Part shown: positions 1 to 38,334 of the stretch, piece by piece | Numbering within the stretch: the first letter of the stretch is position 1 | Layout: each line of letters begins with the position of its first letter | Origin: Verrucomicrobiota bacterium | Lineage (GTDB): Bacteria; Verrucomicrobiota; Verrucomicrobiia; Opitutales; Opitutaceae | NCBI GenBank assembly: GCA_030601755.1 | Contig: JAUWBF010000029.1 | Coordinates: 1-38,334 of the forward strand | Direction: 5' to 3' | DNA length: 38,334 nt | Translations under genes and position numbers: made by a program | The notes under the pieces: generated by a model | Database searches by the model: none | What the model saw: only the letters and a program-made list of their open reading frames with translations | Told to the model about the DNA's origin: nothing

Positions 1-105
1 ACCGCCTCCATCCGCTCCTTCTACCCGCCGGAGCCCTACAAGGGCAAGGGCGTGCGCATCGTGGGCGAGCGCGTCCGTCGCAAGGAAGGCAAGACCGTCG
101 CCTAA
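1..105 (+). CDS. rplF: 50S ribosomal protein L6, C-terminal end (partial)
   Basis: The window opens inside this gene. Only the last 34 codons and a TAA stop are visible. The tail reads with the L6 C-terminal signature: a PPEPYKGKG stretch followed by [11 protein letters not shown]6 binds 23S rRNA near the sarcin-ricin loop and the base of the L7/L12 stalk. Its position directly before rplR and rpsE is the standard spc operon order, which supports the call despite the short length. The start and N-terminal domain lie outside the window. Confidence 0.93.
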
Positions 106-150
106 CGTCCTCCCGTTCATTCAACCCTACTTTTCAAAGGCAGCCTAGCC

Positions 151-513
151 ATGAATACCATCATCAAAGCCAACCTCCTGCAAAAGCGCCGCTGGCGCAT
201 TCGCAAAAAGGTTCACGGCACCGCCGAGCGTCCGCGTCTCGCCGTCCGTTTCACCGGCAAGCACATCTACGCCCAGGCCGTGAACGACGAGAACGGAACC
301 ACCCTCGTGTTCCTCTCGAGCCTCGATCCCGAGCTCCGCAAGCAGAAGCTCGCCGCCAACATCGCCAGCGCCAAGACCCTTGGCTCCGCCTTCGCCGCCA
401 AGGCCAAGGCCGCCGGTCTGGATGCGGTCGTCTTCGACCGCTCCGGTGCTCCTTACGAAGGCAAAGTCAAGACCTTCGCCGACGCCGCCCGCGAAGGTGG
501 TCTGCAATTCTAA
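151..513 (+). CDS. rplR: 50S ribosomal protein L18
   Basis: The 120-residue product matches the normal L18 length. It shows the basic N-terminus (QKRRWRIRKKVHG), the TAERPRLAV segment with a YAQ stretch after it, and the C-terminal FDRSGAPYEGKVKTFADAAREGGL motif region around residues 95-118. L18 binds 5S rRNA and helps dock it on the large subunit. The gene lies 45 bases after rplF and 6 bases before rpsE in spc operon order. A weak AAAGG lies about 10 bases before the ATG; no strong Shine-Dalgarno is present. The ATG start gives the expected length. Confidence 0.97.
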   Translation: MNTIIKANLLQKRRWRIRKKVHGTAERPRLAVRFTGKHIYAQAVNDENGTTLVFLSSLDPELRKQKLAANIASAKTLGSAFAAKAKAAGLDAVVFDRSGAPYEGKVKTFADAAREGGLQF

Positions 514-519
514 CAGCCA

Positions 520-1059
520 ATGAGCACTAACTATCAAGGCGGCCAGCGCCGCGAAAACCGTCGCGACAACCGCCGCGACAACGCCCCCGTCACCGAAGAA
601 GGTCCTCAGATGGTTGAGAAGGTCGTCTTCATCAACCGCTGCGCCAAGGTCGTCAAGGGCGGCCGTCGCTTCAGCTTCTCGGCCCTCGCCGTCGTCGGCG
701 ACCAGAAGGGCAACGTCGGCATCGGCTACGGCAAGGCCAACGAGGTCCCCGAGGCCATCCGCAAGAGCACCGAGCACGCCAAGAAGCGCCTGATCAACGT
801 CAAGCTCCGCGGCGACACCATCCCGCACGAGGTGCTCGGCGAGTTCGACGGCGGCAAGGTCCTCCTCAAGCCCGCCACGACCGGCACCGGCCTCATCGCC
901 GGCGGCGGCGTCCGCGCGGTCCTCGAGGCGGCCGGCGTCAAGAACGTCCTCACCAAGTCGATGGGTTCCCAGAACCACAACGCCGTGGTCAACGCCACCC
1001 TCGCCGGTCTCAAGCAGCTCCGCCTCGCCGAGGACTACGCCGCCGTCCGCGGCGCCTGA
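520..1059 (+). CDS. rpsE: 30S ribosomal protein S5
   Basis: This 179-residue protein has an Arg/Asn-rich N-terminal extension (about residues 8-22, with repeated RRDN units). The S5 double-stranded-RNA-binding domain follows from about residue 31 ([20 protein letters not shown]), then the C-terminal S5 fold with [15 protein letters not shown] and a [15 protein letters not shown] segment. S5 sits at the mRNA entry side of the small subunit and affects decoding fidelity. The gene is 6 bases after rplR. No Shine-Dalgarno is visible directly before the ATG. In many bacteria rpmD (L30) follows rpsE; here it does not. Confidence 0.97.
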
Positions 1060-1130
1060 TCCTCCGTCATCCATCCGAGTCCCATCCCGCCACGGCGGGG
1101 TGGGGCGCCCCTCCCAATCAGGAAACACTC

Positions 1131-1577
1131 ATGAAACTTCACGAACTCTCCAACACTCCCGGCGCCGTCCATCGCAAGAAGCGCGTGGGCAACGGTCGCG
1201 GCAACGGCCACGGCAAGACCTCCGGTCGCGGTGGCAAGGGCCAGACCGCCCGCTCCGGCGGCAGCATCCGTCCCGGCTTCGAAGGCGGCCAGATGCCCCT
1301 CTATCGTAAGCTCCCCCACCGCGGCTTCAATCAGGCCAACTTCCGCACCGAGATCGCCATCCTCAACGTCGGCGACCTCGCCCGTCTTGCGGACGGTGTC
1401 TCCGAGATCGACGCCGCCGGCCTCGCCGCCGCCGGTCTGATCCGCGCCGGTGAGACCAGCGTCAAGATCCTCGGCAACGGTGAACTCGGCCGCGCCATCA
1501 AGGTGACCGCAGCCAAGTTCTCCGAATCCGCCAAGGCCAAGATCGAACAAGCCGGTGGCCAGGCCATCGTCGCTTGA
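1131..1577 (+). CDS. rplO: 50S ribosomal protein L15
   Basis: The 148-residue product has the Gly/Arg-rich N-terminal tail of L15 (VGNGRGNGHGKTSGRGGKGQ, then SGGSIRPGFEGGQMPLYR at about residues 42-59) and the compact C-terminal domain ending in KAKIEQAGGQ. L15 is an early assembly protein of the large subunit. The ATG is preceded by AGGAAA at suitable spacing, one of the few clear ribosome binding sites in this operon. It lies 71 bases after rpsE without the usual intervening rpmD. A terminator-like hairpin follows before secY. Confidence 0.97.
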   Translation: MKLHELSNTPGAVHRKKRVGNGRGNGHGKTSGRGGKGQTARSGGSIRPGFEGGQMPLYRKLPHRGFNQANFRTEIAILNVGDLARLADGVSEIDAAGLAAAGLIRAGETSVKILGNGELGRAIKVTAAKFSESAKAKIEQAGGQAIVA

Positions 1578-1624
1578 TTGTCACGCTCCCGCGCCCCAAG
1601 GCGCTTTGCTTCGACTTGTGATCA

Positions 1625-1668
1625 GGGCGGGTTGATGCCAAACGGCACTCCCGCCCCTTTCTGTTTTT
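1625..1668 (+). terminator. Terminator-like hairpin between rplO and secY
   Basis: GGGCGGG at 1625-1631 pairs with CCCGCCC at 1650-1656. An inner TGCC/GGCA stem fills the loop, and CTTTCTGTTTTT follows. This is an intrinsic-terminator shape inside an operon. It probably acts as an attenuator or a partial terminator that lowers secY relative to upstream ribosomal genes. That role is inferred. Confidence 0.65.
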
Positions 1669-1687
1669 ACTCAGGTATTCCCACAAC

Positions 1688-3190
<1,503 letters not shown>

Positions 3191-3203
3191 AAAGCCGCTT
3201 TAC

Positions 3204-3209
3204 AAGGAG
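3204..3209 (+). promoter_or_regulatory. Shine-Dalgarno site that decides the GTG start of the adk-like gene
   Basis: AAGGAG lies four bases before GTG at 3214. It is one of the strongest ribosome binding sites in the window. It favours GTG 3214 over the next in-frame ATG near 3307, which would remove the conserved N-terminal strand. Confidence 0.7.
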
Positions 3210-3213
3210 CAGG

Positions 3214-3678
3214 GTGTCTGTATCACCGAACTTTCCTCTGTCCGAGGCCACGTCTCGGACAAAGCTCCTGCTCCTCGATGATCCGGCCACGTTGCCGGTA
3301 AGTCTGATGGATCGACTCCGTTCTTTGAATATCGAGCACGTCTCTTCCGCCGAACTGATCGCGCGGGAGATTTCGCGTCACACCCCGGCCGGCTCCGCCG
3401 TAGCCCGGGCGCAACGGCAGGGTCAACCCCTGCCCGAGGAACCGCTGCTGGCCATCATCCGCCGCTGGTTCATGACGCGCAAACCTGATGCGGGATTCGC
3501 CCTGACCGGCTTCCCGGCTACGATGCTCCAAGCCCAGGTGTTCGACGACTGGCTTGAGACTCGCGACGAGTCCCTTGACGCCGTCCTCACGACGACCGGC
3601 CAAGCCGCCGGTCCCGTCCACGAACACTATCGCACCCATGGCCTGCTGCAGGCCGCCGAAATTTCCCAACTGTCATGA
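3214..3678 (+). CDS. Degenerate adenylate-kinase-like protein (probable pseudoenzyme)
   Basis: The 154-residue product occupies the classical adk position between secY and map. It aligns with adenylate kinase without gaps over about residues 16-125: strand KLLLLDD, then NIEHVSSAELIA (usually STGDMLR), then GSAVARAQRQGQPLPEEPLLAIIRR (matching the family's GELVPDEL region), then GFALTGFPAT (usually GFLLDGFPRT), then LDAVL. The P-loop glycines and lysine are gone (DDPATLPVS, residues 22-30). The AMP-binding Arg and Asp are replaced, GFPR has become GFPA, and the LID domain and most of the C-terminus are missing. It is therefore unlikely to phosphorylate AMP. The frame is open, with AAGGAG before the GTG, and its stop overlaps the map ATG by 4 bases. 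This suggests a kept, translated gene rather than decay. Confidence 0.75.
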   Translation: MSVSPNFPLSEATSRTKLLLLDDPATLPVSLMDRLRSLNIEHVSSAELIAREISRHTPAGSAVARAQRQGQPLPEEPLLAIIRRWFMTRKPDAGFALTGFPATMLQAQVFDDWLETRDESLDAVLTTTGQAAGPVHEHYRTHGLLQAAEISQLS

Positions 3679-4454
3679 TACCCATCAAAAACAGCGAAGG
3701 CATCCGGCGGATGCGCGAGGCCTGTGCGGTGGCCGCCACCGTCCTCGACCAGCTGAAAACGCAGGTCAGCCCCGGTGTTACCACTTACGACTTGGATCAG
3801 TATGCGCGCGAGTTGATCGCCCGCCACGGAGCCACCAGCGCCTGTTATGGCTACCAGATCGGCAGCCGGCGCTATCCCGGATACAGTTGCATCTCCGTCA
3901 ACGAGGAGGTCGTCCATGGCATCGGTTCCATGAAGCGCATCCTCACCGACGGCGATGTGGTCTCCCTCGACATCGTCGTGGCCTACAACGGCTACATCGG
4001 CGACAACGCCACCACCGTCCCTGTCGGCGCGATCTCCCCGAAGATCGAGGAACTCCTCCGCATCAGCCGCGAGGCCCTCGACATCGGCATCGCCCAGGCG
4101 AAGGTCGGCAATCGCATCGGTGACATCTCCAACGCGATCCAGACCCACGTCGAGGCCCACGGCTTCAGCGTCATCCGCGACATGGTCGGCCACGGCGTCG
4201 GCACCTCGATGCACGAGGAGCCGCAGATCCCGAACTACGGCCGCAAGGGCCAGGGCCCCAAGATCAAGCCCGGCATGACCCTCGCGATCGAGCCCATGGT
4301 CAACCTCGGCGGCTACCGCACCAAGACGCTCTCCGACGGCTGGACCATCGTCGCCGCGGACGGACTGCCCTCCGCGCACTTCGAACACACCGTGCTCACC
4401 ACCGAACAAGGCCCCGAGGTCCTCACAATCCCGGCGCCCGTCTCGGCAACCTGA
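3675..4454 (+). CDS. map: Methionine aminopeptidase, type I
   Basis: This 259-residue enzyme removes the initiator methionine from nascent proteins. The five metal ligands are in place: Asp in SLDIVV, Asp in [10 protein letters not shown], His in [12 protein letters not shown], Glu in LAIEPMVN and Glu in TTEQGPEVL. There is no N-terminal zinc-finger extension, so it is the short bacterial class. The ATG overlaps the stop of the adk-like gene (ATGA), implying translational coupling. A strong intrinsic terminator starts 8 bases after its stop, so map ends the spc transcription unit. Confidence 0.97.
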
Positions 4455-4461
4455 TTTTCTC

Positions 4462-4484
4462 AATGCGGCCCGTCCGCATTTTTT
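4462..4484 (+). terminator. Intrinsic terminator after map
   Basis: AATGCGG (4462-4468) pairs perfectly with CCGCATT (4474-4480) across a five-base loop and runs into six Ts. It separates the spc operon from rpsM and sits where infA and rpmJ would lie in many genomes. Confidence 0.85.
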
Positions 4485-4534
4485 CGTCCGCTTCACTCTC
4501 TCACTTCACACCAAACCCAACCCTACATCACATC

Positions 4535-4912
4535 ATGCCTCGTCTCCTTGGCGTCGACATTCCCGCGAAGAAGAAAGTCTCCTTCGCGCTGCGTTACATC
4601 TACGGTATCGGTCCGGTTCGCGCCGACCAGATCGTCGTTGAAGCTGAACTGAACCCCGACATGCGGGCTCAGGACCTCTCCGAGGAGCAGCTCAACAAGA
4701 TCCTCCACATCATCGCCGAGCACAAGTGGGTCCTCGAGGGCGACCTGCGCCGCGAGCTCACCGGCAATCTCAAGCGCCTTCAGGCCATCAACTGCTACCG
4801 TGGCATCCGCCATCGTCGCAGCCTCCCGGTCCGCGGCCAGCGCACCAGCACCAACGCCCGCACCCGCAAGGGCCCGCGTCGCACCGTCGGCGTCACCAAG
4901 GCTTCCAAGTAA
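4535..4912 (+). CDS. rpsM: 30S ribosomal protein S13
   Basis: The 125-residue S13 starts with [10 protein letters not shown], the family N-terminus, so ATG 4535 is preferred to the longer in-frame opening upstream. It shows the YGIG helix-turn region (residues 21-24), [12 protein letters not shown], and the basic C-terminal tail [20 protein letters not shown] that reaches the decoding-centre tRNAs. It is the first gene of the alpha operon here, since a terminator precedes it. The leader just before the ATG is A/C-rich (CTACATCACATC) with no Shine-Dalgarno site. Confidence 0.97.
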
Positions 4913-4932
4913 CCCTTTAAATACCATCCGTC

Positions 4933-5466
4933 ATGGCCGAAGATAAGTCCGCTCCCAAAAAAGAAAAAGCGATCAAGGACGTCGAGTCCGTCGCCGCCGC
5001 TCCCGCCGCTGAAAAGCCGGTTGAGCTGGTCGGTGGCGTCGCCCGCCAGCCCACCGCCGAAGAGCTCCTCAAGGAAGAGCTCGGCGCGATCAAGATCCGC
5101 AAGGCGAAGGGTTCCAAGAACATCACCTCCGGCGTCGCCAACGTGCTCGCCTCGTTCAACAACACCATCGTCTCCATCACCGACGCCAAGGGCGCCGTGA
5201 TCTCCTGGTCCAGCGCCGGCAAGTGCAACTTCCGCGGTTCCCGCAAGTCCACCGCCTACGCCGCCCAGGTCGTCGCCCAGGACGCCGCCCGCACCGCCAT
5301 GTCGCACGGCCTCAAGGACGTCGTCGTGAAGGTCTCCGGTCCCGGCCTCGGCCGCGACAGCGCCATCCGCGCCTTCCAGGCCATCGGCCTCGAGATCACC
5401 TCGATCGTCGACGTCACCCCGGTGCCGCACAACGGCTGCCGTCCCAAGAAGCGCCGCCGCTGCTAA
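4933..5466 (+). CDS. rpsK: 30S ribosomal protein S11 with N-terminal extension
   Basis: This is a 177-residue S11. The conserved core starts near residue 54 and includes [12 protein letters not shown] (73-84), [13 protein letters not shown] and the C-terminal [17 protein letters not shown]. Compared with the usual ~129 residues there are about 48 extra N-terminal residues, rich in Ala, Lys and Glu, with a likely helix around EELLKEEL. S11 forms part of the platform near the mRNA exit and contacts the Shine-Dalgarno helix. The alternative would be a later start, but no ATG or GTG lies close to the core, and ATG 4933 follows rpsM by 20 bases. No Shine-Dalgarno is visible. Confidence 0.95.
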
Positions 5467-5516
5467 GCGCCCGCCGCACCACCCACGGAATCAACCCAAT
5501 TTAAGGTCAACCCACC

Positions 5517-6128
5517 ATGGCTCGTTACACCGGTCCCACCACCCGCCTCAGCCGCCGCTTCAACCAGCCGCTGTTCGGCGCCACCAAGGCCTTCGAAAAG
5601 CGTCCCTATCCTCCCGGCCAGCACGGCCCCAAACTCCGTCGCAAGCTCTCGGAATACGCCGTCGGCCTCAACGAAAAGCAGAAGCTCCGCTACGTCTACG
5701 GTCTGCTCGAGCGCCAGTTCCGCCGCACCTTCGAGGCCGCCAAGCGCGAGCGCGGCGTCACGGGTGAGCGCTTCCTGCAGCTCCTCGAGACCCGCCTCGA
5801 CAGCGTCGTCTACCTCCTCGGCTTCGCCAAGAGCCGCTCCGCCGCCCGCCAGCTGGTCAACCACGGCCACGTGCGCGTCAACGGCCACAAGGTCGACATC
5901 GCCAGCTACGTCGTCCAGGTCGGCGACGAGCTCGAGATCAAGAACCAGGCCAGCTCCCGCCAGCTCGCCACCCGCAACCTCGAGGAGAACCGCGCCCGCA
6001 ACGTCCCGGGCTGGCTCACCCTCAACGCCGAGCAGTTCAAGGCCGTCGTCAACCGTCTGCCCAACCGCGACGAGATGGCCCCCGACATCAACGAGCAGCT
6101 CATCGTCGAGTTCTACTCGCGCTTCTGA
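5517..6128 (+). CDS. rpsD: 30S ribosomal protein S4
   Basis: The 203-residue S4 has MARYTGPTTRLSRRF at the N-terminus and YPPGQHGPKLRRKLSEYA near residues 31-48. The S4 RNA-binding domain spans about 94-155 (RLDSVVYLLGFAKSRSAARQLVNHGHVRVNG), and the protein ends in LIVEFYSRF. The four N-terminal zinc cysteines of the C+ form are absent, so it is the zinc-free form. S4 nucleates assembly of the 16S 5' domain and in enterobacteria represses its own operon. A long hairpin follows the stop, before rpoA. Confidence 0.97.
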   Translation: MARYTGPTTRLSRRFNQPLFGATKAFEKRPYPPGQHGPKLRRKLSEYAVGLNEKQKLRYVYGLLERQFRRTFEAAKRERGVTGERFLQLLETRLDSVVYLLGFAKSRSAARQLVNHGHVRVNGHKVDIASYVVQVGDELEIKNQASSRQLATRNLEENRARNVPGWLTLNAEQFKAVVNRLPNRDEMAPDINEQLIVEFYSRF

Positions 6129-6151
6129 TCCGGCCCTTTGCCGGTGGTTTC

Positions 6152-6212
6152 GCCGTTCGGTCCCCGTTTGCAAACGCAGACGGGGCTTGCCGAACGGCTA
6201 AACTTATTTTTT
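6152..6212 (+). terminator. Long hairpin with T-run between rpsD and rpoA
   Basis: GCCGTTCGG (6152-6160) pairs with CCGAACGGC (6190-6198). An inner CCCCGT (6162-6167) pairs with ACGGGG (6180-6185). TAAACTTATTTTTT follows. The shape is that of an intrinsic terminator. Because rpoA follows in the same direction, it is probably an attenuator or an RNA-processing site. Confidence 0.65.
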
Positions 6213-6238
6213 CTCCTTAACTCTTTACACCTATCGCC

Positions 6239-7240
6239 ATGCCCAAACGCCTCGGAAAGTTCGAGCTTCCCAACAAACTCACCAAGGTCGAGGACGGCGC
6301 CACGCCGACCTACTCCAAGTTCATCGCCGAGCCCTTCGAGGCCGGTTACGGCCACACCATCGGCAACTCCCTGCGCCGCGTGCTGCTCAGCTCCATCGAG
6401 GGCTCGGCCATCTCCTCGATCAAGATCGAGGGCGTCAGCCACGAGTTCCAGAGCATCGACGGTGTCGTCGAGGACGTCACCGACATCGTGCTCAACCTGA
6501 AGAAGATCCTCATCATCTCCCAGAAGCGCGAGCCCGTCACCCTCCAGATCAAGGTGAACCGCGATGGCGCCGTCACCGCCGCCGACATTCAGGCCGACGC
6601 CAACATCACCATCGTCAACCCCGAGCAGGTTATCTGCACCCTCGACAAGGTCCGCCTCTTCAACGCCGAGGTCGAGATCAAGACCGGTCGCGGTTACTAT
6701 CCCGGCGAGCAGAACAAGAAGGAAGACCAGGCCATCGGCGTCATCCCGATCGACTCCCTGTTCTCCCCGGTGAAGCTCGTGAAGTATTCGGTCGAGAACA
6801 CCCGCGTGGGTCAGATCACCGACTACGACAAGCTCATCCTTGAGATCTGGACCGACGGTCGCGTGACTCCGGACGACGCCCTCAAGCAGTCCGCCTCCAT
6901 CCTCAAGCACCACCTCGACGTGTTCGACCGCGTCAGCGAGGAGGCCTACGAGTTCGACAACGTGCAGTCCGAGGTCAGCGAGGAGCAGAACAAGCTCCGC
7001 AAGCTCCTCAACATGTCGGTCAACGAGATCGAGCTCTCGGTCCGCGCCGCCAACTGCCTCAACAACGCGAACATCACCACGGTCGGCGAACTCGCCATGA
7101 AGACCGAGCAGGAGATGCTCAAGTATCGCAACTTCGGCAAGAAGTCGCTCAACGAAATCAAGGACAAGCTGGAGCAGCTCGGTCTCTCCCTTGGCATGAA
7201 GTTCGACGAGCGTCTCCTCGACGCCAAGAAGGAAGCCTGA
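6239..7240 (+). CDS. rpoA: DNA-directed RNA polymerase subunit alpha
   Basis: The 333-residue product matches the family length. The N-terminal dimerisation domain shows AEPFEAGYGHTIGNSLRRVLLSS (about residues 30-52) and the GVVEDVTDIVLNLK segment. The C-terminal domain, about 255-320, shows the helix-hairpin-helix region with NITTVGELAMKTEQEMLKYRNFGKKSLNEI, which binds UP elements and activators. A flexible linker lies between them. Gene order rpsD-rpoA-rplQ is canonical. Hairpins lie on both sides, so the level of rpoA may be tuned separately from the ribosomal proteins. Confidence 0.98.
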   Translation: MPKRLGKFELPNKLTKVEDGATPTYSKFIAEPFEAGYGHTIGNSLRRVLLSSIEGSAISSIKIEGVSHEFQSIDGVVEDVTDIVLNLKKILIISQKREPVTLQIKVNRDGAVTAADIQADANITIVNPEQVICTLDKVRLFNAEVEIKTGRGYYPGEQNKKEDQAIGVIPIDSLFSPVKLVKYSVENTRVGQITDYDKLILEIWTDGRVTPDDALKQSASILKHHLDVFDRVSEEAYEFDNVQSEVSEEQNKLRKLLNMSVNEIELSVRAANCLNNANITTVGELAMKTEQEMLKYRNFGKKSLNEIKDKLEQLGLSLGMKFDERLLDAKKEA

Positions 7241-7248
7241 TCCGTTTC

Positions 7249-7287
7249 GGCGACGGCTTCCGCAAGGGAGCCGCCGCCTTTCATTTT
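7249..7287 (+). terminator. Weak terminator-like hairpin between rpoA and rplQ
   Basis: GGCGACGGCT (7249-7258) pairs with AGCCGCCGCC (7269-7278) with one A-C mismatch, followed by TTTCATTTT. The T-run is interrupted, so termination would be partial at best. Confidence 0.45.
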
Positions 7288-7374
7288 CGACTCTCGCGCC
7301 GTCCGCTGCCGCCCCGCGCTGCGACCGGAATGCCGATCGGGAGTTCGTCCTAAAAAACCAAATACAACACCACA

Positions 7375-7875
7375 ATGCGTCACAACAAACACCGCGCCTC
7401 CCTCGGCGTCACCCGCGAGCACCGCGAAGCGATGCTCAGCAACATGGCCGCCTCGCTCATCGAGCACGGCCGCATCAAGACCACCCTCACCAAGGCCAAG
7501 GCTCTGCGCCCCTTCGTCGAGAAGATCATCACCAAGGCCAAGAAGGCCGCCGCCTTCGAGAAGATCGACGGCAAGCTCGATCCCCGTGCCCTGCACCTCC
7601 GCCGCCTCGCCCTCAAGGACGTGCGCAACGAGGACGCCATCACCCTCCTCTTCAACGAGAAGGTCTCCGAGTTCACCAACCGCGCCGGCGGCTACACCCG
7701 CATCTACAAGCTCGGGCCCCGCGTCGGTGACGCCGCCAACATGGCGCTCATCGAATTCGTGAAGGCCGACGACCAGGGCTACAAGAAGTCCAAGTCGCGC
7801 AAGTCCTCCAAGAAGGCCGCCAAGCCCGCCGCCGCCGAGGCGACCGAGGCCGCCGCTCCTTCCGCCGAGGCCTGA
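7375..7875 (+). CDS. rplQ: 50S ribosomal protein L17 with basic/Ala-rich tail
   Basis: The product has 166 residues. The L17 core covers about residues 1-130: MRHNKHRASLGVTREHREAM at the start, then HGRIKTTLTKAKALRP and GGYTRIYKLGPRVGDAANMALIEFV. A tail of about 35 residues follows, first Lys/Ser-rich (KKSKSRKSSKKAAK) and then Ala/Glu-rich. L17 sits near the peptide exit tunnel. Tails of this kind are known on L17 in several phyla. The A/C-rich leader (ATACAACACCACA) has no Shine-Dalgarno. A strong terminator after the stop closes the alpha operon. Confidence 0.97.
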   Translation: MRHNKHRASLGVTREHREAMLSNMAASLIEHGRIKTTLTKAKALRPFVEKIITKAKKAAAFEKIDGKLDPRALHLRRLALKDVRNEDAITLLFNEKVSEFTNRAGGYTRIYKLGPRVGDAANMALIEFVKADDQGYKKSKSRKSSKKAAKPAAAEATEAAAPSAEA

Positions 7876-7918
7876 TCGCCCGATCGGGTTTCGCGTTCGC
7901 GACCATCCTCACCTCTTC

Positions 7919-7949
7919 AACGCGCCGGATCATCCCGGCGCGTTTTTTT
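7919..7949 (+). terminator. Intrinsic terminator of the alpha operon
   Basis: AACGCGCCGG (7919-7928) pairs perfectly with CCGGCGCGTT (7935-7944) over a six-base loop and runs into a seven-T tract. It is the clearest terminator in the window. Confidence 0.9.
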
Positions 7950-8087
7950 GTGTCCGCGGTTTTGGGGGCGTCGCCCCGCAATCCCGCGGGATGATGGCGT
8001 GACCTCGCGTAGGTGATGATCAGCGACGTCGCATGGTTTGGCTTGTTGCGTGGGGCGCGGCGGGTTTGGCTGGGCGCTTCGCCCCGC

Positions 8088-8312
8088 ATGGATCTGCAAA
8101 TCGCCACCGTCGTTTATTGCCTGCTCGTCGCCGCCCTGTTCCTGGGGTTGTGGCGTTACTACGACCGGCGCGACCATGCGCGCTTCGAGCAGGAGCGCCG
8201 GCACGCGGCGTTTCACTGTGTGCGTTGCGGCCACACCTATGCGGTGCAGGGCGACCACGAGACGGCTGCCTGCCCGCGCTGCGCGCATGAGAACGCGCGG
8301 CTGAAGTTTTAG
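8088..8312 (+). CDS. Small membrane protein with zinc-ribbon-like tail
   Basis: This 74-residue protein has one hydrophobic helix at about residues 5-22. A charged stretch follows (RRDHARFEQERRH), then a rubredoxin/zinc-ribbon-like pair of CxxC motifs (Cys44-Cys47 and Cys62-Cys65) with YAVQGDHETA between them. It is probably anchored in the inner membrane with the ribbon in the cytoplasm. I do not recognise a named family and cannot give a function. ATG 8088 is preferred over an in-frame ATG at 8013 because it places the helix at the N-terminus. It ends convergently 37 bases from gdhA. Confidence 0.6.
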   Translation: MDLQIATVVYCLLVAALFLGLWRYYDRRDHARFEQERRHAAFHCVRCGHTYAVQGDHETAACPRCAHENARLKF

Positions 8313-8325
8313 GGCGTCGTGTGGG

Positions 8326-8343
8326 GCGGGCGGTGTCGCCCGC
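8326..8343. terminator. Hairpin between convergent genes
   Basis: GCGGGCG (8326-8332) pairs with CGCCCGC (8337-8343) around a GTGT loop in the 37-base gap between two convergent stops. No T-run follows on either strand, so a terminator role is only suggested by position. Confidence 0.35.
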
Positions 8344-8349
8344 GCGACA

Positions 8350-9690
8350 TCAACCCACGCCCTGCGCGAGCATGGCCTCGGCGATGCGTTGGAAGCCGGC
8401 GATGTTGGCGCCTTGCACGTAGTTGGTCGTGCCGTCGTCGCGGCGGCCGTGACGCACGCAGGCTTGGTGGATGCCGCGCATGATCTCGTGAAGTTTGTTG
8501 TCGATGGTCGCCCGGTCCCACGAGGTGTGCGAGGCGTTCTGCGCCATCTCGAGTCCGCTGGTGGCGACGCCGCCGGCGTTGGCGGCCTTGCCGGGGGCGA
8601 AGAGCACGCCGGCGTTTTGAAAGACCTCGATGGCGGCGGCGGTCGAGGGCATGTTGGCGCCCTCGCAGATGCAGGTGCAGCCGTTGTCGAGCAGGGCGCG
8701 GGCGTCGTCTTCGTGCAGTTCGTTTTGCGTGGCGCAGGGCAGGGCGACGTCGCCTTCGAGATGCCACGGCGTGCGGTCGGCGTGGTGCTTGAAGCCGTGC
8801 TTGCCGTCGAGCTCGGAGAGGCGGCCTCGGCGGCCTTCCTTGAGCTGCATGATCTCGTCGTATTGATCGAGGTTGAGTCCTTTGGGGAAGTGCAGCGTGC
8901 CGTCCGAGTCGGATAGCGAAACGACGGTGGCGCCGAATTCGATGCACTTGGCCGCGGCGTGCAGGGCGACATTGCCCGATCCGGAGATGAGCACTCGCTT
9001 GCCGTCGAGCGACTCGTCGCGGGTTTTGAGCATTTCCTCGCAGAAGTAGACGCAGCCGTAGCCGGTGGCCTGGGGGCGCAGCAGGCTGCCGCCGTAGCTG
9101 AGGCCTTTGCCGGTGAAGGCGCCGTGGTAGCGGTTGGTCAGGCGGCGGTAGTGGCCAAACAAATACCCGATCTCGCGCGAGCCGACGCCGATGTCGCCGG
9201 CGGGCACGTCGGTCTCGGGGCCGATGTGACGGAAGAGCTCGTTGATGTAGGCCTGGCAAAAGCGCATGACTTCGCCGTCGCTCTTGCCCTTGGGGTCGAA
9301 GTCGGCGCCGCCTTTGCCCGCGCCGAGGGGGAGGGTGGTGAGGGCGTTTTTGAAGGTCTGCTCGAAGGCGAGGAACTTGAGCACGCTTAGGTTGACCGAC
9401 GGATGGAAGCGCAGGCCGCCCTTGTAGGGGCCGATGGCGCCGCTCATCTGCACGCGGTAACCGCGATTGACGTGGACCTCGCCGCGGTCGTCGGTCCAGG
9501 CGACGCGGAACTGCATGATGCGGTCCGGCTCGACGAGGCGGTCGAGCAGGCCATCGCGCAGGAACTGCGGGTTTTGGTCCAGGTAGGGAGCGATGCTGTG
9601 CATCACTTCGGCGACCGCTTGGTGGAACTCGGTCTGGTGCGGATCGCGTTTTTTCAGGGCGTCCAAAAACGACTCGGTGGAGTAGGGCAT
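8350..9690 (-). CDS. gdhA: NADP-type glutamate dehydrogenase
   Basis: The 446-residue product matches the bacterial hexameric, ammonia-assimilating class. It shows [21 protein letters not shown] and then [20 protein letters not shown] with the catalytic lysine region (about residues 92-132), [21 protein letters not shown], the Rossmann GSGNVA motif (about 235-240) and [10 protein letters not shown]. It converts 2-oxoglutarate and ammonium to glutamate. NADP use is inferred from family resemblance. The ATG at 9690 gives the normal N-terminus ([12 protein letters not shown]). The gene diverges from guaA across 109 bases; no clear Shine-Dalgarno or promoter was recognised there. Confidence 0.96.
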
Positions 9691-9799
9691 GGGGAAGGTC
9701 TTACAACTGAGCCAACCCGGCCCCGGACGCAAGGGGAGGGCGGGATTGGAATCGCACTTGCTCTCCGCAGGCGGTTGGCGTTTTCCTCACTTTTTGCCC

Positions 9800-11341
<1,542 letters not shown>

Positions 11342-11361
11342 TCCCCAGCCCCGTCCAACCC

Positions 11362-12126
11362 ATGCCCTCCATGATCCGTTCGCTCGCCCTCGTCCTGACC
11401 TCCCTCGCGTTCGCCGCCGTCCTCCATGCCGAGGACCCGATCATCGCCAAGGCCCGGTCCAACATCGGCTCCGAGGCGGCGCTCAACGGATTGCAGTCGG
11501 TGCACTACACCGGCCAGCTCGAGGTCATGGGCCAGGACGCCGACGGCAAGGAGACGCCCGTCAAGGTCGCCATCGAGATCATCTTCGAAAAACCCTACCG
11601 CCAGCGCATCGTCGCTACCTCGCCTCAGAAGATAGAGGTCACCGCCCTCGACGACTACGATGCCTGGCAACGCGAGCAGGACCCCGCCGACGCCAACAAC
11701 TGGCGCATGACCCTGCTCTCGCCCGAGCAGATCAAGCGCCTGCGCGCCAACACCTGGGAAAACCTCTCCTTCTATCGCGGCATCGAGGAGCGCGGTGGTC
11801 GCACCGAGGACCTCGGCACCGCCACCGTCGACGGCGTGAAGTGCCGCAAGATCGCCTTCATCCACGACGACGACATCATCTTCTACCGCTACTTCGACGC
11901 CAAGACCGGCCAGCTCGTGCTCACCGAGACCGAGAGCGGCAGCACCATCCGCGAGCGCGGCGAACTCAAGGCCGGCGGCCTCAACTTCCCCAACAAGATC
12001 ATCACCCGCAACAAGCTTCCCGACGGCAGCGAGCGCGAGATCGTCGTCACCTTCGACTCCGTGAAGGTCAACGAGGACTTCGCCGACGAGATCTTCGCCA
12101 TGCCCCTGCTGGGCTCGGGCAACTGA
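11362..12126 (+). CDS. Secreted LolA-like/outer-membrane lipoprotein-sorting-type protein
   Basis: This is a 254-residue protein with a signal peptide (MPSMIRS then a hydrophobic core, likely cut after VLHA near residue 23). The mature part begins with DPIIAKARSNIGSEAALNGL. Alternating beta strands follow, in the style of LolA/LolB-fold proteins that bind acyl chains (VHYTGQLEV, VAIEIIFEKPYRQRIVA, CRKIAFIHDDDIIFYRYFD, GQLVLTETESG, and a final PNKIITRNKLPDGSEREIVVTFDSV). Assignment to the LolA-like superfamily rests on this pattern only. It would act in the periplasm. ATG 11371 is an alternative start. It follows guaA by 20 bases and is followed by a hairpin terminator. Confidence 0.6.
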   Translation: MPSMIRSLALVLTSLAFAAVLHAEDPIIAKARSNIGSEAALNGLQSVHYTGQLEVMGQDADGKETPVKVAIEIIFEKPYRQRIVATSPQKIEVTALDDYDAWQREQDPADANNWRMTLLSPEQIKRLRANTWENLSFYRGIEERGGRTEDLGTATVDGVKCRKIAFIHDDDIIFYRYFDAKTGQLVLTETESGSTIRERGELKAGGLNFPNKIITRNKLPDGSEREIVVTFDSVKVNEDFADEIFAMPLLGSGN

Positions 12127-12171
12127 GCGCCGCGGCGATTTGCCGCGTGTCCGCCTCCGCGTTTTTTCACC

Positions 12172-12202
12172 GCCGCCGGAATCCTCGGGTTCCGGCGGCT
12201 TT
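12172..12202 (+). terminator. Hairpin terminator after the LolA-like gene
   Basis: GCCGCCGGAA (12172-12181) pairs perfectly with TTCCGGCGGC (12190-12199) over an eight-base loop, followed by TTT. A smaller CGCGGC/GCCGCG hairpin lies upstream at 12131-12147. The short T-run makes it a moderate terminator. Confidence 0.6.
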
Positions 12203-12263
12203 CCGTCTCGCCCCCGCGTGGGCGGCGTGACAAGTTTGTCGCCTTTCAACTGATTTCATCACC

Positions 12264-13559
12264 GTGCGTGTCCTGCGCTTTGCCTCCAAAACCTTCGCCG
12301 CCGAGCTGGCCGACTTTTGCCGCGGCTCCGTCGTGCCGAAGGAAATCACCGACACCGTGGCCGGTATCCTGGCCGACATCCGCGCCCGCGGCGACGAAGC
12401 CGTGGCCTACTACGCCGCCAAGTTCGACGGCGCCAAGCTCCGCGCCCGCGACTTTCGTGTAAAACCCGCCGACATCGCCTCCGCCGCCAAGCGCCTGCCC
12501 GCCGCCGAACTCAAGGCCCTCAAGGCCGCCCACGAGAACATCGTCGCCTTCAACCAGAAGAGCCTGCCGAAAAACTGGCAGGGCAAGAACAAGCACGGCG
12601 CCACCGTCGGCGAGCTGCATCACCCCATCCGCCGCGTCGGTCTCTACGTGCCCGGCGGCGAGGTCCCGCTCGTGTCCTCGGTGCTCATGACCACCACGCT
12701 GGCCAAGATTGCCGGCTGCCCGCAGATCGCCGTCTTCACGCCCTCCAACGCGCAGGGCAAGATCGCCGACGGCCTGCTCGCCGCGCTGCACCTGGTCGGC
12801 ATCGACGAGGTCTATCGCATCGGCGGCATCCAAGCCATCGCCGCCGCCGCGTTCGGCACCGACACCATTCCCGCCGTCGACAAAGTCTACGGTCCCGGCA
12901 ACGCCTACGTCATCGAGGCCAAGCGCCAGGTCTTTGGCACCGTCGGCGTCGATTCGTTGCCTGGCCCCAGCGAGGTCATGCTCATTTGCGACGACTCGGC
13001 CAAGGTCGAGTTCGCCGCCGCCGACCTGCTTGCCCAAGCCGAGCACGGCTCAGGTCGCGAGAAGATCTTCCTCGTCGCCACCTCGGCCGAGCTCGTCGAG
13101 GCGATCAACGCCGAGGTTCAGAGCCAGCTGCAGTCGCTCACCCGCTCCGAGAAAACCGCCAAGGTGCTCGCGAACGGTTTCCTCGCCGTGGTCGTCAAAG
13201 ATCTCGACCAAGCCGCCGAGGTCGCCAACTACGTCGCGCCCGAGCACCTTGAGCTGCTCGTCAACGCGGCCGGCCAGAAGAAGCTCCTCAAGACGATCAC
13301 CACTGCCGGTGCCATCATGCTCGGCAACTTCACCGCCACCGCGCTCGGCGACTTCGTGGCCGGCCCCAGCCACGTGTTGCCCACCGGCCGCGCCGGCCGC
13401 TTCTTCAGCGGACTGCGCGTCGCCGACTTCATGCGCCGCACCAGCCTCATCAGCTACGACAAGCCCGCCGTGAAGAAGGCCGAGCCCACCGTGTCCGCCT
13501 TCGCCGCCATGGAGAAGCTCGACGCCCACGGCCGCAGCGTGAAGCTGCGCACCCTCTGA
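12264..13559 (+). CDS. hisD: Histidinol dehydrogenase
   Basis: The 431-residue enzyme performs the last two oxidations of histidine synthesis (histidinol to histidine, NAD-dependent, zinc enzyme). Family motifs appear in order: GLYVPGG (about residue 126), KVYGPGNAYVIEAKR, GVDSLPGPSEV, LLAQAEHGSGREKIFL, YVAPEHLELL and GPSHVLPTGRAGRFFSGLRVADF. It starts with GTG (VRVLRFASK). It is the first gene of a hisD-hisC-hisB-hisH cluster. No Shine-Dalgarno is visible before the GTG. An inverted repeat separates it from hisC. Confidence 0.97.
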   Translation: MRVLRFASKTFAAELADFCRGSVVPKEITDTVAGILADIRARGDEAVAYYAAKFDGAKLRARDFRVKPADIASAAKRLPAAELKALKAAHENIVAFNQKSLPKNWQGKNKHGATVGELHHPIRRVGLYVPGGEVPLVSSVLMTTTLAKIAGCPQIAVFTPSNAQGKIADGLLAALHLVGIDEVYRIGGIQAIAAAAFGTDTIPAVDKVYGPGNAYVIEAKRQVFGTVGVDSLPGPSEVMLICDDSAKVEFAAADLLAQAEHGSGREKIFLVATSAELVEAINAEVQSQLQSLTRSEKTAKVLANGFLAVVVKDLDQAAEVANYVAPEHLELLVNAAGQKKLLKTITTAGAIMLGNFTATALGDFVAGPSHVLPTGRAGRFFSGLRVADFMRRTSLISYDKPAVKKAEPTVSAFAAMEKLDAHGRSVKLRTL

Positions 13560-13571
13560 AAAATCAATGGC

Positions 13572-13628
13572 CACAAAAAGGCACGAAAACGCACCAAAAG
13601 AGGCGCCTTGTTTTCGTGTCTTTTTGTG
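13572..13628. repeat. Imperfect inverted repeat between hisD and hisC
   Basis: The 19-base arm at 13572-13590 (CACAAAAAGGCACGAAAAC) matches the reverse complement of 13610-13628 at 18 of 19 positions, with a 19-base spacer. It resembles repetitive intergenic elements rather than a terminator. It ends 17 bases before the hisC ATG. As mRNA it would form a long stem just before the start. Confidence 0.7.
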
Positions 13629-13644
13629 ACTCCTCGTGGCTAAA

Positions 13645-14739
13645 ATGTCCGACCTCTCCTCTCTCGCCCAGCCGCACGTCCCCGCGCTGCACGCCTACAC
13701 GCCCGGCCTTCAGCCCACCGAATCCGGTTGGGTGAAGCTCAACACCAACGAGTGCCCCTACGGCCCGAGCCCGCGCGCCGCCGAGGCCATCGCCGCCGAG
13801 ATCGCCAACGCCGGCGACAAGCTCCGCCTCTACCCGAATCCGACCAGCGCGCCGCTGCGCAAGTTCGTGGCCAAGCTCCATGGCCTCGCCGAGGAAAACG
13901 TGCTCATCGGCAACGGCTCCGACGACGTGCTCAACCTCCTCGTGCGCGTCTTCGGCGGACCCTCCGCGGTCACCGCCTTCACGCTGCCGAGCTACTCGCT
14001 CTATCCGGTGCTGGTCGCGATCCAGAACGGCTCCGTCAAGGCCGTCGAGTTCGACCGCTCCATGCGTCTGCCGGTCGACGCCATCGCCGCCTCCGGCGCC
14101 AAGGCCTTCTTTCTGACCTCGCCCAACGCGCCCACCGGCGTCGCCTTCGCGCCCGCCGAGATCGAGGCCGTGTTGCAACGTTTCGACGGCATCCTCGTCG
14201 TCGACGAGGCCTACGCGCCTTTCGCCAACGCCGACTGCGTCGGCCTGCTCGCCAAGTATCCGCGCCTCGTCATCACCCGCACGCTCTCCAAGGCCCATGC
14301 GCTGGCCGGCCTGCGCGTCGGCTACGCGCTCGCGCATCCCGAGGTCATCGGCCTGCTCGACCGCGTGCGCGACAGCTACAACGTCAACCGCCTCTCGCAG
14401 GCCGGTGCGCTCGCCGCGTTGTCCGACACCGGCTATTACGACGCCATCATCGGCAAGATCAACCGCACCCGCGACCACTGGTCCGCCGAGTGGAGCGAGC
14501 GCGGCTGGTTCACCTACGAGTCGCAGGCCAACTTCATTTTCACCGAGCCGAAAAACGCCGCCGGCGAGGCCGGTCCGGCCGTGGCCAAGTCGCTCTACGA
14601 GTTCCTGCTCTCGCGCAAGATCCTCGTCCGCTACTTCCCGAGCCACGCCTTGACCGCCTCCTTCCTGCGCATCAGCGTCGGCACCGACGACGAAATGCTC
14701 GCCGTCGAACAAGCAATCCAAGCATGGCTCGCAAAGTAA
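13645..14739 (+). CDS. hisC: Histidinol-phosphate aminotransferase
   Basis: The 364-residue class I/II PLP aminotransferase converts imidazole-acetol phosphate to histidinol phosphate. It shows [17 protein letters not shown] near the N-terminus, [40 protein letters not shown] and the PLP lysine (Lys216) in [18 protein letters not shown], and ends with the [12 protein letters not shown] region. ATG 13645 is chosen; an in-frame GTG at 13636 is possible and would overlap the edge of the upstream repeat. Its 3' end overlaps hisB by 16 bases, so the two are likely coupled. Confidence 0.96.
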
Positions 14740-15314
14740 CCCTCTCCCGCACCACCGCCGAAACCGACATCAAGCTCTCGCTGTCGGTCGACGGCACCGG
14801 CGTGTCCAAGATCGCGACCGGTGTCCCGTTCTTCGACCACATGCTCACGCTGTTCGCGCGGCACGGGTTGTTCGACCTCGAGGTCGACTGCAAGGGCGAC
14901 GTCGACGTCGATTATCACCACACGGTCGAGGACGTGGGCCTCGTGCTCGGCGACGCCTTCAAGAAGGCGCTCGGCGACAAGAAGGGCATCCGCCGCTATG
15001 GCTTCTTCCTGTTGCCCATGGACGAGTCCCTGGCCCGCGTGGTCGTGGACATCGGCGGCCGCCCGCACCTCGTTTACGACGCCGAGGCGCCGACCATGTT
15101 CGTGCGCGATTTCAACATCATCCTCGTGAAGGAATTTTGCCGCGCGTTCAGCAACGCGCTCGGCTGCAACCTGCACGTGAAACTCGAATACGGCGAGGAG
15201 CCGCACCACGTCGCCGAGGCCATCTTCAAGGGCCTCGCGCGCGCCATGGACGTCGCCACCCAGATCGACGCCCGCAGCGCCGACAGCCTGCCGTCGACCA
15301 AGGGCCTCATTTGA
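14724..15314 (+). CDS. hisB: Imidazoleglycerol-phosphate dehydratase
   Basis: The 196-residue product is the stand-alone dehydratase, without the phosphatase domain fused in enterobacteria. It has [34 protein letters not shown] (metal-binding His-rich motif, about residues 69-82), GRPHLVY, and the second metal motif [17 protein letters not shown]. The product of the reaction is imidazole-acetol phosphate, the substrate of HisC. The ATG lies inside the hisC 3' end. A CTTTGCG-type repeat follows the stop. Confidence 0.97.
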
Positions 15315-15337
15315 TCACGGCTGCCCGGTCGGATTGG

Positions 15338-15371
15338 CTTTGCGGCCTTTGCGCCTCCGCGTCTTTGCGTT
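15338..15371. repeat. CTTTGCG-type short tandem repeat between hisB and hisH
   Basis: CTTTGCGGC (15338-15346), CTTTGCGCC (15347-15355), the degenerate TCCGCGT (15356-15362) and CTTTGCGTT (15363-15371) form an imperfect array followed by AAAA. Similar CTTTGCG/CGCAAAG arrays occur between genes in several bacterial groups. The match is from memory of the pattern, not a search. Confidence 0.6.
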
Positions 15372-15395
15372 AAAACTTCTGTCTCCACGCGTCCC

Positions 15396-16016
15396 ATGAT
15401 CGCCGTCATCGACAACGGAATCTGCAACCTGCGCAGCGTCACCAAGGCCCTCGAGGCCGTGGGCGCCGACGTGCGTGTCGTGCAGACCCCCGCCGAACTC
15501 TCCGCCGCCAACGCCTCCGGCCTCGTGTTGCCCGGTGTCGGCGCGCTGCGCGATTGCGTGGCCTCGCTGCGCGCCAGCGGGCTCGACGATTCGCTCCGCG
15601 GCTGGATCGCCGACGACCGCCCGTTTCTCGGCGTGTGCCTCGGCCTGCAGGCGCTCTTCGAGTCTTCGGAGGAAGGCGACATCGCCGGCCTCGGCATTTT
15701 CCCGGGCAAGGTCGTGCGCTTCCAGCGTCCGCCTTCGTGCAAGATCCCGCACATGGGCTGGAACACCGTGAAGTTCGCGCGCACCGGAACGCCGTTGCAG
15801 GCCGGCCTTAAAGACGAGGGCGAGTCGTTCTATTTTGTGCACAGCTTTCATTGCGTGCCCGCAGATCCGGCGCTGGTGCTGGCCACCTGTGACTACGAGG
15901 GTGAGTTCACCGCCGCCATCGGTCGCGGCAACGTCTTCGCCACGCAGTTTCACCCCGAGAAGAGCCAGGCCAAGGGCCTGCAGATCTACCGCAACTTCGC
16001 CACGTTGGCCGGGTGA
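15396..16016 (+). CDS. hisH: Imidazole glycerol phosphate synthase, glutaminase subunit
   Basis: The 206-residue class I glutamine amidotransferase supplies ammonia to HisF for making imidazole glycerol phosphate and AICAR. It shows IDNGICNLRSVTKALE at the N-terminus, LPGVGAL for the oxyanion region, GVCLGLQALFE with nucleophile Cys81, VHSFHC, and ATQFHPEKSQ with His186 and Glu188. hisF and hisA are not in the window, so the pathway is split across loci. It lies 81 bases after hisB with a repeat in the gap, and a large inverted repeat follows the stop. Confidence 0.96.
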   Translation: MIAVIDNGICNLRSVTKALEAVGADVRVVQTPAELSAANASGLVLPGVGALRDCVASLRASGLDDSLRGWIADDRPFLGVCLGLQALFESSEEGDIAGLGIFPGKVVRFQRPPSCKIPHMGWNTVKFARTGTPLQAGLKDEGESFYFVHSFHCVPADPALVLATCDYEGEFTAAIGRGNVFATQFHPEKSQAKGLQIYRNFATLAG

Positions 16017-16018
16017 AA

Positions 16019-16092
16019 AAGGAGAACGGACATCCCTGTCCGTTCAGATTTTTCGTTCGTCGACGGAACGGACAGGAATGTCCGTTCTCCTT
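16019..16092. repeat. Paired inverted repeat with self-complementary arms, after hisH
   Basis: The arm 16019-16045 matches the reverse complement of 16066-16092 at 26 of 27 positions, with a 20-base spacer. Each arm is itself a hairpin: GAACGGACA and TGTCCGTTC around a four-base loop. The element can form one long stem or two small ones. This is a REP/BIME-like layout. It may also stop transcription from hisH. Confidence 0.8.
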
Positions 16093-16243
16093 CTTCTTGC
16101 GTGCCGCGCGGCCTGCGATTCGCCCGATTTTTCATTTCGCCCGCTATTCGCGCGGGTTGTTTAACTTATAAGTCCGCGGAAACGCCGGGGCGGGCATCTT
16201 TTCTTTGCATCGGGGATGGTTTTTGCTCTGTTGAGAGGCACTT

Positions 16244-17545
<1,302 letters not shown>

Positions 17546-17580
17546 GTTCGCGAACCGCGGGCCGCAGGTCGCTCCTTACA

Positions 17581-17611
17581 AAAAGCCGGACGTCCATTGT
17601 CCGGCTTTTTT
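17581..17611 (+). terminator. Intrinsic terminator of gltA
   Basis: AAAAGCCGGAC (17581-17591) pairs perfectly with GTCCGGCTTTT (17599-17609) over a seven-base loop and ends in a T tract. Confidence 0.9.
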
Positions 17612-17640
17612 GCGCCTGTCTCCGTCGGTCCGATGCAGGG

Positions 17641-17657
17641 CCGCCGCTTGTCGGCGG
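17641..17657. repeat. Small hairpin in the gltA-rpmB gap
   Basis: CCGCCG (17641-17646) pairs with CGGCGG (17652-17657) across CTTGT. The flanks AGGG and CCCT (to about 17672) suggest a larger imperfect palindrome of the intergenic-repeat type. Little else can be said. Confidence 0.35.
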
Positions 17658-17720
17658 TCGCGTCCGGCGCCCTCGACGCGTCTGACTCCGCCTTGGTCAC
17701 AGCTCTCGGCCACGGCGCAA

Positions 17721-17751
17721 AAAAACGCGCCCCGAAACAGGGCGCGTTTTT
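17721..17751 (-). terminator. Intrinsic terminator of rpmB
   Basis: AAAAACGCGCCC (17721-17732) pairs perfectly with GGGCGCGTTTTT (17740-17751). On the minus strand it lies 25 bases after the rpmB stop and runs into a T tract. The A/T flanks make it potentially bidirectional. Confidence 0.85.
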
Positions 17752-17775
17752 GAAAACGAAACGTGATCGCGTTGC

Positions 17776-18006
17776 TCAGACCTTCTCGACGAGACCGGCC
17801 TTGAGGGCCTTGACGGCGACCCAGACGCGCTTGATGGAGCCGTTGGGGAGCTTGACGCGCACGCGCTGGAGGTTGGGGCGGAACTTGCGCTTCGTGATGC
17901 TGGTCACGTGCGTGCCGATGCCGCCGCTCTTCTTGGATTGACCCTTGCGGTTGATGCGGGAACCGATCGTGGGACGTTTGCCTGTGATTGCACAAATTCT
18001 GGCCAT
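17776..18006 (-). CDS. rpmB: 50S ribosomal protein L28
   Basis: The 76-residue protein starts MARICAITGKRPTIGSRINR and contains SGGIGTHVTSITKRKFRPNLQ and VWVAVKALKAGLVEKV, which fit L28. No CxxC zinc motif is present beyond the single Cys5, so it is the zinc-free form. L28 stabilises the large subunit near the E site. The ATG at 18006 is chosen because the family N-terminus begins there; the same frame stays open far upstream without similarity. It stands alone, convergent with gltA, with its own terminator. Confidence 0.95.
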   Translation of the reverse strand: MARICAITGKRPTIGSRINRKGQSKKSGGIGTHVTSITKRKFRPNLQRVRVKLPNGSIKRVWVAVKALKAGLVEKV

Positions 18007-18077
18007 GGTGGAAGTGGTTAAAGGGTCAGAAGTAAAAAGCCGGCCGCACGCTGTGCAAGGGCAAAGTTGGCCGTCTT

Positions 18078-19076
18078 TCAGCGTCGCGCGTGCAGCACCT
18101 GGAACTTTTGCCCGAGGTTTCCCGGATGCAACAACTGCATGAACGCCAGCTTCTTTTGGCTGAACGCGCCGCCCGCCTCGGCCATCGCCGCCGACAGGTA
18201 GCCGCCGGCATGTCGCATAAAAAACGCCTCCTGCGACTCCACCGTGGCCTCGCGAAAGCCGCGCGCCGTCAGCGCCTCCGCCAGCCAATCCCAGCACACG
18301 TGACCGGTCAGGTCCTGCTCGCCGGGACGCTCCAGCAGGCCGTTGTGCTGGCGGTGCCGGTGGTAGGCGCGCGCCGTGCCTTGCGGGCAGGCGGAGCCGA
18401 GTTCGGCGGCCGTCTTGCCGTAGTCGAACGCGATGAACAAACCCCGCCAGTCGCCCGCCGTCAGCGTGTCGGCCAGCTCCACGGCCGCTCGCGGCGCGTC
18501 GAACACGTAGCCCTCGTCGGCCTCGGCGGGCAGCCACGGCTCGTCGACCGCCGCGGGCAACACGCACTCGGCCAAACCGCCCGCCGGTGTCAGCCGCACG
18601 GCGAGTTCGCGCCACCCGCCGTCCTTGCGCACGAAGCGCCGCAGCGGTTGGGCGTCGAAGAGCTCGTTGGAAAACACCACGCAGTCGCCGGACAACGCCG
18701 CCGGCTCGCCGACGCGCACCGTGCGGGTCGCGCCGAAGGCATGCGCCGCGCCCGTCAGCACGCCGCCCGACGGCTCCGCGCCGATCTCGACGAACGTGAA
18801 GCGCGCCGGATCGGCGTCCTTGCCCAGCAGCTCGACGGCGGCCGCGGCGACCAGTTCGCCAAAAACCGCCCCGCTGCTCGTCGCCGTGTAGAAATCGGCC
18901 TCCGCCGTGCGGCCCACGCGTCGGCGATCCCGCATGTAGTAGCCGAGCGCCGGGTGATAGAGCGCCAGGTCCATGAAGGCGGCGAACGTCATCAAGCCGC
19001 CCGCGTCCGCCCGCTCGCGAAACGCGGCGAGGAACTCCGCGGAGGGCGCGAGGTCGTTGTCGGTCGATGATCCCAT
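18078..19076 (-). CDS. SAM-dependent methyltransferase, MidA/NDUFAF7-like
   Basis: The 332-residue protein resembles the DUF185/MidA family. It has GGLMTFAAFMDLALYHPALGYY near the N-terminus, a FYTATSSGAVFGELVA segment, FTFVEIGAEPSGGV as the SAM-binding motif I (about residues 92-105), VVFSNELFDAQPLRRF, and FIAFDYGKTAAELG. In mitochondria the homologue methylates an arginine of complex I; the bacterial substrate is not settled. It starts 16 bases from the divergent protease gene, so their promoters must overlap neighbouring coding sequence. The match to the family is by motif order. Confidence 0.8.
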   Translation of the reverse strand: MGSSTDNDLAPSAEFLAAFRERADAGGLMTFAAFMDLALYHPALGYYMRDRRRVGRTAEADFYTATSSGAVFGELVAAAAVELLGKDADPARFTFVEIGAEPSGGVLTGAAHAFGATRTVRVGEPAALSGDCVVFSNELFDAQPLRRFVRKDGGWRELAVRLTPAGGLAECVLPAAVDEPWLPAEADEGYVFDAPRAAVELADTLTAGDWRGLFIAFDYGKTAAELGSACPQGTARAYHRHRQHNGLLERPGEQDLTGHVCWDWLAEALTARGFREATVESQEAFFMRHAGGYLSAAMAEAGGAFSQKKLAFMQLLHPGNLGQKFQVLHARR

Positions 19077-19092
19077 TTACAAAGCCGCCCAG

Positions 19093-20385
19093 ATGACCAC
19101 AGTGCGCCGGATGCTCAAACGCATTTTCGCCATCGGCGCCGGCATCGGCGTCGGCCTGCTCTGCTCCGTCGGGGCCGTGCACCTCGGCGCGCTGTGGGGA
19201 CTCTGGCCGGATCGCGAGCTGGAGCGCTCCACCGCGCAGATCCGCGAGGTCATGCAGCTCGTGCACGATCGCTACGTCGACGCCGACGTGGTGTCCTACG
19301 AGGCGCTCAAGCAGGCCGCGCTCGACGGCATCGCCGCCTCGCTCGACCCGCACACCGGCTACCTCACCGCCGGCGACTTCAAGCTCCTTCAGGAGGAGAT
19401 CGGCAGCGAGTTCGGCGGCATCGGCGTGCAGGTCGAGATGATCGAGGGCCGCCTGACCGTCATCGCGCCCATCCGCGGCACGCCCGGCGACCGCGCCGGC
19501 CTGCTGCGCGGCGACCAGATCGAGAGTATCGACGGCGAGCCCGCGGGCGACGCCGACCTCATGACCTTGATCGCCAAGCTCCGCGGCAAACCGGGCACCA
19601 ACGTCACCATCGGCGTGCGCCGTCCGTCCGAGGACCGCTCCTTCGAACTCACCATCCGCCGCGAGAACATCCACGTCGACAGCGTCAAGGTGGTCGAGCC
19701 CGACGCCGACGGCATCGGCATCATCGAGATCGTTCACTTCGGCGAGGACACCGGCGACGAGTTTCGCCGCGCGCTCGACCGGCTGCGCGCCGCCGGCATG
19801 CGCGCGCTCGTGATCGACCTGCGCGACAACCCCGGCGGTCTGCTTGACGCGGCGGTCGAGGTGGCGGGGCCGTTCTTTCATCGCAACGAACTCATCGTCT
19901 ACACCAAGGGCCGCTCCGCGTCGGACCGCCTTGAGCTGCGCTCCGACGGTCGCGACTCCGTGCCGTCCGACCTGCCGGTCGCCGTGCTGATCAACGGCGG
20001 CAGCGCCAGCGCGTCCGAGATCGTGGCCGGCGCGCTCAAGGACACCGGCCGCGCCGTGCTGGTCGGTGACAAGTCCTTCGGCAAGGGCTCGGTGCAGACG
20101 TTGTATCCGCTCCGTGGTGACGAGGCCCTGCGCCTGACCACCGCCAAATACTTCACGCCCTCCGGCGTGGTCATCCACGGCAAGGGCATCCCGCCTGACA
20201 TCGAGGTGAAGCTCACCCCCGACGAGGAGAAGGCCGTGGCGTTGCAACACCTGCGCGCCGACGTCACCGATCCGGCGGAATTTAAAGAACGCTTCGGCGT
20301 CGACCTCGTGCCCGACCGCCAGCTCGCCGCCGCCAAGGCCGCCGTGCTGGAAAAACTGAAGCCGGCTGTCGTCTCCGCACCGTGA
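19093..20385 (+). CDS. Carboxy-terminal processing protease (S41 family)
   Basis: The 430-residue protein has a short basic N-terminus and one hydrophobic helix (about residues 8-32), acting as signal anchor. Next comes a conserved DPHTGYLTAGDF segment, then a PDZ domain (about 95-185, with GIGVQVEMIEGRLTVI and GDRAGLLRGDQIESI). The S41 catalytic domain carries IDLRDNPGG, the serine motif NGGSASASEIVAGAL and the lysine motif DKSFGKGSVQTL. It degrades or trims proteins in the periplasm. Its stop overlaps the tsaD GTG by four bases (GTGA), implying coupled translation. ATG 19111 is a possible later start. Confidence 0.92.
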   Translation: MTTVRRMLKRIFAIGAGIGVGLLCSVGAVHLGALWGLWPDRELERSTAQIREVMQLVHDRYVDADVVSYEALKQAALDGIAASLDPHTGYLTAGDFKLLQEEIGSEFGGIGVQVEMIEGRLTVIAPIRGTPGDRAGLLRGDQIESIDGEPAGDADLMTLIAKLRGKPGTNVTIGVRRPSEDRSFELTIRRENIHVDSVKVVEPDADGIGIIEIVHFGEDTGDEFRRALDRLRAAGMRALVIDLRDNPGGLLDAAVEVAGPFFHRNELIVYTKGRSASDRLELRSDGRDSVPSDLPVAVLINGGSASASEIVAGALKDTGRAVLVGDKSFGKGSVQTLYPLRGDEALRLTTAKYFTPSGVVIHGKGIPPDIEVKLTPDEEKAVALQHLRADVTDPAEFKERFGVDLVPDRQLAAAKAAVLEKLKPAVVSAP

Positions 20386-21410
20386 TCATTGCCCTCGAAA
20401 GCTCCTGCGACGAGACGGCGCTCGCGCTCTTCGACCCGGCCGTCGGCCTGACCGGCGAGTGGGTTCACAGCCAGATCGCGATCCATGCCGCGCACGGCGG
20501 CGTGGTGCCGGATCTCGCGACGCGCGAGCACCTGCTGACCATCGCGCCGCTCATCGCGACGGCCGGCGAGCACACGCCGTGGTCCGCGGTCACGCGCGTC
20601 GCCGTCACCCATGGACCGGGCCTGGCCGGTTGCCTCGCCATCGGCACCGCCGCCGCCAAGTCGCTCGCGCTCGCGCTTGGCGTGCCGCTGGTCGGCGTCA
20701 ACCACCTGCGCGGACACGTCTATTCACCCTTCATCTCCGCTCACCGTGCCGACCCGGCCCGGTTTGAGGCGGCTCTGGACGCGTGGCTGCCGCACCTCGC
20801 GCTGGTCGTGTCGGGCGGCAACACCCTGCTGGCCCGCGTCGACACCGATCGTCGCATCACGGTGTTGTCCTCGACGCGCGACGACGCGGCCGGCGAGGCG
20901 CTCGACAAGGGCGCCAAGCTGCTCGCGCTCGGTTACCCGGGCGGTCCGTTGATCGAGCGCGAGGCGCGCGGGGGCGACGCGACGGCGTTCGATTTTCCGC
21001 GCGGCATCGGGCGTCGCGACGAACTCGATTTCAGTTTTTCGGGCCTTAAGACCAGCCTGCGCTACCAGCTTGAGAAGATGACTCCCGACGAGATCGTCGC
21101 CCGCCGCGCCGATCTGTGCGCGTCCTACCAGCAGGCGGTCATCGACGCGCTCGTGCGCAAGGCCGGTGCCGCGCTGCGGCTGGACCGTTACCGCAGCCTC
21201 GGCCTGTCGGGCGGCGTGGCCAACAACCAGTCGCTGCGCGGTGCGTTGGGCGCGCTGGCGAAAAAACACCGCCTGCCGTTGCTCGCCGCCGAGCCCCGCC
21301 ACACCGGCGACAACGCCGGCATGATCGCCTTCGCCGCTTGGATCGACCCGACGGTCGCGCCCGTCGCGCCCGCCGACCTGATGATCGAGCCCGGCCTGGA
21401 GTTGGCCTGA
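20382..21410 (+). CDS. tsaD: tRNA N6-adenosine threonylcarbamoyltransferase
   Basis: The 342-residue product is the catalytic subunit that makes t6A37 in ANN-decoding tRNAs together with TsaB, TsaE and TsaC. It starts IIALESSCDETALALFD, the family N-terminus, from a GTG codon. It shows GGVVPDLATREHL, THGPGLAGCLAIG, the metal-binding HLRGH (about residues 107-111), VVSGGNTLL, GEALDKGAKLLALGYPGGP, LSGGVANNQSLR and the final TGDNAGMIAFAA with the metal aspartate. It is coupled to the upstream protease gene. This pairing has no known functional reason. Confidence 0.97.
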   Translation: MIIALESSCDETALALFDPAVGLTGEWVHSQIAIHAAHGGVVPDLATREHLLTIAPLIATAGEHTPWSAVTRVAVTHGPGLAGCLAIGTAAAKSLALALGVPLVGVNHLRGHVYSPFISAHRADPARFEAALDAWLPHLALVVSGGNTLLARVDTDRRITVLSSTRDDAAGEALDKGAKLLALGYPGGPLIEREARGGDATAFDFPRGIGRRDELDFSFSGLKTSLRYQLEKMTPDEIVARRADLCASYQQAVIDALVRKAGAALRLDRYRSLGLSGGVANNQSLRGALGALAKKHRLPLLAAEPRHTGDNAGMIAFAAWIDPTVAPVAPADLMIEPGLELA

Positions 21411-21423
21411 CGACCCAGGGCAT

Positions 21424-21537
21424 TTTCAATCAAGGTGGCTGTTTTGGGGTGGAGCGGCTTGTCCCCAAGACGCTCGTTTGACGTGATGAACGCATCTCGA
21501 ACGCGTTGAGGACAACGCGTTCCACCTTTCAATCAAG
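21424..21537. repeat. Mobile-like intergenic element with inverted hairpin units and flanking direct repeats
   Basis: TTTCAATCAAG occurs at 21424-21434 and again at 21527-21537, flanking 92 bases. Inside are AAGGTGG and CCACCTT ends. Two inverted, diverged units of the form GGTGGAxCGxxTTGTCC lie within (about 21449-21476 and 21498-21525). Each unit folds on itself, and their stems differ by paired substitutions. It lies between the convergent tsaD and type II secretion-like genes. Confidence 0.65.
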
Positions 21538-21562
21538 AGTCGCAATTCCCTTCGCGAAAGCC

Positions 21563-22537
21563 TCAGCCGCCGTCGATCAGCTTCAACATGCCGCCGATGT
21601 ATCCGGCGTAGAATGACACGACGATGAAGCCGACCATCACGGCCACGGCCATGAACAGCAGGCTGGGGTAGAGGAGCGACGCGACCTTGAGCAGGTTGTC
21701 GGCGCGTTCCTGGTGCACCTCCGCCAGGCGTAGCAGCGTGCGGTCGAGCGCGCCGGTCGCCTCGCCGGTTTGGTAGAGCGCGACGAAGTCGTGCGGGAAC
21801 ACGCGGTGCGTCTCCAAGTGCGCGCCGGGCGATTCGCGCGCCTCGATTTTTTGCACGATGTCCGCGGCGGCGCGGCTGATGCGCGGCGAGCCGGAGATGT
21901 GGCCCGCGCCTTCCCAGGCCGCGCCGATGGGCGCGCCCGCCTCGAGCAGGTTGCCCAGCGCGAAGGCGAAGTCGGCCAGCGCTTGGTTGCGCCGGTAACC
22001 ACCGATGGCCGGCAGCAGTCCGAGCAGCCAGAGCGCCGGCGGGAAACGCAGCTTGATCGCCACGCCGAGCAACAGTCCGCCGATCCACACCGGTCCGAGG
22101 ATCATCGCGAGGCCGAGGCCGAAGCGCAGAGGGTCCCACACGATGCCCTTTTCCCAGTCGATCAGCCGGAAAAACGCGAAGACCAGCGCGCCGAAGTGCA
22201 GCACGCCCACCGGATACAGGCAGGCCATCAGCACGCGCGTGCGCAGCTTGGCGAGTTGTTCGTGCCGCTTGGAAAGGGATTGCAGCACCACCGGCAGGCG
22301 TCCGGTCTGCGACGCCGCGATGAGGAACAACCGGTCGTTGGCCGGCAGCCAGTCGCCGGCCGCGTCGAGCACGTGGGGCAACGAATGGCCCTGCTCGATC
22401 AACGCGGCGAGCCGTCGTCGCTCGTCGCGCGGGATGGCCGAGGGGGCCGCCAGCGCCTGGTGAAACGTGAGGCCGGCGCCGAGCTGCTGGGCGAATTGCT
22501 GGCAGACGTTGGCGAGCTGGCGATGCGAGAGGGGCAC
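21563..22537 (-). CDS. Type II secretion system F-family (GspF/PilC-like) membrane protein
   Basis: The 324-residue protein has two T2SSF domains: one near the N-terminus (CQQFAQQLGAGLTFHQALAAPS, then SLPHVL and FLIAASQTGRLPVVL) and one in the second half (ALADFAFALGNLLEAGAPIGAAW, then FVALYQTGEATGALDRTLLRLAEVHQ). Membrane helices follow each domain, with the last at the C-terminus (LLFMAVAVMVGFIVVSFYAGYIGG). Such proteins form the inner-membrane platform of type II secretion or type IV pili. No ATPase or pilin gene is nearby. GTG 22537 is chosen because homology begins there; GTG 22585 would add 16 residues. Confidence 0.8.
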   Translation of the reverse strand: MPLSHRQLANVCQQFAQQLGAGLTFHQALAAPSAIPRDERRRLAALIEQGHSLPHVLDAAGDWLPANDRLFLIAASQTGRLPVVLQSLSKRHEQLAKLRTRVLMACLYPVGVLHFGALVFAFFRLIDWEKGIVWDPLRFGLGLAMILGPVWIGGLLLGVAIKLRFPPALWLLGLLPAIGGYRRNQALADFAFALGNLLEAGAPIGAAWEGAGHISGSPRISRAAADIVQKIEARESPGAHLETHRVFPHDFVALYQTGEATGALDRTLLRLAEVHQERADNLLKVASLLYPSLLFMAVAVMVGFIVVSFYAGYIGGMLKLIDGG

Positions 22538-22596
22538 GGGCGAAAGCCGAGCGCAGGCTTGCCCCCGAGGCGAGCGCGAACCCACGCTGCGCGCCG

Positions 22597-23271
22597 ATGA
22601 AACCGCACCGCAACCTGGCCGAGACCCGCACGCCCGACGGCGCGCGTCTCTCCCTGCACGAGCACGACGGCAGCTACTGCATCCGGCTCAACGGCCAGGA
22701 CCTCATGCACTCGGACACCAGCGCCTCCGAGCTGCTGCTCGGCGAACTCGCCAAGGACCGCCTCGCCGCCCGCCCCGAGGCCCGCGTGCTGATCGGCGGC
22801 CTCGGCCTGGGCTATACGTTGAAGGCCGTGCTCGAACACGCCGGTCCGCGCGCCCGGGTCGAGGTGGGCGAGCTGATGCCCGAGATCGTCGATTGGAACC
22901 GCACGCACATGGCCGGGCTCAACGGCCGCCTGCTCGACGATCCGCGCGTGACGTTGCGCATGGGCGACGTGGTGGCGACCATCGCCAAGGCCGCGCCGGC
23001 GGCCTACGACGCCATTCTCCTGGATGTCGACAACGGCCCGACCTCGATGGTCAACGCCGGCAACGTCCGGCTCTACGGCGCGCGGGGCCTGGATGTATTG
23101 AGAAAAAAACTACGCCCGGGCGGACGGCTGGCGATCTGGTCGGCCGCGCCGGACCGGACCTTCGAGGGACGGTTGGCCAGGGCCGGCTTCGCCACGCAGG
23201 CGATCCCCGCGCGGGTGTTTCCCGGAGCCAAGCGCAGCGCCTACGTGATCTACGTCGGCGACAAGGCGTGA
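22597..23271 (+). CDS. Spermidine-synthase-like SAM-binding protein
   Basis: The 224-residue protein resembles the spermine/spermidine synthase fold. It has GSYCIRLNGQDLMHSDTSASELLLGELA at the front, the nucleotide-binding motif VLIGGLGLGYTLKAVL (about residues 64-79), an acidic VEVGELMPEIVDWN motif, and YDAILLDVDNGP with the conserved Asp. The usual polyamine-binding residues cannot be confirmed, and the protein is shorter than SpeE. It may be a general methyltransferase or aminopropyltransferase relative. It diverges from the F-family gene across 59 bases, or 11 if that gene uses GTG 22585. A paired inverted repeat follows its stop. Confidence 0.75.
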   Translation: MKPHRNLAETRTPDGARLSLHEHDGSYCIRLNGQDLMHSDTSASELLLGELAKDRLAARPEARVLIGGLGLGYTLKAVLEHAGPRARVEVGELMPEIVDWNRTHMAGLNGRLLDDPRVTLRMGDVVATIAKAAPAAYDAILLDVDNGPTSMVNAGNVRLYGARGLDVLRKKLRPGGRLAIWSAAPDRTFEGRLARAGFATQAIPARVFPGAKRSAYVIYVGDKA

Positions 23272-23287
23272 GCGGCGTCCGGAGAGT

Positions 23288-23347
23288 GTAGCGCAGGCTT
23301 CCAGCCTGCCGTCGTAGAGTCGGATGCAGGCTGTAAGCCTGCGCTAC
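23288..23347. repeat. Paired inverted repeat with self-complementary arms between convergent genes
   Basis: The arm 23288-23309 matches the reverse complement of 23326-23347 at 21 of 22 positions, with a 16-base spacer. Each arm can also fold alone (GCAGGCT/AGCCTGC). The layout equals that of the element after hisH, with unrelated sequence. It lies between convergent stops and may serve as a two-way terminator. Confidence 0.8.
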
Positions 23348-23354
23348 TTGGACG

Positions 23355-24026
23355 TCAGCTCTTCGCCGAGGGCGTGGTGGCCGGAGCCGGGTTGCGACCC
23401 AGCGCGGCGAAGGCGCTCAGGCAACCGACCAGCGGCAGCAGCCAGATGGCGAGGATCCAGACCGGCACGGCCGAGCCGGCGGTGTGCAGGATCACGCTGC
23501 GGGTGGCCAGCACGTTGAGCGTCGGGATGACGAGGAGCAGGCCGATGACGAGGGCGTCGACGGGGGCGTTGCGGGCCGGCTGCGGCGGCGACAGCTCCGC
23601 GATGGGTTGGGTGATGGGTTGCGGCTGGGCGGCGTTGAGCTTGGCGCTGAGGGCGGCGGCCAGCGCGTCGAGGTCAACGGGAGTGGGTTGGTCGGCGGGC
23701 GCGGCCGGCATGGGCACCGGAGTGGGCGAAGGAGTGGCGGGCGTGGGCGCGGGCGGCGGGGTGGCGCCGGGGAGACGGGCCTGGAGATCGGGGGTGAGGT
23801 TGGAGGCCTTGAATTCGCGCACGCCCTGAGGGTTGGCGACCATGATGGCGTCCTTGGTGACCTCGATGACCTTGGCGTATTCGAAGACCGCGCCGCTTTG
23901 CAGGGTCACGTCGATGCGGTCGCCGGGTCGCAGCGGTTCCTCTTGCGCGCGCAGGAGGGTGGCGACGGGCAGAAGGCACAGGCAAAGCAGCAGGCGGGCG
24001 AAACGCGGAAGGGGGAGGAGACGCAT
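23355..24026 (-). CDS. Exported protein with SH3-like domain, Pro/Ala linker and two C-terminal helices
   Basis: The 223-residue protein has a signal peptide (MRLLPLPRFA and a Leu-rich core, probable cut after residue 27). A small beta-rich domain at about 32-85 (RPGDRIDVTLQSGAVFEYAKV, then VTKDAIMVANPQGVREF) resembles SH3-like or PRC-barrel folds. A Pro/Ala/Thr-rich linker covers about 88-125, followed by a polar region and two hydrophobic helices at about 168-215. I do not recognise a family. It probably sits in the inner membrane with the beta domain outside. ATG 24026 is chosen to place the signal at the N-terminus. Confidence 0.6.
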   Translation of the reverse strand: MRLLPLPRFARLLLCLCLLPVATLLRAQEEPLRPGDRIDVTLQSGAVFEYAKVIEVTKDAIMVANPQGVREFKASNLTPDLQARLPGATPPPAPTPATPSPTPVPMPAAPADQPTPVDLDALAAALSAKLNAAQPQPITQPIAELSPPQPARNAPVDALVIGLLLVIPTLNVLATRSVILHTAGSAVPVWILAIWLLPLVGCLSAFAALGRNPAPATTPSAKS

Positions 24027-24226
24027 GGTTCGCACAGTCTTGTTGCAGGAGACCGGCCGGGGCGAGTCCGAAGACCGTTTCGAAAAGGTCAAAAGCGGCG
24101 AGGGCTCTGGCAGGAGGGGGAAGCGCGGGAAGAAAGGCGAAGCGAGGAGCGCGGAGTTCGCAGCGCGAAAGGCCTGATCGACTAAAATCTTGTTGCCACC
24201 GCCCGCGGACGGTAGGCCTGCCGGCT

Positions 24227-24934
24227 ATGTTGCCCACTCGGCAAGGATCATTCCGCCTCTTTCGTTTTCTGTCCATCGACGTGCATGTGCATTGGTCGTG
24301 GTTCGTGATCGCGGCCTACCAGTTTTTGCAACGCCAGCATCTCTACCACGATCCGTTGTGGAGCGTGGCGGAATACATGGCGCTGTTCGGCATCGTGCTC
24401 ATGCACGAGTTTGGCCATGCGCTGGCGTGCCGACAGACCGGCGGCTTCGCCAACCAGATCGTGCTGTGGCCGTTTGGCGGCGTGGCCTACGTGTCGCCGC
24501 CCGAGCGGCCGGGGGCGCAGCTGTGGAGCATCGCGGCGGGGCCGCTGGTCAACGTGGTGCTCATGCCGGTGTTCGTCGCGCTGTATTGGTGGGCGTTGCA
24601 AAACGGCGTGGCCGAGGCGCGGCCCGACCTGCACCGCTTCCTAGAGGCGTTGCTGTGGATCAACGGCATCCTGCTCGTCTTCAACCTGCTGCCGGTCTAC
24701 CCGCTCGATGGCGGACAGATCTTGCGCTCGTTGCTGTGGTTCGCCTGCGGACGCGGCCGCAGCCTGCAGATCGCGGCGATCGTCGGGCTGGTCGGCGGGG
24801 CGGGTTTGACGGCTTACGCGCTGTTCGCCGGCTCCATCTGGATGGCGCTCCTGACCCTGTTCTTGCTGGCGAACTGCTGGCAGGGGCTGAAGCGCTCGCG
24901 GCAGTTGATCGAGATTGACCGGTTGCGGGTCTGA
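24227..24934 (+). CDS. Site-2-protease-like membrane metallopeptidase (M50 family)
   Basis: The 235-residue multi-pass membrane protein has the zinc motif HEFGH at residues 60-64 within a hydrophobic helix. The second M50 signature NLLPVYPLDGGQ (about 153-164) supplies the third ligand, Asp. It begins SFRLFRFLSIDVHVHWSWF, typical of the short M50 group without PDZ or CBS domains. Such enzymes cut transmembrane substrates inside the membrane; the target here is unknown. The 200 bases before it are gene-free and purine-rich, with a TAAAAT about 45 bases before the ATG that could be a -10 element, without a clear -35. Confidence 0.88.
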   Translation: MLPTRQGSFRLFRFLSIDVHVHWSWFVIAAYQFLQRQHLYHDPLWSVAEYMALFGIVLMHEFGHALACRQTGGFANQIVLWPFGGVAYVSPPERPGAQLWSIAAGPLVNVVLMPVFVALYWWALQNGVAEARPDLHRFLEALLWINGILLVFNLLPVYPLDGGQILRSLLWFACGRGRSLQIAAIVGLVGGAGLTAYALFAGSIWMALLTLFLLANCWQGLKRSRQLIEIDRLRV

Positions 24935-24960
24935 GCGGGTGTTGTTCTCATCGCACGCTC

Positions 24961-25638
24961 ATGACCGCCGCCGACTTCTTTGACTGGCCCGCCTCGCTGG
25001 AACGCTTCGCCGCGAACTTCCCGCTCAACGCGGCCCCGTGGGAATGGCTCAAGGCCATCGGTCCCGCCCTCCACGAGCTGCCCGCCAACCAGCGTCACAT
25101 CCCGCCCGGCGTGCACGTCGAAGGCTCGGTGTGGATCGATCCCTCGGTAAAGCTTCCCCCCTACGCCACCATCATCGGCCCCGCCTGGATCGGCGCGAAC
25201 ACCGAGATCCGTCCCGGTGCCTACATCCGCGGCAACGTCATCGTCGGCGCCGGCTGTGTGCTCGGCAACGCCTGCGAGTTCAAGAACTGCCTCCTGCTCG
25301 ACGGCGTGCAGGTGCCGCACTTCAACTACGTCGGCGATTCAATCCTCGGCAACCGCGCCCACCTCGGCGCCGGCGTCATCTGCTCCAATCTCCGCCTCGA
25401 CAACCAGCCCGTCACCGTGCGCCTCGCCGACGGCACGCTCGTCGAGACCGGCCTGCGCAAGTTCGGCGCCATCCTCGGCGACCGCGCCGAGGTCGGCTGC
25501 AACGCCGTGCTCAACCCCGGCTCCGTCCTCGGTCGCCGCGCCCTCGTCGCCCCGCTCACCTCGTTCTCCGGCGTCCTCCCCGCCAACACCATCGCCCGCC
25601 AGCGCGGCAACCTCTCGCAAATCCCCCGCCGCGACTGA
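24961..25638 (+). CDS. Left-handed beta-helix protein, GlmU C-terminal-like
   Basis: The 225-residue protein has a helical N-terminus (about 1-45) followed by hexapeptide repeats of a left-handed beta helix: WIDPSVKLPPYATIIGPAWIGANTEIRPGAYIRG and later GNACEFKNCLLLDG. The segment VPHFNYVGDSILGNRAHLGAGVICSN (about 118-143) closely matches the acetyl-CoA-binding region of GlmU and related sugar-nucleotide enzymes. No pyrophosphorylase domain is present. It is probably a sugar-phosphate or UDP-sugar acyltransferase-like protein. It starts 26 bases after the M50 gene. The palindrome following it separates it from trpS. Confidence 0.8.
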   Translation: MTAADFFDWPASLERFAANFPLNAAPWEWLKAIGPALHELPANQRHIPPGVHVEGSVWIDPSVKLPPYATIIGPAWIGANTEIRPGAYIRGNVIVGAGCVLGNACEFKNCLLLDGVQVPHFNYVGDSILGNRAHLGAGVICSNLRLDNQPVTVRLADGTLVETGLRKFGAILGDRAEVGCNAVLNPGSVLGRRALVAPLTSFSGVLPANTIARQRGNLSQIPRRD

Positions 25639-25648
25639 CCCACCCGCG

Positions 25649-25677
25649 GACATTGTCACTTAATAAGTGACAATGTC
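25649..25677. repeat. Perfect 29-base palindrome before trpS
   Basis: Fourteen-base arms (25649-25662 and 25664-25677) are perfect reverse complements around a single A. Pairing continues outward for three more positions with one G-T wobble. The centre reads TCACTTAATAAGTGA. It could be an operator for a dimeric regulator, or another intergenic repeat; no T-run follows. Confidence 0.75.
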
Positions 25678-25717
25678 TGCAAGCGGTTGATCTCATTTTT
25701 CTTACCAATCGAATTTC

Positions 25718-26686
25718 ATGCGCATCCTCACCGGTATCCAACCCTCCGGCCAGCTCCACATCGGCAACTACTTCGGCGCCATCAAGCCCGCCGTCGACCT
25801 CCAGCCGCGCGGCGACTGCACCTACTTCATCGCCGACTACCACTCGATGACGTCGCTCTTCGACGGCGCCGCCCGCCGCCAATACACCCGCGACGTCGCC
25901 CTCGACTGGCTGGCCTGCGGACTCGACCCGCAAAAGAGCCTGCTCTTCCGCCAGAGCGACGTGCCCGAGGTCTGCGAACTCATGTGGATCCTCGGCACCC
26001 TCGCGCCCATGGGCCTCCTCGAGCGCGCCCACAGCTACAAGGACAAGACCGCCCGCGGCATCTCGCCCAACGTCGGCCTCTTCGCCTACCCCGTGCTCAT
26101 GGCCGCCGACATCCTCCTCTACGACACCAACCTCGTGCCCGTCGGCCGCGACCAGAAGCAGCACGTCGAGATCACCCGCGACCTCGCCATCAAGTTCAAC
26201 CTCGCCTACGGCGCCGACACGCTCGTCATCCCCGAGTCCGAGATCCGCGACGAGACCGCCGTGGTCCCCGGCCTCGACGGCCAGAAGATGAGCAAGAGCT
26301 ACGGCAACACCCTTGAGATTTTCGGCGAGGAAAAGCCCACCCGCAAAAAAATCATGTCCATCGTCATGGACAGCCGCACGCCTGCCGAGCCCAAGCCCGA
26401 CGCCGACAAAAACCTCGCCATCCAGCTCCTCAAGCTCGTCGCCCCCGCCGACGTCGCCGCCGACTACGAGAACCGCCTTCGCGCCGGCGGCCTCGGCTAC
26501 GGCGACCTCAAAAAAGCCCTCTTCGAGCACTACTGGAATTTCTTCGCGCCCTACCGCGCCCGCCGCGCCGAGCTCGCCGCCGACGCCGCCTACGTCGAGT
26601 CCGTGCTCAAAGACGGCGCCGCCCGCGCCCGCGCCATCGCCGCCCCCGTGCTCGCCCGCGTGCGCAAGGCCACCGGCCTTGCCTGA
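25718..26686 (+). CDS. trpS: Tryptophanyl-tRNA synthetase
   Basis: The 322-residue class I synthetase charges tRNA-Trp. It has GIQPSGQLHIGNYFGA with the HIGN motif at residues 14-17, CTYFIADYHSMTS, the conserved PVGRDQKQHVEITRDLA segment, and KMSKS at residues 190-194. The length is typical of bacterial TrpRS. The ATG is preceded by TTACCAATCGAATTTC with no Shine-Dalgarno. The palindrome 41 bases upstream might regulate it; no T-box was seen. Confidence 0.97.
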   Translation: MRILTGIQPSGQLHIGNYFGAIKPAVDLQPRGDCTYFIADYHSMTSLFDGAARRQYTRDVALDWLACGLDPQKSLLFRQSDVPEVCELMWILGTLAPMGLLERAHSYKDKTARGISPNVGLFAYPVLMAADILLYDTNLVPVGRDQKQHVEITRDLAIKFNLAYGADTLVIPESEIRDETAVVPGLDGQKMSKSYGNTLEIFGEEKPTRKKIMSIVMDSRTPAEPKPDADKNLAIQLLKLVAPADVAADYENRLRAGGLGYGDLKKALFEHYWNFFAPYRARRAELAADAAYVESVLKDGAARARAIAAPVLARVRKATGLA

Positions 26687-26713
26687 CCCGTCTCCTCCCG
26701 ATCAGCCTGCACC

Positions 26714-27361
26714 ATGAACGCCGCCCGGCTCTTTCCGTTGCTCGTCCTTGCTCTCGGCTTGTTCACGCCGGCCGCGCGCGCGGTCACGGTGGGGCAAACC
26801 CAGGACGAAGTGCTCAAGGAGCTTGGCCAGCCCGCCTCCCGCATGGCACTCGGCGATGTCGTGGTTCTCAACTACGAGGGCGGTCGGGTCCGGTTGGAAG
26901 GCGGCAAGGTCGTCGAGGTTGACCCCAAGCTCCGCGGGAAACCCGCCGCCCAATCCTCCACTCCCTCGGAGCAGGCCGTCGTCACCGCGAGGCTTGGGGT
27001 CTGGCAAGTCGACTACGCGTCGGCCCTCAAGCAGGCGCAGGCCTCCAAGGCCAAGGTCTTTCTGTTCTTCACCGGCTCCGACTGGTGCGGCTGGTGCAAG
27101 CGGCTCGAGGCCGAGGTGCTCGCGACCAAACCGTTCAAGGAATTCGCCGCCGAAAACCTCATTTTGGTGAAACTCGATTTTCCGCGTGGTTACCCGCAGT
27201 CGCCGGTCCTTCGGGAGCAAAACGAACGGCTCGCCCGGCGCTATGGCGTGGAGGGCTACCCCACGGTTGTCGTCGTCAACGAGCGTGGCAAGGAACTCGG
27301 TCGCCTCGGCTACCAGCCCGGCGGCCCCGGCCCGTTTCTCAGGCAGCTGCGCAAGCTCTGA
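26714..27361 (+). CDS. Secreted thioredoxin-like protein with BamE/OmlA-like N-terminal domain
   Basis: The 215-residue protein has a signal peptide (MNAARLFPLLVLALGLF, probable cut near residue 23). A small domain follows (about 25-70: VGQTQDEVLKELGQPASRMALGD, then GRVRLEGGKVVEVD) that resembles the SmpA/OmlA/BamE pattern. A thioredoxin fold covers about 95-215, with FFTGSDWCGWCKRLE (active site CGWC) and a cis-Pro in GYPTVVVV. It probably handles disulfides in the periplasm. It begins 27 bases after trpS and may be co-transcribed. The N-terminal domain assignment is tentative. Confidence 0.85.
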   Translation: MNAARLFPLLVLALGLFTPAARAVTVGQTQDEVLKELGQPASRMALGDVVVLNYEGGRVRLEGGKVVEVDPKLRGKPAAQSSTPSEQAVVTARLGVWQVDYASALKQAQASKAKVFLFFTGSDWCGWCKRLEAEVLATKPFKEFAAENLILVKLDFPRGYPQSPVLREQNERLARRYGVEGYPTVVVVNERGKELGRLGYQPGGPGPFLRQLRKL

Positions 27362-27418
27362 GCGTTCGGCCCGGACGTGGCGGGCGCAGGGCGGCATCAT
27401 CTGGAAGTGTTTGGCCGG

Positions 27419-27436
27419 CTGACATTTTCCTAACAA
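27419..27436 (+). promoter_or_regulatory. Candidate OmpR/PhoB-type direct repeat before the first DUF4139 gene
   Basis: CTGACAT at 27419 and CTAACAA at 27430 lie exactly 11 bases apart, separated by TTTC, 53 bases before the ATG. The spacing and core resemble PhoB boxes (CTGTCAT, 4 bases, CTGTCAT). No binding partner is shown by sequence. Confidence 0.4.
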
Positions 27437-27488
27437 CTTGGAGGTGTTAAACCGGTGGTGGATCTGATTGGTTCCGTGGCCTTCCGCC

Positions 27489-29027
27489 ATGAAACCCCTC
27501 CCTATCGCCACTTGGGTCGCGGCCCTGCCGCTACTACTGTCTTCGTCGGCGCTTACCGCGCAGACTTCGCTCACGGTTTATAATCAAAACTTCGCCGTCG
27601 TTAAGGAAACCATCCCGCTGGACCTGACGAAGGGCGTCAACGACGTCACCTTCGACCGGGCCACCCTGCACGTCGAGCCGGACTCGGTCGTGCTGCGCGA
27701 TCCCTCGGGCAAGACCTCGCTGCGCATTCTCGAACAAAGCTATCGTTCCGAGACGGCCTCGCAGGGGCTCATGCTTTCGCTCTTCGAGGGTGGCGAGCTC
27801 GACTTCCTCGTGCGTGACCGCGATGGCGACGAACGCATCGTGCGCGGCAAGGTCATCCGTTCCGGCTACACGCCCAACACCGCCGCGGCCCAGCGCTACG
27901 GCCAGCAGTTCTACCAACGCCAGCTGGCCGTCGGCAACTGGCAGCAGGGAGCAGGTTCGCCGATCATCGAGGTCGACGGACAGCTGCGCTTCTCGCTGCC
28001 CGGCGAGCCGCTCTTTCCGTCCCTGGCCGACGACACCGTGTTGCGACCGATGCTGGCCTGGAGACTCGCCTCCGACCGCAAGGCCCGGTTCGACGCCGAG
28101 CTCGGCTATATCACCGGCGGATTGTCATGGGAATCCGCATACAATCTGGTCTCCGCCGAGAAGGGCGACACGGTCGACATCGTCGGCTGGGTCACGGTCG
28201 ACAACCAGTCCGGCAAAACCTTCTCCGAGGCCCGAGTGAAACTCATGGCCGGCGACGTCAGCAAGCTGCTGCCGGGGGCCGAGGCGAGGGCCAGGGCCGA
28301 CGGCTATGGCGGCATGCTGGCGCTCGATGCCAATGTGAGCGGAAACGTCACCGAAAAGTCCTTCGATGAGTTCCACCTCTATACCCTGCCGCGGCCGGTC
28401 ACGCTGCGCAACCGCGAGACCAAGCAGGTCGAGTTCCTGCGCGCCGATGGCGTGAAGGCGGCCACCATCTACGTTTACAACGGCGCCGATCTCGGCGGAA
28501 ACCGCTACCGCGGGTGGAACGACGAGACCATCCGCAACAACCGCGACTACGGCACCGCTTCGAACCCCAAGGTCTGGGTTTACCGCGAGTTCAAGAACAC
28601 CAAGGAAAACGGCCTCGGCCTGCCGCTGCCCAAGGGCCGCACCCGTTTCTACCGGCAGGACTCGGCTGATGGCGGTCTCGAGTTCACCGGTGAAAACGTC
28701 ATCGACCACACCGCCGAGGGCGAGACCGTGCGCGTCTACACCGGCGACGCCTTTGACATCGTGGGCGAACGCAAGCGCACCGACTACCAGCTCAGCAACC
28801 GCAACGACCAGCTCGAGGAGGAGTTTTCGATCACCCTGCGCAACCGCAAGAAGGAGCCCGTCGAGGTTCGCGTCGCCGAGCGTCTCTACCGCTGGCTCAA
28901 CTGGACGCTGGTCACCAACTCAGACCCCTACGTGAAGACCGACGATCGCAACATCGAGTTTCGCGTCACCCTGCAGCCCGACGAGGAAAAGGTCGTCACC
29001 TATCGCGTTCGCTACGACTGGAAATGA
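27489..29027 (+). CDS. Exported DUF4139-domain protein, copy A
   Basis: The 512-residue protein has a signal peptide (MKPLPIATWVAALPLLL, cut near ALTA at residue 23). The mature protein starts TSLTVYNQNFAVVKETIPLDL. The DUF4139 signature is seen from about residue 205: GGLSWESAYNLV, IVGWVTVDNQSGKTFSEARVKLMAGDV, then YTLPRPVTLRNRETKQVEFL, NGLGLPLPKGRTRFY, and an immunoglobulin-like C-terminus ending VVTYRVRYDWK. Function of the family is unknown; some members are called mucoidy-inhibitor-like. A close paralogue lies at 33191. Its stop overlaps the next gene by four bases. ATG 27489 is chosen over 27468 to give a clean signal peptide. Confidence 0.9.
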   Translation: MKPLPIATWVAALPLLLSSSALTAQTSLTVYNQNFAVVKETIPLDLTKGVNDVTFDRATLHVEPDSVVLRDPSGKTSLRILEQSYRSETASQGLMLSLFEGGELDFLVRDRDGDERIVRGKVIRSGYTPNTAAAQRYGQQFYQRQLAVGNWQQGAGSPIIEVDGQLRFSLPGEPLFPSLADDTVLRPMLAWRLASDRKARFDAELGYITGGLSWESAYNLVSAEKGDTVDIVGWVTVDNQSGKTFSEARVKLMAGDVSKLLPGAEARARADGYGGMLALDANVSGNVTEKSFDEFHLYTLPRPVTLRNRETKQVEFLRADGVKAATIYVYNGADLGGNRYRGWNDETIRNNRDYGTASNPKVWVYREFKNTKENGLGLPLPKGRTRFYRQDSADGGLEFTGENVIDHTAEGETVRVYTGDAFDIVGERKRTDYQLSNRNDQLEEEFSITLRNRKKEPVEVRVAERLYRWLNWTLVTNSDPYVKTDDRNIEFRVTLQPDEEKVVTYRVRYDWK

Positions 29028-31774
29028 AACACCGGGCTCTCGCGGTCCTCTGCCTCGCCATCGCCGGGTTGCCGGCCTGTCGTCCGCCGGAAATCTCCGG
29101 CGGGCGCGCCGCGCCGGCGCTTGGGCATGAACCGGATCGCATCGCGCGCGATCTGCCGGTGGCGGAGACTCTGTCGCCGACAAGCGATACCACCCGTTCC
29201 GAGGCGGGCGTGAGGACGGGACTGACGCTGCATCCGGGACCGATCTATCGGGTCGCCGCCGGTGGCGACGGCACGGTGTGGGGCGCGCGGCACGGACGCG
29301 ATGGGCAGGAACTGGTCTGCTGGGAGAGCGGCGATTGGCGGAGGGTCGACGACCAGGCGTCCTGGCCCCGGCGCGCAACCATCGTTGACATGGCGGCGGA
29401 CCCGATGAATCCGGCGGCGCTCCTGTCGGTGTGGAAACCGACCGGCGACTATGTGCGTGCGCTCCAGATATGGCGTCATGTGGCCGGTGAACCGACGGGT
29501 GTGTTGCTGGGCGAGGTGGAGAATCCGACGGCGGGCTTTGCGAGTGAACGATCGGTGGTGGAACCGCGAGTCACCTTCGATGCGGATGGCGGCGTCTGGT
29601 TTACCTTCAAGGCGCCGCACCTCGTGCATTTCCCGGCGGGGGGAGGGGCGCCGCGGTCATGGGAACTTCCGGCCGGCAAACTGACGGAGCCGCAGAGACG
29701 GCGATACAGCCCGCTCGTCTACACGCCGGAAGTTTCCGGTCGGGGGTGGGTGTGGGCGTTGATTGGCACGACGGACGCAAAACACGCCGACCTGCTGGCG
29801 AAGCCCATGCTGGTCGAGGACGGCCGGTTGCGGCAGGATTATGTTTTGGCGGGACTGCCGGTGGACGCGCAGGTGAGTCTCGTCGCGCGGTCCGTGGATG
29901 GGAAAACCGTCTGGGCCGTGGAAAACGAAGGGCTTTGGGATGTCGACGTGGTCAACGGCACGGCGAGTCGCCGTTCTTCGCCCCCCGGGCAGAGGATCAT
30001 CGACTGGTGCCAGCCGGCCGACGGCCTGGAGGTGGCTCTGGTCACGCCCGGAAGACGCGAGGCCGTGCGCAATGTATCGGAAATATGGATATGCCGTGAC
30101 GGGGAGTGGACGCTGGCGGGTCACACCGGCGGATGGACCTACGCTCCTCGCGGGATGCAAACCCCGGTGGGCGGGTTGCATGACTGGACTTGGTCGGACG
30201 GTCTGCTCATGGCGGCGCGCATGCGCGGGCTGTTCATGATCGACCTGACCGGTGACGACAACGGTTCCGGACGTGTGCGCGTTCCGGATTGGCGCGAGGG
30301 TTTTTATCTGGATCGCGTGTTTCAAATTCTACGCCTGAAGCACGGGGGCTTGATGTTCCAGGGGGAAGGCGGAGTCGTCACGGCTTTGCCCGCCGCGCTG
30401 CGGGGAATATCCGCGGATGAACACCGGGTGAGTGCGTCGGGCGCGGAGATGTTTACGCCTTACGTGCTGCGCGCCACGGATGGACGGCTGTGGCTCGTGC
30501 ACAAACGGCGGGATGGCGGGTCGATGGTCCGTCACTGGGACGGGGGGCGTTGGCACGACTGGCCTTTGCCCGACGAATACGAGTCGCCGTATGCCTACGG
30601 CGGCCTCTGGGTGGATGAACTCGGCCGCGTGGCCTTGTTTCCCAAGAGCAATCTCGACGACCCGGCCTGGGAGCGCGACCCGAATGCCCCGGGTGGTTGG
30701 CGACGCTGGGAGACTGGTTGGCGGTTGATCGAGCACCGTGCCGGCCAGCCGGAGAAGGCCGCCAACGCGTCCACGGTGCGCATCGAAAGCCGTGACCTTC
30801 CCGCGATCTCTTCGGACGGGCGCGCCTTGGTCGGACACAAGGCAGAGCTGCGGCTTTGGGAGCAGGGGGCGTGGCGCGTCTTGGCGACCTATTCGAACTA
30901 TACGCCGCGGTGGCGATGGGGATTTGGCGAGGATGGGCGGCCTTGGACGGTGTTCACGGACAAACACCACGTGTTTGCCGCCGACGGCACGCGGCAGGAA
31001 ACGCCGGCTGCTCGTGTCAACCATCGCAACGCGACGAAAGTCGGGGAGTGGCCGGACTGGCTGTCGAACCAACTTGATTTCGCGCAGGCCAAGTCGGCGC
31101 ATCAGGATGCGGAGGGCGTCTGGTGGGTGTTGCAGGACGGCGAACTGTGGAAGGGTTGGCGTGGAGAGGTGGTGCGTGTCTTTCAGCCGAACGAGGCCTC
31201 ACCGTTTCGCCGGTCCAGCTGGACAACGTTTGTGGCGGTGTATGTCGGTCGACAGGGGGAGCGGTTGTTCGAGTGCAATTCGCTTGTGCTCATTCCCCAG
31301 CTGCCGCCGGTTGGGACACCGCGTTTAAGCTGGGCGAATGGAGAGTCTGCCGCTGATCGCCGTCTGCAGATCGATGTAGACGGATCAAGCCACATGGAGT
31401 GGAGGTTGGACGATGGAGCCTGGCATTTTGGCAAAATCGCTGCACTCGAGCTGCGTGAGCTGGCGGTCGGCTCACACGTGCTGGAGGTGCGTTTTTATAA
31501 CCGGAGATTGGAGCCGGGACCGATCATGCGGGAAACGTTCGAAATCGAATTCGATCAGGGCGCGTATCTCGATGGAATCGTGAGTGCGCTTTATTCACAG
31601 AGCTATGCCGACCGGGCTGCGGCGGTGGCGCGACTGCGCTTGATCGGGCCGAGGGCGTTGCCGGTGGTGAACGCGTTGCTGGCACGTGAGACCGATGAGC
31701 GTCGGCTCTGGTGGCTGCGGGCGGCGGTGCAGGCGATCAATGACGGAGCTGACAAACGCCTGACATCCCCCTGA
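29024..31774 (+). CDS. Large lipoprotein, beta-propeller-like with Ig-like and HEAT-like C-terminus
   Basis: The 916-residue protein has a lipoprotein signal (lipobox LPAC, Cys19). Many W-rich beta repeats follow in the style of two-component-regulator propellers (GDGTVWGARHG, DGGVWFTF, DGKTVWAVENEGLWDV, TDGRLWLVHKRRDGGSM, EGVWWVLQDGELWKGW). A region at about 760-835 resembles the Y_Y_Y Ig-like domain (MEWRLDDGAWHFGK, then LAVGSHVLEVRFYNR). The last ~60 residues look like a HEAT repeat (YADRAAAVARLRLIGPRALPVV). No enzyme motif is seen. It is coupled to DUF4139 copy A by an ATGA overlap. Codon use looks less GC3-biased than its neighbours. It is likely a lipid-anchored binding or sensing protein. 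Confidence 0.75.
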   Translation: MKHRALAVLCLAIAGLPACRPPEISGGRAAPALGHEPDRIARDLPVAETLSPTSDTTRSEAGVRTGLTLHPGPIYRVAAGGDGTVWGARHGRDGQELVCWESGDWRRVDDQASWPRRATIVDMAADPMNPAALLSVWKPTGDYVRALQIWRHVAGEPTGVLLGEVENPTAGFASERSVVEPRVTFDADGGVWFTFKAPHLVHFPAGGGAPRSWELPAGKLTEPQRRRYSPLVYTPEVSGRGWVWALIGTTDAKHADLLAKPMLVEDGRLRQDYVLAGLPVDAQVSLVARSVDGKTVWAVENEGLWDVDVVNGTASRRSSPPGQRIIDWCQPADGLEVALVTPGRREAVRNVSEIWICRDGEWTLAGHTGGWTYAPRGMQTPVGGLHDWTWSDGLLMAARMRGLFMIDLTGDDNGSGRVRVPDWREGFYLDRVFQILRLKHGGLMFQGEGGVVTALPAALRGISADEHRVSASGAEMFTPYVLRATDGRLWLVHKRRDGGSMVRHWDGGRWHDWPLPDEYESPYAYGGLWVDELGRVALFPKSNLDDPAWERDPNAPGGWRRWETGWRLIEHRAGQPEKAANASTVRIESRDLPAISSDGRALVGHKAELRLWEQGAWRVLATYSNYTPRWRWGFGEDGRPWTVFTDKHHVFAADGTRQETPAARVNHRNATKVGEWPDWLSNQLDFAQAKSAHQDAEGVWWVLQDGELWKGWRGEVVRVFQPNEASPFRRSSWTTFVAVYVGRQGERLFECNSLVLIPQLPPVGTPRLSWANGESAADRRLQIDVDGSSHMEWRLDDGAWHFGKIAALELRELAVGSHVLEVRFYNRRLEPGPIMRETFEIEFDQGAYLDGIVSALYSQSYADRAAAVARLRLIGPRALPVVNALLARETDERRLWWLRAAVQAINDGADKRLTSP

Positions 31775-31788
31775 CGCGGCGATGACAA
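31749..31788 (+). promoter_or_regulatory. Four direct repeats at 11-bp period before the VWA gene
   Basis: CTGACA at 31749, CTGACA at 31760, CTGACG at 31771 and ATGACA at 31782 are spaced exactly 11 bases, so TGAC recurs on one helix face. The first two lie inside the end of the lipoprotein gene, the third covers its stop codon, and the last is about 35 bases before the VWA ATG. This is the layout of a tandem PhoB/OmpR-type box. An OmpR-family regulator is encoded 5 kb downstream. Confidence 0.5.
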
Positions 31789-31822
31789 CCGGCGGGGCGT
31801 TTTCTGGTTCAATGGCGGCGTC

Positions 31823-33172
31823 ATGAAAACGCTTCGCCAATTCACCACCGTTCTCGCCGGGCTCTCGTTGCTCGTTCCTCAACTGATCTCCGCCAAGTCC
31901 GTCCCTCCGCCTGCCAGCGAGCCCGTCACGCTGCGGCTCGAGCTCGACCGTCCCGTCCTCCCTGCCGACACCCGCGAGACCGCGATCATCAAGGTCTCCC
32001 TCGACGGCCGCGCCGCGCCCGTCACCAAGCGCGCTCCCGTCAACCTCGCCCTCGTCATCGACAAGTCCGGCTCCATGGGCGGCGAAAAGATCGCCCGCGC
32101 CCGCGACGCCGCCATCGAGGCCGTGCGCCGCCTCGACCGCAACGACCGCGTCACCCTCATCGCCTTCGACAACGACGTGCATACGCTCTACCCCGCCGCC
32201 CCCGTTGGCGACGGCCGCACCATCGAGGCCAGCATCCACGAGATCATCGCCAGCGGCGGCACCAACCTCCACGGCGGCGTCACCGTCGGCGCCGCCCAGC
32301 TTCGCCGCCGCATCGAGGACAACTTCATCCACCGCATTGTCCTCCTCTCCGACGGCCAGGCCAACGTCGGGCCCAGCTCGCCCGACGCCCTCGGCCGCCT
32401 TGGCGCGCAACTCGTGCAGGACGGCATCTCCGTCTCCACCATCGGACTCGGTCTCGGCTTCAACGAAGACCTCATGACCCGCCTCGCCCTGCGCAGCGAT
32501 GGCAACACCTACTTCGCCGAAAACAGCGACGACCTCGCCGGCATCTTCCAACGCGAGCTCGGCGACGTGCTCAGCGTGGTCGCCCGCCGCGTCGTCGTCG
32601 AAATCGAGTTTCCCGAGGGCGCGCGCCCCGTGCGCATCGTCGGCCGCGAGGGCCGCGTCGAGGACCGCCGCGTTGTTGTTGAACTCAACCAGCTCTACGG
32701 CGGGCAGGAAAAATTCGTGCTCATCGAGACCGAGATCGACCCCGCCAAGCCTGCCGCCACCCGTGAGGTCGCCGCCGCCACGCTTCGCTACGAGGATGCC
32801 GCCGACGCCCGCGCCGGCAGTCAGACCGCACGCGTCGCCGCCAGCTTCACCGCCAAGCCCGCCGAGGTCGTCGCCGCCGCCAACAAGCAGGTGCAGGCCG
32901 ACTACGCCGCCAATCTCATGGCCGAGACCAAGGACAAGGTCGTCGTCCTCGTCGACGCCGGTCGCCGCGACGAGGCCGCGAAGGAACTGCGCTCCGTCGG
33001 CTCGCTGCTCAGCTCCATGGCCACCACCTACGACAACTTCGCCGTGCAGGAAGTCGCCGCCCCAGCCGCGCCCGCCGCCGAGAAAGTCGCCACCGGCGGC
33101 CTCAGCAACGCCGAGCGCAAATCCTACCGCGCCGAGGCCCAGCAAACCTACAGCCAGCAAAAAGCCGACTAA
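31823..33172 (+). CDS. Exported von Willebrand factor A domain protein
   Basis: The 449-residue protein has a signal peptide (MKTLRQFTTVLAGLSLLV, cut near ISA at residue 24). A beta-sandwich segment follows, then a VWA domain (about residues 73-245) with an intact metal-ion-dependent adhesion site: DKSGSMG (Asp80, Ser82, Ser84), SGGTNLHGG for the Thr, and VLLSDGQAN for the distal Asp. A C-terminal beta domain (VVVEIEFPEGARPVRIVGREG) and an Ala-rich helical tail follow. It would bind protein ligands through a metal ion in the periplasm or at the surface. It lies 48 bases after the lipoprotein gene and 18 before DUF4139 copy B. Confidence 0.92.
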   Translation: MKTLRQFTTVLAGLSLLVPQLISAKSVPPPASEPVTLRLELDRPVLPADTRETAIIKVSLDGRAAPVTKRAPVNLALVIDKSGSMGGEKIARARDAAIEAVRRLDRNDRVTLIAFDNDVHTLYPAAPVGDGRTIEASIHEIIASGGTNLHGGVTVGAAQLRRRIEDNFIHRIVLLSDGQANVGPSSPDALGRLGAQLVQDGISVSTIGLGLGFNEDLMTRLALRSDGNTYFAENSDDLAGIFQRELGDVLSVVARRVVVEIEFPEGARPVRIVGREGRVEDRRVVVELNQLYGGQEKFVLIETEIDPAKPAATREVAAATLRYEDAADARAGSQTARVAASFTAKPAEVVAAANKQVQADYAANLMAETKDKVVVLVDAGRRDEAAKELRSVGSLLSSMATTYDNFAVQEVAAPAAPAAEKVATGGLSNAERKSYRAEAQQTYSQQKAD

Positions 33173-33190
33173 CCTACGTCCCGCGCTTCC

Positions 33191-34726
33191 ATGTATACAC
33201 ATTCCTCCTTCACGCGACTGCTCGCATCCCTCGCCGCCGGATCCCTCCTCGTCCACGGTCTCTTTGCCGGGACCTCACTTACCGTCTATAATCAGAACTT
33301 CGCTGTCGTGCGTGAGACCGTGCCGCTCGATCTTCAGAAAGGTCTCAACTCGGTCACCTTCGACCGCGCCACCGTTCACCTCGAGCCCGATTCGGTCATG
33401 CTGCGTGATCCCGCCGGCAAGATCGGCCTGCGCATCCTTGAGCAAAGCTATCGCAACGACACCGCCTCGCCCGGTCTGCTCCTGTCGTTGTTCGAGGGCC
33501 GCGAGCTGGACTTCCGCACCGGCGGGGCCGGCGGGCAGCCGGCCATGGTGCGCGGCAAGGTCATCCGCTCCGGCTACACGCCCAACACCGGCGCGGCCCA
33601 GCGCTACGGCGCGCAGTTTTATCAAAGCCAGTTGGCCATGGCCAACTGGCAGTCCGGGGGATCGCCCATCATCGAGGTGGACGGCCAACTACGCTTTTCG
33701 CTGCCCGGCGAACCCGTCTTCCCCTCGCTCGGCGACGACACCATCCTGCGGCCCACGCTGACCTGGACCCTGGCCAGCGATCGCCGGGCGAAGCTCGACG
33801 CCGAACTCGGCTACGTCACCGGCGGCATGTCGTGGCAAGCCGCCTACAATCTCGTCTCGCCCGAGAAAGGCGACACCATCGACCTCGTCGGCTGGGTCAC
33901 CCTCGACAACCAATCCGGTCGCACCTTCGACGACGCCAAAATCAAACTCATGGCGGGCGATGTCGGCAAACTGCAACCCGACTCGCCCCCGTCGCCCATG
34001 CTTGCGCTCGCCGCGCGGGAGTTGAACGCAGGACACGCGGCGCAGGTCACCGAGAAGAGCTTTGACGAATTCCACCTCTACTCGCTCCCGCGTCCCGTCA
34101 CGCTGCGCAACCGCGAGACCAAGCAGGTCGAGTTCCTGCGCGCCACCGGCATCAAGGCCTCCACCATCTACGTTTATAGCGGCGCGGAGCTCGGCCAGTA
34201 TCGCAACAACCGCTGGAGCGACGAGACCATCCGCAACCAACGCGACTATGGCACGCGGTCGAACCCCAAGGTTTGGGTATATCGCGAGTTCAAGAACACC
34301 GAGGCGAACGGTCTCGGCGTGCCCTTGCCGCTGGGGCGCACCCGCTTCTACCGACAGGACGACGCCGATGGCGCGCTGGAATTCACCGGCGAGAACACCA
34401 TCGACCACACTCCGCGCGACGAGGCCGTGCGCGTCTACACCGGCGACGCGTTCGACCTCGTCGGCGAACGCCATCGCACCGACTACAAACTCGAGCGCGG
34501 CGAAGAACAACTGGAGGAAGCCTTCGAGATCCGCGTGCGCAACCGCAAGGCCGAGCCCGTCGAGGTGCGCGTCGCCGAGCGCATGTATCGCTGGTTCAAC
34601 TGGACGATGCTCGAGAACTCCGATCCCTTCGTGAAGGCCGATGACCGCAACATCGAGTTTCGCGTCACCCTCGCGCCCGGCGAAGAAAAGGTCGTCACCT
34701 ACCGCGTGCGCTACGATTGGAAATAA
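33191..34726 (+). CDS. Exported DUF4139-domain protein, copy B
   Basis: The 511-residue protein is a paralogue of the product at 27489; by eye about three quarters of residues are identical, with the same length and no large gaps. The signal peptide (MYTHSSFTRLLASLAAGSLLV) is unrelated to that of copy A. Shared landmarks include TSLTVYNQNFAVV, GKVIRSGYTPNT, GSPIIEVDGQLRFSLPGEP, LVGWVTLDNQSGRTF, RPVTLRNRETKQVEFLRA and VVTYRVRYDWK. The most divergent stretch is around residues 265-285 (PDSPPSPMLALAARELNAGH). The gene follows the VWA gene by 18 bases. The silent-site divergence argues for an old duplication. Confidence 0.9.
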   Translation: MYTHSSFTRLLASLAAGSLLVHGLFAGTSLTVYNQNFAVVRETVPLDLQKGLNSVTFDRATVHLEPDSVMLRDPAGKIGLRILEQSYRNDTASPGLLLSLFEGRELDFRTGGAGGQPAMVRGKVIRSGYTPNTGAAQRYGAQFYQSQLAMANWQSGGSPIIEVDGQLRFSLPGEPVFPSLGDDTILRPTLTWTLASDRRAKLDAELGYVTGGMSWQAAYNLVSPEKGDTIDLVGWVTLDNQSGRTFDDAKIKLMAGDVGKLQPDSPPSPMLALAARELNAGHAAQVTEKSFDEFHLYSLPRPVTLRNRETKQVEFLRATGIKASTIYVYSGAELGQYRNNRWSDETIRNQRDYGTRSNPKVWVYREFKNTEANGLGVPLPLGRTRFYRQDDADGALEFTGENTIDHTPRDEAVRVYTGDAFDLVGERHRTDYKLERGEEQLEEAFEIRVRNRKAEPVEVRVAERMYRWFNWTMLENSDPFVKADDRNIEFRVTLAPGEEKVVTYRVRYDWK

Positions 34727-34738
34727 GCCGCGCCCGCC

Positions 34739-34771
34739 CGCCCGGCGTGTTGCCATCCGCGCCGGGCGTTT
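34739..34771 (+). terminator. Hairpin after DUF4139 copy B
   Basis: CGCCCGGCG (34739-34747) pairs perfectly with CGCCGGGCG (34760-34768) over a 12-base loop, followed by only TTT. A weak terminator or attenuator before the histidine kinase gene is likely. Confidence 0.5.
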
Positions 34772-34789
34772 CACACTGTCGCTTTCCCC

Positions 34790-36889
34790 ATGACCACCAC
34801 CCGCCGCCTCTGGATCTACGGCCTGTTGCTGCTGCTCTCCGCTCTCGGCGTCGGCGCGTTGGCGGTCGGGTTGCTCATTCGCGAGCAGGAGCGCTTGCAG
34901 GCGCGCGAGCAGACCGCCTACGACACCCGCGTCGCTGCGGTCACTGATCGCGCGCGCATCATCGCCGAGAACATCGAGCTGCTGGTCGGCGATGCGCAGA
35001 GCGCGCTTATGACCACGCTCAAGGAAGCGCCCGCCGACGAGCCACGTCCCTTCCTCACCGAGTGGCAAACCTACAACCCGCTCGTGCGCGACGTGTTTCG
35101 CGCCACCGCCGGCGGCCGTCCTGTCTGGGGCGCGGGCAGCGATCCACTTCGCGATTGGCTGTTGACCACGCCTTGGAGCGAACCTTCACCCGCCGCCGTG
35201 CCTGCGGCCGAGGCCGTCGCGTCCGCTCCCGCCGACGAAAACGCGCCGGCGCCGTCCACCGGACTCGCCCAGGCCGAGCCGGTCGCGTCGCAGACCGTCA
35301 TCTATTCCCAGTTTCAAGCGGACCAGGCCGCCAACCGCGCCGAGGTCAGCCAGAACGTCGTGCAATACCAGAGCGCCCGTCGCTCGCTCGAGGAAGTCGC
35401 CAAGGTGAAGTCCGCTCCCGCGCCGACCCCTACACCGGCACCCGCGGCACCGAGCAGTTCGCTCTACGGTTTTAGCCGGGCCTCGTTGGCATCGGAGTCG
35501 CAACCGACCGCGGTCAAGAAATCCTCCGCGGCCAAACCGTCGGCAGTCACGTCCTCCGAAATGGAGGTCGCCGGGCAGCTGGCCGACGTCGAAACTCGCG
35601 AGCGCAAGCAGACCACCGGTGATTTCGCGGACAAGGTGGTCGAACTCCGCCAAGACGCCGACCAGCTCGTCGACGCTTTCGCACCGCCCGCCGAGCCGGT
35701 CGCGCCCGCCCAGGTTTCTTTCGCGTCATCCGCAGCCTCCGCCGCGCCCACGGTTCCCGTCGCTCCCGCCGCGCCTGAGCGTTCCGGCTGGGCCTGGGCC
35801 ACGGCGGACGACGGCTGGCACCGCTACGGCTGGCGTCAGCTCGCCGACGGCACGGTGATCGGTCTCGAGCTGCGTCTGGAGGCGATCAAGTCGCGCCTGC
35901 GCGACGTGTTTCCCGTTAACCTCGACGCCGGCGAAACCTACCAGTTGCTCGACGCCGCCGGTCGCGTCTGGGAAGGCCGCGAGCTCGCCGGCGGCGCCGT
36001 GCCGTTGCTGACCATTCCGCTGTCCGACGACGTGCTGCCCGGCTGGACCATCGTCGCCCACCTCGACGACCTGCGCTACGGCTCGGCCACCGACGGTGGC
36101 TTCCTTGTCGCCGGCACCGCTATCGTCGCACTGCTGGTCGGCGCGATCCTGCTCAGCGGCGCGCTGCTGCTCCTGCAGGCGCGGCGCAGCGAGATCGAGG
36201 CCGCGCAAAAAACCTCGTTCGTCGCCAACGTCTCCCACGAGTTCAAGACGCCGCTCACCACCATCCGCCTCTACGCCGAACTGCTCGCGGAAGGGCGCGT
36301 GCGCGACGAGGCCAAGCGCACCGACTACCTGCGCACCATCGGCGGCGAGACGCAGCGGCTCTCACGTCTCGTCGGCAACGTGCTCGACTTCAGCCGGCTC
36401 GAGCAGGGTCGCAAAAAGTTCGAACTCCAGTCGCTCGACGCCGCCGACGAATTGCGCGCGTTGCTGGCGGCCCACGAACCGCGTCTCGCCGAGGCCGGCC
36501 TGACGCTGACCACCGATCTCCCCGACGCGCCCTGTCCGCTCACGACCGACCGCGACGCGCTCCAGCAGATCGTGCTCAACCTGCTCGACAACGCCTGCAA
36601 ATACGCCGCCGACGGCCGCGAGGTGTCCGTGTCGCTGCGTTGCGACGAGACCGGCGCGACCATCCGTGTCGGCGACCGCGGGCCCGGCGTGCCGGCCGCG
36701 CAGCGCGAGCGCATCTTCGAAAAGTTTCACCGTGTCGACGACCGCCTCACCGCCGCGCACGCCGGCACCGGTCTCGGCCTGAGCATCGCCCGCCAGCTCG
36801 CCCGCGGTCTCGGCGGCGACCTGCGCTGCGCCGCCCGCGACGGCGGCGGCGCGGAGTTTGTCCTGACCCTGCCCAAGCATTCCGCATGA
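34790..36889 (+). CDS. Sensor histidine kinase with large low-complexity extracytoplasmic region
   Basis: The 699-residue kinase has helix 1 at about residues 7-30 and helix 2 at about 434-458. Between them are a first sensor segment (about 31-125), a long Ala/Pro/Ser-rich region (about 125-335, including a helical stretch AEVSQNVVQYQSARRSLEEV) and a second compact segment (about 335-430, GWHRYGWRQLADGTVIGLELRL). The cytoplasmic part has the phospho-acceptor His483 in VSHEFKTPLTTIRLYAELLAEG, the N box LNLLDNACKYA, GDRGPGVP and GTGLGLSIARQLARGLGG. No HAMP domain is obvious. Its stop overlaps the regulator ATG (ATGA), so the pair is co-translated. Confidence 0.93.
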   Translation: MTTTRRLWIYGLLLLLSALGVGALAVGLLIREQERLQAREQTAYDTRVAAVTDRARIIAENIELLVGDAQSALMTTLKEAPADEPRPFLTEWQTYNPLVRDVFRATAGGRPVWGAGSDPLRDWLLTTPWSEPSPAAVPAAEAVASAPADENAPAPSTGLAQAEPVASQTVIYSQFQADQAANRAEVSQNVVQYQSARRSLEEVAKVKSAPAPTPTPAPAAPSSSLYGFSRASLASESQPTAVKKSSAAKPSAVTSSEMEVAGQLADVETRERKQTTGDFADKVVELRQDADQLVDAFAPPAEPVAPAQVSFASSAASAAPTVPVAPAAPERSGWAWATADDGWHRYGWRQLADGTVIGLELRLEAIKSRLRDVFPVNLDAGETYQLLDAAGRVWEGRELAGGAVPLLTIPLSDDVLPGWTIVAHLDDLRYGSATDGGFLVAGTAIVALLVGAILLSGALLLLQARRSEIEAAQKTSFVANVSHEFKTPLTTIRLYAELLAEGRVRDEAKRTDYLRTIGGETQRLSRLVGNVLDFSRLEQGRKKFELQSLDAADELRALLAAHEPRLAEAGLTLTTDLPDAPCPLTTDRDALQQIVLNLLDNACKYAADGREVSVSLRCDETGATIRVGDRGPGVPAAQRERIFEKFHRVDDRLTAAHAGTGLGLSIARQLARGLGGDLRCAARDGGGAEFVLTLPKHSA

Positions 36890-37599
36890 AAGCCCGCATC
36901 CTCATCGCCGAAGACGACGCCAACATCCGCCTCGGGCTCATCGCCACGCTGGAGAGCGAGGGCTACGATGTCACCGCCGCCTCCGACGGCGAGCAGGCGC
37001 TCAAGCTGTATCCGAAGCATAAATACGATCTCGTCGTCCTCGACGTTATGATGCCGCGCCTGAGCGGCTACGACGTCTGCCGGGAGCTGCGCAAGGCCGA
37101 CCCGCGCACGCCCGTCATGCTGCTCACCGCCAAGGGCGAGGAGATCGACAAGGTCGTCGGCCTCAAGCTCGGCGCCGACGACTACGTGACCAAGCCCTTC
37201 GGCGTGCAGGAGCTGCTCGCCCGCGTCGAGGCGCTGCTGCGTCGTGCGCGCGCCACCGCGTTACCCGCCGCGCGGGACGCCGACGATCTGCCGACGGTCT
37301 TCCGGCTCGGCACCGCCGAGATCGACCGCAAGGCGCACACCGTGCGTCGCGACGGCGCGGCGGAGGCCGAGACGCTGACCGCGCGCGAGCTGAAGCTCGC
37401 CGAGACCTTTGCCCGCCACGCCGGCGAGGTGCTCGCGCGCGACGCGTTGCTCAACGCCGTGTGGGGCGTCGGCTACTTCGGCACCACGCGCACGCTCGAC
37501 CAGCATGTCGCGCAGTTGCGCAAGAAGATCGAGCCCGCGCCCGAGTCGCCGGCGACGCTCGTCACGGTGCACGGCGTCGGCTACCGCTGCGTCAAGTGA
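36886..37599 (+). CDS. OmpR/PhoB-family response regulator
   Basis: The 237-residue regulator has a receiver domain (about residues 1-120) with the acidic pair Asp10-Asp11, phosphorylation site Asp53 in VVLDVMMPRLSG, Thr in LLTAKG and Lys in YVTKPFG. A winged-helix DNA-binding domain of the OmpR type (about 135-235) shows LTARELKLAETFARHAGEVLARDALL, GTTRTLDQHVAQLRKKIE and the end VHGVGYRCVK. ATG 36886 is chosen because the receiver begins there. It is coupled to the kinase. Such regulators bind direct repeats spaced 10-11 bases, as found at 27419 and 31749. Which signal the pair serves is unknown. Confidence 0.95.
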   Translation: MKARILIAEDDANIRLGLIATLESEGYDVTAASDGEQALKLYPKHKYDLVVLDVMMPRLSGYDVCRELRKADPRTPVMLLTAKGEEIDKVVGLKLGADDYVTKPFGVQELLARVEALLRRARATALPAARDADDLPTVFRLGTAEIDRKAHTVRRDGAAEAETLTARELKLAETFARHAGEVLARDALLNAVWGVGYFGTTRTLDQHVAQLRKKIEPAPESPATLVTVHGVGYRCVK

Positions 37600-37657
37600 T
37601 TGAAAAAACGGCCCGCGGGTTTGCGGGCTTGGGCGGGCGGGGTAGGGTCGCGTTCTT

Positions 37658-38334
<677 letters not shown>

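Follow-up and report, generated by a model that had tools for sequence, protein, structure and literature searches.

What is the pair of inverted hairpins found between two convergent genes at positions 21424-21537 of the window, the 38,334-nucleotide stretch of Verrucomicrobiota DNA that we analyzed, and what does the direct repeat on either side of it record? These positions are contained in a 152-bp gap between tsaD, on the forward strand, and a gspF/pilC-like gene on the reverse strand (Table 1). The two inverted hairpin units described in the original prediction are there, exact on their two strands and both folding. Each consists of GGTG followed by a hairpin, with GGTGGAGCGGCTTGTCC at 21448-21464 (+) and GGTGGAACGCGTTGTCC at 21526-21510 (-).

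Table 1. Coordinates of the doublet, its parts and its neighbors in the window
Feature	Position	Strand	Description
tsaD	20382..21410	+	Upstream neighbor; TIGR03723 above cut-off
Probable decayed left outer arm	21422..21447		Common to sister copies; holds left TTTCAATCAAG
REP doublet (REPIN)	21448..21526		79 bp; unit A and inverted unit B separated by a 21-nt spacer, heads facing outward
REP unit A	21448..21476	+	GTGG head, loop TCCC; one G.A mismatch (G21457, A21470) in the stem
Spacer	21477..21497		21 nt in the window copy, sequence variable among copies
REP unit B	21498..21526	-	GTGG head, perfect 10-bp stem, loop TCCT
Right flank	21527..21537		Alike in sister copies C116a and C6; equals right TTTCAATCAAG
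gspF/pilC-like secretion membrane protein gene	21563..22585	-	Convergent neighbor; TIGR02120 E 2.4e-24, below TIGR02120 cut-off

Folded as single-stranded DNA, unit B reaches -12.6 kcal/mol and unit A, whose stem is made of 5 + 4 bp around its single mismatch, -9.7 kcal/mol; for each unit, none of 200 shuffles was as stable. The structural definition of a REP is a GTAG or GTGG located 0-2 nt 5' of a 7-20 nt stem with a loop of 2-5 nt (PMC6006769). Unit B has exactly this build (GTGG, 0 nt, a 9-10 bp stem and a 4-nt loop), and so does unit A, except that the one mismatch leaves its stem not fully paired. The 14-base unit pattern alone, at up to one mismatch, is not rare in the window, since 11 of 100 shuffles reach the three sites found there. 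Searches of the window returned no Rfam match at the gathering score, no tRNA and no repeat at a minimum length of 12 bases. Three weak Rfam matches to the 21424-21537 stretch at E≤1 (two miRNA precursors and a viral UTR pseudoknot) were taken as chance.

The doublet belongs to a dispersed family. When the stretch was searched against its own genome, 31 matches were obtained at E≤10, 21 of which were below 1e-5, a count that includes the window's own match and takes the doublet C61 as two. The unit pattern has 36 exact sites in this genome, while at up to two mismatches it yields mostly noise (217 sites vs. 169 for a reversed control). We read 20 places, and in 17 of them the repeated unit is an intact inverted doublet with its spacer, running from GGTGG to CCACC over 65-82 bp; the other three (C84, C116b, and C139) were dropped as degenerate or cut. 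This is a low copy number for a REP family, REPs usually exceeding 100 per genome (PMC2817692). The spacer measures 21-24 nt in 16 of the 17 doublets and 7 nt in C18b. Unit B is almost constant among copies and unit A is variable; the family also includes a second type of stem, AACCGGTTG..CAACCGGTT. Beyond this genome, 10 of 37 relatives have matches to the stretch, and a scan of named-species genomes gave at least 118 matching stretches. Among the 80 matches listed, 79 bear titles of Verrucomicrobia lineages, mainly Opitutus-type names or simply Verrucomicrobia, and one is titled as a planctomycete, which suggests a host of Opitutaceae type for the window. A separate dispersed palindrome, GACGCCGGTTGAAAACCGGCGCTCC, is found near REP units (L080 and L081, with variants in L083 and L087).

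As judged by a rough ORF call, many copies lie in gaps, and two lie inside coding frames. The frame that holds the C121 doublet (L013:951-1031) has a UvrA interaction domain and gains 27 codons and no stop from the insert. The C18b doublet (L017:1501-1565, 65 bp), likewise read through, separates the two carboxyltransferase domains in the frame of a biotin-dependent enzyme. In relatives, the linkers at these two sites are short or different, too variable for the in-gene copies in uvrA and the carboxylase to fix the insertion boundaries.

Is the fold itself maintained? Across the 17 own doublets, Watson-Crick pairing holds at 289 of 306 within-unit pairs, while redealing the 3' arms among copies gave at most 265 (0 of 5,000 as good). 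Unit A alone has 138 of 153 Watson-Crick pairs, with a maximum of 131 in 5,000 redeals, and unit B, over its nine stem columns, 151 of 153. Once the relatives are included (67 rows, 46 distinct, from 11 genomes), 93.5% of the cells pair. On the same 67 rows the covariation score is 0.278, vs. 0.130 when shuffled (0 of 500) and 0.117 or less with slid partners; the covariation counts are inflated by related copies, and much of the signal comes from the difference between A and B. Two other measures were weaker. Both partners have changed in 5 of 9 pairs, which 17 of 500 shuffles match, and 13 further pair types occur, which 55 of 500 match. The units were taken from BLAST matches with a GGTGG head required for inclusion, so that this head is invariant by construction, and those of the relatives come from 26 fetched loci, which are part of their matches. 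Left out were C84, C116b, and C139, unit A of L107, which has no head, and unit A of L099 and L111, which have a shorter loop. At stem pair 5, unit A has G.A in 7 of the 17 own doublets, and so do units of G001, G015, G016, and G022; in G017 this position is paired. The covariation among genome copies that the original prediction had proposed to look for is thus present, and together with the stability of the DNA hairpins it bears out the claim that each unit's fold is under selection.

The selected structure could instead be one long hairpin in which units A and B pair with each other. REPINs have been described as forming such a hairpin (PMC3116915), and RNA folding of the doublet prefers it on both strands. 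As DNA, however, either strand gives two main small hairpins, those of the two units, plus a small one in the spacer. Moreover, cross-unit pairing over the nine stem columns amounts to 115 of 153 Watson-Crick pairs plus 17 G-T, which falls short of the within-unit figures for both A and B. We therefore regard the long hairpin as quite unlikely to be what is selected.

The position of the doublet between convergent genes suggests another role, that of a two-way transcription terminator or mRNA 3'-end stabilizer for tsaD and gspF, kept for that purpose. Such roles have been hypothesized for REPs (PMC3733652), and the RNA folds of the two strands are stable (z -2.79 and -3.60, with 3 and 2 of 200 shuffles as good). 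However, no T-run follows the hairpins, and the one terminator-like site that a scan gave is elsewhere (21557-21540). By the rough ORF call, other copies stand in nonconvergent gaps, for example, C116a, C80, and C53, or inside reading frames. Nor are the two genes neighbors in the relatives examined: tsaD is present in 36 of 37, and at the 29 of these loci that were fetched there is no gspF (27 with 1.5 kb of downstream sequence, one with 460 bases, and one with almost none), and hence none that could serve as an empty site for the doublet. That the doublet is kept for this purpose is unlikely, and a terminating or stabilizing role may be a by-effect.

A link to a transposase emerges from relatives. 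In G015, locus L172 consists of unit A, a RAYT-like gene (154 aa), and an inverted unit B, spanning 504 bp head to head, that is, the two ends of the doublet with a gene in between. Matches to its protein occur in 91 of 150 genomes of the family; the genome of the window has one, in C6. We took the 30 RAYT loci nearest to the G015 protein (L191-L220, one per genome, best first), a choice that started from a RAYT whose association with these REPs was known beforehand. Of these, 26 are bracketed by GGTGG hairpins lying no more than 300 bp away, and 28 have such a hairpin on at least one side. At 30 control tsaD loci, the corresponding numbers are 0 and 4, one of the four being the window. A wider set of 30 RAYT loci, collected from seven relatives with the family model, has such hairpins on both sides once (L172 itself) and on any side three times, which ties the GGTGG class to one RAYT clade. 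A looser GT[AG]G head, used with no control, raises these counts to 14 and 18.

Within this clade, the distance between RAYTs follows the distance between REP stems, with a Mantel rho of 0.42 against a maximum of 0.37 in 2,000 permutations (0 of 2,000), for 27 of the 30 loci (L213, L219, and L220 out). The ten nearest RAYTs, L191 itself included, go with the stem class of the window; from 56% downward this class is mixed with others (L204, L206, and L207) and then replaced. These three loci, at 53-56%, have other stems though their RAYTs are as near to that of G015 as some others. We term the proteins RAYT-like since the G015 protein (63.8 bits) and the C6 protein (74 bits) miss the NF047646 cut-off of 80 bits, yet H-x-H, WQ, and Y...N are present in 27 of 27. 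The G015 protein matches no Pfam family at 0.001.

In the genome of the window, no RAYT with the window's REP class was found. Y1_Tnp (PF01797) has six matches there in five genes, four of which are over the cut-off, and by a strict test C6 alone has GGTGG hairpins near such a gene, there as part of an array of another class. At E≤1e-8, only this C6 gene matches the G015 protein; it is 48% identical and flanked by another GGTGG REP. The array around it (L024/G000:C6, ~5377-6643) is made of GGTGGACGCGGACCTCCGGGCCGCGTC and GGTGGATGCGGGCCTCCGGACCGCGTC, in steps of ~91 and 182 bp. The assembly has 152 contigs and 96% completeness, so that absence is not proven: the matching transposase may be gone from this genome or missing only from its assembly, and the copies may be relics. 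In relatives, at L172 and other loci, the linked RAYT is flanked by the REP class of the window's doublet.

As for the direct repeat, TTTCAATCAAG is exact at 21424-21434 and 21527-21537, on both sides of the element, just as was originally noted; two such sites at up to one mismatch were found in none of 100 shuffled windows, although this test was post hoc. The longest string common to the 40-base flanks is 11 in the window and 4 to 8 in the other doublets (n = 17), and the window's 11-mer also exceeds the largest (9) of 272 cross-copy comparisons, which makes plain chance unlikely. The original prediction took the repeat for a target-site duplication or a recombination footprint. The data do not support this, since the repeat is found in only 1 of 17 doublets and its right copy abuts the doublet while its left copy lies 13 bp off. 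Moreover, both copies lie within sequence that aligns with a sister copy. Specifically, the 30-base left flank of the window's doublet aligns with the left flanks of C116a, C6, C112, and C80 (0, 17, 33, and 92 of 2,000 shuffles as good), less so with those of C116b (210) and C140 (238), and for eleven other copies 156 or more shuffles were as good. On the right side, a 16-base flank aligns with those of C116a (14) and C6 (43), and every other copy is at 215 or more. Near both places C116a has 9 of 11 and C6 8 of 11 bases of the 11-mer, a likeness that is weak on its own because two of ten armless copies (C29a and C150) reach 9 and 8. Judging from the sequence, the short repeat around the doublet is probably not an insertion scar; a conversion event or chance perfection possibly lies behind the exact 11-mer.

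The flanks have features of their own. Outer inverted arms surround some doublets (L002, L003, and L006). Among 15 copies tested, the arms are clear in C116a and C6 (0 of 500 shuffles as good for each) and weaker in C80 (6), the armless C61 giving 8; in the window none were found (395 of 500). The arms of C116a and C6 extend beyond the two repeat places. The outer arm alone occurs at four places in the genome, three of them within C116a and C80 (control, 0). The fourth is a lone half arm at G000:C122:7490-7507 (L160, ~1501-1518). Exact repeats abutting the doublet are 4 bases long in C6 and C80, 2 in C112, 1 in two copies, and absent from twelve (n = 17).

These observations bear on a DNA-transposon miniature element (MITE) that would have duplicated TTTCAATCAAG as an 11-bp target site. 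The outer arms, the abutting 4-base repeats of C6 and C80, and an exact repeat longer than in any cross-copy comparison speak for it. However, many copies of a MITE should have direct repeats immediately next to both ends, whereas 15 of the 17 doublets have at most 2 bases, and the window none. In addition, the 11-mer is private to one doublet and away from its left boundary, its two places align with C116a, the arms of C116a and C6 continue past them, and the window has no arms. A MITE is thus very unlikely. The abutting 4-base repeats may record the entry of the doublet into the middle of an older palindrome. Along these lines, we tentatively propose, while considering it doubtful, that C116a, C6, C80, and, in decayed form, C112, C116b, and the window are REPINs inside a second, unrelated palindromic element (arms AGAGC..TTAAATAAAACTGTAGCC, with TTTA and TTTG abutting the doublet in C6 and C80, respectively), the two having multiplied together, and that the A/B difference (a G.A mismatch in unit A in five genera, that of the window included) reflects specialized ends for one RAYT. 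If so, one short element would have two routes of spread.

Taken together, the window most probably (about 90%) harbors a non-autonomous mobile element, a REP doublet or REPIN, which on sequence grounds would correspond to the ends of a RAYT/TnpA_REP-type transposon without the transposase gene. This reading rests on the scattering of the family over the genome, on folding and covariation within each unit, on the RAYT-like gene of G015 with its A and B ends, and on the joint variation of RAYT and stem. It is helped by the acceptance of GTGG-headed REPs as REPs (PMC6006769, PMC3733652, PMC2817692). Against it weigh the lack of an own-genome RAYT with this REP class, the wider set with its 1 of 30, the other stems at L204, L206, and L207, the 63.8 of 80 bits and missing Pfam family of the G015 protein, and the low copy number. 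How the window element moves can be proposed from its family and from published TnpA_REP work. The two GTGG-headed hairpins would be the two ends of a REP/tyrosine-transposase (RAYT, TnpA_REP) transposon; the transposase would bind each hairpin in single-stranded form; the GTGG head would guide the cut, with CC or CA expected instead of CT; and the cut strand would be joined elsewhere, probably without target duplication.

By itself the single locus is ordinary. What matters is that a GTGG-headed REP class belongs to one RAYT clade across many genera of a bacterial family, that RAYT and REP stem vary together within that clade, and that natural pairs of ends differing by one mismatch make end recognition by TnpA_REP testable.

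The doublet of the window is a REPIN, a member of a familiar kind. REPINs are inverted REP doublets that form hairpins and are tied to RAYTs (Bertels and Rainey 2011, PMC3116915), and the present elements share with them two inverted REPs, a variable spacer, dispersal, and the tie to a RAYT. In contrast to Pseudomonas fluorescens SBW25, with 431 clusters of two REPs (Table 3 of PMC3116915) and presumably in another phylum, there are ~20 doublets here. Unlike the REPINs described there, the two units of one doublet differ, A being often mismatched and B mostly perfect. GTGG-headed REPs have been listed in Pseudomonas and Stenotrophomonas (PMC2817692). In the TnpA_REP systems of E. coli, Stenotrophomonas maltophilia, and Marinomonas, hairpins likewise follow a GTAG-type head, although these heads are GTAG (PMC8266576). 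The head guides the cut, and a GTGG head in the Marinomonas system leads to CA (less efficient) or CC cutting (PMC8266576). E. coli REPs need an unpaired bulge, while a mismatch in the middle of the stem reduces cutting or all but prevents it in S. maltophilia (PMC8266576), so the effect of the unit A mismatch is not predictable. Pseudomonas aeruginosa GTAG-24 is similar in that position five of its stem holds G and A unpaired and its dimers combine differing stems, but it belongs to the GTAG superfamily, has 12-13 bp stems, and comes from another phylum (PMC3733652). There is also a likeness, by description rather than by consensus, to the GTAG-20 and other GTAG repeats of Opitutus terrae, probably of the same bacterial group: this species is rich in REPs, GTGG heads are found in most of its GTAG-20 elements, dimers occur, and REPs lie inside both of its uvrA genes, as does copy C121 in the frame described above (Di Nocera et al. 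2013, PMC3733652).
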